Assembly: GCF_028869115.1 (NCBI RefSeq)
Contig: NZ_CP079800.1
Coordinates: forward strand, 2,579,501-2,643,500
Length of the DNA stretch: 64,000 nucleotides
Origin: Pseudemcibacter aquimaris
GTDB taxonomy: Bacteria > Pseudomonadota > Alphaproteobacteria > Sphingomonadales > Emcibacteraceae
Reading direction: 5' to 3'
The position numbers were made by a program, and so were the translations under genes. This document shows positions 1 to 64,000 of this stretch, piece after piece. Below the pieces are notes generated by a model, which did not search any database, was not told where the DNA came from, and worked only from the letters and a program-made list of their open reading frames with translations. Every line of letters starts with the position of its first letter. The first letter of the stretch is position 1.

Positions 1-463
1 CAACGCCGGCGGCTTTTGCCGGAATAGCATTCATTAAAACGGATGATGGGTATGCCGCTTTACCGCCCGGCACATAAATACCGGCGGCACCAACAGCATT
101 CCAACGAACGCCAAGACGTACGCCCTGCTCATCGGTCATGTCATCATCTTCGGGGATATGGCGAATGTGAAAATCACTAATGCGTTTTGCCGCGATTTTA
201 AGGGCGTCCATGGTTTCCACGGATACCTGCTCAAGCGCCGCGTTTATTTCCGCGTCACTGACACGCATTGTGTCTTCGTTTAATTCAAGGTTATCAAATT
301 TCGACGTATAATCAAAAAGGGCCTTATTCCCGTTTTCACGAACGTCTTTAAGAATTTCTTTAACGACACCAGATACGTCATTTTCCGTGTTACGGTTCGC
401 TTTTAATAATTCTGAAAAAGCATCCGAAAACCCGGCATCTTTTGTGTTTAACTGATTAACCAT
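1..463 (-). CDS. hisD: Histidinol dehydrogenase, N-terminal part (runs off window)
   Basis: Histidinol dehydrogenase makes the last two oxidations of histidine biosynthesis, L-histidinol to L-histidine with NAD. Reading the minus strand from the ATG at 463 gives about 154 residues beginning [16 protein letters not shown], with the family's N-terminal helical region and then a [23 protein letters not shown] stretch typical of HisD just before the window edge. The rest of the protein, including the zinc site, lies outside. Its start overlaps the end of hisG by 8 bases (ATGGTTAA), so the two are translated as one operon. Identification is firm; the gene is incomplete only because of the window boundary. 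Confidence 0.93.
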
Positions 464-1136
464 CGAGCGCCCCTCTAACACGATCGATGATGTCGCTGAT
501 TTCTTCGCTGCGGGTTTTAAACGCTGTACGGTTCACAATAAAACGTGACGTGATATCAATGATTTTTTCAATTTCAACAAGGCCGTTTGCCTTCATGGTC
601 GCGCCCGTGCTGACCAGGTCAACAATACGGCGACAAAGACCAAGGCTTGGCGCAAGTTCCATAGCACCATTAAGCTTGATACATTCCGCCTGTACCCCAC
701 GCTGTGCGAAATATTGTGCGGTTAAGTTCGGATACTTGGTCGCAACACGAACGTGGCTCCATTGGCTTGGGTCATCTGTTTCGCTTAATTCTTTAAGCTC
801 AGCGACGGATAATCGACAATGCCCGATATCAAGGTCAAGCGGCGCATAAATTTCCGGATAATCAAATTCAAGAAGCACATCATTACCGGCAACGCCGATT
901 TGCGCAGCACCAAAGGCAACAAAGGTCGCCACATCGAAACTTCTGACACGAATAATTTTTAGATGATCATGATTGGTATCAAAGGTAAGTTTACGTGATT
1001 TCGGATTATCAAAATCCGCTTCCGGCTCGATCCCCGCAGCGCGGATGATCGGCATAACTTCTTCGAGAATGCGCCCCTTTGGCAAGGCCATAATCATAGG
1101 TTCAATATCTGACACCGTCTTATTCCTGATTACCAA
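456..1136 (-). CDS. hisG: ATP phosphoribosyltransferase, short form
   Basis: HisG condenses ATP with PRPP in the first committed step of histidine biosynthesis. The [10 protein letters not shown] motif near the N-terminus, GNDVLLE around residue 85 and the [18 protein letters not shown]-binding segment near residue 175 identify it. At about 210-226 residues it is the short form, which lacks the C-terminal ACT-like regulatory domain; in this family the short form needs the HisZ subunit, which is not in this window. Relatives usually start just before the ALPKGR motif, so the true start is probably Met14 (1097) or Met16 (1091) rather than 1136. It lies directly upstream of hisD and overlaps it by 8 bases. 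Confidence 0.93.
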
Positions 1137-1229
1137 TTATAAAAAATAGCGTAATCGCTATAGATTCTGGCTTCTTTTACAGAAAATCAAGACTGATGGC
1201 TAGAGCAAATCTAAAGAAAACCAAATGGT

Positions 1230-1649
1230 TTAGACAAAATCTTCTTTAACCCCACTATAGCTTTTAAATTCAAGCGGGTTTCCCGATGGATCAATGATGA
1301 ACATCGTATGTTGCTGTTCGCGCTTGCCGGCATATCTGACCGTCGGTTTAATCACGAATGGATAATCATGTTTTTCCAGTGACGCCTGCACCTTTTCATA
1401 ATCATCAATTGATAAAACAACCCCGAAATGCGGGATCGGAACCTTAACCCCATCCACAAGACCACAATAATCAAGTTCCGGGATATTATCGGAAAGATGT
1501 GCGGTTACCTGATGGCCGAAAAAATTATAATCAAGCCAGGTTTCATTTGAACGCCCCTCCTCACAACCAAGGATATCGCCATAAAAATGACGTGTTGTAT
1601 CATGATCTTTCATTTTGAAAGAATAATGAAATGGTGGAATGTTACTCAT
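1230..1649 (-). CDS. VOC (glyoxalase/dioxygenase fold) family protein
   Basis: This 139-residue protein has the vicinal-oxygen-chelate fold pattern: an N-terminal beta-alpha-beta-beta-beta unit beginning FHYSFKMKDHDTTRHFYGDILGC and a second unit ending in IDPSGNPLEFKSY, where the Glu is the usual metal ligand; His8 and the Glu near residue 127 are candidate ligands. Substrate cannot be told; the family includes glyoxalases, dioxygenases and antibiotic-binding proteins. Its start overlaps the end of the DUF2948 gene by 8 bases (ATGAGTAA), so it is probably co-translated with it, and it is followed by the hisG promoter region at 1137-1229. Confidence 0.8.
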   Translation of the reverse strand: MSNIPPFHYSFKMKDHDTTRHFYGDILGCEEGRSNETWLDYNFFGHQVTAHLSDNIPELDYCGLVDGVKVPIPHFGVVLSIDDYEKVQASLEKHDYPFVIKPTVRYAGKREQQHTMFIIDPSGNPLEFKSYSGVKEDFV

Positions 1650-2106
1650 TTAATCCCTCTAAAATTCCATGCTTTGGATGGCATTTCGCCTTATAGGGCT
1701 CCCCAATATCCTGCATGCTTGCTTCAATTAATTCTGTTTCAAGTCTGATCACCGCGTCCGCAGCAAAAATCAGATCAATGGCGATGTTGCCATTTTCCAA
1801 TTCACCCGCCTCAATCGCGAGCAATTCTAACACGTGGGATTTATCACCTTGTGGAATGTTTTGCGCGCTGACCTTAAGCACATTTTCAAAATGACAACCC
1901 GTGCGGATACGGTGACAATTATGCTTTTGATCCTTGCTGCCGATGCCGTGTTCTTCCCACTGGTATCTATTGATCATTAGGGCAAAAAGACGTTCGCGCG
2001 GTGAAAATGAAAAATCCCCGACAACCGTCACCGCATCCTGAAGGTACGCAGAAATGATCGTCAGGTCTTCATGATCCTGTGCTTTAAGCTTTAACCCTTT
2101 TTCCAT
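1642..2106 (-). CDS. DUF2948 family protein
   Basis: This is a conserved alphaproteobacterial protein of 154 residues. The segment LKLKAQDHEDLTIISAYLQDAV followed by FSPRERLFALMINRYQWE matches the DUF2948 pattern as I know it. The function is unknown; genes of this family are commonly found between murA and hisD in alphaproteobacteria, exactly as here except that a VOC gene is inserted. It follows murA by 19 bases and overlaps the VOC gene by 8 bases, so all three are probably one transcript. No signal peptide or membrane segment is visible. Confidence 0.85.
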   Translation of the reverse strand: MEKGLKLKAQDHEDLTIISAYLQDAVTVVGDFSFSPRERLFALMINRYQWEEHGIGSKDQKHNCHRIRTGCHFENVLKVSAQNIPQGDKSHVLELLAIEAGELENGNIAIDLIFAADAVIRLETELIEASMQDIGEPYKAKCHPKHGILEGLNE

Positions 2107-2125
2107 TTAAATTCGCCTTTTGGCT

Positions 2126-3424
2126 TTAAATCCCCATACCGCTGTCGCGGGTTATCTTCGCACCAACGTTCTGTAACTTTTCTACCAGACGTTCATAGCC
2201 ACGATCAAGATGATAAATGCGATTAACGAATGTTTGTCTATCGGCCACAAGTCCGGCAAGCACCAATGACATGGATGCACGAAGGTCCGTTGCCATCACT
2301 GGTGCCCCCAAAAGCTGATCAACACCACGCACAATCGCTGTTGATCCATGCATGGTGATATCCGCGCCCATACGGGTGAGCTCCGGCACATGCATAAAAC
2401 GATTTTCAAAGATGGTTTCATTGATCACTGATGCGCTATCGCAAATGGTCATCATCGCCATAACCTGCGCCTGCATATCCGTTGGAAAACCCGGGAATGG
2501 CTGTGTTGTGACATTGATCCCCTTAATTTTATCACTCGCTAGCTTTGCAATCACACCTTGATCCGTTTCGGTGAATTCAATGCCAGCTTCATGTAATGCG
2601 CCAACGGTTCCCGTCATGACCTCAAGCAAATTTTCGCCAACCAGTTCCAGCTCACCACGTGTCATGGCAGCTGCGATGGCATAACTTCCAGCCTCGATCC
2701 GGTCGGACATGACGGAATATTCCGTGCCGTGTAATTTATCCACACCTTCTACGGTCAGTGTTCTTGTACCAATCCCGGTAATATTCGCGCCCATTGCGAT
2801 CAAGCAACTGGCGAGATCAGCAATTTCCGGCTCACGTGCTGCGTTCTCAATAACGGTTGTTCCTTCTGCAAGGGTTGCCGCCATCAGGATATTTTCTGTT
2901 GCACCAACCGATACGGTAGGGAAAACGACTGTGCCGCCCTTAAGCCGACCGCCCGGTGCCACCGCACGCACGTACCCTTCCTCAAGCTCAATATTCGCAC
3001 CCATGGCTTCGAAGCCTTTAAGGTGCAAATCAATCGGTCTGTTGCCGATGGCGCATCCACCGGGCAGTGAAACAGTTGCCTCACCCGTTCTCGCGAGTAA
3101 CGGACCAAGCACAAGAATGCTCGCGCGCATTTTTCGCACGATATCATATGGTGCGGTCGTATTGGTAATCGCGGGTGTCGTGAAAGATATAATCTGTCCT
3201 TCACCCAGTTTTTTTCCTTCGTCCTCGATCTTTGTTTCTGCGCCGTGTCCTTCGAGTAAGGATTTGAGAGTGCTAATATCCGCAAGGTGCGGCAAATTGG
3301 AAAGTGTCAGCGCGCTTTCAGTTAATAACCCCGCACACATAAGTGGCAGTGCCGCATTTTTTGCCCCACTGATCGGAAGACTTCCTTTAAGGGCAAAGCC
3401 GCCCGTTACTGCAATTCTATCCAA
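2126..3424 (-). CDS. murA: UDP-N-acetylglucosamine 1-carboxyvinyltransferase
   Basis: MurA transfers enolpyruvate from PEP to UDP-GlcNAc, the first committed step of peptidoglycan synthesis in the cytoplasm. The 432-residue length is normal for the family. Visible motifs are [16 protein letters not shown] near residue 14 (Lys22 contacts PEP), [16 protein letters not shown] around residue 100 and [15 protein letters not shown] at 120-135. The latter carries the catalytic Cys124, the residue alkylated by fosfomycin, so the enzyme should be of the fosfomycin-sensitive type. A second landmark is GFPTDMQAQ near residue 315. It sits between dcd upstream and DUF2948 downstream on the same strand. 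Confidence 0.97.
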
Positions 3425-3454
3425 TATTTAATCCTTAAAGTTTTGCCAAATTAC

Positions 3455-4009
3455 TTATAGTTTAGGAAGTGTAACACCGGTTTGCCCCATATATTTACCG
3501 CTTCGGCTGTTATATGGCACTTCGCAAGGTTCGTTTCCTTCGAAGAACAGGAACTGACATGCCCCTTCGTTGGCGTAAATTTTCGCAGGCAGCGGCGTTG
3601 TGTTGGAAAATTCAAGTGTCACATGCCCTTCCCACCCTGGCTCAAGCGGGGTTACATTCACAATAATACCGCATCTGGCGTATGTGGATTTACCAAGACA
3701 AACAACAAGCACATCTTCCGGAATACGGAAATATTCAACCGTTCTTGCAAGCGCAAATGAATTTGGCGGGATAATACAAACATCACCCGGGCGGTCAACA
3801 AAACTGTTGTTGTTAAATTCTTTTGGGTCAACCGTCACCGAATCAACATCGGTAAAGATTTTAAATTCTTCAGAAACCCGCGCATCATAACCATATGACG
3901 AAAGACCATAGGAAATAACACCATTTCTTTCCTGACGGTCATGAAAAGGTTCGATCATTCCGTGGTTCAGTGCTTTATCCCTAATCCATTTATCTGACAT
4001 TATGGCCAT
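3455..4009 (-). CDS. dcd: dCTP deaminase
   Basis: Dcd deaminates dCTP to dUTP in thymidylate supply. The 184-residue protein has the diagnostic [34 protein letters not shown] and [17 protein letters not shown] segments; the Glu in the last one is the catalytic residue of the family. The C-terminal [15 protein letters not shown] is the usual nucleotide-covering tail. MSDKWIRDK (Met4, base 4000) is an equally good start. It lies between murA (30 bases downstream) and a 43-residue gene whose stop is 3 bases upstream, so the three are probably co-transcribed. Confidence 0.96.
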
Positions 4010-4012
4010 AAT

Positions 4013-4144
4013 TTAACTTTCCTTTTTATCGCTTTTTTCATCGGTTTTGCGTGCCTGAGCTTTACGTCTTTTCAGGTTATCCCGCAAGGCCTTGTTTAAG
4101 CGTTCCTGCTTTTCTTTTTTTGCTTGTGATTTGCTGCTTGTCAT
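4013..4144 (-). CDS. Small basic conserved protein (43 aa)
   Basis: An ATG at 4144 opens a 43-codon frame ending three bases before dcd. The peptide is strongly charged and Lys/Arg-rich, with the central segment LNKALRDNLKRRKAQARK. That LRxNLKRRKAQ pattern recurs, as far as I remember, in short alphaproteobacterial proteins near murA/dcd, which is why I call it a gene rather than noise. No function is known to me. The high Lys/Arg content could indicate nucleic-acid or ribosome binding, but this is only a guess. Its position as first gene of the dcd-murA unit supports it being real. Confidence 0.7.
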   Translation of the reverse strand: MTSSKSQAKKEKQERLNKALRDNLKRRKAQARKTDEKSDKKES

Positions 4145-4291
4145 TTTTCATCATATTGTTTTAATCAACATTATGACCTTTTTAAGGGTAATGGAAAATA
4201 ATCGCAATTATTTCCTTACTTTTGACTTGCAGGAATTAAAACGTTGTGGCATGTTCCGCGCCTGACGGCAGATTTTTGCCACCCATCTTTC

Positions 4292-4366
<75 letters not shown>

Positions 4367-4552
4367 GTTTTTCATCTGTTTTATCCTTACTGATATCGAT
4401 CTTACAGTAAATACTCTTAGAACATTCCTATATTCAGAAATTTATTATTTTAAAAAATGAAATAATAAATTTCAAATTATCCATATTAACAAACAAGCAG
4501 GAATTAATCATATTATCTTCATCAAGCAAATAAGCTAACGAAGGAAAGATTT

Positions 4553-5014
4553 ATGAGACCACCAGTTCCACCTTTTAATAGAGAAACTGCAATCGAAAAA
4601 GTTCGGCTCGCTGAAGATGGCTGGAATGGTCGTGATGCTGAAAAAGTTTCTTTTGCCTATACCGAAGACAGCAAATGGCGTAACCGCGACCATTTTATTA
4701 AAGGTCGAGAAGAAATTGTCACTTTTCTAGAATACAAATGGGAAAAAGAACGAGAATACCGCCTTATAAAGGAACTATTCGCGTTCGAAGGAAATCGAAT
4801 AGCAGTTCGATATGCATATGAATATCATGATGGTAAGGGAAATTGGTTCCGTGCTTACGGCAATGAAAATTGGATATTCGATAATCAAGGCCTTATGAAA
4901 GAACGTTATGCTAGCATTAATGACGTCGCGATTAAAGAAGATCAACGTCTCTTCCATTGGCCTCAAGGCCGTCGCCCAGACGACCACCCAAGCCTATCTG
5001 ATCTTGGTTTATAA
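4553..5014 (+). CDS. DUF1348 family, NTF2-like fold protein
   Basis: A 153-residue protein with the SnoaL/NTF2-like pattern of DUF1348: [20 protein letters not shown], then [20 protein letters not shown], and the near-invariant C-terminal [20 protein letters not shown]. The molecular function is not established; the fold makes a small cone-shaped pocket used by various enzymes. The start is supported by the purine-rich ribosome site GAAGGAAAG about 6 bases upstream of the ATG. It is an isolated gene, convergent with the membrane-protein gene to its right. Confidence 0.88.
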
Positions 5015-5021
5015 AATCTTG

Positions 5022-6362
5022 CTATAGATTATATCTGGATCTGAGCATATCAATCTGCGTATTTAGTTCGTTTGCGCGGCTAATATTTCCTAGTTTTTGT
5101 TCAATGTTGGCAAGGGTTATTGCCGCCGTCATGAATTGATGAACCGCATCTAACACAAATTGCTTTTCTGAATTGATAAAGCTCTCGTTCTGTGTTCCTT
5201 GTGCGGTCAGGTCTTCAAAACGTTCTAGTCGACCCTGATATGATTTTTGATAGCCATCAAAAACTAAAGAAAATATCGTGCGGGCGGCATCAAGGTTATT
5301 ATGCGCTAATTCCTGTTCACCCATTTTTTGATAGGCATTCAATAAATCAAGTGGGTGATGGTGGCCGTCATTTAATTGGTTTTCATAAAGTATGTCGTAC
5401 GGATTATTTTCAATAAGCGCCAATAGTTCATTTATTGCCGCGCGACTTCCCCCGTCCGCCATGACAAGTTCAAGTCCGTTTTTCGCGACCAATAGGTCAA
5501 GTGCTTGATGATGACCCGCAAAGCCACTGGCAAGCGCCAGATGATGAAAGGCTTGCCCCGTATCACCGAATTCAATTTCATAATCGGAAAATTGTCTGTG
5601 AAGATAATATTTATATTCAGCATAATTTTGCGCTATAACGCCAAGAACTTCTGGGAAATCCTCACCGTAAGCTGGGAATTCATCCGCAAGCCTATTCAGC
5701 GCATCAAACGATTGTCGCATGGCGGCATTGTCACCTTTTTTTGTGAAAATTTCTGCGCGCATCAAATGCAACATGGAATTGAAAGAGGTATAGTTTTCAA
5801 CCACATCAATTGAACCCGCCAATTTAATATCATTAAGGGCTGCTGTGTAATCATTGATTTTAACATTATGGTCAGCACGCAAGGCATAGGCCCTCGCCTT
5901 ACAGGTTTCAACCGGTGCCGTTTGCACATCTTCGATCCACTGATTGACCAAAATGAAAATTTCATCGTTCATTTGCCGCGATGATAAATAGGCATGATAG
6001 GATGTATAAAAATTACAGAGCCTGTCATATTGCTGCGCTTCACGAAATTCGCTTATTGCAGCATTATAACGCGCGACGGTTTGTTCATGGGCGATATCGC
6101 GGCGTTCACGAAAGGCGGGCGCAACAGTTCCGTTATAACCCCCGGATACATCCTGCCTAAATTGAAAGGCGATGAATTCAAGCAACATGACAGTAAGCAA
6201 AGCAGCAAATACGGTGCTTACAATCACCAAACGCCGATTAAAAAAACGACCCAGTTGGGTAAAGGCGACGAAACTAATTACCAATACGACCACAAGTCCA
6301 ATCAGCAGCTCACCAACTGATGACATGATAATTTGATCAAAGAAAAAATCTGAAAAATTCAT
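5022..6362 (-). CDS. Unrecognised membrane protein with helical-repeat domain
   Basis: I do not recognise this protein (about 446 residues from the preferred ATG at 6362; an upstream ATG at 6401 would add 13). After a short N-terminus it has two hydrophobic membrane segments, LLIGLVVVLVISFVAF and VIVSTVFAALLTVMLLEFI. A long soluble region rich in alanine, tyrosine and leucine follows, with TPR-like helical spacing, for example ARAYALRADHNVKINDYTAALNDI and MGEQELAHNNLDAARTIFSLVFDGYQK. The soluble part is probably a protein-interaction scaffold. I prefer 6362 because GGGAC lies 6 bases before it. A TGATCC-N18-TAATAT sequence upstream on the same strand hints that it could belong to the ECF sigma regulon. 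Confidence 0.75.
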   Translation of the reverse strand: MNFSDFFFDQIIMSSVGELLIGLVVVLVISFVAFTQLGRFFNRRLVIVSTVFAALLTVMLLEFIAFQFRQDVSGGYNGTVAPAFRERRDIAHEQTVARYNAAISEFREAQQYDRLCNFYTSYHAYLSSRQMNDEIFILVNQWIEDVQTAPVETCKARAYALRADHNVKINDYTAALNDIKLAGSIDVVENYTSFNSMLHLMRAEIFTKKGDNAAMRQSFDALNRLADEFPAYGEDFPEVLGVIAQNYAEYKYYLHRQFSDYEIEFGDTGQAFHHLALASGFAGHHQALDLLVAKNGLELVMADGGSRAAINELLALIENNPYDILYENQLNDGHHHPLDLLNAYQKMGEQELAHNNLDAARTIFSLVFDGYQKSYQGRLERFEDLTAQGTQNESFINSEKQFVLDAVHQFMTAAITLANIEQKLGNISRANELNTQIDMLRSRYNL

Positions 6363-6485
6363 ATTGTCCCGCTTTTTGACGCCACCATAGATGAGTGTCA
6401 TTGAGCCCGCAACGAAAAAAACGCTATTGTTATTCTTCTGAACGCCAATGTTTGACAGTTGATTTCAAATCATATAATCAAATAG

Positions 6486-6498
6486 TATATTATATACA
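6486..6498. promoter_or_regulatory. Palindrome GTATATTATATAC upstream of the exported VOC gene
   Basis: A perfect 6+6 inverted repeat with one central base lies 24 bases before the ATG at 6522. The same 13-mer occurs at 23890-23902 ahead of the S9 peptidase gene. It may be an operator for a shared regulator, or a fortuitous AT-rich -10 region. Confidence 0.35.
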
Positions 6499-6517
6499 AT
6501 CCATAAAAGGGGATCAT
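6488..6517 (-). promoter_or_regulatory. Possible ECF-sigma-type promoter, minus strand
   Basis: Read on the minus strand, TGATCC (6517-6512) is followed after exactly 18 bases by TAATAT (6493-6488). The spacing and -35 element are the same as in the three stronger candidates at 7.6-14.5 kb. It points toward the unrecognised membrane protein that starts at 6362 or 6401. AT-rich surroundings make the -10 match weak evidence. Confidence 0.35.
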
Positions 6518-6521
6518 TTAG

Positions 6522-7538
6522 ATGTCATTACAATCATTATTAAAGACGGCCATTTTGTTCATAATATTGGCCCTGCCCGTAAGCGCGCAGGAAGTCGTTG
6601 ACGATTCAGAATGGAATTATATTCCGGACTTGGAAAAAACCGATGCGGAAGCACGTGATGTGATCGGCAATAACGTCATGTTCTATTACGATGATCTCGC
6701 CCATGCGATGCATTATTATGGACGCATTCTTGGCTTTAAAAAGGTGTGGGAATTTGATGGTCGCGTTGTGACGTATCAAACATCACCATCAAGTTACATT
6801 ACCCTAGTAGCAAAAAGCGTCGGCCTTCATAAAGAAGATAAGCCAAAAACATTTGCCGTTGCTTTTGTATCAGAACAAATCGAAGAATGGTACGCTTACG
6901 CCTTAAAACAGGAAGCGCTCGGTAATGTGGAATTTTTTGATCATCTTGACCCACTCAATGGCCGCCCGTATCACGGCTTTGTGCTTAAGGACCCAGAAGG
7001 TTACCTGCTTGAATTTGAACGCTTTGGCCCACACGAGGAAAATGCGAAATTAATGCCAATTCTGGATAAAAGCCCGACATTATTCCCGGATGAAACCCAA
7101 GACAGCTGGCGTCCAGCGAATATCGGTGTAAAAGCAAGTGTTTATTGGATGTATTATAATGATGCCGACAAGGCCGGTGAATTTTATGAAGATGTATTTG
7201 GTGGCGAGCGTGTCGTAACACAAAAAAACAGCCTGATTTACAGAACATCAAACACAGGCTATGTCGGCATGGTTCGTTCTGGGCAAGGAATGCTTAAAGC
7301 AACCCCAGAAAAGGCAGCGACCGTATCGTTCCTAACGTCGGACGTGAACCCATGGTACAAGTTTCTGAAAACCAAGCCTGCTTTCGAATTTCGCGCTGAT
7401 TCAGTGGTCGTTGAACGCGACCGCATGAACATTGTCGTTGGATACGGCCCGGAAAATTATTACATCGAAGTAAACGGTTTTTATGATATTCCGAATAACA
7501 AACTGCTTAACGATACGCTTGAAAAATATAAAGAGTGA
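6522..7538 (+). CDS. Exported protein with two VOC domains
   Basis: A 338-residue protein with an N-terminal signal peptide (LLKTAILFIILALPVSAQEV, cleavage probably after Ala22). Two vicinal-oxygen-chelate modules follow. The first starts near residue 50 (MFYYDDLAHAMHYYGRILGFKKVWEF) and ends with LKDPEGYLLEFERFG; the second starts near residue 205 (VYWMYYNDADKAGEFYEDVFGG) and ends near residue 330. The Glu of LLEFE is a likely metal ligand in the first. Substrate unknown; secretion suggests an envelope or extracellular small molecule. It stands alone, followed by a strong terminator at 7568. Confidence 0.82.
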   Translation: MSLQSLLKTAILFIILALPVSAQEVVDDSEWNYIPDLEKTDAEARDVIGNNVMFYYDDLAHAMHYYGRILGFKKVWEFDGRVVTYQTSPSSYITLVAKSVGLHKEDKPKTFAVAFVSEQIEEWYAYALKQEALGNVEFFDHLDPLNGRPYHGFVLKDPEGYLLEFERFGPHEENAKLMPILDKSPTLFPDETQDSWRPANIGVKASVYWMYYNDADKAGEFYEDVFGGERVVTQKNSLIYRTSNTGYVGMVRSGQGMLKATPEKAATVSFLTSDVNPWYKFLKTKPAFEFRADSVVVERDRMNIVVGYGPENYYIEVNGFYDIPNNKLLNDTLEKYKE

Positions 7539-7567
7539 AGCCATAAACCGATAACAAACTTTTTACT

Positions 7568-7598
7568 AGCCCCGTTTAATTTCGTACGGGGCTTTTTT
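7568..7598 (+). terminator. Rho-independent terminator after the exported VOC gene
   Basis: AGCCCCGT and ACGGGGCT form an 8-bp perfect stem with a 10-base loop, followed by a run of six T. It ends the 6522-7538 transcription unit 30 bases after its stop codon. Confidence 0.9.
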
Positions 7599-7656
7599 AT
7601 TGCTATATCTACTGCTGCATTCTCATAAAAATATTATTGAAAAAATTAAGAAGAAG

Positions 7657-7686
7657 TGATCCAATATCATAAGTCATGCGTAAAGA
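7657..7686 (+). promoter_or_regulatory. ECF (RpoE/ChrR-type) promoter of the sigma factor gene
   Basis: TGATCC (7657-7662), 18 bases, then TAAAGA (7681-7686). This matches the promoter type I know for Rhodobacter RpoE (TGATCC with a TAAGA-like -10). The same -35 and spacing recur at 9030 and 14460, so the sigma gene is probably autoregulated. Transcription would start near 7693, which rules out translation starts upstream of that point. Confidence 0.75.
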
Positions 7687-7801
7687 CAGCATGCCAGAGA
7701 TTGAAACACATGTTGAATTTAATGATAAAGCTGCACTATATGCCGCTGCTGCTATCCCTACTGCGATAGCTGAAAAATCATTGGCGATAAAAGGGAAATC
7801 A

Positions 7802-8383
7802 ATGGATCAGCCACCCAGCTTATCAACGTTAGATATAACCTCGTTAAGTCATGAAGAACTTGTGTTAATGGTAGCAACAGAAAAAAACCGCGCGGCATTT
7901 AAGATATTATTTGAATATTTTGCACCACGGTTAAAAAGCTATTTGCTAAATTTTAAAATCTCTAATCAAAAGGCAGAGGATATAGCACAGGATGTAATGG
8001 TCGTCTTATGGCAAAAAGCCGATAAATTTAATCCTGAAAAAGCAAAAATTTCAACATGGCTTTTCAGGGTCGCAAGAAACAAATATATCGACATTACCAG
8101 ACGCCAAAAATATCCAACGGTAAATGCAGACGATCATTTACACGAAATTGCAGCGCCTGAACAAACTGATCAGAACCTTCAGCATTCGCAAGATTCAAAA
8201 TTGATTGAAGACGCGATGGGTAAGCTAAACGATGACCAAAAGACAGTCATTAAACTTTCATTTTTTCAGGAATTAACACATTCGCAAATTGCTGAAACAA
8301 CAGGATTGCCGTTAGGCACAGTAAAATCACGTATCAGAATGGCTTTTAAAGCCCTTCGAAAAGAGTTAGGAAAACATCAATGA
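7802..8383 (+). CDS. rpoE: ECF sigma factor, RpoE/ChrR-partner type
   Basis: An alternative sigma factor with region 2 (NRAAFKILFEYFAPRLKSYLLNF, then QKAEDIAQDVMVVLWQKADKF and ISTWLFRVARNKYIDITRRQK) and region 4 (LNDDQKTVIKLSFFQELTHSQIAETTGLPLGTVKSRIRMAFKALRKEL). The frame is open from 7676, but the ECF promoter lies across that region. I therefore place the start at the ATG 7802, preceded by AAGGGA, giving 193 residues, the usual ECF length. It overlaps the anti-sigma gene by 4 bases (ATGA). The promoter suggests autoregulation. In relatives, this sigma is released from ChrR when singlet oxygen or related stress is sensed. The gene symbol is by family analogy. Confidence 0.9.
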   Translation: MDQPPSLSTLDITSLSHEELVLMVATEKNRAAFKILFEYFAPRLKSYLLNFKISNQKAEDIAQDVMVVLWQKADKFNPEKAKISTWLFRVARNKYIDITRRQKYPTVNADDHLHEIAAPEQTDQNLQHSQDSKLIEDAMGKLNDDQKTVIKLSFFQELTHSQIAETTGLPLGTVKSRIRMAFKALRKELGKHQ

Positions 8384-9024
8384 AAACCAATGGCATTATA
8401 TCCGACGATTGGATTGTGTCCTATGCATCTGGGGCGCTCAGCGAAGCACATGCATTAGTGGTGGCCTCGCACTGTTCTTATCATCCAACGTTACAACAAA
8501 AAATTTTGGATGCAGAAAACATTGGCGGTATGTTCATGGAAAACTGTGAGCCAGCCGATATTTCAAACGACTTATTTGATAATTTGATGGACCGGATTGA
8601 TGAAGAACATCAAGTTTCTGAAACTGAAAACAGTGACAGTAATCTTCCGACACCTCTTGCGGATTATATTGGCAAACCATTGGATGAACTAAAATGGCGC
8701 ACAATGGGTCCAGGCCTTTCTCAGGTAAGGTTATGGACTGGCCCAAATGATGAACGTTTATGGCTTTTAAAAGCCAAAGGCGGAGCAAAAATCCCAACCC
8801 ACGATCATAATGGGTTAGAGCTTACATTGGTTTTACAAGGAAGCTATCATATTGATGAACAATGTTATCGTCCAGGCATGATTGAAATCGCGGATGAAGA
8901 TACAAAAAATCATACACCCATCATTGATGATGGTGAAGATTGCATATGCCTTGTGGTAACAGAAGCCCCCATAAAAATTCACAGCCTAATCGGACGTATG
9001 GTACAACCTTTCATCGGCCTTTAA
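8380..9024 (+). CDS. chrR: ChrR-type cupin anti-sigma factor with altered zinc-binding domain
   Basis: A 214-residue partner of the upstream sigma factor. The N-terminal anti-sigma domain reads WIVSYASGALSEAHALVVASH and the C-terminal half is a cupin-like domain. The cupin metal ligands known from Rhodobacter ChrR (His141, His143, Glu147, His177) are all present here as His141, His143, Glu147 and His178. In contrast the sigma-binding zinc site is changed: His31 is kept but the two Cys positions 35 and 38 are His and Leu, and position 6 is Ile instead of His. Either zinc is bound by another set of ligands or the domain holds sigma without zinc. The 4-base overlap ensures coupled translation. 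Confidence 0.9.
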   Translation: MKTNGIISDDWIVSYASGALSEAHALVVASHCSYHPTLQQKILDAENIGGMFMENCEPADISNDLFDNLMDRIDEEHQVSETENSDSNLPTPLADYIGKPLDELKWRTMGPGLSQVRLWTGPNDERLWLLKAKGGAKIPTHDHNGLELTLVLQGSYHIDEQCYRPGMIEIADEDTKNHTPIIDDGEDCICLVVTEAPIKIHSLIGRMVQPFIGL

Positions 9025-9029
9025 TTTCA

Positions 9030-9059
9030 TGATCCATTCTTTCCTTTTCTGCGTATAAA
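9030..9059 (+). promoter_or_regulatory. ECF-type promoter of the DUF6134/SDR pair
   Basis: TGATCC (9030-9035), 18 bases, then TATAAA (9054-9059), located 24 bases before the DUF6134 start. The element and spacing equal those of the sigma gene promoter, so the sigma factor probably transcribes these two genes both from its own operon and from here. Confidence 0.7.
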
Positions 9060-9082
9060 GTTATATTCAGGAAAGGAAAAAT

Positions 9083-9715
9083 ATGTCTGCTATAATTCTT
9101 CTGCTATCAACGGCGAGCCTCGTTGAAAATGCCTCGTACACTATGGATAATCCAGCTAAGTGGGCCAGACATATTTATGGTGAAAGACTTGAATTTATCA
9201 TCAATAGAAATGATAAACCCGTTGGCCAACACATCGTTGAATTTGGCCATACTGATGGGCTCGATGAAGTAAAATCATCAACAGAAATCAATATAAAATT
9301 CCTTTTCATTACGGCTTATAAATTCAATCTTTCCGCAAGTGAATATTGGGCGCTTGATGGCCTTAGTAGAGTGGAAAGCAATAGCAATGATGGCGGCTCA
9401 AAAAACGTACTATTGAAAAACTTTGATCAAAATAATGATCTTTTGCCGACCAGTCACTGGAACCCGCTCATCCTTAATGACACCAAAGTTTATAACACCA
9501 TCACAGGAAAAATAAATTCAATTAAAATTTACCCTATTGGATGGGACAAAGTGCCGACTAACTTGGGAATTCGTGATGCTTACCGCTATGATTATCACGG
9601 CGATTTAAATGATGTATCGGCATGGTACGATGATAAAGGAAGATGGGTATCACTTAAGTTTATAGCACGCGACGGATCGGTAATTTCATATGAATGCGTA
9701 AAGTGCGGGACATGA
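9083..9715 (+). CDS. DUF6134-like exported protein
   Basis: A 210-residue protein with a short hydrophobic N-terminus (AIILLLSTASLVENAS) that looks like a signal peptide, followed by a beta-rich domain (FIINRNDKPVGQHIVEF, INIKFLFITAYKFNLSASEYW, IKIYPIGWDKVP, YDYHGDLNDVSAWYDDKGRWVSLKF). I associate this pattern with DUF6134, a family often found beside ChrR-type sigma systems; function unknown. The fold resembles lipid- or ligand-carrying periplasmic barrels, which would suit a lipid-modification cluster, but that is inference. The preceding ribosome site AGGAAAGGAAAA supports the start. It overlaps the SDR gene by 4 bases. Confidence 0.7.
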   Translation: MSAIILLLSTASLVENASYTMDNPAKWARHIYGERLEFIINRNDKPVGQHIVEFGHTDGLDEVKSSTEINIKFLFITAYKFNLSASEYWALDGLSRVESNSNDGGSKNVLLKNFDQNNDLLPTSHWNPLILNDTKVYNTITGKINSIKIYPIGWDKVPTNLGIRDAYRYDYHGDLNDVSAWYDDKGRWVSLKFIARDGSVISYECVKCGT

Positions 9716-10473
9716 AGAAAACCAACTGGAAATCAGCATGGGTCGTTGGCGGCTCAACCGGTCTGGGGGCCGCACTTTCGAAAAGGTTGGCATTGGAAGA
9801 AACGCGGTTATTTATTTCATCAAGAAACACCCCTGCTTTAAGAAGAACATGCCATAAAATTTCAAACGCCACACCAATTCCACTGGATGTGACCGATCAT
9901 ATTGCCTGTGGTTTAACAGCGGGACTTATCCAACATAAATTGGGAACATTTCCAGATTTAATCATTTTAAATGCAGCCATCTATACGCCAATGAAATCAT
10001 ATGATTACGATCCCAAAGATATTTTTGACATGATGAATGTAAATTTCATGGGGGTAGTTAATATGATCAAGGCTATAGCATCACAAAAGAATGATGATCA
10101 TAACGTTACAATCGCTGTAATCAGTTCACCAAGCGGATGGCGTGGTCTTCCTGGTGGGGGCGGTTATGGCGCGTCAAAAGCTGCGGTTACAAATTTTGTC
10201 GAGAGCATGAAGCTGGATCTAGAGGAAAAAAATATTCATCTTCGTCTGATAACACCTGGCTTTATTAAAACAAGACTGACAGACAAAAACGATTTTGATA
10301 TGCCGCAACTAATGGAAGCGGATTATGCTGCTGAAAAGATCCTTAAAGGTCTTAAGAAAAATGGATTTGATATCACTTTTCCAAATCCATTTGTATTCAT
10401 GTTGAAAATTTTGCGTATATTGCCTTATTCAGTATATTTTTGGTTTATGCGGAAAAAACGGCTATCTAAATAA
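9712..10473 (+). CDS. Short-chain dehydrogenase/reductase
   Basis: A 253-residue SDR. The NAD(P) motif AWVVGGSTGLGAALSKRLA lies at the N-terminus, then LDVTD, LNAAI (the NNAG position) and the active-site pair YGASK (Tyr-x3-Lys) with the upstream Ser in VISSPSGW. The C-terminal hydrophobic stretch FVFMLKILRILPYSVYFWF could anchor it to the membrane. The ATG at 9712 overlaps the DUF6134 stop (ATGA) and is preferred over 9694. SDRs of this type occur in the conserved singlet-oxygen regulon of ChrR-type sigma factors, where they are thought to act on fatty acyl groups. The substrate is unknown here. Confidence 0.87.
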   Translation: MKKTNWKSAWVVGGSTGLGAALSKRLALEETRLFISSRNTPALRRTCHKISNATPIPLDVTDHIACGLTAGLIQHKLGTFPDLIILNAAIYTPMKSYDYDPKDIFDMMNVNFMGVVNMIKAIASQKNDDHNVTIAVISSPSGWRGLPGGGGYGASKAAVTNFVESMKLDLEEKNIHLRLITPGFIKTRLTDKNDFDMPQLMEADYAAEKILKGLKKNGFDITFPNPFVFMLKILRILPYSVYFWFMRKKRLSK

Positions 10474-10481
10474 TCTATAAA

Positions 10482-10952
10482 TCACTGTTCTTTATAAAAA
10501 GATAAAGTCACAGAACCAACGTGGAACCCCCATTTACTGACGAAAGCACGATTAATCATGACTTCATTATCCTGTAAAAACATCCAATCATCGAATTTAA
10601 GTTTATAGCTTGTGTTTTTAACCGGAAGATCGAACACATATGTCCAGTTAAATGCATTGCCGGCACGTTTCCCGCGCGCAACACCGACAACCCCGTTTGT
10701 GGTGCCTTCATAATAACCATTAGGCAGAATTTTGATCTGCCATAACCTTTTATCGATTTGTCCATTTTGATAGATAAAATCTTCATGAAGCGTCAGGATA
10801 TCATCCTGAACTGATCCTGTAATTGTGGCTTTAAACTGATTAACAATTTTTCCGGATCTGTTTTCAAAAACACCATAGGCAACCGTCTTGCCATTGAAAT
10901 ATTGCTCAAGAATAAATTCCGGGCCATTATTTTGATAATCATTTACATTCAT
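10482..10952 (-). CDS. DUF3833 family protein
   Basis: A 156-residue beta-rich protein containing FILEQYFNGKTVAYGVFENRSGKIVNQFKATITG and LTLHEDFIYQNGQIDKRLWQI, the hallmarks of DUF3833. Members are usually lipoproteins; this copy has no signal peptide from the ATG at 10952, nor from the alternative GTG at 10970, so it appears cytoplasmic. It is last in the minus-strand operon FAD oxidoreductase-DUF1365-cfa-DUF3833 and ends 8 bases from the convergent SDR gene. DUF3833 genes are regular companions of CFA-synthase-like and DUF1365 genes, which suggests a role in modifying membrane acyl chains. The biochemical role is unknown. Confidence 0.83.
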   Translation of the reverse strand: MNVNDYQNNGPEFILEQYFNGKTVAYGVFENRSGKIVNQFKATITGSVQDDILTLHEDFIYQNGQIDKRLWQIKILPNGYYEGTTNGVVGVARGKRAGNAFNWTYVFDLPVKNTSYKLKFDDWMFLQDNEVMINRAFVSKWGFHVGSVTLSFYKEQ

Positions 10953-10976
10953 AATTCTTAATCCACTCACTAAAAC

Positions 10977-12218
10977 TTAACGGCCATGAACCATGGTGAA
11001 ATGCATGACATCAATCGTGTTTCTTTCAAAACCGGCGATACAATAATCCAGGTAATAAAGCCATAAACGGTAAAACTGTTCATCGAAGCCGAGTTCTTTA
11101 ATTTTTGGCCAATTGGCGATAAAATTCTTTTTCCATTGAATTAATGTTTCTGCATACCCGTTACCAAATGCGTAATCATCAACGATCTTCAGATTGGATT
11201 TTCGGGCATATTCTGCGAAAACCTCCTTGCTCGGTAACATACCGCCAGGGAAGATATATTTTTGAATAAAATCAACACGGTTTCGGTATTTTAAGAACCT
11301 GTCATGATCGATGGTAATAACCTGTATGACCGCTTTACCACCGCTTGCCAGTCGTGACTTTAACGTTTGAAAATACTTATCCCAATGCTTCTCGCCGACG
11401 GCTTCAAACATTTCAATCGAGACAATTTTATCGTATACGCCCGTGGTATCTCGGTAATCTTCAAAGACGGCCAGATTTTTTCTAACTGTAATTTGATTAA
11501 ACCGGTTAAGCGCATAATCAAGCTGTTCTTTGGAAATTGTAATACCACGATAATCAAGATGATGTTTCGTCAAAACATGTTCTGCAAAACCACCCCAACC
11601 ACAGCCAATTTCAAGCACACGATCACCATCACTTAAATCCAGTTGATCCGATATGCGTTGATATTTATCCTTTTGTGACTGTTCAAGGTCATTTGTTTGG
11701 GCAAAATCACCCGCAGAATATGTCATCGTTTTATCAAGCCAAAGGCTGTAAAAGTCATTACCCAGATCATAATGAAACGAAATATTTTTCTTTGATCCGT
11801 TACGGCTATTATCATTTAGAAATAAATGTGAAAATCGATTTATCAATCCAGAGGCTGCGTGATTTTGCTTTTCAGGGAAATAAGGTTCGTTATCCAAAAA
11901 CCAATTTATCAATGAAGGCAAACACGAAACGGTAATATCGCCTTTAACAAACGCCTCAACGAATGCAAGTTGGCCAGATAAAACATAGCCAAAAAGGCTT
12001 TTCCATGTTTTAAAATGAATATAAACATGATGACCTTGTTTATCGCCTTTGTGTACCACTTTAAAATCATTGGGTAGTTTGACCTCAATAAAGCCAAATT
12101 CTGCTAGCCCAATACGCTCACGAATTTTGCGGTCTAATATTTTCTCTATTAAACCATACACAATATATGTGTTTTTATAGTCACTCTGTTGATTTTTTAT
12201 CGTTTCAATATTTTTCAT
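10977..12218 (-). CDS. cfa: Cyclopropane-fatty-acyl-phospholipid synthase-like methyltransferase
   Basis: A SAM-dependent enzyme of the CFA synthase family, 413 residues. The N-terminal lipid-binding part (KSLFGYVLSGQLAFVEAFVKGDI) is followed by HYDLGNDFYSLWLDKTMTYSAGDF, the SAM motif RVLEIGCGWGGFAEHVL near residue 200, FEDYRD and KIVSIEMFEAVGEKHW. It methylates or cyclopropanates the double bond of unsaturated acyl chains in membrane phospholipids. In ChrR regulons such enzymes make methylated or furan-type fatty acids rather than plain cyclopropanes, so the product cannot be settled from sequence. It is third in a four-gene operon driven by an ECF-type promoter at 14460. Confidence 0.92.
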   Translation of the reverse strand: MKNIETIKNQQSDYKNTYIVYGLIEKILDRKIRERIGLAEFGFIEVKLPNDFKVVHKGDKQGHHVYIHFKTWKSLFGYVLSGQLAFVEAFVKGDITVSCLPSLINWFLDNEPYFPEKQNHAASGLINRFSHLFLNDNSRNGSKKNISFHYDLGNDFYSLWLDKTMTYSAGDFAQTNDLEQSQKDKYQRISDQLDLSDGDRVLEIGCGWGGFAEHVLTKHHLDYRGITISKEQLDYALNRFNQITVRKNLAVFEDYRDTTGVYDKIVSIEMFEAVGEKHWDKYFQTLKSRLASGGKAVIQVITIDHDRFLKYRNRVDFIQKYIFPGGMLPSKEVFAEYARKSNLKIVDDYAFGNGYAETLIQWKKNFIANWPKIKELGFDEQFYRLWLYYLDYCIAGFERNTIDVMHFTMVHGR

Positions 12219-12227
12219 TACTTATCC

Positions 12228-13034
12228 CTAAATATCACTATTTTCATTTACGATTTTGAGCGCTTTTGATGATTGGTAAATATGGTCTTCTGGGTGCGGG
12301 TTAACCCTTAACCCTTTCAATTTTAATTTCATGGCTTCAAATAAAATTCCGCCAATGACTTTTATTGTCATAAAGGGTGATTTCAAACTTAGCAGAAGCA
12401 GATTTTTGTCGGTAATTGCCGCGCGTTTCCCGCTAAAGCATGCTGTTAATCTTGGCTCGCCTTGATGTTCATATTGAATGGTAAGAGAAATATTTTTACC
12501 CGGTTTCCTTAGAGAAAATTGATATTTCCCTTCCCTGTCAAAAAACGGGCTTACATGAAATCTTTTTTGCGCAAAATGTTTATCATAAAAGGATGCATTC
12601 TCAGGAACTGCATATATGTAATTATGACGTTCGGAAAATGTATTTCTGACCTCGTAAACAATGGCAATATCCTGATCGTTTTTCCCTAAACAGTAATAAA
12701 CCGTTAGCGGATTAAACGAAAAACCAAATATACGCGGATAGGTAAGAATTTTAATCTTTTCAACGGCCGCCGCATCAACATCATTATCACTTAATAATGT
12801 TAGGATTCTGTCTTTCAGTGGCATATCATTTTGATGATTGGGATCTCCGTAATCCTTTTCATGAAGACTGATCAAATTGAACCTGTTTAAGGAAAAAAAA
12901 CGGTTCTTTTCAGCAAGCTGCTCTAACTCATCAAGGTCCGCATACAAATTAAACACCTTGTAACGCAGTTTATGCACCTTTGGCGCATAACGTTTATGAA
13001 ATACGCTGCCGATATAAAGTCCGTTCGTATCCAT
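12228..13034 (-). CDS. DUF1365 family protein
   Basis: A 268-residue protein with the conserved DUF1365 segments LYIGSVFHKRYAPKVHKLRYKVFNLYADLDEL, FGFSFNPLTVYYC and KRFHVSPFF. No catalytic function is known to me; the family is almost always encoded between an FAD oxidoreductase and a CFA-synthase-like enzyme, as here, and is assumed to help in lipid modification. Its ATG overlaps the oxidoreductase stop by one base and its stop is 9 bases from the cfa start, so the operon is tightly coupled. Confidence 0.92.
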   Translation of the reverse strand: MDTNGLYIGSVFHKRYAPKVHKLRYKVFNLYADLDELEQLAEKNRFFSLNRFNLISLHEKDYGDPNHQNDMPLKDRILTLLSDNDVDAAAVEKIKILTYPRIFGFSFNPLTVYYCLGKNDQDIAIVYEVRNTFSERHNYIYAVPENASFYDKHFAQKRFHVSPFFDREGKYQFSLRKPGKNISLTIQYEHQGEPRLTACFSGKRAAITDKNLLLLSLKSPFMTIKVIGGILFEAMKLKLKGLRVNPHPEDHIYQSSKALKIVNENSDI

Positions 13035-14401
13035 TATGCAGCATCTTTCTTGTGATTTTGAACCTGACGAATACTCGTGTTTTCAGCGTTAAGCGCAATA
13101 ATGCGACCATTCATATCCTTCATGTTCCACGGTCGGCACACACCCCCTAATTGTTCTGCTGCAAATAAACCGCTTTGCAATCCATCTTCATGAAAACCAT
13201 AACCAAAATGTGCACCAGCATACCAAACATTGCGGTGCCCCATAATGTCCATCAGTTTCTTTTGCGCATTTAATGTCGATAAATCGAAAATTGGATGCGC
13301 ATATTCCTTGCTGTAATGAATTAATTCCTGTTTAGGTTCAATGGATGGATTTAACGTCACAAACAATGGGGTATTCGTCTTTAGTGGTTGCAGTTTATTC
13401 ATCCAGTATGTAACCGATAAACTATCATCATCCGCGCTATCATTTTGCAAATAATTCCAACTGGACCACGCCCCTTTACGGTTAGGCATAAAGCGTTCAT
13501 CACTGTGTAAAACAGCGCGGTTTGTTGCATATTTAAAAGCACCGAGAATATTTTGTTCAAGCGCATCGGCATCTTTTAAAATGGAAAGCGCGGTATCCGC
13601 ATGTGTTGCTATCAGTATTCTATCAAAATGCTTTGCTTCTTTTCCGTCAATTTTTACGGAAACACCGTCTGCCACGCGTTTAATTTCTGTTACCGGCGAA
13701 TTTTTCTCGAATGTGGCATCCGTGTCATTCATCAACGCATTGACATATTCGCGACTACCCCCCGGAATGGTGAACCACTGCGGTCGGTCTTTTATCTGTA
13801 ATAAACCATGGTTTGTACAGAACCTTAAAAAGCTGGCTAGGGGGAAATCACCGACTTTACTCGAAGGTGTCGACCAAACCGCAGCGGCCATCGGCAAAAT
13901 ATGATCACGCAAGAACGTGTGATCATATTGCTGTAATTCCAAATATTCACGTAACGTTTGATTTTCGGCGGCACCCAGATCGATTTTGCTGCTTTCATCA
14001 TAAAAGCGCATAATCGATTTTATCATGCGCCAAAACCTTGGGCGTAGCAGGTTACGTTTCTGCGCAATCAAGCTCATTAAATTTTGGCTACCTGCATATT
14101 CAAAAGAATGATTATCCATGCTGACCGCAAATGACATTTCAGTGGGGTGCGGATTAATATTTAATTTATCCATTAGGGTCAGGAAATTTGGATAATTTCT
14201 GTCATTACAAACAATAAAACCCGTATCAACCGGAACATTACCATCAGACGTCACCGCGGTGACAGTATTAGCATGCCCGCCAAAATGGCTTCCTGCTTCA
14301 TAAACTGTAACGTTATGCTTTTTTGAAAGTAGCCACGCAGCACCAAGACCAGAGATGCCTGAACCGATTATTGCTATATTGAGTTTTTTATTATTTTTCA
14401 T
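13034..14401 (-). CDS. FAD-dependent oxidoreductase of the DUF1365/CFA operon
   Basis: A 455-residue amine-oxidase-fold flavoprotein. The N-terminal dinucleotide motif is IAIIGSGISGLGAAWLLSKKHNVTVYEAGSHFGGHANTV, and the C-terminal FAD contact is WYAGAHFGYGFHEDGLQSG. The family is annotated as a predicted NAD/FAD-binding protein and is linked with CFA synthase and DUF1365; in relatives it is thought to desaturate or oxidise methylated fatty acyl chains. It is the first gene of the operon. A TGATCC-N18-TAATAA promoter lies 30-59 bases upstream, placing the whole operon under the nearby ECF sigma factor. Confidence 0.9.
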   Translation of the reverse strand: MKNNKKLNIAIIGSGISGLGAAWLLSKKHNVTVYEAGSHFGGHANTVTAVTSDGNVPVDTGFIVCNDRNYPNFLTLMDKLNINPHPTEMSFAVSMDNHSFEYAGSQNLMSLIAQKRNLLRPRFWRMIKSIMRFYDESSKIDLGAAENQTLREYLELQQYDHTFLRDHILPMAAAVWSTPSSKVGDFPLASFLRFCTNHGLLQIKDRPQWFTIPGGSREYVNALMNDTDATFEKNSPVTEIKRVADGVSVKIDGKEAKHFDRILIATHADTALSILKDADALEQNILGAFKYATNRAVLHSDERFMPNRKGAWSSWNYLQNDSADDDSLSVTYWMNKLQPLKTNTPLFVTLNPSIEPKQELIHYSKEYAHPIFDLSTLNAQKKLMDIMGHRNVWYAGAHFGYGFHEDGLQSGLFAAEQLGGVCRPWNMKDMNGRIIALNAENTSIRQVQNHKKDAA

Positions 14402-14430
14402 AAATGCCTACTTATCTTTATTGAATATTC

Positions 14431-14460
14431 TTATTACGCATTTACGGGATCACCGGATCA
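14431..14460 (-). promoter_or_regulatory. ECF-type promoter of the lipid-modification operon
   Basis: On the minus strand TGATCC (14460-14455) is followed after 18 bases by TAATAA (14436-14431), 30 bases before the FAD oxidoreductase ATG. It is the third copy of the sigma-gene promoter pattern. A second TGATCC begins 8 bases after the first but is at the wrong distance from the -10. Confidence 0.7.
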
Positions 14461-14575
14461 CTCATAATATCATATTCTTATAAAAACATCTTGGCTTAGA
14501 TGATTATAAAGAAATCCTAATTTCTATTGCCTTTAAGCATTAGTGGATAAGTCAATAATATGGAGGGGAAAACCC

Positions 14576-15778
14576 TTAAGAAGCCATCTTTCTCCAGACC
14601 GCTTCTAATGGTCCTTGTTTAAAGTTTTTCAGCCATAATGAACTCATGATAATCTGTACAATCCATACTATGACGACAATTAAAAATAATTCATCATGAT
14701 CAAGGGTATCAAACGCGATCAATTCGAATGAATGAAATATCAGTACAAATAACACTGAATGAAATATGTAATTGGTAAGCGCCATTTTTCCAACGGCTTC
14801 AATTTTAGTTGCAAAGGTTCTTGATAAAGTTGGATAAATTAGATGTAAGCCACTTAAAACACTGAATGACAAAATCGCACATCCCGTTCTGAATGTAATA
14901 TTTTTAAGTGGTAATGTTTCTGTAAATCCAAGATAAGCTCCAACCGTTTCATTAATGCCGATACGGGCAAAAATGCCGTATAGCAATAAAGGCAACCCGG
15001 CAAGCAAGCTGAACATCAACATCTTACGGTAATACAAAGTGTTCTTACTACCTTGCAGCACACCCGTTTTAAACAGGGCCATACCAATTAGCATAAACCC
15101 TAACGCATTCCAGATTCTGAAATTCGGTAATGCCGTCCATTGAATAAATTGATTACGCCATGTGTTATATTTTAGAAAGTCACCATAACTACCGCTGTAG
15201 GCTTCGGCGGCCGTTGATGGCGCAGGTCCATAATCAACCCACCATGAAAATAAAACTTGCTCAATTGTCGATGTATAAAGCCCCGGCCATTCACCAATTG
15301 CCAAATCGATCAATTTAAATACAACGCCAAAACAAATAAGATATGACACCCGTACATTCATAAACAACAATAAAAATGGCCCACATACAGCATAGGTAAT
15401 CAGAATATCGCCGGGCCATAATAAATATGCATGGGCAACCCCCAACACCATTAAAATCGCCATCCGGCGCAGGTAATAACGGTTAAATTTGGAGGAATGA
15501 GTATCAGAACCGGCAAGAAGATATAAACTCGCACCGAACAACATACAAAAAATTGGCATAAACCGCTGGTCAAATACCAAATATTGCAACAACCATGCGA
15601 CCGTGCTGGTAAGATCGGGATCATAAACCCGGGACATTGATGTCCCCGCATGCCAAGGGACGTTGGCAATTAGCATCCCCAGCACAGCCACACCACGCAG
15701 AAAATCAAGAGATAAAATCCGATTTTTATCCTTTACTGCGTTTTGATCACTCATGTTGTTCTGTTTAAGTTCGCTCAT
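14576..15778 (-). CDS. DUF418 multi-span membrane protein
   Basis: A 400-residue inner-membrane protein with about ten hydrophobic segments, opening with ILSLDFLRGVAVLGMLIANV, the start common to YeiB-like/DUF418 proteins, and closing with the DUF418 signature region (GKMALTNYIFHSVLF and LKNFKQGPLEAVWRKM). The family's function is unknown; acyltransferase-like or transport roles have been suggested. It follows the TonB-dependent receptor gene by 35 bases, so it is probably part of the same metal-uptake transcript. Confidence 0.87.
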   Translation of the reverse strand: MSELKQNNMSDQNAVKDKNRILSLDFLRGVAVLGMLIANVPWHAGTSMSRVYDPDLTSTVAWLLQYLVFDQRFMPIFCMLFGASLYLLAGSDTHSSKFNRYYLRRMAILMVLGVAHAYLLWPGDILITYAVCGPFLLLFMNVRVSYLICFGVVFKLIDLAIGEWPGLYTSTIEQVLFSWWVDYGPAPSTAAEAYSGSYGDFLKYNTWRNQFIQWTALPNFRIWNALGFMLIGMALFKTGVLQGSKNTLYYRKMLMFSLLAGLPLLLYGIFARIGINETVGAYLGFTETLPLKNITFRTGCAILSFSVLSGLHLIYPTLSRTFATKIEAVGKMALTNYIFHSVLFVLIFHSFELIAFDTLDHDELFLIVVIVWIVQIIMSSLWLKNFKQGPLEAVWRKMAS

Positions 15779-15813
15779 TTATATTCTTCTGCCGGTTCTG
15801 ACGGTGGGAGACT

Positions 15814-18057
15814 TTAGAAATCTGCCTGTATCGTGAAACCAAAGCTTCTTGGTGCGCCAAGGGCCAGTTCATTTGCATAAAGGAACCCTGGACTTACACT
15901 TTGGTAATAAAACACATCCGACCATGGGATTGAGACCGTATCAAACAGGTTATCAACCCGCGCTGATACGCGAATTTCATCATTCACATCCCATCCAAGG
16001 AATAGATTAACCGTTGTGTATCCATGAAGTTTGGTTGTATTTGCGTTATCTGCAAATCGTTCCCCAACATAACGAACCGATGCCCCCGCATTAACCGGAA
16101 GTCCGGCAATTTCATTATAATTGATATATGCCGCAGTCGTCCATTTCGGTACGTTCGGTGGGGTATTTCCTGCAAACGCAACAACATTCTCCCCGGGTGT
16201 AAATTCTGCGTCCGTATATGCCGCATTAAACCCAAGACTAAGTTGATCCGTTGGTTTCATTGTCGTTGAAAATTCAAAACCACGTGACTTTCTGCCGCCG
16301 ATTAATCCCGCGCTATCACGGTTAAAGGCTTCCAGAATATCATCACGCGTAATATCGAAATAGGCAAAGGTCGTCTGTAAATCGCCATCAAGGAGTACGG
16401 CTTTTACCCCAACTTCCCATTGTTCCGCGCTTGTCAGGTCGTAATCCTGATTACCGTTTACAAGGAAAATATTTGATCCAACTGGGTCTTTGGCATCGCT
16501 ATATTGGCCATAAACGGAAACATTCTCGTCGAATTTATAAACAGCACCCACACGGTAACTCCACCAATTGAAATCACGCGTAAAGCCGTTTGCCTCCAAA
16601 TCACCCTCTGCGTTGAAATTCTCGCGGCGAAGATCCATTTCTTCATAACGAAGTGCCGACACAATGCTAAAGGCTGGTGAAATACGGATCATATCTTCCG
16701 CAAATAAGGCACGAATTTGAATGCCTGTTGGTGATGAACCACGTAATTCACGTTCACCATAAACACCCGGCACAGGTTTTCTTAAATCAACGGAATCACC
16801 GTCCACTTGCCCAACAGAACGTCTAAAGCCGCGCGTACGTACAAAATCAAAATCCGAATATTCAAAGCCATAAACGGATTTATTTTCAATACCACCAAAA
16901 TCCTGATCTACGTTGATGGAAAATCGGTTTCCGTAATTTTCCTGTTCATGATCCAGAATGAAGTATCCGTAATAACGTTGAACTTGTCCTTGCGAATCTG
17001 CATCACAAACACCAACGATTTCGGAACAATAAACATAACCTTCTGCATTTTGCCAGTTTCGGTCTGCTTGGTATCTGTAAACTGTATTGTTGATGCGAAC
17101 ATTTTCATTCACCTGATATTCCATATCAAATCTGACGAATAATTGATCGGCGATGGAATAGGCATCTTCGACGTTATAATTGTTAAATCGTGTCGTAAGG
17201 TCGATTGTTTCCCCAGTTGTCGTTGTTAGAACATCTGTGGCAGGATCAATAGCAACGGACATCGGCACAAGTGGCGTACCGAAATATCCGCTCACTTCAT
17301 CATCAAGATAATCAACACTTGCTTTAAAGCTAAAGTTTTCTGTGACATCCCACAGCATACTGGCCGTGATATTCGTTGAATGGCTATCGCCGCGGTCAAC
17401 ATACCCATCGGATGAAAAACGGCTGGCATCAATACGGTAATACATATTGTCCGCAAGCGGCCCGCCAATCCCCGCGCCCAGATGCATTGAATTCCATCTT
17501 CCGTAACTTGCAAGGGCATTTAAGTTATGTTCATCCGTTTCTTTTGCAGTTTTAATAACGGTATTAATTGTACCGGCGACAGCGCCGTTACCATTTAATA
17601 CGGATGCTGGCCCACGTAAAATTTCAACACTTTCCAGGTTAAATGTATTTTGTTGACGCATGGTCATACTGGCCGGGCCAATCCATAACCCGTCACGAAG
17701 CACCGTAATTTGTGCACGGTCAAATCCACGCAATGAAAACATCGATGGTGCCGTCGGATGTTCACCAACAACTATACCCGCCTGATTTCCAACGGCATCA
17801 GATAGTTTCTGATATCCGCGAGCTTGCATTACTTGGCTGTTGATAATGTCTACACTTGCTGGTGTATCTAATAGTGATAAGCCAAGGCGGCTTGATGCCT
17901 CGGCAGATGATTTTAATTCCAGCTCGCCAACAATGCCTTTAACAACGATAACGTCTTCTTCTAATTCTTGGTTGTTATTTTCCTGTGCAATCGATGAGAG
18001 TGACATCGAAAGCGATAATGCAACAGCAGATGCTGTGCATAATAGTTTTTTATTCAT
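15814..18057 (-). CDS. TonB-dependent outer-membrane receptor
   Basis: A 747-residue outer-membrane receptor. It has a signal peptide (LLCTASAVALSLSMSLSSIAQ), a TonB-box-like EEDVIVVKG and a plug domain from LLDTPASVDIINSQVM through VEILRGPASVLNGNGAVAGTINTV. A beta barrel follows, ending in the terminal aromatic GFTIQADF required for outer-membrane assembly. It resembles siderophore-type receptors (FhuE/FpvA class) in the plug. No long His-rich loops typical of ZnuD are visible. Upstream, in the same direction, lie a small His/Cys membrane protein and a Zur-like palindrome, and downstream DUF418. The substrate (ferric siderophore, zinc or copper complex) cannot be decided. Confidence 0.92.
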   Translation of the reverse strand: MNKKLLCTASAVALSLSMSLSSIAQENNNQELEEDVIVVKGIVGELELKSSAEASSRLGLSLLDTPASVDIINSQVMQARGYQKLSDAVGNQAGIVVGEHPTAPSMFSLRGFDRAQITVLRDGLWIGPASMTMRQQNTFNLESVEILRGPASVLNGNGAVAGTINTVIKTAKETDEHNLNALASYGRWNSMHLGAGIGGPLADNMYYRIDASRFSSDGYVDRGDSHSTNITASMLWDVTENFSFKASVDYLDDEVSGYFGTPLVPMSVAIDPATDVLTTTTGETIDLTTRFNNYNVEDAYSIADQLFVRFDMEYQVNENVRINNTVYRYQADRNWQNAEGYVYCSEIVGVCDADSQGQVQRYYGYFILDHEQENYGNRFSINVDQDFGGIENKSVYGFEYSDFDFVRTRGFRRSVGQVDGDSVDLRKPVPGVYGERELRGSSPTGIQIRALFAEDMIRISPAFSIVSALRYEEMDLRRENFNAEGDLEANGFTRDFNWWSYRVGAVYKFDENVSVYGQYSDAKDPVGSNIFLVNGNQDYDLTSAEQWEVGVKAVLLDGDLQTTFAYFDITRDDILEAFNRDSAGLIGGRKSRGFEFSTTMKPTDQLSLGFNAAYTDAEFTPGENVVAFAGNTPPNVPKWTTAAYINYNEIAGLPVNAGASVRYVGERFADNANTTKLHGYTTVNLFLGWDVNDEIRVSARVDNLFDTVSIPWSDVFYYQSVSPGFLYANELALGAPRSFGFTIQADF

Positions 18058-18094
18058 TTTTTATTCTCGAATATTTTTTTCTTATAAATTTTAT

Positions 18095-18391
18095 TTAAAA
18101 AGTATTGTTCGAGAATTGCGGAGGTGCCCTTAAAAATGGAATGAACCAATGATTGTATGATGCTATTATGGTGTTAAACGCAAATAACATCCCCCCCAAG
18201 ACAATCATTAATGACAGTTCAATTGGTGTATTATTTATGTTCGTCAGATTATTCTGATCAATTATTTTACATATTGCGCAAGGGTCAACGGTATCTTTAT
18301 GATCATGCGTGATCAATTCATGCTGACTGAATAGCAATGAAGCTATTACAGCAAACAAAATAAATCTGATATGTCGGCGAATAATTCGCAT
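18095..18391 (-). CDS. Small membrane protein with His and CxxC motifs
   Basis: A 98-residue protein with an N-terminal membrane segment (FILFAVIASLLFSQ), then HELITHDHKDTVDPCAICK, which places three His and a CxxC pair just outside the membrane. A second hydrophobic segment (SLMIVLGGMLFAFNTIIASY) and the tail FLRAPPQF follow. The layout is that of DUF2946-like proteins found next to TonB receptors; metal binding is a reasonable inference. It precedes the receptor gene by 37 bases and is the first gene downstream of the Zur-like box. Confidence 0.7.
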   Translation of the reverse strand: MRIIRRHIRFILFAVIASLLFSQHELITHDHKDTVDPCAICKIIDQNNLTNINNTPIELSLMIVLGGMLFAFNTIIASYNHWFIPFLRAPPQFSNNTF

Positions 18392-18480
18392 TTCATTATA
18401 CCCTTGATCAGTGGTTCAAGAGCAAAATGAACGGTCATTCCCCCAACCACTAGATATTATTGATTCTGCGAAATATTAAA

Positions 18481-18497
18481 TTGTTATAATATAACAA
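18481..18497. promoter_or_regulatory. Zur-box-like palindrome
   Basis: TTGTTATAATATAACAA is a perfect 8+8 inverted repeat around one base. It contains TGTTATANTATAACA, the core of the Zur operator as I know it from gammaproteobacteria. It lies 90 bases before the His/Cys small protein gene that heads the TonB receptor operon, so that operon may respond to zinc. Confidence 0.5.
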
Positions 18498-18552
18498 TAA
18501 AGCGTTATATCGTCACTTATTGCGATTTATTCAGAAAAACGAATTGGGTTCA

Positions 18553-20220
18553 TTATGGTCTGATTTTTTCGACATAATCATTCACCATGTTTTTAATCTC
18601 TTTACGCATAACAATCATACAAAGAAGATTAGGAAGCGTACTAAACACAACCGTAATTGCCGCCACCGTCCATATGATTGTGGTATCCGCAAAGGATGCC
18701 AAAAAGAACCCCGTTAGAAACACTGCCCTAAACGGTGTAACCGCTTTAATACCAAACAAATAAACCACGCATCTGTTACCGTAATAAGACCAAGATACAG
18801 CCGTAGAAAAAGCAAAAAGCGTAAGTGCAATGGCAACGATATACTTACCCCCCTCACCTAAGAAACTTTTGGTAAAGGCAATACTGGTTAGTGCCGCAGA
18901 ATGGACAAGCGATTTTCCCGTTACGACAATGTCACCATTATCAATGTCACCGTTTGTTATTGATAATGGTCCTGAATATAATTCACTTTCACCTGTTAAC
19001 GTGTCTTCGTAAAAAATAACATCTTCCGCCACGGACCGCGCATTCAAAATAGTAACATCATCAGTGACCATTTTCCCGTCAACAATTTCAATTTCACCGT
19101 TATATTCTTCAATGGTCGCGCTTTCTAAGAAGTTTAAATATTTAAATAGTTCTTCTTTATCTTGTGAATTGGTATCGGAATATGTTCCTTCAATAATTGC
19201 GAAGTCGGATTGTTGGAAAATATTCTCATGTTTCTCTGTCCAGACGCCAGATGACAAAATAACCAGTCCCGTTAAGGTACAAATCATGATCGTGTCAATG
19301 AATGGCTCAAGTAACGCCACCACGCCTTCTGATACCGGCTCATCTGTTACTGCGGATGCGTGGGCAATCGCTGCTGCACCCTGCCCGGCTTCGTTGGAAA
19401 ATAACCCTCGATTGACCCCACGGTTAAAGGCAAACGCGAATGTTGCCCCAAGGAACCCACCTACAGCAGCGCTGCCGGTAAAGGCATCAGCAAATATTGT
19501 CATAAATGACGGAATGATATTTTCATAATTGGTAAGGATTACCGCAAAACCACCAACCAGATAAAGCATCGCCATGATAGGAACGACTTTTGACGTAAAG
19601 CTCGCAATTCTGGTCACTCCACCAATAATCACAAACGCCAGTAATGTGGTTGCAACACCACCAGTGACCATTTCATTAATATTGAAAGTTTCACGTAAGA
19701 CTTGCGCCATATTGTTAACCTGCGGCATACTACCGGAACCCATAGATGTTATCGCAATGGTCGCGGCAAATAGTATCGCCAGCGGTTTCCAGTTTAGCCC
19801 ATTATCCATCACATACATGGGGCCACCAGATACGGTTCCGTCTTCGACGGTTACCCTGTATTTATGGGAAAGGCTTACTTCAACAAATTTTGTAGTCATA
19901 CCAACAAAGGCCGTTACCATCATCCAGAAAATGGCCGCCGGTCCGCCCAAATAAATAGCAAGGCCCACACCGCCTATATTCCCCGTACCGATCGTGCCGG
20001 AAAGCGCCATCGACATGGCCTGGAAATGGGATGTTTCCCCCTTTGCTTTACTGTCTTTTTTCGGGTCGAATAAAACGGCCCAGGCATGTTTAAATAATCT
20101 GATTTGTGGGAATGCTAAATAAATTGAAAAGAATAATCCAACCCCCAATAACACAAATGGAAACCATGGCGCGCTTCCCAATAAACTGTCGATTGAGATT
20201 AAAAAATCATTCAAACTCAT
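18553..20220 (-). CDS. Sodium:alanine/glycine symporter (AGCS family)
   Basis: A 555-residue inner-membrane transporter with the AGCS hallmarks [52 protein letters not shown] and [26 protein letters not shown]. Typical members are about 450 residues. This one has roughly 100 extra residues between [20 protein letters not shown] and [13 protein letters not shown], rich in Asp/Glu (for example [19 protein letters not shown]). These probably form an extracytoplasmic domain between two helices. It is divergent from the amidohydrolase gene across 109 bases, suggesting that the two act together in amino-acid or peptide-conjugate use. Confidence 0.93.
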
Positions 20221-20329
20221 AAATATTCCCCTGATTATAATTATTGTTTTATTTCTTTTTCTTTATGAAAAACATTATTATAAAGTATTTTAAAAATAAC
20301 AACTTATATATTTATCAGGCGCACGAATA

Positions 20330-21457
20330 ATGACCGAAAATTTAATTAAGTTACGTCACCACATTCACCAACACCCTGAACTTTCTGGTGTTGAATTTGA
20401 AACGGCTGATCTACTGAAATCAAAGTTAGAAACACTTAATCCCGATGAAATCATTACCGGTATCGGTGGTTGCGGCGTCGCGGCCAAATTCACATCATCC
20501 GAAGATGGGCCAACAATTTTATTCCGTGCTGAACTTGATGCATTACCCATCGAAGAAATAAATGATTTTTCCTATCGTTCGGTGAATAAGGGCGTTTCCC
20601 ATAAATGCGGTCATGATGGCCATATGTCGATCATTTTTGGACTTGCGGAAAAAATTGCCAAGAACCGCCCTCAAAAAGGCAGCGTCGTCATTTTATTCCA
20701 GCCTGCCGAAGAAACCGGCGAAGGCGGAAGATTTGTTGTTGCCGATCAAAAGTTTAAAGATCTTGAAACTGATTATTGTTATGCGCTTCATAACTTGCCC
20801 GGACACCCAATGGGGCAGGTTATGATCCGAACTGGAACATTTAATTGTGCCTCTCGCGGAATGATCATAAAATTATCCGGGAAAACTGCCCACGCCGCCT
20901 ATCCGGAAACAGGCATTAGCCCGGCACAAGCACTTTCCGAATTGCTCGCCGCCTTCCCAAATATTGCAGATACAATTGATATGGATGAATTATTGATGTC
21001 CACGACCGTTCATTCAAGCATGGGTGAATGCGCGTTCGGCACCGCACCAAGTGACGCGGTTTTCATGGTCACCTTACGAAGCGAAAGCAACGAAGGCATG
21101 GCAAAGCTTGTCGAAAAATCAGAAGAACTGGTTAAGAAAGCGGCTCAAAAACACAGCTTAAGCCATTCAATTGAATGGGCCGATGTTTTCGATGCCAGCG
21201 TAAACCACGAAGAATGCGTTGAACATGTCGCGAAAGCCGCACAAAAAACAAATCATGACGTGGCATATCTGGATGAACCATTCCGATGGTCAGAAGATTT
21301 CGGCGCCATTAGCGCATCCGCCAGTGGGGCCATGTTTGCATTCGGTGCCGGTGAAGAAAATCCGCAAATCCATAACCCGGATTACGATTTCCCCGATGAA
21401 TTAATTGAACGGGGTGTGTCGATCTTTTATCAGATTTATAGCGATCATTTATTATAA
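20330..21457 (+). CDS. M20-family amidohydrolase
   Basis: A 375-residue M20D-type metallohydrolase of the IAA-amino acid/N-acyl amino acid hydrolase group. Visible motifs are LRHHIHQHPELSG at the N-terminus, FRAELDALPI, the zinc-binding HKCGHDGHM, QPAEETGEGG with the catalytic Glu, and the dimerisation-domain KLSGKTAHAAYPETGISP. No signal peptide, so it hydrolyses an acylated amino acid in the cytoplasm. It is divergent from an alanine-type symporter and ends at a bidirectional terminator. Confidence 0.9.
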   Translation: MTENLIKLRHHIHQHPELSGVEFETADLLKSKLETLNPDEIITGIGGCGVAAKFTSSEDGPTILFRAELDALPIEEINDFSYRSVNKGVSHKCGHDGHMSIIFGLAEKIAKNRPQKGSVVILFQPAEETGEGGRFVVADQKFKDLETDYCYALHNLPGHPMGQVMIRTGTFNCASRGMIIKLSGKTAHAAYPETGISPAQALSELLAAFPNIADTIDMDELLMSTTVHSSMGECAFGTAPSDAVFMVTLRSESNEGMAKLVEKSEELVKKAAQKHSLSHSIEWADVFDASVNHEECVEHVAKAAQKTNHDVAYLDEPFRWSEDFGAISASASGAMFAFGAGEENPQIHNPDYDFPDELIERGVSIFYQIYSDHLL

Positions 21458-21471
21458 ATATCCCAAATAAA

Positions 21472-21507
21472 AAAGTGGCGCCAAATCATTATCATTGGCA
21501 CCACTTT
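21472..21507. terminator. Bidirectional terminator between convergent genes
   Basis: AAAGTGGCGCCAA and TTGGCACCACTTT form a 13-bp stem with one mismatch and a 10-base loop, flanked by A-rich and T-rich sequence on either side. It separates the amidohydrolase and S9 peptidase genes and should work on both strands. Confidence 0.85.
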
Positions 21508-21515
21508 CAATTTAT

Positions 21516-23810
21516 TTATTCATAATAACGAACACGGTATTCTGGTGGTGCTTCCCCCAACAGATGCTCGACAAAATAATCCCATCTTTTACGAATGAAA
21601 TAGAAATCATCCTCTAATGAATGCTGTTTATTCGGCATCATAATCAGATCGAAATCTTTATTGGCTTTAATCAACCTGTCAAGTAACTGCATCGTCGCAG
21701 CGGGTGGCACATTGTGATCCAGCTCCCCAACAGCAAGCAGCAATTTTCCATCTGTTAATCTGTGAGCAATTTCAAGGTTTGAACTTTGAACATATTGTTC
21801 CCCAACCGGTAATCCCATCCAGCGCTCATTCCAGTTGGCTTTATCAAGTCGGTGATCATGGTTGCCCGATGATGAAACGGCAGCCGTATAAAAATCAGGA
21901 TAAAGGAACATGGCCCGTGCCGATGCATATCCACCAGCAGACATGCCGAAAATACCAACTTTTTCCCCGTCAATATATGGATACTTTTCCGCGAGCTGTT
22001 TTACGGCCGCAACCCTGTCACCATAAAAACCGCCAAGGTTGCCACGGGCGCCAAAATGGAAATCAGTACGTCTATAACCTGTACCACGGCTATCAACCAG
22101 AAACACGATAAAACCCAGTTCCGCAATGGACTGCGCCGTATCTTGATAGGTCTGCCTGAAGTTTTTCTTTACGTTATGCAAGGCAGGGCCCGTGTAAATA
22201 TTTTCAATGATCGGGTATTTTTTGTTGGGATCAAAATGGGTCGGGTAAAACATCATTCCGTAAATTGGTGTTTTACCGTCTTCTGCGAATGCCTTAAATG
22301 TTTTTGGGAATTTCCATCCCTTAGCGGTTAATTCACTGATGTCAGCTTTGGTAAGGAGCTTGTTTGAACCACCATCATCTATACTTTTCAACATTGTTTC
22401 AGTTGGCAGATCATGACGCGAATATTTATCAACCACCATATCCAGTTTTGGTGACATGGAAACTTCATGATCGCCGCGTTCCTTGGTGATTAACTGAATA
22501 TCCGAACCATCCAGATTAATACGGTATAGATAACGCAAATATGGGTCACCATCAGTTTCCCTGTGCGCTTCACGTCCGTTGGCGGTGAAATACAGATGGC
22601 CGTTTTCCTCATCAACACCCATGATTTCCTGAACGAAAAATTCACCTTTTGTAATTTGATGTTTTACATCGCCGGTCTTACCGTCATGCATATAAAAGTG
22701 GTTCCAGCCATCCCGTTCTGATGTAAAGATAAATTCAGCATCATTATTAATAAATTGATATCTGGTTGAATGAGGGTATACAAACCCTTCGCCTGCGGTT
22801 TTGGTTGTGATCAGTCTTGTCTTGCCTGTTGCCGCATCGACCTCTTTAAGCCAACCTTCAGAATTTCCACGGTTATATTCAATGTATCTTAAAAGTTTTG
22901 AATCATTAGACCATGTGTATTCTGGCCCAACGCTCTCATACCTAATCGGAATGGGGCTTGCGTCTGTTGGCACCGCTTTTAAGCCATCCACATGGAAAAT
23001 AATATGTTCCATCATGGTTAGTTCATTATCTTCGGGTAATGAATATGGATAATTAAATGTTTTTGGTCTAATGCCGTCTTCATGGACCGCCTGAACAAGC
23101 GTCAGTGTTTTGGCTTTACTCATATCCAGTTTATAAGACAGGAATTTTGAACTGTCCGGTGCCCAGTAAATGTTCGGTCTGCGTAGCACATCTTCTTGTC
23201 CCGCCGCAATCATCAGGTTTACTGCAGGCATGCGCGTACCATAGATAATATTTTTCTTATCCGCACCATGTGTCATTTGATGCTTTTCACCGGTACTAAC
23301 ATTTATCAAATAAATATTACGGTCTTCTTCGACGGTGGCGGACCATTTTCCATCTGGTGATAAAACGCCGTCAATATGACTAACAGAACAACTATATTCC
23401 GTAAGGGAACAGCTATATTGGCTATAATGATTGCCACGGCTTGTGGTGAAACTGAATTGTTCGTTATTTCCAATGATATTCAGATTATCAAAATCCAGAT
23501 TATTTTCATCAAACTGTTTTTCATCAAGTGCGTTCAGCGATGCTGCAATGCGCCCATGGTCAAATGCTATTTCAGCATCATTTTCAGTATGGAATTTATA
23601 CCTGATACCATTCGGTGTTTGCTCCCGAAGCCATAACCCGTCACCATTTTCCAGCCAGGATATATCCGGATCAACGTTAGTAACCAATTCGCGCATATTC
23701 CACGGTAAAAAACTTTCCGCACGTTCATAATCCGCACTGCTAACCTTTGAAAATCCGACTGACGGAACCATACAAGTCATAAGCGATACAATTAAAAACT
23801 TTTTCATCAA
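21516..23810 (-). CDS. Exported S9 family prolyl oligopeptidase (DPP IV type)
   Basis: A 764-residue secreted serine peptidase. It has a signal peptide (KKFLIVSLMTCMVPSVGFSK), an N-terminal beta-propeller domain from about residue 100 to 470 (DGVLSPDGKWSATVEEDRNIYL, YWAPDSSKFLSYKLD, FTSERDGWNHFYMHD) and a C-terminal alpha/beta hydrolase domain. The catalytic Ser is in GIFGMSAGGYASA, the Asp in GELDHNVPP and the His in PNKQHSLEDD. DPP IV-like enzymes release dipeptides, often Xaa-Pro, from peptide N-termini. The Met at 23807 is an equal start. A palindrome shared with the exported VOC gene lies about 80 bases upstream. Confidence 0.93.
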   Translation of the reverse strand: MMKKFLIVSLMTCMVPSVGFSKVSSADYERAESFLPWNMRELVTNVDPDISWLENGDGLWLREQTPNGIRYKFHTENDAEIAFDHGRIAASLNALDEKQFDENNLDFDNLNIIGNNEQFSFTTSRGNHYSQYSCSLTEYSCSVSHIDGVLSPDGKWSATVEEDRNIYLINVSTGEKHQMTHGADKKNIIYGTRMPAVNLMIAAGQEDVLRRPNIYWAPDSSKFLSYKLDMSKAKTLTLVQAVHEDGIRPKTFNYPYSLPEDNELTMMEHIIFHVDGLKAVPTDASPIPIRYESVGPEYTWSNDSKLLRYIEYNRGNSEGWLKEVDAATGKTRLITTKTAGEGFVYPHSTRYQFINNDAEFIFTSERDGWNHFYMHDGKTGDVKHQITKGEFFVQEIMGVDEENGHLYFTANGREAHRETDGDPYLRYLYRINLDGSDIQLITKERGDHEVSMSPKLDMVVDKYSRHDLPTETMLKSIDDGGSNKLLTKADISELTAKGWKFPKTFKAFAEDGKTPIYGMMFYPTHFDPNKKYPIIENIYTGPALHNVKKNFRQTYQDTAQSIAELGFIVFLVDSRGTGYRRTDFHFGARGNLGGFYGDRVAAVKQLAEKYPYIDGEKVGIFGMSAGGYASARAMFLYPDFYTAAVSSSGNHDHRLDKANWNERWMGLPVGEQYVQSSNLEIAHRLTDGKLLLAVGELDHNVPPAATMQLLDRLIKANKDFDLIMMPNKQHSLEDDFYFIRKRWDYFVEHLLGEAPPEYRVRYYE

Positions 23811-23889
23811 ATATTCCCCTTTTTATTATCGATTGAGTGCCTATTTCGTTAGCCAAATTCAATCAAAAGTGATGATTCATTTTAACATT

Positions 23890-23902
23890 GTATATTATAT
23901 AC
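23890..23902. promoter_or_regulatory. Palindrome GTATATTATATAC upstream of the S9 peptidase
   Basis: The same 13-base inverted repeat as at 6486-6498, here 80 bases before the peptidase start. In the peptidase's direction it reads GTATATAATATAC followed by AAT, and the other copy is also followed by AAT. It includes TATAAT, so it may simply be a -10 element. Confidence 0.35.
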
Positions 23903-23937
23903 CATTTATTGTTTTTAATTGCATGCTTTAACTTAAA

Positions 23938-24246
23938 TCAACGGTTCTCGGGTAAGATCTCATTCATTTTATCGGCAAAATCGCTGATTTCCTGATGGGT
24001 GAATTTTGTTTTTACGATCTTGGTTGAGGGCGGCTGATGTTTAGTGCTTAACCCTTTTCGCCATTCATTTGCGGGCCTGATCGGTCTTTTAACAACACCA
24101 CCACCGCAATTAGGACAAACATGCTTTAGGATATTTTCGGTGCAATCCTCACACCAAGTGCATTCATAACTACAAATGTAGGCTTCCGTTGAATTTGGCG
24201 GTAATTTCTTATCGCAGCATTCGCATTCCGGCCTGATTTCCAACAT
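23938..24246 (-). CDS. DUF1272 zinc-ribbon-like protein
   Basis: A 102-residue protein whose N-terminal half carries regularly spaced cysteines: CECCDKKLPPNSTEAYICSYECTWCEDCTENILKHVCPNCGGG. These are enough for two zinc knuckles. The sequence is that of DUF1272; the C-terminal half (RPIRPANEWR and a charged tail) is specific to the family. Function unknown. It stands alone between the S9 peptidase and the HxlR regulator. Confidence 0.88.
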   Translation of the reverse strand: MLEIRPECECCDKKLPPNSTEAYICSYECTWCEDCTENILKHVCPNCGGGVVKRPIRPANEWRKGLSTKHQPPSTKIVKTKFTHQEISDFADKMNEILPENR

Positions 24247-24353
24247 ATCTTGTCCTTTCCTGGCTTAATTTACCTGATTGGCTAATTTAACGTTTCACGT
24301 TTCGCTAATCTATCCTTGTGATTTGATTACTGAATTTGATTATTTTGAATAAT

Positions 24354-24725
24354 CTATTTCGCGTTTAATTTCTGTTGCGCTTTTAACTTATGGCCAACTT
24401 CAACGATTGCTTCTAATGCCGGGATCAGCTCCCTTCCAAGCTCGGTAAGTTCATATTCAGTGGATGGGGGCGATGTCGGTCTTACGTGACGCAGGATGAC
24501 ACCACGCTCTGTAAGTTCCGATAAACGTGCCGACAGTACTTTTGCTGAAACCGGGGGAATGTCCGCGCGAAGCTCACTAAAACGGCGTGGACCGCCACGC
24601 AACATCCAGATTACATTTGGGGCCCATGCACCGGCAATGACGTTCATACACTGCGTTAAGGCGCAGGGTTCAATCGGTTTTGGGCTTTTATTATGTCGCA
24701 TTTTTAATGCCATGAACGGCCTCAC
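24354..24725 (-). CDS. HxlR-family winged-helix regulator
   Basis: A 123-residue HxlR-type regulator with the pattern CALTQCMNVIAGAWAPNVIWMLRGGPRRFSELRADIPPVSAKVLSARLSELTERGVILR followed by the wing TEYELTELGREL. Members often sense oxidants or aldehydes through an N-terminal Cys; Cys21 and Cys25 or so are present here. It is divergent from a glutathione S-transferase gene, which is probably its target. An inverted repeat GTAAC-N5-GTTAC lies between them. Confidence 0.92.
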   Translation of the reverse strand: MRPFMALKMRHNKSPKPIEPCALTQCMNVIAGAWAPNVIWMLRGGPRRFSELRADIPPVSAKVLSARLSELTERGVILRHVRPTSPPSTEYELTELGRELIPALEAIVEVGHKLKAQQKLNAK

Positions 24726-24805
24726 TTTCCTTACATCTGGTTACCCGATTTTCAGCTGGTTTCCCAGAATTCATCAGGTTTCTTTGGGGTAACTCAATTC
24801 TTATA

Positions 24806-24820
24806 GTAACCATTAGTTAC
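24806..24820. promoter_or_regulatory. Candidate HxlR operator
   Basis: GTAAC-CATTA-GTTAC is an inverted repeat in the 186-base intergenic region between the divergent HxlR and GST genes. A related GGTAAC half-site lies shortly upstream near 24788. The size and symmetry suit a dimeric winged-helix regulator. Confidence 0.45.
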
Positions 24821-24914
24821 CATATTGCAAGATGATACTACACATCCTATGTAAACCATCCAGGGTAATTAACGCTGGCAAATTTTTTAAGCCAATAAAC
24901 AATGGAATATAATG

Positions 24915-25529
24915 ATGAAACTATATTATTTGCCGGGTGCCTGCTCAATGGCATCACACATCACGCTCAATGAATTGAACATGGACTTTTCAATCGAAAA
25001 AGTCATCCGTGGCACAGGAACAACCGAAAATGGAGAGGATTATTCCAAGATTAATCCACTTGGTTACGTTCCGGCCTTAAAACTGAATGATGGGACAAGC
25101 ATTCTTGAAAATACAGCCATTCTTACCTTTATTGCGGATTTAAAACCAGAATCCGGTCTGGCACCAAAAGACAGTACAGTCGCACGCGCCAAATTTAACG
25201 AAACACTCGGCTATCTATCTTCAGAATTACATAAGGCTTACTCCCCCATTTTTGCTGAAGATAATATGACCGATGAAAGAAAAGAAACCGTAATAAAAAA
25301 ACTAAATTCCAGACTGGATTATCTGGAAGATAAATTAAACGATGGAAGATCATATCTGTTTGGCGATAATTTCACAGCTGCAGATGCATATGCATTTGTG
25401 ATCATGAACTGGTCCAATTTTATTGATCATTCGCTAGAGGCATGGCCGAACATTAAAGCATTTCTGGCACGTACCCGTGAACGCCCGTCGGTACAACGCG
25501 CCTTAAAAGCAGAAGGACTGCTATCGTGA
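24915..25529 (+). CDS. Glutathione S-transferase, beta-like
   Basis: A 204-residue GST: the thioredoxin-fold N-terminus MKLYYLPGACSMASHITLNEL carries the Ser/Cys pair near residue 10 seen in bacterial beta-class enzymes, then GYVPALKLNDGTSILENTAILTFIADL with the cis-Pro and glutathione-binding Glu-Asn. The all-helical C-terminal domain includes YLFGDNFTAADAYAFVIMNW. It probably conjugates or reduces electrophiles with glutathione. It overlaps the next gene by 4 bases and is divergent from an HxlR regulator, which fits regulation by an electrophile. Confidence 0.92.
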   Translation: MKLYYLPGACSMASHITLNELNMDFSIEKVIRGTGTTENGEDYSKINPLGYVPALKLNDGTSILENTAILTFIADLKPESGLAPKDSTVARAKFNETLGYLSSELHKAYSPIFAEDNMTDERKETVIKKLNSRLDYLEDKLNDGRSYLFGDNFTAADAYAFVIMNWSNFIDHSLEAWPNIKAFLARTRERPSVQRALKAEGLLS

Positions 25530-25861
25530 GCAATCAGCGTGAAAAACTAGAAGCGCTGATGCAGGACTATTTCGATGGGCTATACCATTGTGATGTCGCG
25601 CTTCTTACGCTGGTATTCCATCCACGTGCCTTATACGCAACGGCCGACGAACCGGTACCGTTATTTCGCCATATGGATGAATATTTTGATGTTGTTTCAA
25701 AACGTATTTCCCCCGCATCGCGCGCAGAAGAGCGAAAAGATTTCATCGATCATATTGAAATTGCCGGGGATAACACCGCACTCGCGAAAGTACGGTGCTC
25801 GATCGGTGATCGTGATTTTGTCGATTATTCGCCCTTCCTGACGAAGGTTTTTTATCCTTAA
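25526..25861 (+). CDS. NTF2-like (lumazine-binding type) small protein, short at the C-terminus
   Basis: A 111-residue protein with the start LEALMQDYFDGLYHCDVALLTLVFHPRALYAT of the NTF2-like lumazine-binding-type family. Relatives end with a strand pair such as DYLSLLKVDGRWKIVNKVF. Here the sequence goes straight from FVDYSPFL to TKVFYP and stops, so about 12-15 residues of that element appear to be missing in frame. It could be an internal deletion. It is translationally coupled to the GST gene. Function unknown. Confidence 0.72.
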   Translation: MSNQREKLEALMQDYFDGLYHCDVALLTLVFHPRALYATADEPVPLFRHMDEYFDVVSKRISPASRAEERKDFIDHIEIAGDNTALAKVRCSIGDRDFVDYSPFLTKVFYP

Positions 25862-25880
25862 TGCTGTATTAGGAAAAACA

Positions 25881-26273
25881 ATGGAAACTATCACAAAGAA
25901 AAAAACAAAAACATTTTTAATTCTAATAAGCACATTAATCATTGGAATGCTTATCGGCGGCGCTTTGGTTGGTCGTGTGGTAAAAGTGCGGATTGATAAA
26001 CTACAATCTTTTACGACCGCAGACGGTTTCGTGAACCAATATGCAGAAATCATTGGCGAAATGCCCGCAGATCAAAAAGAAGTAGTAATGCCAATTTTAG
26101 AGCGTTCGGGCAATGAAATGGAAACATTGATGAAAAATACCAGAACCCAATTTTCCCAAATCAATGACAAGCTTGAAAGTGAATTAAAAAATCATCTTAA
26201 CGATGAACAGTTAAAGGCAATCACAATTCGTAAAAATACCATAAGAGAGCGCTTAAACAACAGGCGCAATTAA
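25881..26273 (+). CDS. Membrane-anchored Spy/CpxP-like helical protein
   Basis: A 130-residue protein with one N-terminal membrane segment (TFLILISTLIIGMLIGGALVGRVV) and a periplasmic, highly charged helical remainder containing repeated Met/Gln/Glu positions (MPADQKEVVMPILERSGNEMETLMKNTRTQF and LKNHLNDEQLKAI). The LNDEQLKAI segment resembles heavy-metal-sensor or Spy/CpxP-type periplasmic proteins; this is a structural resemblance, not an assignment. It begins 19 bases after the NTF2-like gene and may share its transcript. Confidence 0.65.
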   Translation: METITKKKTKTFLILISTLIIGMLIGGALVGRVVKVRIDKLQSFTTADGFVNQYAEIIGEMPADQKEVVMPILERSGNEMETLMKNTRTQFSQINDKLESELKNHLNDEQLKAITIRKNTIRERLNNRRN

Positions 26274-26353
26274 GCATTTATATACGAGGTTTTACTTTTT
26301 ATTACTGACGCGTTACTAATAGAAACTCATTCATGAAAAAAGGAATTTGATAA

Positions 26354-27337
26354 ATGCACCCAAAATCCCGATTTACAATATTATTATTCGGAATTTTAAC
26401 CTGCGCATTATCAATAAGTACCGCTCAAGAAACGGATCATAAGGTAATCAAACGAGAATTTGTTGATGCCGTTAAAACAGATTATGTACCTGACTTCCCT
26501 GCCTTAACAAACAATCACGGTACGCGCGTCTTGATCGACCGCTTTCATGAAACGATTTATTCCATCCCGGACGAAGAAAACGGCACAATGCATATGCAAG
26601 ACATGATGCGCAAAGATGGCTTTACTTTAAAAGATGCAAATACGTCCCTTGATCAGCATTTAAATGATGCCGATGTACTTATCATCCACGGCTTACCGAA
26701 CAACAAAATAGAATTGCCTAATGGCGGTGAATATTGGAAAAGCCCACTTTCAAGTGAAGAACTTGATGCCATTATTCGTTTTATCGATAATGGTGGTGGA
26801 TTATATTTGTCACTTAGTCACTGGCCTGGTGGTGGTGGTGCACTTCCGATACTTGAAGCCCTGAATGTGAAACTAAGAGACGGTTACGTCTGGAGCAAAG
26901 AATACCCAAGTTATACCGATCCCGCATCCGGAATTTGTTCCCATTATTTTGGCATGTCCGAAAAAGACAACACATTAAACAAAAAACATCCTGTTGCGGG
27001 AGGACCATTACCGGTAAACAAAGTTGATTTTTTATGTGGCACGGCCATCTTCCGCGAAAAAGAAGATGCCATTCTTCCTTTCCCAGCAGGCAGCATCAAT
27101 TATACAACTGGTGAAATCGCCGCCGAAATATCCGATGATTATGCAGGAATGATTGGTTTTACATTTGGTAAAGGGAAAGTTGTCGTCGCAACCGACCAAG
27201 GCATGTTTCGCAATTTTATCTTCACATTTTCCGATGGCGAAAAGACAGAAGACATCGCAGTTACACTTTCACCAAATAATGATAATGCAAATCTATTTAT
27301 CAATATGATGCGCTGGCTTTCGCCAAAGATCGATTAA
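26354..27337 (+). CDS. Exported glutamine-amidotransferase-like (ThuA/GATase1-type) protein
   Basis: A 327-residue secreted protein (signal peptide FTILLFGILTCALSISTAQ). The core NHGTRVLIDRFHETIYSI, DADVLIIHGLPNN, FIDNGGGLYLSLSHWPGGGGALPILEALNV and GKGKVVVATDQGMFRNFIF has the arrangement of class-I glutamine-amidotransferase-like folds used by ThuA or DUF4350-like proteins. The nucleophile Cys is not evident at the usual elbow. It may bind or cleave a carbohydrate or peptide; I cannot assign a reaction. It is an isolated gene. Confidence 0.65.
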   Translation: MHPKSRFTILLFGILTCALSISTAQETDHKVIKREFVDAVKTDYVPDFPALTNNHGTRVLIDRFHETIYSIPDEENGTMHMQDMMRKDGFTLKDANTSLDQHLNDADVLIIHGLPNNKIELPNGGEYWKSPLSSEELDAIIRFIDNGGGLYLSLSHWPGGGGALPILEALNVKLRDGYVWSKEYPSYTDPASGICSHYFGMSEKDNTLNKKHPVAGGPLPVNKVDFLCGTAIFREKEDAILPFPAGSINYTTGEIAAEISDDYAGMIGFTFGKGKVVVATDQGMFRNFIFTFSDGEKTEDIAVTLSPNNDNANLFINMMRWLSPKID

Positions 27338-27558
27338 CACCCAAAATTCAGCGATAATCACCTTCTTTACCACAAGGAAAGAAGTAGCAGAATTACATCC
27401 AAAATTTATAATTTAATTCCCACAATTATTATTTATTAGAATAATTTTTCTAATATAAGAATAAAATTTCTATCATAATAGAATAGAAATACTTGTTTGA
27501 ATTTTGACCTGACAAAGATTAGCAGTAAAGGCGTTGTATTTTATCAGGGAATAAACAA

Positions 27559-28953
27559 ATGAGCCGTTTTCCAATTTTATTGGACTTAAATAATTCGAAT
27601 GTACTGGTCGCTGGCACCGGACACTTGGCTATTGCCAAAATCCGATTGCTGCTTGCGGTTGGAGCCAGTGTTACTGCGCTCGTCTATGATGATGAGAATA
27701 TCGAAGAATTATTTGGTGCCGAAATTGAAATTATCAAAGGCGGCTATACACCAGAAATATTAAACAATAAAAAACTAATCTATATTTCAAAAGTCAGCGA
27801 TGATGAACTTAAGACAATTGTAAAGGCAGCGAAAGAATTAAACATTCCATATAATCATGTGGATGATCCAGTTCATTCAAGCTTTACAACGCCCGCCATT
27901 GTTCAGCGCGGACCAATCACCGTTTCAATATCCACTGACGGCAAAGCACCCGTTCTATCACGTAATTTAAGAAGAAAGATCGAACAGCTCCTCCCAACTG
28001 ATCTCGGAAATCTGGTGGAACTACTTCATGGATATAGACCCGGCGTTAATAAATTAATCGCAAAAGCGGCACTAAAATTAAAGTTTTGGAATAATATTTA
28101 TTCTGACCGCGAAATTAGCACGTTGCTGAAATTGCCAGTAACACAACAACGCAAAAGAATTTTAAAACTTATCGGATCTGCGGATAAAGACGGTCAAAAA
28201 GGCCACGTCCGTCTGGTGGGTGCTGGGCCGGGTGATCCGGAATTACTAACGCTGAAAGCGCATCGCGCGCTTCAGGAAGCAGACGTTATCATTCATGATA
28301 ATCTGGTTTCAAAAGATATCCTGAACCTAAGCAGGCGTGATGCAGAGCTGATTGATGTCGGTAAATCACGTGCCGTCCATAAAAATTCACAAGATGAGAT
28401 CAATCAAATCATCGTCGACCATGCTAACAAAGGTCTTCTTGTCGTTCGTTTAAAAGGTGGCGACCCGATGATTTTCGGGCGTGTCGCAGAAGAAATCGAC
28501 GCCTTAAGAAACGCCGGCATCAGTTATGAAATTGTGCCCGGCATTACGTCAGCCGTTGGCATAGCCGCAAATAGTTCAATTCCATTAACGCACCGTGAAC
28601 ATGCATCAATGGTCACGTTTGCGACAGGGCAATTAAAAGAAGACAAAACCCAAAACTGGCACGGATTAGCTGGTGACGGAAAAACCATTGCCATTTACAT
28701 GGGCATTTCCACCGCCGATGAAACATCCACATCATTAATCAGGGACGGATATAAACCCGAAACCCCGGTTGCCATTATTGAAAATGGCACAAGAGAAAAT
28801 GAAAGACGCGTATACGGTGAACTTTCACAATTAGGTGACTTGGTAAAAGAACACAATGTTATCAGCCCCGCACTCTTGATCGTGGGTGAAGTGGTGAGAG
28901 AGGCAGACGATTTTGCACTGCCGCTCGTAACACCGCTTAAAGTCGCAAATTAA
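27559..28953 (+). CDS. cysG: Siroheme synthase (multifunctional CysG)
   Basis: A 464-residue fusion that makes siroheme for the downstream sulfite reductase. The N-terminal half (1-150) is the precorrin-2 dehydrogenase/ferrochelatase: a Rossmann motif VLVAGTGHLAIAKIRLLLAVGA and STDGKAPVLSRNLRRKIE. The C-terminal half, from VRLVGAGPGDPELLTLKAHRAL at about residue 216, is uroporphyrinogen-III C-methyltransferase with VVRLKGGDPMIFGR and VPGITSAVGIAA. It is first of a compact sulfate-assimilation operon running to 32048, with 13 bases or fewer between most genes. Confidence 0.96.
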   Translation: MSRFPILLDLNNSNVLVAGTGHLAIAKIRLLLAVGASVTALVYDDENIEELFGAEIEIIKGGYTPEILNNKKLIYISKVSDDELKTIVKAAKELNIPYNHVDDPVHSSFTTPAIVQRGPITVSISTDGKAPVLSRNLRRKIEQLLPTDLGNLVELLHGYRPGVNKLIAKAALKLKFWNNIYSDREISTLLKLPVTQQRKRILKLIGSADKDGQKGHVRLVGAGPGDPELLTLKAHRALQEADVIIHDNLVSKDILNLSRRDAELIDVGKSRAVHKNSQDEINQIIVDHANKGLLVVRLKGGDPMIFGRVAEEIDALRNAGISYEIVPGITSAVGIAANSSIPLTHREHASMVTFATGQLKEDKTQNWHGLAGDGKTIAIYMGISTADETSTSLIRDGYKPETPVAIIENGTRENERRVYGELSQLGDLVKEHNVISPALLIVGEVVREADDFALPLVTPLKVAN

Positions 28954-28966
28954 GTTGAGAAAAATT

Positions 28967-29287
28967 ATGAGTAAAAAGTCATTAACATTGAAAATCATCA
29001 CTGGCAATCGCCTTAAAGACGGCGTTGTCGTTTATTTTGATGGTGAAAAATGGTCAGAGGATATTCAATTTTCATTGGTTTCATCTGACGAAGATCATCT
29101 TAAGAAAGAAGCGCTCAAAACCATCGATGATGAAAATCTGATCAGTGTAGAAATTATTCCAGTTGAACTTAGCGGTTCCGACATTCGCCCACTTTCCATG
29201 CGTGAAAAAATTCGTTCGAACGGCCCAACTATCGAATATTCAGCACAAAACAACCAAACAAGAAGAGGCAATCATGTACCAGTATGA
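28967..29287 (+). CDS. DUF2849 family protein
   Basis: A 106-residue protein starting MSKKSLTLKIITGNRLKDGVVVYFDGEKWSED, the DUF2849 pattern. It is nearly always encoded between cysG and the sulfite reductase in alphaproteobacteria, as here. Its function is unknown; a role in siroheme or electron delivery to the reductase is plausible from context alone. The ATG at 28967 is preferred over 28955. Its end overlaps the reductase start by 14 bases. Confidence 0.88.
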   Translation: MSKKSLTLKIITGNRLKDGVVVYFDGEKWSEDIQFSLVSSDEDHLKKEALKTIDDENLISVEIIPVELSGSDIRPLSMREKIRSNGPTIEYSAQNNQTRRGNHVPV

Positions 29288-30926
29288 TGCTTATGACCAT
29301 AAAATTGTTCAACAGCGCATCGAAGAGTTTCGCAGTCAGGTTGATCGCCGTCTAAGTGGTGAACTAAGCGAAGAAGAGTTTAGACCACTTCGTTTGATGA
29401 ATGGCGTTTATCTGCAGCTTCATGCTTATATGATCCGTGTGGCAATTCCATATGGTACATTTAATGCTGTCCAACTTAGAAAGCTTGCGTATATCGCAAG
29501 AACTTATGACAAAGGCTATGGACATTTCACCACCAGGCAAAATATCCAATATAATTGGCCTAAGTTGGTTGATATTCCGAAAATCTTGGAAGAACTGGCG
29601 TCCATTGAAATGCATGCAATTCAAACCAGTGGAAACTGCATTCGCAACACGACCACCGATCAACTTGCCGGTGTAGCAAAAGACGAAGTCGCAGACCCAC
29701 GCCCTTACGCAGAAATCATTAGACAGTGGTCAACATTTCACCCAGAATTTGCCTATCTTCCGCGTAAATTTAAAATCGCGATCACTGGCGCTGAGCATGA
29801 CCGTGCCGCCATCAGATTTCACGATATTGGCCTTGAGGTAGTTAAAAACGACAAGGATGAAATTGGCTTTAAAGTTTTAGTTGGCGGCGGCCTTGGCCGA
29901 ACACCAATCATCGGCACTGTGATTAAAGAATTTCTGCCAGAAAAACACTTACTCAGTTATCTTGAGGCGATTTTACGTGCGTATAATCTTGATGGCAGAC
30001 GCGACAATAAATACAAGGCTCGCATCAAAATTCTTGTTAAAGAAAATGGCATCGACAATTACCGTGAAACTGTTGAAAAAGAATGGCAGGAGATCTTGAA
30101 AGAGAACAATACTGACCTGCCTGATGCAGCAAAAGAATTGATTTTCAGACATTTTGAGCCGCCATCATACGATTTCAAAACAGTTCCAACACAAGATTTT
30201 GAGCGTTTTTATAATAAAAATTCTGATTTTGCGGCATGGATTGATAATAACATGCACGAGCATAAAGTTGAAAATTACGCAACCGTAACGATTTCTCTAA
30301 AACCAAATGGCGGCATCCCAGGTGATATAACAGCCGATCAGATGGATGCACTTGCAAAACTTTCAGAAATTTATTCGCTCGGTGAAATCAGGTCAACACA
30401 TGAACAGAACCTTGTTTTTGCACATGTTTATAAGGATGACTTGCCGGCATTATGGCTTGAATTAAAAGATATCGATCTGGCAACTCCAAATCACGGATTG
30501 GTGTCAGATATCATTGCCTGCCCGGGTCTTGATTATTGTGCGCTCGCGAACGCAAGATCCATTCCACTGGCGCAAGAAATCAGCACCAGATATTCGGACC
30601 CTGTGCGCGCAGCAAAAATTGGCGAGCTAAAGATTAAAGTCTCTGGCTGTATTAATGCATGTGCGCATCATCACGTTGGTCATATCGGCATACTTGGTGT
30701 CGATAAAAAAGGCACAGAAGCTTACCAAATACTATTGGGTGGCAGTGCTGATGAAAACGCATCCATTGGTAAGATCACTGGCCCCGGCTTTTCAGAAGAG
30801 GAAATTATCTTTGCGGTTGATACGGTTATCGAAACATACCTGGGCTTAAAAGAAGGCAACGAACGTTTCATCGACACTTATAACCGTGTTGGCATGGCCC
30901 CATTTAAAGGAGCATTATATGACTAA
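29274..30926 (+). CDS. Sulfite (or nitrite) reductase, siroheme/[4Fe-4S] hemoprotein
   Basis: A 550-residue siroheme enzyme that reduces sulfite to sulfide with six electrons. It has two ferrite-reductase-like repeats (QLRKLAYIARTYDKGYGHFTTRQNIQYNW and LAKLSEIYSLGEIRSTHEQNLVFAHV). The cluster/siroheme cysteines are in ACPGLDYCALANARS (C-x5-C) and KVSGCINACAHHHVGHIGI (C-x3-C). I chose the ATG at 29274, with AGAAGAGG just upstream, and not the longer open frame. The nitrite alternative cannot be excluded by sequence, but cysG, DUF2849, DUF934 and cysH around it indicate sulfate assimilation. It overlaps DUF934 by 8 bases. Confidence 0.93.
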   Translation: MYQYDAYDHKIVQQRIEEFRSQVDRRLSGELSEEEFRPLRLMNGVYLQLHAYMIRVAIPYGTFNAVQLRKLAYIARTYDKGYGHFTTRQNIQYNWPKLVDIPKILEELASIEMHAIQTSGNCIRNTTTDQLAGVAKDEVADPRPYAEIIRQWSTFHPEFAYLPRKFKIAITGAEHDRAAIRFHDIGLEVVKNDKDEIGFKVLVGGGLGRTPIIGTVIKEFLPEKHLLSYLEAILRAYNLDGRRDNKYKARIKILVKENGIDNYRETVEKEWQEILKENNTDLPDAAKELIFRHFEPPSYDFKTVPTQDFERFYNKNSDFAAWIDNNMHEHKVENYATVTISLKPNGGIPGDITADQMDALAKLSEIYSLGEIRSTHEQNLVFAHVYKDDLPALWLELKDIDLATPNHGLVSDIIACPGLDYCALANARSIPLAQEISTRYSDPVRAAKIGELKIKVSGCINACAHHHVGHIGILGVDKKGTEAYQILLGGSADENASIGKITGPGFSEEEIIFAVDTVIETYLGLKEGNERFIDTYNRVGMAPFKGALYD

Positions 30927-31329
30927 GTTATCTGTAATTAAATCGCTTCCTTCTGGATCATTGGTGATTGATAACACCAATTCATTACATGAACTTGATG
31001 AAGCTTTTTTGTCATCAGAAGCAATTGTGCTTCTGTTCCCGACTTTTATGGATGGTCGAGCCTATAGTCAGGCACGCCGCCTAAGAAGAGAAGGATTTAA
31101 AGGTGAATTAATAGCAAGCGGTGATATTCGCGCTGATCAGGCACGCCAATATGCGCAAGTTGGTTTCACCGCACTATATTTCGAAAAACCATTCGACCAG
31201 AAAATCATCGACGATGAACTTAATCGTTTTCCTGAAGCATACCAAAATACGTTTGCAGGAACCGATACCGTCTATGATTTAAGAGTAGCACGCAGTGGCC
31301 CACACTTTAGCGGCGGCGGGGCATTTTAA
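30919..31329 (+). CDS. DUF934 family protein
   Basis: A 136-residue protein with the DUF934 core VLLFPTFMDGRAYSQARRLRREGFKGELIASGDIRADQARQYAQVGFTALYFE. The family is a standard partner of the sulfite reductase in proteobacteria lacking a CysJ flavoprotein, and is thought to be involved in delivering electrons or in assembly; direct proof is not known to me. The ATG at 30919 overlaps the reductase stop (ATGACTAA), so translation is coupled. Confidence 0.93.
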   Translation: MTKLSVIKSLPSGSLVIDNTNSLHELDEAFLSSEAIVLLFPTFMDGRAYSQARRLRREGFKGELIASGDIRADQARQYAQVGFTALYFEKPFDQKIIDDELNRFPEAYQNTFAGTDTVYDLRVARSGPHFSGGGAF

Positions 31330-31352
31330 CGTATTGAGCATTGGAAAATCAG

Positions 31353-32048
31353 ATGAACTATCTGGAACTTGTGAATAAAGTTGATCAGCTAAATGATCAT
31401 TATAAAGATACGGACAGCTTTACGTTGTTGCGTGACTTGGCGCTTGAATTCCCGTCGCTTACGTTGGTGTCTTCATTCGGCGCGGAATCAGCCGTATTAC
31501 TTCATCTTGTTTCACGCGTTAACATCAACATTCCAGTTGTTCTTATTGATACCGGAAAATTATTCGAAGAAACGCTTCAATATAAAGATATTTTAAAACA
31601 TGAGTTTGGCTTAAAAAACATCAAGAGTTTTAAACCAGACACGTCAATGCTAAATGCAAAAGACCCACATGGCATTGCTCACGAAAGCAGACCGGATTTA
31701 TGCTGCTTTATTCGTAAAGTTGAACCCTTAAATCGCGCTCTTAAGAACACGAACATATGGATATCAGGTCGAAAAAAATATCAATCCGCAAGCAGATCGA
31801 ATATCCCTTTATTTGAACTGGATGATATGCGTATTAAGGTAAACCCTCTTGCAAACTGGTCACGAGATGACATGGCATATTATATTGAAAAATATAAATT
31901 GCCGGAACATCCGCTACTGAAGGATAATTTTCTTTCTATCGGTTGTATGCCATGCACCACTGCAGTTGGAAAAGACGAAGATCCAAGAGCCGGACGTTGG
32001 CGTGGACAAGTGAAAACAGAGTGTGGTATTCATGGGAACACGCTTTAA
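31353..32048 (+). CDS. cysH: Adenylyl-sulfate (APS) reductase, assimilatory
   Basis: A 231-residue enzyme reducing activated sulfate to sulfite. The N-terminal PP-loop region is LTLVSSFGAESAVLLHL and the catalytic tail Cys is in the C-terminal ECGIH (Cys224). It also has the extra pairs Cys117-Cys118 (DLCCFIRK) and Cys198-x2-Cys201 (GCMPC), which bind a [4Fe-4S] cluster. These pairs mark the APS-using type; enteric PAPS reductases lack them. The ATG at 31353 is chosen over the TTG at 31341. It is the last gene of the sulfur operon; the sulfurylase genes (cysDN) are not in this window. Confidence 0.93.
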   Translation: MNYLELVNKVDQLNDHYKDTDSFTLLRDLALEFPSLTLVSSFGAESAVLLHLVSRVNINIPVVLIDTGKLFEETLQYKDILKHEFGLKNIKSFKPDTSMLNAKDPHGIAHESRPDLCCFIRKVEPLNRALKNTNIWISGRKKYQSASRSNIPLFELDDMRIKVNPLANWSRDDMAYYIEKYKLPEHPLLKDNFLSIGCMPCTTAVGKDEDPRAGRWRGQVKTECGIHGNTL

Positions 32049-32080
32049 ATAAGTAAAATGATTAATTCAAAGGATAAGCA

Positions 32081-32983
32081 ATGAAACGGGCTTTATTACC
32101 GTTAAATGCTTTAAGAGCTTTTGACGCGGCAGCAAGACATTTAAGTTTTAAAAAAGCAGCCGAAGAAATTTCAGTGACGCCGGCGGCAATCAGCCAGCAA
32201 ATTCGCACACTAGAAGATTATCTGGGCGTGCAGCTTTTCGTGCGTGATAAACAGGTCTTGCGCCTGACAAAACCGGCGGAACGCGCCCTACCATCACTCG
32301 AAGAAGCATTTAAAAATTTTGAGATTACCGTGGGGATTATGCAAGAAAGTGAAAAAGATAATGACTTGCGCCTTACTTTATCACCATCATTTGCATCAAA
32401 ATGGCTGATCCCAAGATTAGGTAGATTTCAGGAAGAGTATCCGGAAATTGCCGTGCGTGTTTCCGCATCAATGGAAATTATTAATTTCAGAAATTCTGAC
32501 TTTGATCTTGCCGTTAGATACGGAAGAGGCAATTACCCTGATCTTTATGTGGAAGAATTAATGAAAGAAGAGGTTTATGCCGTATGTTCCCCTGATCTCG
32601 TAACAGGAGACGACAGCATCAAAACATATGAAGACTTAAAAGATGTTACCTTAATTCATGATGATTCATCACTTGAAGATGAAAGCTGCCCTAAATGGGA
32701 TATGTGGTTAAAAGCAGTCGGTGTAACGCTGCCGGAAAATTCAAAAAGATTGCATTTCAACACAACCCAACTTGCACTTGAAGCTGCCGTCGCCGGAAGA
32801 GGCGTCGCCATCGCAAAAGGCACCATTGCCAAGGATGATGTGGATAAAGGGAAGCTTGTGAAGCTCTTTTGCCGTGCACAACCAGTGGATTTTGCCTATT
32901 ACATCGTATGCCCGGAAGCGAAAAAAGATATTCCGAAAATCAAGCACTTCATCAGCTGGCTACGTAAAGAAGCAAGTTTATAG
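32081..32983 (+). CDS. LysR-family regulator, GcvA-like
   Basis: A 300-residue LysR regulator: winged helix MKRALLPLNALRAFDAAARHLSFKKAAEEISVTPAAISQQIRTLEDYLGVQLF, then a periplasmic-binding-protein-like effector domain (LRLTLSPSFASKWLIPRLGRFQEEYPEI, DFDLAVRYGRGNYPDLYVEEL). The PLNALRAFDAAARH start is typical of the GcvA/AmpR-like subgroup that often controls amino-acid metabolism or beta-lactamase. It follows cysH by 32 bases on the same strand, so read-through is possible. It overlaps the end of the convergent M20 peptidase gene by 6 bases. The target is unknown. Confidence 0.92.
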   Translation: MKRALLPLNALRAFDAAARHLSFKKAAEEISVTPAAISQQIRTLEDYLGVQLFVRDKQVLRLTKPAERALPSLEEAFKNFEITVGIMQESEKDNDLRLTLSPSFASKWLIPRLGRFQEEYPEIAVRVSASMEIINFRNSDFDLAVRYGRGNYPDLYVEELMKEEVYAVCSPDLVTGDDSIKTYEDLKDVTLIHDDSSLEDESCPKWDMWLKAVGVTLPENSKRLHFNTTQLALEAAVAGRGVAIAKGTIAKDDVDKGKLVKLFCRAQPVDFAYYIVCPEAKKDIPKIKHFISWLRKEASL

Positions 32984-34372
32984 CTCGCTCATAACGATGT
33001 ACCAGTAATCAAGTGCATCATAGAAATATTGCTTGGTAATATTTTCATTCAAGCCGTGTGAATTACCATCGCCAACTCCATAATAGACGCCATACACCCC
33101 ATAGGTAGGAATACCTAGAGAGCGGGTCACTTTGGCGTCGGTGGTATAAGCCGCCATATATGGAAGAGGCTCAACATGTGGGTGTTGCGCCTGTACTGCC
33201 TTTTTAATGACGTCGTACGCAGCAGGGATCATGTCCGATGCACCCGGTGTATATTCCGGAATATTAAGATCAGAAATTTCTATTGCCGGGTTCCCAATTA
33301 CATCGCGAATTTGACTTTTGACGTCTTCGACGCTGACACCAGGGTAAATACGACAATTCACTGTGGCTTCTGCCTTACGCGCTAGGGCTGACGGTGCATT
33401 GCCGCCCGACAACATGGTTGCAACGCACGTAGTTCTAATAAACCCTTTTATTTCAGGGAATTGTTCAATGCCATTTGCCGCACGTTCATCAGTTGGGTTA
33501 TTCGCAAATGCCCGCATCGCAGCGGCCATTTCACCGCTGCTTTGTTTTGCATTTTCCCGGAAATAATCAAGGGTCATTTCATTGTAACGGACTGGGAACT
33601 TATATTTACCAAGCTTAACAAGCGCATCCGCAAGTTCATAAATCGCATTATCATCACGTGGTGCACTGCTGTGACCACCGGAATTGGTGGCAGTAAGCTT
33701 CAAATTCATTGATGCCTTTTCTGCGACCTCGATACCGAATGATACGGCCTTGCCATTTTCATCATAATTACCGCCGCCAGCATCACTGTTAAATGCAAAT
33801 TCAGCGTCCGTTAAATGACGATATGTGGTGTATAACTCTTTGGTTGTTTTTGCGCCGGTTTCTTCATCACCAGAAAGCACCAATACCAAATCACGTTTTG
33901 GGACAACACCTTCCTTTTTTAACCGGATCATTGTTGTCACAAATAATGAAATTGCATCTTTATTATCAGCGACCCCCCTGCCGATTAATTTACCGTTTAC
34001 TTCGCTGACAACAAATGGATCAAGTTCCCATTCAGACGGTTTTGCATCAACGATGTCCATGTGCCCCATGAACACAACAGGCTTTTCTGAACTATCGCTT
34101 CCCTTTAGTCGCACAACCAATCCCGCCGTATCTTCATACATAGGGATTAGATGAATATCTTCATCAGGGAAGCCAGCGTCTTCAAAACGCTTAACAATTA
34201 CGTTTGCCATTGGGATGACTTGTCCGTTACCGGCCACAGTTCTATAGGGGACAAGTTCAGTTAACAGATTTAATGCTTCTGTTTCATATTTACGTTCTGC
34301 CGCAAAGATGAAAGGCTTAAAAATCAAGGAAAAGCACAAAGCTGCAAAGAAGCTATAAATTCCTGTTTTCAT
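32978..34372 (-). CDS. Exported M20 family metallopeptidase
   Basis: A 464-residue secreted dizinc peptidase (signal peptide FFAALCFSLIFKPFIFAAE). Zinc-site motifs are VVFMGHMDIVDA, GVADNKDAISLF, LSGDEETGA (catalytic Glu plus ligand) and FNSDAGGG, with a final HGLNENI His ligand. The dimerisation domain contains TNSGGHSSAPRDDNAIYEL. It belongs to the M20/M25/M40 carboxypeptidase-like group and should trim peptides or acylated amino acids in the periplasm. It is followed upstream by a second exported enzyme gene on the same strand. Confidence 0.93.
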   Translation of the reverse strand: MKTGIYSFFAALCFSLIFKPFIFAAERKYETEALNLLTELVPYRTVAGNGQVIPMANVIVKRFEDAGFPDEDIHLIPMYEDTAGLVVRLKGSDSSEKPVVFMGHMDIVDAKPSEWELDPFVVSEVNGKLIGRGVADNKDAISLFVTTMIRLKKEGVVPKRDLVLVLSGDEETGAKTTKELYTTYRHLTDAEFAFNSDAGGGNYDENGKAVSFGIEVAEKASMNLKLTATNSGGHSSAPRDDNAIYELADALVKLGKYKFPVRYNEMTLDYFRENAKQSSGEMAAAMRAFANNPTDERAANGIEQFPEIKGFIRTTCVATMLSGGNAPSALARKAEATVNCRIYPGVSVEDVKSQIRDVIGNPAIEISDLNIPEYTPGASDMIPAAYDVIKKAVQAQHPHVEPLPYMAAYTTDAKVTRSLGIPTYGVYGVYYGVGDGNSHGLNENITKQYFYDALDYWYIVMSEL

Positions 34373-34411
34373 CTTAATTATCCCAATGGCAAATTCAGTT
34401 TATTGAAAAAA

Positions 34412-34993
34412 TTACTTTTCTTGTTCTTTTTTCTTAATAGTTTCGTCTCTTAGGTTTTCAAGATAATCAATCCATGGCTGGTTGATGCCTTGTGCCTTTG
34501 CACCTTTAATCATGTAACCAAGATATTTAAGTGATGGTGTGTATGGACCTTTTGGATTTGCTACATAGTAAAGGTCAGCATTATACCATTTGCCATCTGG
34601 TGAAATAACTTTGAAAGTTTCACGGTTGTAAATCCCTAGCGGAACATCTTCAAGAATATCAAGTGCTTCGATCTCTTCTTTTTTAATTGTGTAAACAACA
34701 CCTTGAACAAGACCGCCTGGTTTTGGAACGATACTACTGATACCGCCTTCAAGGTCAGTTGAATATTTTCTAAACTGGATTTCATAGTTTGGAAGATGTG
34801 CTGTTGTTACGCGTTTCGCACTTGGTGTCCATTGTTTAAAATATGTTTCATCAAGGTTTGAACCATAACCGAAATAATAAAGAACACTGTCATCAGTTGG
34901 GTTTTCACCGCCTGTATCGAAATCAGCTGCTAATGCTTGGCCGCCGACAAACATAAATATCACGGCGATCAATGAAGAAAGTTTTTTAAACAT
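34412..34993 (-). CDS. Exported gamma-glutamylcyclotransferase-like protein
   Basis: A 193-residue protein with a signal peptide (LIAVIFMFVGGQALA) and a gamma-glutamylcyclotransferase fold. YYFGYGSNLDETYF forms the substrate loop, HLPNYEIQFRKYS follows, and GVVYTIKKEEIEALDILEDVPLGIYNRE includes the candidate catalytic Glu. Cytoplasmic relatives release 5-oxoproline from gamma-glutamyl peptides; finding this fold with an export signal is unusual. It lies 39 bases upstream of the secreted M20 peptidase in the same direction, so both probably process periplasmic peptides. Confidence 0.83.
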   Translation of the reverse strand: MFKKLSSLIAVIFMFVGGQALAADFDTGGENPTDDSVLYYFGYGSNLDETYFKQWTPSAKRVTTAHLPNYEIQFRKYSTDLEGGISSIVPKPGGLVQGVVYTIKKEEIEALDILEDVPLGIYNRETFKVISPDGKWYNADLYYVANPKGPYTPSLKYLGYMIKGAKAQGINQPWIDYLENLRDETIKKKEQEK

Positions 34994-35222
34994 TGTTGGA
35001 TCCTTTGTGTAAATGAAAAATTTTTCAAATTTTATAATGCAGTGTTATTCAGCATTTACAATTAAAAATAAATAAAGCGTTACGTCAATAAAACGAATAA
35101 ATATGACTACATTGTTTAATAATTTTTATTTGTGGCTTCATATATTTTCATTTGATTGATGTGATGAATTTGCGCACTATGATCACAATCTGATGAACTC
35201 TGCGATAATTTAAGGACATAAA

Positions 35223-36632
35223 ATGGACAAAGCATCAATAGTACTGGTTACTCTGGTTTTATATCAATCATTATTGATCGCAGTCGGTTATTGGGCATCA
35301 AAGCGCGTCACCACCGAAGAAGATTACTTCCTTGGCGGCAGGCAGCTAGGCCCTATCGTCGCAGCCCTTAGCTATTCTGCCAGTTCATCATCTGCATGGT
35401 CATTACTGGGCATGAGTGGTGCTGCATATATGCTTGGACTGTCATCAATTTGGATTGCAGCGGGTTCCATCTTGGGCGCCGTAATTGCATGGATATATGT
35501 CGCGCCAAGAATGGTGAAATTTGCCCATGAAAACAACACTGTCACAATCGGTGATTTTCTGGGTCATAATGTGGAAAGCATCTGGCAAAAAAGAATTGTG
35601 AAAGCATCCGCAATTGTCATTCTAATTTCATTTGCCTTTTATGTAGCCGCACAATTCCAAGGGGCGGGTAATACATTTTCATCCACATTCGACATTTCGC
35701 TTGATAGCGCCATTGTGCTTGGGGCTGTTATCATCATGGTTTATACATTCCTTGGCGGTTTTTGGGCCGTTAGCGTAACGGACGCCATCCAAGGCGCATT
35801 AATGGTTATGGCATCGATTGCATTACCGCTATTCGCACTCATAAAAATTGGTGGATTTGGCCCGCTGTTTGAAGGTTTAGGTGAACTTGGAAGACCGGAA
35901 CTTCTTGAATTAACAGGTGAAAATATTGGATTAGCTGCCATTGGTTTTGCCCTTGGTTCATTGGCCATTGGCCTTGGCCCGATCGGACAGCCGCATTTGC
36001 TTGTGCGTTTTATGGCACTGCGTGATGAAAAAGCAATGCGTCAAGCACGCGCCTTAACACTTTCATGGTTTATTATTGTGTTCATCGGAATGTTTATTGT
36101 TGGTCTTACCGCCAACGTACTGATCCCGAACCCTGAATTTGGCGCAGAAGCAATCCTGTTCCAATTAACAGGCATTATCTTTACACCTATCATCGGTGCG
36201 ATCATTTTGGCAGCTGTTCTTTCAGCGATTATGTCAACGGCGGATAGCCAATTGCTCGTGGGTGCATCCAGTATTTCATATGACCTAAAATTCGGCCAAC
36301 GATACAAAGGGAAAGAAGTACTTGTTTCAAGGCTTGCTGTTGCATTTTTGGTGGTGATGTCGATCCTGATTTCATTATATCTGCCGGCAACAATTTTTGA
36401 CCGCGCGTTATTTGCATGGAATGCGCTTGGTGCGGCATTTGGTCCAACGGTTGTTATGAAACTCGCCGGATACCGTTTTACCGGAAAAACGATTTATACG
36501 GCACTACTAACCGGCTTTATCACTGCCGTCGCTATTTCATTATTCCCGGACACACCGGGTGACGTGATTGAACGCAGTATTCCGTTCGTGCTCGGGTTTG
36601 GAATTTTATACTTCGGACGCGAAAAAGATTAA
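35223..36632 (+). CDS. Sodium:solute symporter (SSS/PutP-like)
   Basis: A 469-residue transporter with thirteen likely helices and SSS features: YWASKRVTTEEDYFLGGRQLGPIVAALSYSASSSSAWSLLGMSGAAY near the N-terminus, GAGNTFSSTFDISLDSAIVLGAVIIMVYTFLGGFWAVSVTDAIQGALM, and IMSTADSQLLVGASS with the Na2-site serines. The pattern is closest to proline/PutP-type symporters. It ends 1 base before the convergent LysR gene and lies near amino-acid catabolic genes, which fits uptake of proline or a related amino acid. The substrate is an inference. Confidence 0.92.
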   Translation: MDKASIVLVTLVLYQSLLIAVGYWASKRVTTEEDYFLGGRQLGPIVAALSYSASSSSAWSLLGMSGAAYMLGLSSIWIAAGSILGAVIAWIYVAPRMVKFAHENNTVTIGDFLGHNVESIWQKRIVKASAIVILISFAFYVAAQFQGAGNTFSSTFDISLDSAIVLGAVIIMVYTFLGGFWAVSVTDAIQGALMVMASIALPLFALIKIGGFGPLFEGLGELGRPELLELTGENIGLAAIGFALGSLAIGLGPIGQPHLLVRFMALRDEKAMRQARALTLSWFIIVFIGMFIVGLTANVLIPNPEFGAEAILFQLTGIIFTPIIGAIILAAVLSAIMSTADSQLLVGASSISYDLKFGQRYKGKEVLVSRLAVAFLVVMSILISLYLPATIFDRALFAWNALGAAFGPTVVMKLAGYRFTGKTIYTALLTGFITAVAISLFPDTPGDVIERSIPFVLGFGILYFGREKD

Positions 36633-36633
36633 T

Positions 36634-37557
36634 TTAATCACTATTCATTAATGAAAAGAAATCAGCACCTGCCGTTGACGGCAGGTCATTTCTGAAATCA
36701 TCCATGATACGTTCTGCAAGGCACGATGTTGCAATTGACTGGGTATCCGGCGTCGCACGCATCACGATATATGTATGGCCTAGGTTCGGGAAACCCTCTT
36801 CTTCGGTCAGGATTTGCAAGCCCGGTACCACAACTGATTTCGCCATGGTTGCAACAGCGAACCCGGAAAGCGCCGCGATCGTTAACACAGCCCAGCTTTT
36901 ACTTTCCAAAACCACTTTATATTCAAGTGGTTCATCATCATCACTTTTATGTTTTTGTAATGATGAAACAGTATTTTTATCAATGGGGGAACCATCAAGG
37001 AATAGTGCCAAATCAAGTGGTCGTTTGGTATGGGCGATGCCATCTTTCGACGTCACCCAAACGATCGGATCTTTTTTAAGAACAATGTCGCCCTCTTCCG
37101 GTGTTCTAACGGCCAAAATGGCAATATCCAGCTCACCCTTATTCAGGCGTTGTGACAATATATTTGAGCCCGCTGATTTAATATCCAGAACCACATCCGG
37201 ATGGGTTGCTGAAAATCGTTTTAGAATGTTCGGCAAAAACAGCATGGCATAATCATCAGGAATACCAAGGCATACTTTACCGTCGATTTTCTGACCTTGA
37301 ACCTTTTCAACGATATTATCATGCATGGATAATAACTGTCTGGCGTAAGAAACCATGTTTAGGCCCGCCTCGGTCAGAACCAGTTCACGCCCTTTTTTTT
37401 CAAAAAGCTGTTTACCAACCAGATCTTCAAATCGTTTCATCTGCATGCTGACAGCGGGCTGTGAGCGAAACACAAGTTCGGCGGCACGTTTAAAACTTCC
37501 GGTATCAGCAAACGCAATGAAAGTGCGAAGTAATTCTATTTCTAAATTAATTTTCAT
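36634..37557 (-). CDS. LysR-family regulator, divergent from the B12 mutase operon
   Basis: A 307-residue LysR regulator: INLEIELLRTFIAFADTGSFKRAAELVFRSQPAVSMQMKRFEDLVGKQLFEKKGREL is the winged helix, followed by an effector domain (VCLGIPDDYAMLFLPNILKRFSATHPDVVLDI). The ATG at 37557 gives the normal family start; the frame is open 22 codons further upstream. It is transcribed away from the mutase-reductase operon, 130 bases apart, so that operon is its likely target, with effector probably an amino acid or pathway intermediate. Confidence 0.92.
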   Translation of the reverse strand: MKINLEIELLRTFIAFADTGSFKRAAELVFRSQPAVSMQMKRFEDLVGKQLFEKKGRELVLTEAGLNMVSYARQLLSMHDNIVEKVQGQKIDGKVCLGIPDDYAMLFLPNILKRFSATHPDVVLDIKSAGSNILSQRLNKGELDIAILAVRTPEEGDIVLKKDPIVWVTSKDGIAHTKRPLDLALFLDGSPIDKNTVSSLQKHKSDDDEPLEYKVVLESKSWAVLTIAALSGFAVATMAKSVVVPGLQILTEEEGFPNLGHTYIVMRATPDTQSIATSCLAERIMDDFRNDLPSTAGADFFSLMNSD

Positions 37558-37687
37558 GAATCCCCTTATATCAAACTTCCCATTGAAAAGAAGATTAATT
37601 TTATTTTCGTTTTTCTTATTCAAGACTTAATTTTAATTCAATTGATTATCAGGAAAAGGCGCACGATAATTACAGGCATTAATAATC

Positions 37688-39469
37688 ATGAGAATTAGTT
37701 ACGTGTTAAATCGAAAAGATATTTTTCCAGAAGATCAATTGCCAGACGTGAATGTCATGCTGCAGGTCGGCAAGGATATGGCACGCGAAGTCACTGTTGG
37801 AGATAGCCCATTCTTATCGCTTTATGGCGTAAAAAGCGAAAAAGAATATAAAGAACAACAAGTTAAAGATGGCCGTGTCATGTTGCATGGTCAAATCGGT
37901 TTTCGTAGCCCGATTAAAAGTCAGGATGCCTATAAAAAGATTTATGAGGATATCGCCGACGCAGGATACCGCATTGACCGTTATGGAATCTGTCTTGACT
38001 GGAGCATGGGTTATCCAAAAAAATTACGCGCAGGCATGCCAAAAGGCACAGGCCTAATCCTTGATAATGAGGGGGATTTTGCCGCCTTAACAAAATGCGC
38101 GCCAGTAGCGCCGCACTTCGGCGATTTCGTGATGGGCACCCCCGCCGCATTTGAAAATACGATCGCCGCTTTAAAGGCCGGCTCAACAACCATCGGCAAC
38201 ATTGGCCAATTTTTTAATTTCCGTATGCCGCATTGGAATGATGACATTACCACCACCGCTGAAACGGTTAAAGCACTTGCCTTGTGTGCAGCACAGCCCG
38301 TAGATATTCTGATCCATTCAAATCTGGATGATGGCTTTTCTGCGCTTTTCTGTGATCTCACCTGCAGCATTGGTGCGGTTCTGATCGAACAATATATTGT
38401 CGACGAATTAATCGGCGCCAACATTTCACATTGTTACGGTCATACATTTTCTGATCCGTTAACGCGACTTGCGTTCCAACGTGCCCTTGAAAGAGTGTCG
38501 ATCAATCCGGGTTCAATGGTTTACGGCAACACGACCATTTATGGTCCCAACACGACCGTCAATTATTCTAATCTCGCAAGTTATATGATGCCGGACATCA
38601 TTGGACAAATGACAAGGCCAACTGGCCATGGGTTAAATCCTGTTCCGGTGACCGAGGCACTGCGCATTCCTGACACACAAGAAATCATTGATGCGCATCT
38701 ATTTACAAACCGTCTGATTGAACGGACAGAGGGTTTTGTCCCGATGATTGATTACGGTGTTGCCGATGATATCGCCGACACATTAATCGAAGCAGGCACA
38801 AGATTTAAAGAAAGCGTTCTTAAGGGATTAGAAGAAGCGGGCATCGATATTAACAATCCGTTTGAACTGTTGTTATCCATTCGTCGGATTGGTGCCAAAA
38901 AGCTTGAAGAGCTATACGGCCCCGGTGAAATTGACCACACGCAAATCAGAAACAGAAAACCAGTGATTAAAGCAACAACAGTCGCTGAACTCGAAAATAA
39001 AGCTGACGAAGTTGCAGAATTTTTAAGCGCCGAAGAAAAAGAAATCATCAAAGACAAACGTTTTAGGGCCTGCGTTGCCTGTACCGATGTTCATGAATAC
39101 GGAAAAGTTCTGATCGAAGCTGTGCTTAACAAAGTTGATGTAAACGTTATTGATGGCGGCGTTAGTACCGATCCTGAAGTGGTCGTAAAAGAAGCACAGG
39201 AAAAGTCGGCATCTTTCATCGCGATCAGCACATATAATGGCGTCGCCCTTGATTATATCACCAGATTAAGAAAAGAACTGGCAGACGCCGGATTATCACT
39301 GCCCATATTCATTGGCGGAAAATTAAATCAGGTAAAAGACGACGATCATTCAAGCTTACCTGTTGATGTCAGTGATGATTTAAGGCAACTTGGTGTCACG
39401 GTATGTTTAACCGTTGAAGATTTACTGACCGAACTGGTTAGAATGGTGCAGGGAGCACGTTATGACTAA
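37688..39469 (+). CDS. Cobalamin-dependent mutase-like protein (barrel plus B12 domain)
   Basis: A 593-residue protein I cannot assign to a named enzyme. Residues 460-593 are a B12-binding domain with the base-off motif D467-x-H469-x-x-G472 (TDVHEYG), then STYNGVAL and IFIGGKLN at the expected SxL and GG positions. The N-terminal 450 residues look like a catalytic barrel: KAGSTTIGNIGQFFNFRMPHWNDDI, VDILIHSNLDDGFSALF and ISHCYGHTFSDPLTRLAFQRAL. The barrel-then-B12 order and the GTPAAFENTIAALKAG element recall a glutamate mutase E-S fusion, but similarity is weak. It overlaps a pyrroline-5-carboxylate-reductase-like gene by 8 bases, suggesting an amino-acid isomerisation. Confidence 0.72.
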   Translation: MRISYVLNRKDIFPEDQLPDVNVMLQVGKDMAREVTVGDSPFLSLYGVKSEKEYKEQQVKDGRVMLHGQIGFRSPIKSQDAYKKIYEDIADAGYRIDRYGICLDWSMGYPKKLRAGMPKGTGLILDNEGDFAALTKCAPVAPHFGDFVMGTPAAFENTIAALKAGSTTIGNIGQFFNFRMPHWNDDITTTAETVKALALCAAQPVDILIHSNLDDGFSALFCDLTCSIGAVLIEQYIVDELIGANISHCYGHTFSDPLTRLAFQRALERVSINPGSMVYGNTTIYGPNTTVNYSNLASYMMPDIIGQMTRPTGHGLNPVPVTEALRIPDTQEIIDAHLFTNRLIERTEGFVPMIDYGVADDIADTLIEAGTRFKESVLKGLEEAGIDINNPFELLLSIRRIGAKKLEELYGPGEIDHTQIRNRKPVIKATTVAELENKADEVAEFLSAEEKEIIKDKRFRACVACTDVHEYGKVLIEAVLNKVDVNVIDGGVSTDPEVVVKEAQEKSASFIAISTYNGVALDYITRLRKELADAGLSLPIFIGGKLNQVKDDDHSSLPVDVSDDLRQLGVTVCLTVEDLLTELVRMVQGARYD

Positions 39470-40238
39470 AAACATCGGGATCATCGGGGTCGGCCATTTC
39501 GCCGGATATCTGGTCGAAGGGTTTATGAACCGCGCCCCATCAATCAACATAACATTATCCCCACGCAACAATGAAAAGGCAGCGTCCCTTTCAAAAGAAT
39601 ATGGATGTCAGGTTGCCACCGACAACCAAGATGTTATCAATAAATCAGACATTATTATTCTGGCCGTTAGACCAGACACAGTTAACAGTGTGCTTGATGG
39701 ATTAGAATTTCCAGAAAATAAATTGGTCATTTCTGTGGTGGCCGGATCAAAACCTGATTTATTAAAACCGCTTATTGCCCCGGCAAATGTTGTTTGTTGC
39801 TTACCCATATCATGTGCAGCGGTCAATCAAAGTCCGACTTTGCTTTACCCGCACAATGACGAAGCACATGAACTGCTTTCCTTGCTTGGCACAGTCATCC
39901 CGTGCCAAAACCAACAAGAATTCACCACCGCTAGTACCTATAGCGCCTTTTACGGATGGCTGTTTGAATTTATCGCGAAAGCTGGAAAATGGGGCGAAGA
40001 AAATGGCCTTGATCCAGAAATGGCACGCAAAATCACAGAACAAACAATTTGTGGTGCGGCCATCATGTCCGGCAAAGATAGCGACAAGACATTTGAACAG
40101 ATCATCGAAAATGTCGCGACCAAAGGCGGCATTACCGACCTTGGGTTAAAAGTGATTAATGCTGACGATGGTTATAAACCATGGCTTGATGCCATGGACG
40201 CAGTAAAAAACAGACTTTCCGGTTCGCAGGACAGCTAA
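39462..40238 (+). CDS. Pyrroline-5-carboxylate reductase-like NAD(P)-binding protein
   Basis: A 258-residue protein with the ProC-type layout: KNIGIIGVGHFAGYLVEGFM (Rossmann motif), LSPRNNEKAASLSKEYGCQVATDNQDVINKSDIIILAVRPDTV, KLVISVVAGSKPDLLKPLI, and a helical C-terminal domain with KGGITDLGLKVI in place of the usual TPGGTT substrate motif. That substitution suggests a substrate different from pyrroline-5-carboxylate, or at least a divergent enzyme. It is co-translated with the B12-dependent mutase-like protein (overlap ATGACTAA), so the two likely act in sequence on the same metabolite. Confidence 0.82.
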   Translation: MTKNIGIIGVGHFAGYLVEGFMNRAPSINITLSPRNNEKAASLSKEYGCQVATDNQDVINKSDIIILAVRPDTVNSVLDGLEFPENKLVISVVAGSKPDLLKPLIAPANVVCCLPISCAAVNQSPTLLYPHNDEAHELLSLLGTVIPCQNQQEFTTASTYSAFYGWLFEFIAKAGKWGEENGLDPEMARKITEQTICGAAIMSGKDSDKTFEQIIENVATKGGITDLGLKVINADDGYKPWLDAMDAVKNRLSGSQDS

Positions 40239-40336
40239 TCCAGACTATATCGCAATCAATTTTATTGGTTGACCCCATACATAAATTACGCAATGATTTC
40301 CGCAATTATTTACATACAAAATAACAGGAGGAAATC

Positions 40337-41887
40337 TTGCGGAAATTATCAACAACTTTTCTATCACTTGCAACAGCAGGGTTATTAACCACATCCGCAC
40401 TGGCGCAAACCACCGTTTCATTTTCGGATAACGTCCCGTCACAAGGCAACCTTGTGATTGGCGTATTTGAAAATGGTGACCTCGGCAGTTTCGGACAAAC
40501 GATTGACAGCAATTCAAATGGCGCCTTGAGCCATGCCATTAAAGCCGCCGATTTTAAAGCAGGCGAGATGAGCACGAAAGTCATCCCTGCCCCAATGGGG
40601 TCTGGATATGATCAGATTATGCTTGTGGGACTTGGTGCAAAGGGCGAAGAAAAATCTGACCTTCAGTGGCAAAAAATTGGCGGTGACGCCGCACAAGACG
40701 CGGTAAAAGCATTTAAGCAAGCCCCATCAATGGTATATGACGTATCCGCAAATGCGACTGCAAATCTGGCTTACGGCGCAAAGCTTGGTATTTATTATTT
40801 TGATAAATATTACACAAAAGAAAGCCGCCAGAAGAGCCAGGAAAACATTACCATCATCAGCAACAATGATGATGACGCCAAATCACATTTTGATGCAGAA
40901 CTTGATCCGGTTGCTAACGCAATCTGGCACGCACGTGATGTTTCCAATGAACCGGCCAATGTAATTTATCCGGAAAGCTTCGTTGAAAGATGGACCGAGA
41001 AATTCGCTGGCATGGATAACATCACGATCAAAGTCATTGATGAAAAGGAAATGCTGGAAATGAATATGGGCGCCATTTATGGCGTTGGTCGCGGTAGTAA
41101 ACGCCCACCGCGTATCATGATTGTGGAATATAATGGTGGCAACAGCGGCGATAATCCTGTCGCTATCGTTGGTAAGGGCATCACGTTCGATACCGGCGGC
41201 ATCAGCATAAAAGGTTCCAACAACATGTGGAACATGAAATTTGATATGTCCGGCGCTGCAAGCGCGATCGGGACCATTTATGCACTTGCCGGTCGAGGTG
41301 CAAAAGTGAACGCCGTTGGTGTTGCGGCACTCGCTGAAAATATGCCAGGCGGCAATGCACAGCGCCCGGGTGATGTGGTAAATACCATGTCTGGTAAAAC
41401 CGTACAAATCAGATCAACAGATGCAGAGGGGCGCTTGGTTCTTGCCGATGGCATTCATTATACCGATGTAACATATGATCCGCCGCTTCTTGTTAATCTA
41501 GCGACACTGACCGGGTCAGCGAGCCGTGCTTTAGGGGATGATTACGCGGCGCTTTTCTCGCGTCATGATGAACTTGCGGATAAATTACTTGATATGGGTA
41601 AGGAAACCGGTGACGAGCTTTGGCACCTGCCGCTAAACAAGAATCACTTTAAAGCCATCGAAAATAATGTAGCGGATATTATGAACTCCGGACCATCTGC
41701 TCCGGGTGCGAGTGCAGGCGCTGCATTCATTGGTGCATTCGTACGTGAAGAAACCAATTGGGCCCATCTTGATATTGCTGGTGTTGCATATTCCGATAAA
41801 GCCATGCCGACCAAGGCTTCACCGGGTTCAAGGTCCTTTGGAATCAGGCTTTTAAACGGATACATCAAGAAACATTACGAAAATTAA
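40337..41887 (+). CDS. Exported M17 leucyl aminopeptidase
   Basis: A 516-residue M17 peptidase. The catalytic domain has VGKGITFDTGGISIKGSNNMWNMKFDMSGAAS with the metal-binding Lys/Asp and the signature RSTDAEGRLVLADGIHY (usually NTDAEGRL). Cytoplasmic relatives lack a leader; here KLSTTFLSLATAGLLTTSALAQ is a signal peptide, so it should act in the periplasm or outside. The start is a TTG at 40337, decided by a strong AGGAGG ribosome site seven to eight bases upstream and the immediate signal peptide. It is a single gene closed by a terminator at 41912. Confidence 0.93.
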   Translation: MRKLSTTFLSLATAGLLTTSALAQTTVSFSDNVPSQGNLVIGVFENGDLGSFGQTIDSNSNGALSHAIKAADFKAGEMSTKVIPAPMGSGYDQIMLVGLGAKGEEKSDLQWQKIGGDAAQDAVKAFKQAPSMVYDVSANATANLAYGAKLGIYYFDKYYTKESRQKSQENITIISNNDDDAKSHFDAELDPVANAIWHARDVSNEPANVIYPESFVERWTEKFAGMDNITIKVIDEKEMLEMNMGAIYGVGRGSKRPPRIMIVEYNGGNSGDNPVAIVGKGITFDTGGISIKGSNNMWNMKFDMSGAASAIGTIYALAGRGAKVNAVGVAALAENMPGGNAQRPGDVVNTMSGKTVQIRSTDAEGRLVLADGIHYTDVTYDPPLLVNLATLTGSASRALGDDYAALFSRHDELADKLLDMGKETGDELWHLPLNKNHFKAIENNVADIMNSGPSAPGASAGAAFIGAFVREETNWAHLDIAGVAYSDKAMPTKASPGSRSFGIRLLNGYIKKHYEN

Positions 41888-41911
41888 TAATCCAATATTT
41901 GAAACATTAAA

Positions 41912-41948
41912 GAACGGCCTCTTTGTTAAATAAACATTGGGGCCGTTT
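41912..41948 (+). terminator. Rho-independent terminator after the M17 aminopeptidase
   Basis: AACGGCC and GGCCGTT form a 7-bp perfect stem with a T-run of four after it. The loop is long (about 21 bases), so strength is moderate. Confidence 0.65.
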
Positions 41949-42034
41949 TCTATAAATCACTACGCTTTACATAAATGCTGATAAGCTTTATTAAGTACGT
42001 CTTTGTTGATGATTAATAATTGGAACACACAATC

Positions 42035-43114
42035 ATGGAAAATGTTAAGACTATCTGGCTTCGTTCAGAATCAAGACCAACAGAACGCCGTACACCGCTT
42101 TTACCGGAAGGTGCAAAAGAGCTAATGGCAGATGGATATAATGTCGTTGTTGAAAGATCAGACAACCGTATTATTCCAAATGCCGATTATGAAGCAGCGG
42201 GTTGTGAAATGGTGGATGCTGGCGGATGGATGAACCATCCTGAAGATGCCATTATTCTTGGCCTTAAAGAATTACCGGAAGAGCCAGCGGTTATTAAAAA
42301 CACTCATATCCTTTTTGCCCATGCTTATAAGGAACAATCAGGTTGGAAAGAAACACTAACGCGTTTTACAACGGGCGGTGCTGACCTTCTTGATATTGAA
42401 TATATGACCCGTGAAAACGGAATGCGTTATGTGGCATTTGGTTACCGTGCTGGTTATATGGGTGCAGCCCTTTCCATGCTTCATTGGTACAGTAAGCAAG
42501 CAGGCGAGAGCTATATTGATGCACCGCTTCAACCATTTGAAAATGCTGACATTCTTGATGATACAATTGCAAAACTTGCTGTGGATAAGAAAAAACCAAA
42601 GGTACTAATCATTGGTGCTGGTGGTCGTTGCGGAACAGGCGCAGCTGCAATTTACGAACGCCACGGCGCGGAAGTCACAAAATGGGATTATGAAGAAACA
42701 CAAAATCTTGACCGTGATGCCGTCGCAGCGCATGACATCATGATCAACTGCGCATTTATCAAGAGCAAAATTGACCCATTCATCCGTATGCAGGACATCA
42801 AGGAAGGAATGAACCTTTCAATCGTGACTGATGTAGGCTGTGACCCATTTAGCGACTTTAATCCTGTTCCGATTTATGGCGAACCAACAAGCTGGGATAA
42901 ATCATACATTGAGGTTTCCGGCGAAGATGGTACATCACTTGATCTAATCGCGATTGATAACCTGCCTTCACTGCTTCCACGTGAATCAAGCGAAGAGTTC
43001 GCTGAACTAATGCTACCGCATCTTAAAGTTCTTAGAACACGTGATCAGGAACAACCATGGACATCTGCAAAAGCAAGCTTCGACGAAGCCGTTAGCAGAA
43101 TGAACAATTCTTAA
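42035..43114 (+). CDS. Saccharopine dehydrogenase, LYS1/lysine-forming type
   Basis: A 359-residue enzyme like the yeast Lys1 or LKR domain: IWLRSESRPTERRTPLLPEGAKELMADGYNVVVERSDNRIIPNADY at the N-terminus, ILFAHAYKEQSGWKETL, VAFGYRAGYMGAALSMLHWY, a Rossmann motif VLIIGAGGRCGTGAAAIYERHGAEV and VTDVGCDPFSDFNP. It interconverts saccharopine with lysine and 2-oxoglutarate. The ATG at 42035 is chosen over a TTG at 42020. The next gene, 16 bases later, is the glutamate-forming type, so together they make a full saccharopine route; in bacteria this usually degrades lysine to 2-aminoadipate semialdehyde. Confidence 0.92.
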   Translation: MENVKTIWLRSESRPTERRTPLLPEGAKELMADGYNVVVERSDNRIIPNADYEAAGCEMVDAGGWMNHPEDAIILGLKELPEEPAVIKNTHILFAHAYKEQSGWKETLTRFTTGGADLLDIEYMTRENGMRYVAFGYRAGYMGAALSMLHWYSKQAGESYIDAPLQPFENADILDDTIAKLAVDKKKPKVLIIGAGGRCGTGAAAIYERHGAEVTKWDYEETQNLDRDAVAAHDIMINCAFIKSKIDPFIRMQDIKEGMNLSIVTDVGCDPFSDFNPVPIYGEPTSWDKSYIEVSGEDGTSLDLIAIDNLPSLLPRESSEEFAELMLPHLKVLRTRDQEQPWTSAKASFDEAVSRMNNS

Positions 43115-43130
43115 TTCGAAGGGACGATAA

Positions 43131-44282
43131 ATGTCATCAGATAAACCATCAATTCATTGGATCGGTGCCGGACTTGCATCTGGCCCAGGTCTTGTATCTC
43201 TTGCCAATAAATGGGGCGAAGCCACAGTTTGGGACATGACACTTGACCGTGCCAAATTTTTAAGTGAACAAGTAAACGAAGGCGCAAAACTTAATGTTGC
43301 TGAACTTAACCTTCGTGACGAAGCATCACTTCAAAATTTCAAAAATACGCTGAACAAAGGCGACATTATTATTTCAATGCTGCCTGCGACTTTCCACGTG
43401 GAAGTGGCCAATGTTGCTTTGGACGAAGATTGCCATCTGGTAACATCAAGCTACCTAAGCGAAGAAATGATTGCCCTTGATGAAAAAGCAAAAGACAAAG
43501 GTCTTGTTTTCATCAATGAAGTGGGTCTTGATCCTGGGATCGACCACCTGCTTACGCATATTATTGTTGATGAAGCCAATAACGCTGGCGTGCTTGGTAA
43601 AGGAAACAAAGTTGATTTCGTTTCTTATTGTGGTGGTTTCCCTGCGGAACCAACACCATTTACATATAAGTTCAGCTGGACACCACTTGGTGTGTTGACA
43701 GCGCTTACCAATCAAGCCCAACTTGTGCAGGACGGCGCAGAAACGACAATCAATAAAGCATGGACCAACGTTTCTGAAATCGCCATCCACGGCGAAACAT
43801 TCGAAGCCTATGCAAACCGTAACAGCCTTCCTTATATTGAGGAATATGGCCTTGCTGGTGAAAGCAATCTAAACACTTTTGTTCGCGGCACGCTTCGTAT
43901 GGGCGGATGGAAAGAAGCATGGAAAGACATCTTTGATACAATTGAAAATGCGTCAATGGATGATCTTAAGGCCCTTTCTGATCAATTATGGAATGACCAT
44001 CAATATGCTGACGACGAAGAAGACCGCGTTGTGCTTTATGTGGCACTAACAGCCGGTGACTGGCATGGATCACTAACAGTTGATGCAAAGGGTACTGGAT
44101 GGCGTTCAGCCATGGCCGATACCGTATCATATACAGTGGCCGAAGCCGTAAGCGCGATCATTGAAAACCGTTTGGACACAGGTGTTCAACCAGCACCGCA
44201 CGGCATTGCTGAAGCTAAGCTATGGCTTGAAGGCCTTAAAGCCAATGGCATCGAAGTAAAGTGTGAAAATATTACGCTTTAA
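43131..44282 (+). CDS. Saccharopine dehydrogenase, LYS9/glutamate-forming type
   Basis: A 383-residue enzyme matching the saccharopine dehydrogenase C-terminal-type family: N-terminal IHWIGAGLASGPGLVSLANKWGEATVWDMT, then GDIIISMLPATFHVEVANVALDEDCHLVTSSYLSEEM, FINEVGLDPGIDHLLTHIIVDEA and SYCGGFPAEPTPFTYKFSWTPLGVL. The expected G-x-G-x-x-x-x nucleotide loop is present but modified (GAGLASG). It produces or consumes glutamate and 2-aminoadipate semialdehyde from saccharopine. It forms an operon with the LYS1-like gene and ends at a strong terminator. Confidence 0.92.
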   Translation: MSSDKPSIHWIGAGLASGPGLVSLANKWGEATVWDMTLDRAKFLSEQVNEGAKLNVAELNLRDEASLQNFKNTLNKGDIIISMLPATFHVEVANVALDEDCHLVTSSYLSEEMIALDEKAKDKGLVFINEVGLDPGIDHLLTHIIVDEANNAGVLGKGNKVDFVSYCGGFPAEPTPFTYKFSWTPLGVLTALTNQAQLVQDGAETTINKAWTNVSEIAIHGETFEAYANRNSLPYIEEYGLAGESNLNTFVRGTLRMGGWKEAWKDIFDTIENASMDDLKALSDQLWNDHQYADDEEDRVVLYVALTAGDWHGSLTVDAKGTGWRSAMADTVSYTVAEAVSAIIENRLDTGVQPAPHGIAEAKLWLEGLKANGIEVKCENITL

Positions 44283-44304
44283 ATTCAAAAAGAATTTCAA
44301 ATAA

Positions 44305-44333
44305 AAAGGCCGGGATTTTTCCCGGCCTTTTTT
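44305..44333 (+). terminator. Rho-independent terminator after the saccharopine operon
   Basis: AAAGGCCGGGA and TCCCGGCCTTT form an 11-bp perfect stem with a 4-base T loop and a T-run of six. An A-rich run precedes it, so it can also stop transcripts from the convergent serine hydrolase gene. Confidence 0.93.
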
Positions 44334-44350
44334 GTTTCTATTTCCTGTTA

Positions 44351-45736
44351 TTATTCAACGGCGGCCAACACATCCCGTGTAAAGGCAACAACGTCAAACA
44401 CAGCAACAGTACTATCATCATGACCGCGCCTGATAATGGCGATATTTCTATCTGGTATCATCATAATACGCTGACCACGGTTACCATTGGCCATATACAT
44501 ATCTGCCGGAAGTTCCGGAAATTTTGATTTCGGATACAACCACCACTGTGCACCATAACCAACACCCCTGCTTGGTTCGGATGGCGCCGGTGTTGATACA
44601 TAATCACCCCAATTATCCGGTAATATGCGCTCGCCCTGCCAGACACCACGGTTCAAATAAAGCACTGCAAGACGGCCAAGATCACGTGCTGTGGTCCACA
44701 CTTGCGATGACATGATAAAGTTACCATCCCAATCGGTTTCTAGCTTCGTATCCAACATACCGATTTTATAAAGCACCTCTTTAAATGGATATTCCATATA
44801 TTTCTGGCGATCACCGATAGATTCTCTTAATGAACGAATAGCAAGCATCGTATCATTGTTGGCATATTTCCATCTGCTGCCCGGCTCGGCTTCAACCGAA
44901 AGACTGGTGGACCAGTCACTCATCAGCGCACCACCGAAATAAACATCATCGGTTCTATTGCCTGCACGGTTATGATGAAGACCACTTCCCATATGCAATA
45001 AATTTTCAAGCGTAATGCGACCACGCGGATCGCCCGGGCGTTTCCACGCTTCAATATCTGCGGGCGCCTTTACATCAACGATGCCATCATCAACTGCTGC
45101 ACCAATCACAGTTGCCGCAATGGATTTTGCCACCGACCATGTACGGTGCGATGTATGAATATTAAATCCGTCACGATATTCTTCACCAAGCATCTTATCC
45201 GGTGTTGTCACCAATACGGCCGTGGTATAAGTCTTATCGCCGTATGTCTTGCCATCAAAAGCTTTATGAATAATGTCATTTAGTTTTTCATTATCATATG
45301 AACCGACCTTATTACCAATCGGCCAATTTGCATCCGGCATTTCCGGTTTATCAACATCGATGGTTGGCATATATTCACGGTCATCAAGCGATGCACCGAT
45401 TGGCAATTGCACACATCCCAGATGATCACGCCAAACAACGTATCTTGGCGGCATCGTATCGCTGTATTTTACACTGACATATTTTTCATCGCGGTCAATA
45501 ACCGCATCCGGCATATTGGATAACGGCTCACGGTAAGCAGGATAAATACCCGCTAGCTCTTCACGGTTAATCTGTTCAACGGCTTTTCCGCCATTAAAGA
45601 CACCCGAACAGGTAAAGGCCGCTTTATAACCCGCGACCTGTGCGTTTAAATGATTATCAGTAATTGGATTTTGTGCCATCGCAACCGTTGACGATAACGC
45701 CAACATTATTGCCGATGCCTGCAAATTCTTAAGCAT
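44351..45736 (-). CDS. Exported serine hydrolase (beta-lactamase/PBP-like)
   Basis: A 461-residue secreted protein of the beta-lactamase-related class C serine hydrolase family. It has a signal peptide (ASAIMLALSSTVAMAQ), the SxxK nucleophile motif TWSVAKSIAATVIG near residue 200, and WKYANNDTM as the Tyr-x-Asn motif around residue 290. A C-terminal GYGAQWWLYP leads to NGNRGQRIMMIPDRNIAIIRRGHDDS, the HxG-like region. Members are esterases, D-aminopeptidases or of unknown use; true beta-lactamase activity is unlikely. It faces the saccharopine operon and is a single gene. Confidence 0.9.
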   Translation of the reverse strand: MLKNLQASAIMLALSSTVAMAQNPITDNHLNAQVAGYKAAFTCSGVFNGGKAVEQINREELAGIYPAYREPLSNMPDAVIDRDEKYVSVKYSDTMPPRYVVWRDHLGCVQLPIGASLDDREYMPTIDVDKPEMPDANWPIGNKVGSYDNEKLNDIIHKAFDGKTYGDKTYTTAVLVTTPDKMLGEEYRDGFNIHTSHRTWSVAKSIAATVIGAAVDDGIVDVKAPADIEAWKRPGDPRGRITLENLLHMGSGLHHNRAGNRTDDVYFGGALMSDWSTSLSVEAEPGSRWKYANNDTMLAIRSLRESIGDRQKYMEYPFKEVLYKIGMLDTKLETDWDGNFIMSSQVWTTARDLGRLAVLYLNRGVWQGERILPDNWGDYVSTPAPSEPSRGVGYGAQWWLYPKSKFPELPADMYMANGNRGQRIMMIPDRNIAIIRRGHDDSTVAVFDVVAFTRDVLAAVE

Positions 45737-45809
45737 GTTCTCTCCCTTTTATTTTTAAAGAGAGTGTAACAACTTTTTAGTGAAGACAAAGAAAAAATTG
45801 ATCTTATTT

Positions 45810-47132
45810 TTACTCTTTCGGTGTCATGCCGACTTGGCCTTTAAATGTACTACCCTGCACATAAAGGTTCGCAAGACCCTCTTCCACATATTCTTTGGTT
45901 AATTGCAGCTCAACACCCTCGTATTTACAAGCGGCTTTTACCTGATCGATAATGAATTTTGGTTGATATGCCGCCAAACTTTTACCGCAAACTTCCTCAA
46001 TATAATGAACGGTAAAATCCAAGATATCATCAGTTAGTTCAAGCCCCGCTTTTCTGGACACCGCAGCATAAATAGCACGGAAAGCCTCAATCGATGGATC
46101 TTTGGTTTCTAGCTTATAAGGAATACGGCGAAGGAAGGCCGGATCCATCAAGTCATCCGGTGAAAGGTTTGTAGAGAAAATCACAAGTTCATCAAACGGA
46201 ATTTCAAATGATTTCCCTGAATGAAGTTTCATAAAATCAATTCTGCTTTGCAGTGGAACAATCCAACGATTCAATAATTGTTCCGGACTTACTTGTTGAC
46301 GACCAAAATCATCAATAATAAAAGTTCCGTTAAGCGCTTTAATATGAAGTGGTGCTTCATAAAATTTTGTCAGTTCATTAAATTTTAAATCAAGCATTTC
46401 CATATTTAATTCACCACCCGTGATAATCACCGGGCGTTTACATGGTAAAAAGCGTTTATCGTTCATTGCCCTAAAAAGCTTACGTCTTTCAGGATCAGGG
46501 TTTTCCACCTCAACGCTTTCATGAACCGCAGGGTCGAAAACCTTAATGATCGTTCCATCCACTTCAATCGCATGTGGAATATAAATTATCGCTTCGTAAA
46601 TTTTCGCCACTTTTTCTGCGACTGTTGTTTTACCATTTCCAGCCGGACCATAAATCAGAATACTCATCCCCGAATTAACGGCTGGTCCCAATCGGCGGGT
46701 AAATTCATCCGGCACAACGATATCATGAAATGATGCTTCAATATCTTCTGGTGAAACGCGTTCATCGCCAATTGCCTGCGCGCGAACCTGTTCACAATAT
46801 TTCTCAAGCGGCACTGGTGCTGGGCCAAAATATTGATTTTGCGCCATGGCGTCATTAAAGAAATCACGACCAAGCATGGTCAGTTTATATCTTAACTGCC
46901 CCATTCCCCCGGTGGTGCTATTTGTCATACCAACTGATTCAACCAGTTTTCTATCAACCATTCTTTGAAGGGCTGCATCAATAATATTTGATGGAAGTCT
47001 TAATTCATTCGCAAGCTGGACACCGGTTTCCAGATTTTCCATTCCCATGCCCTTAGCCATAAGCTGTAATACTAGCAATGGGTCATAACCAACATCTTCA
47101 AGTTTCGTTGGTGCTTTTGGTTCGTAATACAT
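45810..47132 (-). CDS. AAA-type ATPase with N-terminal winged helix
   Basis: A 440-residue ATPase. The N-terminal 130 residues include a winged-helix-like segment (LELRLPSNIIDAALQRMVDRKLVESVG region and GQLRYKLTMLGRDFF). The ATPase core begins near residue 150: Walker A IYGPAGNGKTTVAEKVAKI, Walker B GTFIIDDFGRQQVSPEQLLNRW and sensor VIFSTNLSPDDLMDPAFLRRIPYKL. The C-terminal domain is a helical lid. Similar proteins are widespread in alphaproteobacteria without an agreed function. It is transcribed alone and is divergent from the YfiR-domain kinase across 219 bases with no recognisable gene. Confidence 0.87.
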   Translation of the reverse strand: MYYEPKAPTKLEDVGYDPLLVLQLMAKGMGMENLETGVQLANELRLPSNIIDAALQRMVDRKLVESVGMTNSTTGGMGQLRYKLTMLGRDFFNDAMAQNQYFGPAPVPLEKYCEQVRAQAIGDERVSPEDIEASFHDIVVPDEFTRRLGPAVNSGMSILIYGPAGNGKTTVAEKVAKIYEAIIYIPHAIEVDGTIIKVFDPAVHESVEVENPDPERRKLFRAMNDKRFLPCKRPVIITGGELNMEMLDLKFNELTKFYEAPLHIKALNGTFIIDDFGRQQVSPEQLLNRWIVPLQSRIDFMKLHSGKSFEIPFDELVIFSTNLSPDDLMDPAFLRRIPYKLETKDPSIEAFRAIYAAVSRKAGLELTDDILDFTVHYIEEVCGKSLAAYQPKFIIDQVKAACKYEGVELQLTKEYVEEGLANLYVQGSTFKGQVGMTPKE

Positions 47133-47351
47133 TAATCTTCCCTCCTTGATAATTCATTGAAGGCATTATGACAAAAATCAGTTACTTAATTATTACCTAA
47201 ACAAATAAAAAAATTATTTATCGAAAACCGAATGGCGATACACTTATTCCAACTTATTCATTTGATACTGTAAAATTAGCTGTTTTTAACGCGTTTTTTT
47301 TAATAAAATAATAAGTATTTACAACTATACCTTTCTTAAGATGAAATAATC

Positions 47352-49295
47352 ATGCAAGTGCAACAAGGAATAGTAACCAGAGTAATCAAACCAATGCAAA
47401 AATATAAAACCGCACTTTTCGGGGGGAAATGCATTTGCAAAGTCATTGCATGTGTTTCAATTATATTATGCAGCATTCAATTTTCCATTGCACAAACCAT
47501 ATCAACACAGGCAGTAAAATCAGAACTTACCGTCCGGTTTGTACAATATGTATTTTGGAAAGATGACCCTGATTTAAACAATATTGATATTGGTTATTTT
47601 GGCGAAGATGATCTTCAATATACGACATTAATGTCCACTGTTGAAAACAGATTAGTCAGAAACAAAACCCTAACTTTAAAAAAAATAAATTCATTATCCG
47701 ATATAGCTGATCTGGAAATTTTATTTGTAGGTTCAAACGCTGGCCAGCCTCTTTCCGAAATTGCCTTCACAATCCGCGATAATAACATTTTGCTTATCAG
47801 TGATGAAAACAGCGCCCTTCAACATTCAATGATTAATTTAACGGTGACAGATGACAGTACCGTTTCCTTTGAAGTGAACCGCGCAAACATTTTGCTAGAA
47901 GAACTGGACGTCAGCAGTGATATTTTGCTTCTTGGCGGCTCTGAAATGGACGTGGCACTTCTTTACCGTGAAATGGAAGACAACCTGAACAGGTTAGCAG
48001 GAGAATTTCTTGAACTTGAAAGAAATTCAGAAGAAGCAAGCCGAAATCTTAATGAAACGCTTTCGAGATTAGAAACACAAAATGCAACACTGAATGATCA
48101 AAATAGAACCATTTCAGAACAGGCCGAAATCATCAGCAATCGTCAAAACGAATTGGAAAACATCCGTTCCGAAATGGAACAGCTTAGCCAGCAAAATATT
48201 AACGAAAGAGCATTACTCGAAGAACAGCAGGCGCAACTTAACCAAAGCAGGGATGAGGTTGCAAGACAGCAGGAATTAATCGCGAGCAACGAAGCACGCT
48301 TATCTGAGCAACAAGCAGCGCTAGAAGATCAGCGACTTTTACAAGAAGCACTAACAGAAGATCTTGGCCAACAGACACAAATTATCGGCCAACAACAATC
48401 ATTATTGATCGCGGCTGTCGTCGCTATTATTGCCTTTTTATTGCTTGTACTTCGGATGCTATATTTAAGCCGAGAAAGAAACCGTGCTCAACAGCAACTC
48501 ATTGCAGCTAATGACGAACTTGAAGACAAGGTCATCGAAAGAACTTACGAACTGACCAAAGCAAAAGACGAAGCCGAAGAAGCAAACTTTGTGAAATCTG
48601 AATTTCTTGCAAATATGAGCCATGAATTAAGGACGCCGCTTAATGCTATTATTGGATTTTCAGAAGCCATAAAACTAGATATTTATAGCAAGGTAAAAAA
48701 CACGCCGCTTGAAGGCCCGATTGATGACATAATCGCCAGCGGCAAACATTTGCTGAACATCATTAACGATATCCTTGACCTGGCTAAAATTGAAGCCAAT
48801 AAAATCACCTTAAGCGAAGAAGAAATTATATTTCAGAATTTCTTCACACCGATTAAAAATCTGTTTTCACCTGAATTAAGCAGCAAAAACATGAAGATCA
48901 ATATCAGTAATAATATTAGACATGTGAAACTTTTCTGTGATGATCGCCTGCTTAAACAAATGCTGATTAACCTTATCCAAAACGCCATTAAATTTAGCCC
49001 TGATGGAAGCGAAATTGATATCCTGGCAAGAATAGACCAGCATCACTCAATTGCGATTGCCGTTAAGGATAATGGTGTCGGCATTCCTGCGGATCAATTA
49101 GAATCCGTCATACAGCCCTTTACCCAACTTGATACTTCAAGTCAGATCAGTCACGAAGGAACCGGCCTTGGTCTATCACTTGTACGTGCCTATATCGAAG
49201 AGCACGGTGGTAACTTGACCCTAGAAAGCATTGAAGGAAAAGGCACCACAGCCACCCTTCATTTCCCGCCAGAACGGACAATCAATCTTTTATAA
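47352..49295 (+). CDS. Histidine kinase with periplasmic YfiR-like domain
   Basis: A 647-residue sensor kinase. After a signal-anchor region ([18 protein letters not shown]) residues about 50-210 are a YfiR/DUF4154-like periplasmic domain ([56 protein letters not shown]). Then come a long Glu/Gln-rich coiled coil (215-350), a membrane helix ([21 protein letters not shown]), a second coiled coil and HisKA ([19 protein letters not shown]). HATPase boxes are [25 protein letters not shown] and [11 protein letters not shown]. YfiR elsewhere controls a diguanylate cyclase; here the sensor domain is joined to a kinase. No receiver domain is present, so the partner regulator is elsewhere. Confidence 0.9.
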
Positions 49296-49300
49296 TTTCA

Positions 49301-50920
49301 TTACTGGGAAAAACCATAATAGACAGCAAAAACGATCAAACAAATTATAATGCTGACCAGTTTCGCATGCTTCCAAGGTTCTAAATCAACCTTAACCACC
49401 TGATTAACGCGTTCCACATATTCTTCCGGCCAAATTTTACTGACAATGTAAACTAGCGTTGATGTAATTAAAAACACTAGCGCCAGAAAATGTAAGAAAT
49501 GAATTTCATCATTCGTATTAAACATAGATTTTGCAAAATTCTGCACTTCTTCACCAAATGCAAAAACAAACAGATAAAAGATTGCCGGCCCTGTGATCAT
49601 AGCAATTTTTGCTGCCCGCGCCGTCGCTGTTTTGGTTAAAAATCCAAACAGGATGACCGCAAGCATTGGACCAAAGAATGTCGCATTGATCTTTTGTAGA
49701 TAATTATAAAGGCTGCCTTCCGTATCAATCATCGGGGCGGCGATCATCGCGGCAATCGCAAGTACGATACTGCATACGCGTCCCGATAAAACCACCTCTT
49801 TACCCGAAGCATCCTTATTCATAAAGATCTGATAAATGCCCTGACTGAATAAAGTCGCGGAACTATTCAAAACACTGTTAAACGTGCTTAATACGGCCCC
49901 CACCATAACGGCGGCAAAAAATCCCACAAGTGGTTCCGGCAGAACCTCTTTCACCAGCATCGGATAGGCCAGCATTGCATCTTCTTGTCCAATTTCGCTT
50001 CGGAACATATAAAATGCAATCACACCCGGAAGAACGATGATAACAGGCCCTAGTATTTTAAACCCTGCCGCTATCAAGACGCCTTTTTGTCCTTCTTTAA
50101 GGTTTTTGGCACCAAGTGCGCGCTGAATAATTGATTGGTTCGTGCACCAGAAAAAAATCTGATTAACAATCATACCTGTGAACAGAACACCAATTGGTAA
50201 AAAAGAACCCGGCTCATCGCCGGTGATATCAAATTTTTCCGGCACCGCCGTATAAACCGTGTTCCACCCGTTAATCGGATTGCCGTCCCCCACGAACATT
50301 AATCCCAATAACGGAATAAGTAACCCTGCGATCAAAAATCCGATACCATTTATCGTATCCGATATGGCAACAGCCTTAAGCCCGCCAAAAATAGCGTATA
50401 ATGAACCAAGTGACCCAATGGACCATACCATCAGCCAGCGGGCGGTTTGCCTGTCGATACCAAGATTTTCAGATACATTAAAAAGGCTTTCTAGCCCTGC
50501 TGCACCAAAAAGCAACACCACCGGTAAAATGGCTACAACATATGAAAATAGAAAGAGTAAAGTTGCAATAACCCGCGTTGATTGATCGAACCGTAATGAT
50601 AAAAATTCTGGGATCGTCGTTAACCCACGTTGCAAATAGCGCGGCAGAAAATAAAGCGCGGTTAATACCATCGCAAGCGCCGCCGTCGTTTCCCACGCCA
50701 TAACCGCAATCGTATGCGCAAATGCATCGGCATTTAAACCGATCATATGTTCCGTTGATAAATTCGTCAGAATCAGGGAACCGGCAATCACCCACGCCGT
50801 CAAACTACGTCCTGCAAGGAAATAATCATCTGACGAATTCATATGATCATCACGGGTTTTCAAATATGAAATAAGCGCTACAAGCCCCGTAAAGCCAATA
50901 AAAGATGTTACTGCCAGCAT
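49301..50920 (-). CDS. Sodium/sugar symporter (SGLT-like SSS family)
   Basis: A 539-residue symporter with about fourteen helices: SSDDYFLAGRSLTAWVIAGSLILTNLSTEHMIGLNADAF near the start, TTIPEFLSLRFDQSTRVIAT, LGSLYAIFGGLKAVAISDTINGIGFLI, FFWCTNQSIIQRALGAKNLKEGQKG and VGAVLSTFNSVLNSSATLFSQGIY. The WCTNQSIIQRALGAK motif is characteristic of the SGLT-type sugar branch. It is divergent from glucokinase across 107 bases, which suggests glucose uptake with sodium followed by phosphorylation in the cytoplasm. Confidence 0.93.
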   Translation of the reverse strand: MLAVTSFIGFTGLVALISYLKTRDDHMNSSDDYFLAGRSLTAWVIAGSLILTNLSTEHMIGLNADAFAHTIAVMAWETTAALAMVLTALYFLPRYLQRGLTTIPEFLSLRFDQSTRVIATLLFLFSYVVAILPVVLLFGAAGLESLFNVSENLGIDRQTARWLMVWSIGSLGSLYAIFGGLKAVAISDTINGIGFLIAGLLIPLLGLMFVGDGNPINGWNTVYTAVPEKFDITGDEPGSFLPIGVLFTGMIVNQIFFWCTNQSIIQRALGAKNLKEGQKGVLIAAGFKILGPVIIVLPGVIAFYMFRSEIGQEDAMLAYPMLVKEVLPEPLVGFFAAVMVGAVLSTFNSVLNSSATLFSQGIYQIFMNKDASGKEVVLSGRVCSIVLAIAAMIAAPMIDTEGSLYNYLQKINATFFGPMLAVILFGFLTKTATARAAKIAMITGPAIFYLFVFAFGEEVQNFAKSMFNTNDEIHFLHFLALVFLITSTLVYIVSKIWPEEYVERVNQVVKVDLEPWKHAKLVSIIICLIVFAVYYGFSQ

Positions 50921-51027
50921 GTCATTTATTCCTCACCCTTTTTATTTTGTTATTTCATATAAAAGAGCATTAGACAACATCGAATTACTGCGGCAATATA
51001 CCTGCAAAATTTTCAAGAGTTATAATA

Positions 51028-51993
51028 ATGCACAAAATATTAGTATCCGACGTTGGCGGGACAAACGGTAGATTTGCAATCGCAACCCTTAACGCTGATG
51101 GAAAACTGGACAGTATTTCCAACATCGGCGTTTTACAATGTCGTGAATACAAGACATTCTCTTTAATGTTGAAAGATTATCTTTCGACCATCAATGAAAC
51201 GCCAGCAATCGCTCGTTTCGCCATTGCTGGCGCCATGACCGCAAGACGCGGAAACCTATGGCATTTTAACTGGGAAATTGTTGCAGAAGATCTTGAAAAT
51301 GAATTTCATTTCGAAAACGTAACATTACTTAATGACTATGAAGCCTTGGTGCATTCAATACCACATTTAAGCAATGATGATTTAAAAACAATCTCACCTG
51401 CGACAAGTGGTCTTACCGGCGCACCATTTAGCGTTTTTGGAGTGGGCTCAGGGTTAGGTGGTGCCATTGGTGTACCATCAAAACACGCATTAAACGTTGT
51501 ACCAACCGAAGTCGGGCATATTTCATTTGCGCCCAAAACAGAAAGACAACAAAAATTACTGACATTTACCAAAAAATCTGTTCCACATGTTTCCATTGAA
51601 ACATTTATGTCAGGAAATGGCATTTGCAGGATATATGATTTTCTAAATTTTGATCAGCAACTTAATGCGGATGAATTAACCGCCGCGCAAATATCACAAA
51701 ACGCACAAAATAATAATGATCCGCTTTGCGTAGAAACCATGAATTTATTTTTTGAAATGCTTGCCAGTATTGCCGGTGATATTTCCGTGGCGCAAGGTGC
51801 CAAGGGTGGCGTCTTTATTGGTGGCGGCATTATCCCGAAAAACATAGACTTGATCGGTCATGATGATTTTATTGCAAAATTTACCGATAAAGGGCCCATG
51901 ACCGATTATAATAAACAAATACCTGTTTCGATTATTACGTCGGACATGCCCGCGCTTATCGGTTCAGCGATGGCGCCAAACTGGAATGATTAA
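51028..51993 (+). CDS. glk: Glucokinase
   Basis: A 321-residue ROK-unrelated, E. coli-type glucokinase: LVSDVGGTNGRFAIATL (phosphate-binding loop), ARFAIAGAMTARRGNLWHFNWEI, VTLLNDYEALVHSIP with the catalytic Asp, FGVGSGLGGAIGV, VVPTEVGHISFAP and GGVFIGGGIIPKN. It phosphorylates glucose for entry into glycolysis or Entner-Doudoroff. A divergent SGLT-like symporter supplies the sugar. Its stop and the next start share one base. Confidence 0.94.
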   Translation: MHKILVSDVGGTNGRFAIATLNADGKLDSISNIGVLQCREYKTFSLMLKDYLSTINETPAIARFAIAGAMTARRGNLWHFNWEIVAEDLENEFHFENVTLLNDYEALVHSIPHLSNDDLKTISPATSGLTGAPFSVFGVGSGLGGAIGVPSKHALNVVPTEVGHISFAPKTERQQKLLTFTKKSVPHVSIETFMSGNGICRIYDFLNFDQQLNADELTAAQISQNAQNNNDPLCVETMNLFFEMLASIAGDISVAQGAKGGVFIGGGIIPKNIDLIGHDDFIAKFTDKGPMTDYNKQIPVSIITSDMPALIGSAMAPNWND

Positions 51994-52784
51994 TGATTAA
52001 AATACTAACAACACTCGCCGCATGTTATATATTGCTTTTGTTGTTACTTTATGTTTTTCAAAGAAGTCTTCTTTATCAACCAACAGACATATCACCTCTT
52101 GCATTAACACCTGAAAACCCATTCAAGCAATTCGCCATAGAAAGCCATGACGGGTTCGAATTAAAACACTGGCGCTTTCAAGGACGTGAGAATAAGAAAA
52201 CTATCGTTTTCTTTCATGGTAACGCGGGTAATGCGGCAGACCGTATTATGATGATGCGACGCCCTGCACAAGAAGGGTTTAATATCATTCTTGCGGAATA
52301 TCGTGGATACGGCGACAATCCCGGCAAGCCGTCTGAACAAGCCAATATTGCCGATGCAGAAAACCTAATCAATCATTTGATCTCGCAAGGACTTAATGAA
52401 AAAGATATTATTTTAATGGGACGCTCACTCGGTACTGGGGTTGCCGTCCAAATGGCAACAAAATATGATGCATCACTTCTTGCTCTAATATCTCCTTATT
52501 CCAGTATGGCTGATGTGGCCGCAAGCCATTACCCAATACTTCCGGTAAAGCTGCTTCTGAAAGATCGTTATAACAACATAGAGCATATTAAGAATGTAGA
52601 TGTTCCTATTCTGATGTTTCATGGAAACCGTGATAAAGTTATTCCGATAAAATTTGGCCAAAAATTAGCCAACATTAATAACAATGCTCAATTTAATGAA
52701 CTTCTTGGTTACGGTCATAATGATTTGAATATGGATGACATTAACAATCATATTCTTGAATACTTAAATAATTCACTTGACTAA
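51993..52784 (+). CDS. Membrane-anchored alpha/beta hydrolase
   Basis: A 263-residue hydrolase of the BEM46/ABHD-like group. An N-terminal membrane anchor (LAACYILLLLLLYVFQRSLLY) precedes the domain; TIVFFHGNAGNAADRIMM is the oxyanion region, the nucleophile Ser is in ILMGRSLGTGVAV, the Asp in FHGNRDKVIP and the His in GYGHNDLN. The substrate is unknown; probably an ester. It overlaps the glucokinase gene by one base. Confidence 0.9.
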   Translation: MIKILTTLAACYILLLLLLYVFQRSLLYQPTDISPLALTPENPFKQFAIESHDGFELKHWRFQGRENKKTIVFFHGNAGNAADRIMMMRRPAQEGFNIILAEYRGYGDNPGKPSEQANIADAENLINHLISQGLNEKDIILMGRSLGTGVAVQMATKYDASLLALISPYSSMADVAASHYPILPVKLLLKDRYNNIEHIKNVDVPILMFHGNRDKVIPIKFGQKLANINNNAQFNELLGYGHNDLNMDDINNHILEYLNNSLD

Positions 52785-52843
52785 CGTGATCACATCAATA
52801 TTATTTCTTGAAATTTTATAATTTTTCAGGATTTTTTATTGAT

Positions 52844-53290
52844 ATGGATGAAATTGACAAGAAAATAACGCGCCTCATTCAAAAAAATGGCCGCCTTTCC
52901 AGCGCAGAAATCGCGAAAGCTGTTGGCGTATCTGTCTCAACAGCAAATGAACGCGTTCGCAAACTTGAAAAGAACGGCTACATTCAGGAATGGCGCGCAG
53001 TGATGAATGCAAGAAAGGTCGGCGCGAACCTTGCTGCGCTTATTCTTGTGGATATGGATTATGACGGTGAAAAGGAAGCAACCGAAAAACTTGCCAAATT
53101 CCCGGAAATTCAAGAAATCCATCATATCAGTGGCGCAAGATCGTACCTCATAAAAATTCGTGTTTCCGACACGGATGCACTTCAATCTTTTTTAAGCCAA
53201 AAAGTAAAACCGTTAAAAGCAATCACTCGTACGGAATCATTCATCATTCTGGATACAGTTAAAGAAACCAGCGAGGTGATCATAACATGA
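52844..53290 (+). CDS. Lrp/AsnC-family regulator
   Basis: A 148-residue Lrp-type regulator: MDEIDKKITRLIQKNGRLSSAEIAKAVGVSVSTANERVRKLEKNGYIQEWRAVMNARKVG is the helix-turn-helix, followed by the RAM ligand-binding domain (LAKFPEIQEIHHISGARSYLIKIRV). The ATG at 52844 fits the family start; the frame is open 12 codons further upstream. It overlaps the flavoprotein gene by 4 bases, and so is likely to regulate it and perhaps the gamma-glutamyltransferase gene after it. The effector is probably an amino acid. Confidence 0.92.
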   Translation: MDEIDKKITRLIQKNGRLSSAEIAKAVGVSVSTANERVRKLEKNGYIQEWRAVMNARKVGANLAALILVDMDYDGEKEATEKLAKFPEIQEIHHISGARSYLIKIRVSDTDALQSFLSQKVKPLKAITRTESFIILDTVKETSEVIIT

Positions 53291-54882
53291 CCAAAATAAA
53301 TCATATTACCTTAATCGGTTGCGGCTTTACCGGCACAAGCGCATTTTATCAACTGGTTGAAAGATATCCCATTTCAGAAATCACCATTTTTGAGGCTAGC
53401 GGAGATTTTGGTCCGGGCCTACCTTATAAAACAGATGAGTGCGATGATTATTTATTAAATAACACCAATGACACACTCTGCCTGACGCCGGATAACAGAC
53501 AGGCATTTTACAACTGGTTATTATCAAAACCAGAATTACCCGATGGCGTGGAACTGCCGGAAATACACCCACGCGGCAATATTTCACGCATTTATTACGG
53601 ATATTTCCTGAAAGACGTGTTCAGATCAACGCTCACAACAGCGGCAATTAAGGGAATTAAGGTCAACCTAATTTCAAAAGAAGCCACCGCCATTTTTGAA
53701 GAAGGCGATAAAGTCATAATAAAATATGACACCGAAGAAATTCATTGCGACAAAGTAATCATGTGTACTGGCCACTGCCCTACCATTGATCGTTATGAAC
53801 ATCCGCCGGAAGGATCAAATGCCCTCTATTTCCCGGATCATTTGAACACAGATGCGCTTGATCATATTCCAATGAATGCAGAATGCTATATTCTTGGCGC
53901 ATCGCTGAGCGCTTTTGATGTCGTTGGACGGCTATTCTCTTCGGCTACCGGATGTTCATTTGAATATAATGATGATGGTGAGCTTATTTTTAATGCCGAA
54001 AACAATGATCGTTCTGTTGTTCTATGTTCAAGAAGCGGCAGATTAAAGAAAATGAAAAGCCGCGTTACAAAAGACATCAACAGAAAATATTTCACCCTTG
54101 ATTATCTGACATCCATTAAAAAAGATGAATATCTTTCCCTTAATGATATTGCAGATGCAATCAAGAAAGATTGTGAACTTCATCATGGCGAAAGCGATTG
54201 GGAAGAAATCGCTGCCCCCTATCGCAACTGCACAAGTGCTAAAGACGTTGATGCCTGCGCCGCAGATATTCTTGAAAAAGATTTACGCACCGCCGTTGAC
54301 GGAACAGCCCGTAATATCTTAGTGGATATTTTCGGTGATGCCGGGTTAGAGCTTTGGGATATGTTCGCTGCAAAACTTGTAAGCCCCGAAGATGAAATTA
54401 AGTACAGGAACCAATACGAAACGGCAGCCTTAACATATGAAGCATCCTGCCCGATTTCCACCGCTGAAAAACTGCTCGCGTTATATAAAGTGGGTCGTTT
54501 ACGCACGATTAAGGGATCAAGCGATGTGATATTTGATCAAGAAAATGATCATTATGTCATCCATCATGATTTTGGATGCGATAAAACAAATGTCCTTATT
54601 AACACCACCGGCAGCGTCAGCCGCGATGTCACAAGTGATGACCAATCAGCGCTTATCAAACATATGGTCAATAACGAAATGATGCATCCTTATATGTGTG
54701 GCGACACACAAATGCCGGGCATCGAATTTGATATGGATACCTTTAAAGTCACTGGCTGTGAGAATATCTATCTATCCAGTCAATTGCTTTGGGGGAAAGG
54801 TTTTTACACCAGCGGTGCCATTTATATGGCAACATTTGTTGACCGCATTCTAAAATCAATATTTAATAAGCAAAAATCTTAA
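53287..54882 (+). CDS. FAD/NAD(P)-binding protein
   Basis: A 531-residue flavoprotein with ITLIGCGFTGTSAFYQLVERYPISEITIFEASGDFGPGLPYKTD, the N-terminal pattern of the FAD-NAD(P)-binding (NAD_binding_9-like) family. It also has the second nucleotide signature VIMCTGHCPTIDRYE and ECYILGASLSAFDVVGRLF. It resembles lysine/ornithine N-monooxygenase-like and HydroxyNeu-type oxidoreductases only in general fold; no substrate is known. It is co-translated with an Lrp-type regulator (ATGA overlap) and precedes a gamma-glutamyltransferase by 16 bases. A role in amino-acid or peptide oxidation is plausible. Confidence 0.83.
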   Translation: MTKINHITLIGCGFTGTSAFYQLVERYPISEITIFEASGDFGPGLPYKTDECDDYLLNNTNDTLCLTPDNRQAFYNWLLSKPELPDGVELPEIHPRGNISRIYYGYFLKDVFRSTLTTAAIKGIKVNLISKEATAIFEEGDKVIIKYDTEEIHCDKVIMCTGHCPTIDRYEHPPEGSNALYFPDHLNTDALDHIPMNAECYILGASLSAFDVVGRLFSSATGCSFEYNDDGELIFNAENNDRSVVLCSRSGRLKKMKSRVTKDINRKYFTLDYLTSIKKDEYLSLNDIADAIKKDCELHHGESDWEEIAAPYRNCTSAKDVDACAADILEKDLRTAVDGTARNILVDIFGDAGLELWDMFAAKLVSPEDEIKYRNQYETAALTYEASCPISTAEKLLALYKVGRLRTIKGSSDVIFDQENDHYVIHHDFGCDKTNVLINTTGSVSRDVTSDDQSALIKHMVNNEMMHPYMCGDTQMPGIEFDMDTFKVTGCENIYLSSQLLWGKGFYTSGAIYMATFVDRILKSIFNKQKS

Positions 54883-54898
54883 TAATCAGGTCAGAAGA

Positions 54899-56674
54899 AT
54901 GAAATATACAAAACATCTTTTTTTATTTTTAACATTATTCATTGTTGGCTGTGGTCAGGGGGAACAACAAGCCAGTAATCAACCAATTGAAACTACCGAG
55001 CGTAAACCGGTTGGTATGGTGGTTACCGCAAACCCGCTTGCAACAGAAGCAGGCCTTGAAACGCTTCGCGCTGGCGGTTCCGCAATGGACGCAGCCGTGA
55101 CCGTCTTATCAACACTAAGCTTGGTTGAACCGCAAAGTTCTGGCCTTGGTGGTGGTGGCTTCATGGTTCATTATGATGCTGATACCAAAAAAATTGATTA
55201 TTATAATGGCCGTGAACGCGCGCCGATGGGCGCAACCAAGGAATTATTCTTTGATGAAAATGGCGAAAAACTACCATTCAGACAAGCCAAAAACAGCGGC
55301 CTTTCCATTGGTGCACCGGGTGCGGTTGCCGTACTAAATATGGCTTATCAAGATCATGGTAAGCTTCCATGGAAACAATTGTTTGATCCGACACTTGAAT
55401 ATGCCGTAAACGGTTTTGCCGTTTCACCACGCATGCACAACTCAATCGTATCTTATGAGGAAAATTTCTATAAAGATCCGGCCGATGGTCCAACAGATCT
55501 TTATGAATATTTACATCTTGATGACGGTAGTCCGCTACCGATCGGTCATATCCTTGTAAACGAAGAGTACGCAGAAACATTACGTATCGTCGCCAATAAT
55601 CCGAATGATTTTTACCGCGGTGATATTGCCGAAAAAATTGCTGCGGCGGCACAGGAAATGCCCAATGGCGGCACATTATCAACACAAGACATCGCCGATT
55701 ATTACCCGGTGAAACGTGATGCATATTGCAGCAAATACCGCAACACAACCCTTTGCGGTTCCGCTCTGCCGTCGTCATGGGTGTCCGTATCAATGGTCAT
55801 GAGCCTTTTAAACGAAGCGCCACAATTTTCCGCAGAAGGCGCAGATGATCCTGAAAACTGGACGCTGCTTGCGGAAGCATTACGTATTACATATGCAGAT
55901 AACAACCAGTTCATTGCTGACGATGAATTTGTCGAAGTTCCGATCCAAGGACTGATGTCTGACGCTTATATCAAAGACCGTGCGAAACTGATTTCCCGCG
56001 AAGGTGCAAATAACAATATCGAAGCTGGCGACCCATGGGCCTATCAACAACAGCAAGCAAGCCTTCTTTACGGTAAAGACGCGACCCTAGATGACGTTGG
56101 CACGACCCACTTCGTGATTGTTGATGCCGACGGCAATGCAGTTTCCATGACCGCCACTGTTGAAGGATATTTTGGTTCACTGCGAATGGCTGGCGGTATG
56201 ATCCTTAACAACCAACTTACGGATTTTTCATTCGATTATGTTGATGCAGATGGCAATCCAATTGCCAATGCGGTTGCACCGGGCAAGCGCCCACGTTCTT
56301 CCATGTCACCAACGATCGTGCTTGATGAAAATGATGACTTCCTAATGGCCGTTGGGTCACCAGGTGGCCGTAACATCATTTCATATGTGGCCAAAACGGT
56401 TGTCGGCATCATGAGCTGGGGCCTTAGCCCGCAAGAAGCCATTGATCTGCCGAATATGGTTGCCCGTACAGAGCAAGTCCGCATCGAAAGAAACCGCGCC
56501 AAGCCGGAAATCATACAAGCACTTCGCGATTTCGGATATGATGTTTTCGAAAGCGAAGGCGAAATTTCAGGATTAAGCGCAGTACTCAAATTGGATGACG
56601 GAACATTACAAGGCGGCGCCGACCCACGCCGCGAAGGCACCGTCGGCATCCTTTTTGATGATGAAGTAAAATAA
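54899..56674 (+). CDS. ggt: Gamma-glutamyltransferase lipoprotein
   Basis: A 591-residue gamma-glutamyltranspeptidase. The leader LFLFLTLFIVGCGQG is a lipobox (cleavage before Cys18), so the enzyme is lipid-anchored at the envelope. Motifs are MVVTANPLATEAGLETLRAGGSAMDAAVTVLSTLSLVEPQSSGLGGGGFMVHYD and, at the autocleavage site, DDVGTTHFVIVDADGNAVSMTATVEGYFGS. There the Thr beginning THF becomes the nucleophile of the small subunit. It hydrolyses or transfers the gamma-glutamyl group of glutathione. It follows the Lrp/flavoprotein pair and precedes a tRNA gene. Confidence 0.95.
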   Translation: MKYTKHLFLFLTLFIVGCGQGEQQASNQPIETTERKPVGMVVTANPLATEAGLETLRAGGSAMDAAVTVLSTLSLVEPQSSGLGGGGFMVHYDADTKKIDYYNGRERAPMGATKELFFDENGEKLPFRQAKNSGLSIGAPGAVAVLNMAYQDHGKLPWKQLFDPTLEYAVNGFAVSPRMHNSIVSYEENFYKDPADGPTDLYEYLHLDDGSPLPIGHILVNEEYAETLRIVANNPNDFYRGDIAEKIAAAAQEMPNGGTLSTQDIADYYPVKRDAYCSKYRNTTLCGSALPSSWVSVSMVMSLLNEAPQFSAEGADDPENWTLLAEALRITYADNNQFIADDEFVEVPIQGLMSDAYIKDRAKLISREGANNNIEAGDPWAYQQQQASLLYGKDATLDDVGTTHFVIVDADGNAVSMTATVEGYFGSLRMAGGMILNNQLTDFSFDYVDADGNPIANAVAPGKRPRSSMSPTIVLDENDDFLMAVGSPGGRNIISYVAKTVVGIMSWGLSPQEAIDLPNMVARTEQVRIERNRAKPEIIQALRDFGYDVFESEGEISGLSAVLKLDDGTLQGGADPRREGTVGILFDDEVK

Positions 56675-56720
56675 GCAATATTGCCGGGACCATGCGGCTA
56701 TGGTAAATCAATTGTCGTGT

Positions 56721-56797
56721 GGTCCCGTAGCTCAGGTGGATAGAGCGACAGATTCCTAATCTGTAGGCCACTGGTTCGAATCCAGTCGGGATCACCA
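56721..56797 (+). tRNA. tRNA-Arg (anticodon CCT)
   Basis: Acceptor GGTCCCG pairs with CGGGATC (one G-T pair), and the D arm is GCTC..GAGC. The anticodon stem ACAGA/TCTGT encloses TTCCTAA with anticodon CCT. The T arm CTGG TTCGAAT CCAG is followed by an encoded CCA. It lies 46 bases after ggt. Confidence 0.97.
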
Positions 56798-56814
56798 TAT
56801 TAAGAGGAAAATTT

Positions 56815-57240
56815 ATGTCTAAAAAAGATGGTAGCTGTTTATGTGGGAAAGTTACTTTTACGACTACCGCAAGCAAAGAACATTTCGGCGCATGCCACTG
56901 CGCCATGTGCAGAAAATGGAGTGGCGCCCCCTTTATGGAAATTGAATGTGGGTCTGATATTGAATTTTCCGGAACAGAATACGTTTCTATTTTCAAATCA
57001 TCCGAATGGGCAGAGCGGGCATTCTGCAAAAATTGCGGAAGCCATCTTTATTATAAACTCTTACCAACCGGCAGCCATTATGTCTCACTTGGTTTATTTG
57101 ATGGTGATATTTCACCCGAATTTAGCACACAGGTTTTTATCGATAAAAAACCCGATTATTATAATTTCAAAGAAGAAACAGCCACAATGACAGAAGCCGA
57201 AATATTAGAAATGATGAATTCGGACACTGAAAACAATTAA
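56815..57240 (+). CDS. GFA family zinc protein
   Basis: A 141-residue protein of the glutathione-dependent formaldehyde-activating (Gfa/CENP-V) family with the cysteine pattern GSCLCGKVTF, CHCAMCRKWSGAPF and FCKNCGSHLYY, giving the two zinc sites. The family name comes from one formaldehyde-linked member; most act in unknown ways, often on glutathione adducts. It starts 17 bases after tRNA-Arg, with an AGAGGAAA ribosome site, and is followed by a PAS-like gene. Confidence 0.93.
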   Translation: MSKKDGSCLCGKVTFTTTASKEHFGACHCAMCRKWSGAPFMEIECGSDIEFSGTEYVSIFKSSEWAERAFCKNCGSHLYYKLLPTGSHYVSLGLFDGDISPEFSTQVFIDKKPDYYNFKEETATMTEAEILEMMNSDTENN

Positions 57241-57294
57241 ATTCTATGATTTCCCCTCATTGACTAAAAACATACATTAGAATAAATTTCAGAA

Positions 57295-57834
57295 ATGGAT
57301 AAAGAAAGAAAAACGGGAAATTCACCAGTAGATCAAAGAATTGTTAAGGTTAATGGGAAAAAATATACAAGTTATTATTTTCCATTAAACCAAGCGCCAC
57401 CTGATGAAGCGGGTGTACTTGTTGATTTTTATCATTTATGGCGCAATAGCAATCTCGAGAAAGATATCCCATCACGAAAAGATCTTCCGTTTGAAAAACT
57501 TACCGGATGGCATTCATACATTCGTATTGTTGATATGGAAAACAGCACACCAAAAGAAGACAAAATTATTGTATCCGGCGAACGTTTCAATGAATATTTT
57601 GGTAAGCAGACCATGCGTACAGAAATTAACAATCGAGAGGAAACCGACGCCGCTGTTTTAGAAGAATACCAAGAGTTTCTAAATCATATTCATAATGGTC
57701 AATATGCTTTCGTGATTGGTCATGCGCCCAATATTGACAGTAGATTACACCGCGTTATATGGCTTGATCTGCCATTATCAAATGACGGGACAAACGTCAG
57801 CCATTTATTATCCGTCCTCGTACCGCTGAAATAA
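57295..57834 (+). CDS. PAS-like sensor protein (PAS_5 type)
   Basis: A 179-residue protein with LVDFYHLWRNSNLEKDIPSRKDLPFEKLTGWHSYIRIVDMEN, the layout of the PAS_5-type domain common in alphaproteobacteria, followed by a typical PAS beta-sheet part (KIIVSGERFNEYFGKQTM and VIWLDLPLSNDG). No effector domain, so it presumably binds another protein. It lies next to, and is convergent with, the response-regulator gene of the chemotaxis-like operon. Function unknown. Confidence 0.72.
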   Translation: MDKERKTGNSPVDQRIVKVNGKKYTSYYFPLNQAPPDEAGVLVDFYHLWRNSNLEKDIPSRKDLPFEKLTGWHSYIRIVDMENSTPKEDKIIVSGERFNEYFGKQTMRTEINNREETDAAVLEEYQEFLNHIHNGQYAFVIGHAPNIDSRLHRVIWLDLPLSNDGTNVSHLLSVLVPLK

Positions 57835-57846
57835 TTATCGGATTTA

Positions 57847-58233
57847 CTAAACGCTTTTTTCCATCAAATCCATCTCAACATACTTGGATGACTTTTCCTT
57901 CAATGCAGTAAGATTGACCGGTTTTGACATATAATCATTAGCACCAGCCCCCCTTGCCTTAATGATGGCTTCTTCGCTTACATCTGCGCTGACCATAATG
58001 ATCGGCAAATCTTTTTCTGAATATGACTTTCTGATTTCCTGAACCGCTTCAATGCCATTCATGTTCGGCAAATTCACATCCATATAAACCAAATCATACT
58101 TTTGGGCCTCTATCATTTCCAGCCCCTGTTCGGCAGTTTCAGCGATATCAATCTCATAGCCCCAAATTTGTTCAACCATAAGGGCCAGTAACCTCGCGTT
58201 CATTTCCACATCTTCAACATATAATATTTTCAC
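57847..58233 (-). CDS. Single-domain response regulator
   Basis: A 128-residue receiver domain. ILYVEDVEMNARLL carries the acidic pair, MDVNLPNMNG the phospho-acceptor Asp52, SADVS the Thr/Ser switch position and SKPVN the invariant Lys. There is no output domain. The N-terminal EDVEMNARLL pattern is typical of receivers paired with hybrid-like kinases. It starts 3 bases after the upstream histidine kinase stop, which is probably its partner. Confidence 0.92.
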   Translation of the reverse strand: MKILYVEDVEMNARLLALMVEQIWGYEIDIAETAEQGLEMIEAQKYDLVYMDVNLPNMNGIEAVQEIRKSYSEKDLPIIMVSADVSEEAIIKARGAGANDYMSKPVNLTALKEKSSKYVEMDLMEKSV

Positions 58234-58236
58234 AGG

Positions 58237-59466
58237 TTATTCCTTATTTGCTATTGGTAAGGTTAATAAAATTTCCGTTCCCGAATTTCCATCTGAAATG
58301 ATGTCAACTTCACCCTTTGCATGACGCAATAATTCTTTCACAATTGAAAGTCCTAGCCCATTACCCAAGTAAACACTGTTTGCAATTCTTCCACGTTTGA
58401 AACGTTCAAAGATAACTTGTTGTTCTTCGGGCAAAATACCAATGCCGCTATCTTTGATACTTAATACAAAATTTTCATCCGATACTGAATGTTCATTAAT
58501 GAAAATCGATCCTTTTTGCACATTAAACTTCACGGCATTTGAAATCACACTATCAATTATATTTTTCAAATTATTCTTTGAAATTTTAACATGTGGGTCA
58601 TCTAATACGTTAATATTCACATCCAGATTTTTTTCATATATCTGTTCCTGATGCTTATCAATAACGCCATCGATCACAGGCATTAAATCTGTTGACCCTT
58701 CTTGATATTTACTGTTTTTTTCAAAATTCAATAACGCATCAATACTGTTCAATAACTGTTCACCACCGTACAGAATTTCATCAATATATTCTTCATTTTG
58801 CTTATCATCATTTCTTACTTTTAATAACTGGGCAAAACCAATCACCGCATTGAGAGGTGTTCTTAATTCATGACTGACATTTGATAAAATCTGATCCTTG
58901 GCAATATTTTCCATTTCTTTAAGTCGGGCAATTTCTTTTTGTTCTGTAATATCTGTACGAATGGCTATATATCCTTCAAATTTACCGGATTTGGAAAATC
59001 TTTTTTGGATAGTCGAATAAACCCAATAATAACTACCGTCTTTACGTTTATTTTTAAATTCACCACTCCATATTTCTTGCGAAAACAATGTACGATAAAC
59101 ATTGGCATAATATTCGGTTTCATGCTCGCCAGATTTTAATAAAGAATGGTCATTACCAAGTAATTCTTCTCTGCTGTATCCTGAAATTTCGCAGAAATTA
59201 TCATTCGCATAAATGATCTTACCAAACTGGTCAGTCGCACTTACGATCGCATGGTTATTTAATGCTGCTTGTGCTTGCTCATTCAGGTTTTCAATAAAAC
59301 TTAATTGTAATTTTCTTTGTTCTGCATCGATTATGTATCCGACAGCCTGAACAATTGGTGCCAACTCATTCACTATTTTAGTATAGCTACCAGGACGGTT
59401 TGCAAGACCAATCATCCCAACAATTCGGTCACCGACATTAAACGGCACACCTATCATTTTTATCAA
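58237..59466 (-). CDS. PAS histidine kinase with truncated N-terminal GAF domain
   Basis: A 409-residue kinase. HisKA ([25 protein letters not shown]) and HATPase boxes (NAVKFNVQKGSI region, IKDSGIGI, YLGNGLGLSIVKEL) follow a PAS domain at about 75-185 (VSATDQFGKIIYANDNFCEISGYSREELLG ... EGYIAIRTDITEQKEI). The first 50 residues, MIGVPFNVGDRIVGMIGLANRPGSY, are only the C-terminal half of a GAF domain. No continuation exists upstream in this frame, which meets a stop just before a TTG at 59466; the ATG at 59457 is the alternative start. It begins only 26 bases after the cheA-like stop. The truncated GAF suggests a deletion or frameshift at the 5' end. Confidence 0.82.
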   Translation of the reverse strand: MIKMIGVPFNVGDRIVGMIGLANRPGSYTKIVNELAPIVQAVGYIIDAEQRKLQLSFIENLNEQAQAALNNHAIVSATDQFGKIIYANDNFCEISGYSREELLGNDHSLLKSGEHETEYYANVYRTLFSQEIWSGEFKNKRKDGSYYWVYSTIQKRFSKSGKFEGYIAIRTDITEQKEIARLKEMENIAKDQILSNVSHELRTPLNAVIGFAQLLKVRNDDKQNEEYIDEILYGGEQLLNSIDALLNFEKNSKYQEGSTDLMPVIDGVIDKHQEQIYEKNLDVNINVLDDPHVKISKNNLKNIIDSVISNAVKFNVQKGSIFINEHSVSDENFVLSIKDSGIGILPEEQQVIFERFKRGRIANSVYLGNGLGLSIVKELLRHAKGEVDIISDGNSGTEILLTLPIANKE

Positions 59467-59491
59467 TCTTTAATTCCATTTTTGCCTCGCA

Positions 59492-61789
59492 CTAAAATAA
59501 TTCAATACCGTCGTCATCATCGTCATCGTCCTGACTGGTGGCCGCTACTTCACTGACATCTGATTTTTTTTCTTCAGTTTCCGATGAATGTCCATAGCTA
59601 TCATCTAGGCCATCAAGAAATCTTTCTTTTACTTCGACAAGTGGGAAACTTTCTAAAATCTGTTTGATCCAATTTTGAACCAACTCTTTATGCAGGGCTT
59701 CATCATCTAATTCGCTCATCACTGCATTATGCTCAAGATCGTTAAGGAAATCATCAAGTGAACCAAGCGTCACTTTGATGGTTTCAAGATATTGGGTGGC
59801 ACGGTCTTGGAATTGGAAACCAGTAATCAAGCCAGAAATATCCTGCGCGATTTTTTCCGACATGTGTGATGATTCCTCAAGGCGAAGACTGAAATCATTG
59901 TTATATTCAATCATTTCTTCCATCATGCTATCGATATTATCTTTAGCAGTAATATTTTGGGACATGTCGATATTTGCGATCTTTTTCAAGGATTCAAAAC
60001 TTTCTTTTATCCCCGAAGAAACAGACCCCATTTTCGATTGAATTTCACCCGCAAGCCCGTTAATCAATTGGGACAAATCCTTCATTTCATCCGCAACAAC
60101 AGAAAAACCCTTACCCGCATCGCCGGCACGCGCAGATTCAATTTTAGCATTTAACGCCAGTAAATTTGTCTTGCTATTAATGTCTTCAATTTTAAAAAGG
60201 AGCGCTTCCGTTTCTTCAACATTGCCCATGACTTTTTCCAGATCGTAAACCATCTGGATACTTTCTTTTGAAAGGGTCACAATTTTGGAAATACCACTAC
60301 CCACACCGCGACCAGACACATTTGTGACTTCGGCTGCTGTTGAAAAACCCGGATGAAAAATCAAATTATCAATATCTTCGTCGGCCAAGTTATCTGATTC
60401 AATCAGGTTCTTTTCCAGTGCTTTCTTTAAGACCACATCTCTTTTGATACCTTGACCATCATCGGATACTTCAATGACAATTCTGCCGCCACGATGTTCC
60501 GCATTAAGCCAGATCGTACCTTCTGCGCTTTTCCCGTTTTTCTCTCTTTCATCGGGCATTTCGATGCCATGATCCAAAGAATTTCTTATCATGTGTGTCA
60601 GCGGGTCGGCGATTTCTTCAATCACTGTTTTATCGACTTCAGTTGCCTCACCGGTTGTAACGAGCTTTACTTTCTTCTTAAGCTGCCCACTTAAATCACG
60701 CACCAGGCGCGGCATTCTGGAAAATACAGACTTTACCGGCTGCATGCGAATGGCCATCACATTTTCCTGAAGCTCTCGTGCATGTGCTGCGAGTTCCTCC
60801 ATGCCGGAAACAATGCGTAGATTTTGCGAAGTATCCAAATCTTCAAGGTCTTGCGTTAACATGGCCTGGGTAATCACCAACTCACCAACCATATTGACGA
60901 GCTTATCAATACGTTCAAGATCAACACGAATAGAGGTCGTTGCAGCCGTCGCTTTCTTCTTTGTCACAGGCGTTTTAACGGTGGCATCTTTGCCATTCGC
61001 TTTGGATGGTTTTTCTGTTGATACTTCTTTGGCCTCTGTTTTTTCCGGCTCTTTCACCGCCGCGTCTTCAACAACAGATATCTCAAGCTTACAATCATCT
61101 TCTACGAATTCAAAAACCTCTTCAACTTCAGAACGTGGTTCTTCAGTCGTTAATTTAAAATTCCAGGAAAAGTATGAATCTTCCGGTTCGATTGAATGTA
61201 AATCCGGAAGTTTTGATGTATCAATTTCAACTTCAACATCACCAAGTGTTTTGAGTTCTCTAATCAGAAGGATCGGTTCATTGGCATGACGAAACACTTC
61301 CGCATTGGGTATAAAGGAAATAGAATATGTTTGTTTTTCCGATTGTTGCTCTTCCGGCGCCTCTTCTTTCTTTTCCTTTGGTGCCGTTGAACCATCCGAA
61401 TTTAAATATGCTTCAAGTTCCTGTTTTGCTTCAATTCCATATTCCGGGCCAAGTTCATCTTCATTTTGTGCTGCTTCAATTAAATCGCTAAGTACATCAC
61501 TTGATTTAAACAATGTATTGGTGACATCTTCGTTATTATCAATTTCACCATTGCGCATGCGATCAAGCAATGCTTCGAATGTATGTGAAAATGATATCAA
61601 ATCTGTAAATTGAAAAGTTCCCGCACCGGCCTTAATTGAATGAACCGCCCTAAAGATTGCATTCAACGTTTCATCGTCATCATCACCAGATTGCAAATCT
61701 GATAAATGTTGTTCCATATCTGCTGTCAGTTCATCACATTCCGTAAAGAAAACAGTTTTAAACTGAGCAAACGGATCATCACCTGTCAT
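59492..61789 (-). CDS. CheA N-terminal region fused to the tail of a chemoreceptor-like protein
   Basis: A 765-residue chimera. Residues 1-110 are the HPt (P1) domain with phospho-acceptor His50 ([12 protein letters not shown]). A linker and P2-like region (154-245) follow, then P3 dimerisation ([25 protein letters not shown]) and P4 ATPase N-terminal parts ([41 protein letters not shown]). At residue 497 (base 60299) the CheA sequence, normally GRGVGMDVV, turns into SGISKIVTL... and continues as an MCP-type signalling domain. This has the hairpin tip [32 protein letters not shown] and a tail ending DDDDGIELF. The rest of P4 and the CheW-like P5 are missing, so kinase activity is unlikely. 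Confidence 0.85.
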
Positions 61790-61820
61790 GTATTTCCCTG
61801 TTCTGTTTTTTTATTCTGAT

Positions 61821-62186
61821 TTAAGGACACACTTTAGCTACTACTTTTATCAACTTCTCCGGTACAAATGGTTTTACAATCCAGCCTGTTGCTCCGGCTG
61901 AACGACCCTCTTGTTTTAGGTCATCGCCAGATTCAGTTGTCAGGATTAAAATCGGCATGGAACGATATTTATCGTCCACGCGAACATTTTTGATTAAATC
62001 AATGCCGTTCATTCCCGGCATATTAATATCTGTAATAATAAGATCGATTTCGTTGGATTTTAATTTGGTTAACCCATCGTTCCCATCAACGGCCAACGTG
62101 ACATCATACCCTGCACCTTGCAGTGTAAAATTGATCATATCTCTCATGGTTTTTGAATCATCAACAGCCAGAATTTTTTTAGCCAT
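61821..62186 (-). CDS. cheY: CheY-type response regulator
   Basis: A 121-residue receiver: ILAVDDSKTMRDMINFTLQGAGYDV with the acidic pair, LIITDINMPGMNG with phospho-acceptor Asp53, ILTTESG with the switch Thr, and GWIVKPFVPEKL with the invariant Lys. The DDSKTMR start is that of chemotaxis CheY proteins. It lies between the STAS gene (1 base) and the cheA-like gene (31 bases), matching the usual STAS-CheY-CheA order. Confidence 0.93.
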   Translation of the reverse strand: MAKKILAVDDSKTMRDMINFTLQGAGYDVTLAVDGNDGLTKLKSNEIDLIITDINMPGMNGIDLIKNVRVDDKYRSMPILILTTESGDDLKQEGRSAGATGWIVKPFVPEKLIKVVAKVCP

Positions 62187-62187
62187 T

Positions 62188-62493
62188 TTAAGAACTCCAA
62201 TCTTTATATTCTTTTTCCAATCCCAAATCGGTTACCGCACTAATGAATGCATCCGATGCATTCGTGACAATTAATTTGGAATTATTTTTTTTAAGTTCAT
62301 TATCGGTAGCCACAATCAACTGGATGCATGGGGTCAGAATTCTTTCAACTTCTGAGCCATCTATCGTAATTTCACTCTTGTCATTCAATTGGGATTCCAG
62401 CTGCACTTTGAAATCATTTGCTGCGACAAGATCCATAACTGGAGAAAGTTTAATTGTGTCAGTCATAAAGGTAAATTTCCTCCCTGAATTCAC
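62188..62493 (-). CDS. STAS-domain protein of the chemotaxis operon
   Basis: A 101-residue STAS domain: TIKLSPVMDLVAANDFKVQLESQLNDKSEITIDGSEVERILTPCIQLIVATDNELKKNNSKLIVTNASDAFISAVTDLGLEKEY. The usual phosphorylatable Ser region reads ILTPCIQ. Similar proteins head chemotaxis operons in alphaproteobacteria; their role there is unclear. It is the first gene of the minus-strand operon, 43 bases downstream of a consensus CtrA box pointing at it. Confidence 0.88.
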   Translation of the reverse strand: MNSGRKFTFMTDTIKLSPVMDLVAANDFKVQLESQLNDKSEITIDGSEVERILTPCIQLIVATDNELKKNNSKLIVTNASDAFISAVTDLGLEKEYKDWSS

Positions 62494-62534
62494 TTTTACC
62501 GATTAAATTTCGCAATAGTATTTGCCAATTTAGT

Positions 62535-62550
62535 TAACAAGCAATTAAAA
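62535..62550 (-). promoter_or_regulatory. CtrA-box consensus before the STAS/cheY/cheA operon
   Basis: On the minus strand TTAATTGCTTGTTAAC (TTAA-N7-TTAAC), the full CtrA consensus, lies 43 bases before the STAS start. CtrA governs motility and chemotaxis genes in many alphaproteobacteria. Confidence 0.6.
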
Positions 62551-62649
62551 TATTAAATATATTAAGTAAAATTTCTGTTACAATTTTATATATGCTTGGC
62601 GACAACGCGCCTTACCCCCAAAAATATTGCTCACTGAATATAAACTTTT

Positions 62650-62701
62650 GAATCAAAATGAATTTTTATATTGATTCGCGCGAATCATCATCATATGATT
62701 C
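62650..62701. promoter_or_regulatory. Cluster of four GANTC (CcrM) sites
   Basis: GAATC at 62650, GATTC at 62673, GAATC at 62682 and GATTC at 62697 fall within 52 bases; the middle two form the 14-base palindrome GATTCGCGCGAATC. GANTC is the CcrM methylation site of alphaproteobacteria, and promoter GANTC can link expression to replication. Confidence 0.45.
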
Positions 62702-62713
62702 GTAATGTTATGC

Positions 62714-62729
62714 TTAACAAAAGATTAAC
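62714..62729 (+). promoter_or_regulatory. CtrA-box consensus before the DUF2786-like gene
   Basis: TTAACAAAAGATTAAC matches TTAA-N7-TTAAC exactly, 48 bases before the ATG at 62777. Together with the minus-strand copy at 62535, each divergent gene has its own box. Confidence 0.6.
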
Positions 62730-62776
62730 GCGGTACAATTTTACAAACTGTTTTAATGTCTTTCCCGGAGGAAATA

Positions 62777-63259
62777 ATGCCTGAAACAGACCTTTTTAGT
62801 AACGAACAAGAACTACAAAAATTATGTCGTATACTAGAGCTTTCAAATTCAACAAATGACGCCGAATGTTTAGTGGCAACTCGTAAAGCTCAACAAATTC
62901 TTTCTAAGTATGGTTTAACATATCACGCGTTTATTAGCAAATTACAATATAAATCAACCCATTCTACTAAACGAAAAATCAAAGAACTACAGTCAAAAAT
63001 AAAAGAACAAAATGCAAAAATCGCAAGACTGGAAAAACGACAATCATCGGATCTAAATACTGCAAATTCGACCCCAAGGTTCCTTGGTCCCATTCAAGGA
63101 TTAAAAAAGTATTTGATGGGTAATTTTTCACTTAAAACCCATGAACGCGCCTTACTAGAAGGGATTAAGGAAATTGAACCAAAATCAAAAGAAGCCTATA
63201 TGATTTTAATATGCGCCAGAAGACATGGCGTCGAATATAAATTGGCGAACAATTTATAA
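62777..63259 (+). CDS. DUF2786-like protein with coiled coil
   Basis: A 160-residue protein starting MPETDLFSNEQELQKLCRILELSNSTNDAECLVATRKAQQILSKYGLTYHAFISKL, similar to the DUF2786 unit (short helical repeat with KAQxLLxKYGL). A Lys/Glu-rich coiled coil (KRKIKELQSKIKEQNAKIARLEKR) and a C-terminal helical part follow. The ATG at 62777 is chosen because GGAGG lies 5 bases upstream. Function unknown. The upstream CtrA box suggests cell-cycle control. Confidence 0.72.
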   Translation: MPETDLFSNEQELQKLCRILELSNSTNDAECLVATRKAQQILSKYGLTYHAFISKLQYKSTHSTKRKIKELQSKIKEQNAKIARLEKRQSSDLNTANSTPRFLGPIQGLKKYLMGNFSLKTHERALLEGIKEIEPKSKEAYMILICARRHGVEYKLANNL

Positions 63260-63266
63260 ATATCAT

Positions 63267-64000
63267 TCATTCTTCTTCGTATTTAACGACGACTTTATTT
63301 CTCCCGTTTTCCTTTGCTTCATATAAACATTTATCAGCATATGATAATAATTCATCTGCATCTTCACTATGCCCTACATAAACGCCAATACTGATGGTGG
63401 GGTTAATGATTTCATTATCAATTTCCATGGTAACATCGTTAACAGCTTGTCTAATATGGTCAAATTTTTCTTCTACTTTTTCAACATCCATATCTGTTGC
63501 AAGAATTGCAAATTCCTCACCACCCGTCCTAGCAAGCACATCACTTTTTCGGATATTTTCTGATAGTACATTACCTATCAAAATAAGAACCTGATCCCCC
63601 ACATCATGGCCGAATGTATCATTAATTTTTTTGAAGTGATCCACATCAAGCATCGCTGCAACAGGAGGCACTTTCCGTCTATCTAACCCGGAAAGGAGCG
63701 GTTCTGTTACCTCGAAAAATGACCTGCGGTTTCTTAATCCTGTCAGAAAATCATAACTCGCCAGATTTTCAAGCTGTTCAATATGTTCAAGATAATCAAG
63801 ATTTTGTGAAACCCGGCAATAGAACTCTTCTGCATCAAAAGGTTTTGAAATAAAGTCATTGGCACCAATTTTAATGAATTGCGCCGACAACCCTTGTTGT
63901 TCTGAGCTGGAAACCGCAATAATCGCAAGCTTGCTTTTTGGATGTTCTTCACGGATGTTTTTCGTTAATTCAAACCCATCCATTTTCGGCATATTGTAAT
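63267..64000 (-). CDS. Response regulator with GGDEF domain (runs off window)
   Basis: A diguanylate cyclase whose N-terminus lies beyond the right edge. The visible part begins within a receiver domain (YNMPKMDGFELTKNIREEHPKSKLAIIAVSSSEQ, invariant Lys in FISKPFD) and continues into GGDEF: DFLTGLRNRRSF, DVDHFKKINDTFGHDVGDQVL and the active site RTGGEEFAIL. The RKSD inhibitory site lies exactly five residues before GGEEF, so the enzyme should make c-di-GMP and be feedback inhibited by it. It is convergent with the DUF2786-like gene. Confidence 0.93.
   Translation of the reverse strand, partial: YNMPKMDGFELTKNIREEHPKSKLAIIAVSSSEQQGLSAQFIKIGANDFISKPFDAEEFYCRVSQNLDYLEHIEQLENLASYDFLTGLRNRRSFFEVTEPLLSGLDRRKVPPVAAMLDVDHFKKINDTFGHDVGDQVLILIGNVLSENIRKSDVLARTGGEEFAILATDMDVEKVEEKFDHIRQAVNDVTMEIDNEIINPTISIGVYVGHSEDADELLSYADKCLYEAKENGRNKVVVKYEEE

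Follow-up and report, generated by a model that had tools for sequence, protein, structure and literature searches.

An in-frame fusion of cheA with an mcp-like gene in Pseudemcibacter aquimaris, probably the relic of a deletion in an accessory chemosensory cluster

The window analysed here is a stretch of 64,000 nucleotides from the genome of Pseudemcibacter aquimaris (NZ_CP079800.1, positions 2,579,501 to 2,643,500). On its minus strand lies an open reading frame of 765 codons (59492..61789) that starts as a CheA kinase and ends as the tail of a chemoreceptor-like protein. Codons 1-497 (60299..61789) encode the Hpt domain, the middle domain, the dimerisation domain and the ATPase up to the motif GRGVG, whose last codon ends at base 60299. 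A single Ser codon (60296..60298) forms the junction, and from 60295 the frame continues with GISK into the C-terminal part of an mcp-like gene (59492..60295), which closes with its natural acidic end, DDGIELF. The translation, Pfam and matches to homologues thus bear out the earlier note, which had read CheA up to GRGVG followed without a break by a receptor-like tail and had placed the change correctly at about base 60299.

Pfam places Hpt (P1; PF01627, E 6e-13) at residues 11-109, H-kinase_dim (P3; PF02895, E 1.7e-17) at 285-347, HATPase_c at 394-504 and MCPsignal (PF00015, E 6e-21) at 510-652. The last match covers profile positions 18-159 of 172, receptor tip included, and the Hpt domain, the dimerisation domain and the receptor-tip stretch are all intact in sequence. 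P4, however, is incomplete, as HATPase_c extends over profile positions 3-83 of 111 compared with 4-110 in the CheA of G013, a relative from the same family and another genus. The CheW-like P5 domain, located by PF01584 at residues 535-662 of the G013 protein, had no match in the fused ORF. The earlier note was therefore right about the loss of the whole CheW-binding domain and overstated that of the ATPase: judged by the profile, about the last quarter would be missing rather than the second half.

Matches to solved structures change at the same place. Residues 8-502 resemble a CheA chain (6s1k_A, E 1.1e-96), and from about residue 488 onward the matches are to receptor chains (6s18_A, 3g6b_A and others). 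In the predicted fold the joint (residues 491-507) has pLDDT below 50, and the model shows no strand beyond residue 443; with a pTM of 0.32 this is weak evidence, the input having been an alignment of the fusion with 16 CheA fronts (17 sequences) in which the tail had no relatives. A joint alignment of the fusion with CheA fronts and tails was dropped, as it placed the tails against the CheA front. Tested for foreign DNA at the joint, base composition showed no abrupt shift at 60299. The sole tRNA in the stretch L037 is a tRNA-Arg at 56721-56797.

The ORF list and Pfam, together with comparison to relatives, identify two small genes ahead of the fusion on the same strand: a CheY-type single receiver (61821..62186) and a STAS-domain protein (62188..62493), with which the cluster begins. 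Beside these, on the opposite strand, the gene at 62756-63259 gave a sub-threshold match to DUF2786 (22.4 bits, cut-off 23.9). Behind the fusion, and also on the minus strand, come a histidine kinase (58237..59466) with PAS, HisKA and HATPase_c domains by Pfam and a single receiver-domain protein (57847..58233).

The kinase is itself apparently truncated at its 5' end, inside a GAF domain. Its start aligns to residue 124 of a 552-aa kinase of G041, within the GAF domain of that protein (residues 21-170), and upstream of this start the frame stays open for only a few codons. At E 1e-60, matches were obtained in 4 of 40 relatives, P. aquimaris included, and only the G041 kinase spans the start. 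Judged by this single full-length homologue, at 34-35% identity, the gene seems to have lost its 5' part, some 120 residues of the GAF domain, in a second cut 0.8 kb from the fusion joint. Just ahead of the kinase, in a different frame, lies a 13-codon ORF, MELKIDKNDRCAV, which might be a remnant of its old start.

The origin of the two halves becomes apparent in relatives, where the cluster runs STAS-cheY-cheA-cheW-mcp-cheR-cheD-cheB-mcp-like. In G013, fusion residues 3-502 correspond to one gene (68% identity) and residues 496-765 to a second (53% identity), both on one strand of one contig; judged by sequence comparison, a match of the halves to two such genes is far beyond chance. Between them G013 encodes an 807-aa PAS-HAMP-MCP receptor, CheR, CheD and CheB, as identified by Pfam, and a CheW recognised by family search. 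G035 has the same gene order, with CheW, CheR, CheD and CheB confirmed by Pfam. The two breakpoints lie 6,622 bases apart in G013, and in the numbering of its proteins the fusion would lack roughly 197 CheA residues and, at the start of the mcp-like protein, roughly 137.

The CheA part of the fusion is thus recognisable as the CheA of this cluster. Its first 497 residues share 68% identity with the G013 protein and about 50-53% with those of L057, L067 and L093, and it stands behind STAS and cheY in the window as it does in the relatives; it differs in carrying an mcp-like tail in place of the last part of the ATPase and the P5/CheW domain. The parent of the tail is not the large receptor of the cluster, but a small MCP-like protein of 393-398 aa in G013, G035 and G047, which shares with fusion residues 499-765 the receptor tip and the acidic C-terminus and differs in possessing the N-terminal residues that the fusion has lost. 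No sensory domain was found by Pfam in the fused ORF or in the parent proteins of G013 and G035.

A scan of named genome contigs from 135 relatives yielded 80 loci whose matches were kept, and in at least 17 of these cheA, cheR, cheD, cheB and the mcp-like gene are collinear, with breakpoints 6.4-7.5 kb apart (L111 through partial matches). They include Kordiimonas laminariae (L057, identical to the G047 stretch over 13,838 bases), Kiloniella laminariae (L067, L089), Breoghania (L072) and Roseibium (L080, L093, L099, L105). G047 is labelled as belonging to the same taxonomic order as the window, which places the window in the order that contains Kordiimonas in that scheme. Among the loci listed, matches to cheA and to the tail occur together in 43 of 80, and in none of the 43 does the tail lie within 300 bases of the end of the CheA front. 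Among the loci listed, 40 have a CheA front that extends to residue 495, and in all 40 the C-terminal part of CheA comes directly after it.

Two other arrangements were seen. In 19 of the 80 loci listed (L075, L077, L083, L088 and L096 among them), mostly from Methylobacterium and Methylorubrum, the mcp-like gene has a relative that precedes a different CheA by 0.4-1.4 kb on the same strand; this CheA is mostly 32-38% identical to that of the window. In G019, a 211-aa protein (L045:11605-12240) stands behind cheB instead; it shares with the mcp-like tail a QFQDR stretch and the acidic end and has no receptor tip.

A natural fusion, working as a scaffold or dominant partner, had been one suggestion of the earlier note, which proposed to look for the same junction in relatives. 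Among the matches listed, none but the P. aquimaris gene itself spanned both halves, whether in 60 relatives (55 with a match), in 385 genomes of the class (39 with a match, its own included) or in 396 genomes of the order (72 with a match, its own included). These sets overlap, and the class and order searches were run at strict E-values, with two candidates scored in each genome; the CheA-side matches listed in them end by query residue 523. With the junction in no other species among these matches, and in none of the 43 loci, the suggestion is left unsupported. Nor did a natural CheA-MCP fusion appear in the titles and opening lines of abstracts among the papers listed; passages of PMC10703414 deal with constructed GFP and cloning fusions and with the domains of CheA1 and CheA2.

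Within the genus, the 12 genomes compared (G001-G012) yielded no intact copy of the cluster. Their best match to the fusion, at 1.7e-56, is at the level of the general CheA encoded at 335 kb in P. aquimaris (9.5e-55). Eight same-genus stretches around two genes that flank the locus gave no match to the fusion at E 1e-6. In G001 (L165) the flanking GGT and dehydrogenase-like genes are about 10 kb apart, one on the opposite strand, with no cluster match between them; in G008 (L172) the flanking transporter keeps a neighbour. The cluster is therefore missing from those stretches. The state just before the proposed deletion appears, on these comparisons, to be absent from the sampled genus, and P. 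aquimaris is the sole holder of the accessory cluster in the 12-genome sample, which implies either late loss elsewhere or gain here.

Of the genes that lie between the halves in relatives, CheD, CheW, CheB and CheR were searched for elsewhere in P. aquimaris, whose genome is a single contig of 3,369,470 bases, 100% complete. CheD had no match in this genome or in the 12 same-genus genomes, and one each in G013 and G035 (2 of 15 genomes). The CheW family is represented by three matches, all at 336.5-338.3 kb, CheB by one at 339.3 kb and CheR by one at 340.1 kb, beside a second CheA in a 1026-aa frame at about 335 kb, which matches the Hpt region too. The earlier note had proposed to look for intact cheA, cheW and MCP genes elsewhere in the genome; a CheA and CheW-type domains are present at about 335-341 kb, together with CheB and CheR. 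Since CheD is matchless and the CheW-type domains, CheB and CheR are confined to this second locus, we rejected a move of the missing piece to another site; it was lost. Together with the gene order in relatives, this strongly supports the in-frame deletion proposed in the earlier note, in which cheW and other intervening genes disappeared.

Could the loss have arisen during assembly, from a chromosome that still holds the full cluster and whose ends were joined by a chimeric read or a collapse? The uniqueness of the junction among the matches listed would fit such an error, as would two parts as free of clear erosion as intact genes. The single complete contig, the absence of CheD, and of any CheW, CheB and CheR beyond the 335-341 kb set, the preserved frame at the joint and the second truncation 0.8 kb away argue against it. 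Repeats that could mediate a collapse were also sought: only short, imperfect pairs occur in 57000-63300, a search blind to the missing DNA, and in a better test the breakpoint DNA of G013 and G035, inspected by eye, revealed no long stretch common to both breakpoints. We consider an assembly error, which the earlier note had placed beside deletion, rather unlikely.

The fused halves show no clear erosion at the sequence level, and what small differences exist point both ways. Compared with 11 outgroup sequences, the CheA part is slightly further than that of G013 from nine, by about one point of identity on average, and closer to two; the tail is closer than that of G013 in 10 of 10 comparisons, and STAS is further in 8 of 9 and equal in one. 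Otherwise invariant columns were changed in 3/130 (CheA part), 2/29 (tail), 1/49 (CheY) and 1/7 (STAS) cases in the window, against 2/129, 3/30, 4/52 and 1/7 in G013. A random point change in the fused ORF creates a stop in about 2.9% of cases; insertions and deletions ignored, the chance of zero stops under no selection is down to 5% once the sequence has changed by about 4.6%. Because neither half is clearly eroded, the loss looks recent; a young loss or a constrained chimera would fit these data, and the open frame is likewise compatible with a kept function.

What might such a function be? A chimera born of the deletion could enter receptor arrays by its receptor tip, receive phosphate on its Hpt domain in trans from the remaining CheA and pass it to the adjacent CheY, or act as a dominant partner. 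The intact Hpt, dimerisation and receptor-tip stretches speak for this, as does a rate of invariant-column changes like that of the intact G013 genes. There is also a precedent in the split CheA of Rhodobacter sphaeroides: as described in PMC6829392, CheA3 has a His domain and no kinase domain of its own, and is phosphorylated by CheA4. An active chimera would resemble it in this respect. CheA3, however, keeps P5 and has CheA4 as its partner kinase, whereas the fusion lacks P5, and the only other CheA found in its genome has an Hpt match. A phosphotransfer role on the model of CheA3 is conceivable and unsupported. Moreover, the cluster's own partners are gone, the gene behind is also cut, the junction occurs in no other gene among the matches listed, and youth accounts equally well for the missing erosion. 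Retained function of any of these kinds seems to us distinctly unlikely, and the specific route, in which a one-piece phosphotransfer protein with a receptor hairpin works in the surviving array to relay phosphate from the remaining CheA to the adjacent CheY, highly improbable; if true, an orphaned pathway would have been rewired onto the main chemotaxis system.

In conclusion, an accessory chemosensory cluster has probably lost about 6.6 kb here, in a deletion that is real and recent, leaving an in-frame fusion that is most likely inactive. As comparison with relatives shows, the missing stretch begins immediately after the GRGVG codons of cheA and extends through roughly the first third of the mcp-like gene, and the remaining ends are joined in frame; the histidine kinase that follows would have lost its 5' part in a second event, if its one full-length homologue is a guide. 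The fused protein would retain its phosphotransfer and dimerisation domains, most of the ATPase and the receptor hairpin. It would lack the last part of the ATPase as well as P5, and the CheW, receptor, CheR, CheD and CheB that belong to the cluster would be gone too. With the ATPase end and P5 gone, the product is very unlikely to be a working kinase and is most likely a relic of a decaying cluster; taxis would depend on the other set of genes, near 335-341 kb. What is seen looks like a broken remnant of the usual loss of genes rather than a novel type of signalling protein. The gene order of relatives accounts for the chimera without any new mechanism, and greater importance would follow only if the chimera were made and phosphorylated by the other CheA. 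When an accessory chemosensory cluster is lost, an in-frame chimera can thus remain that, from domain annotation alone, would pass for a new architecture.
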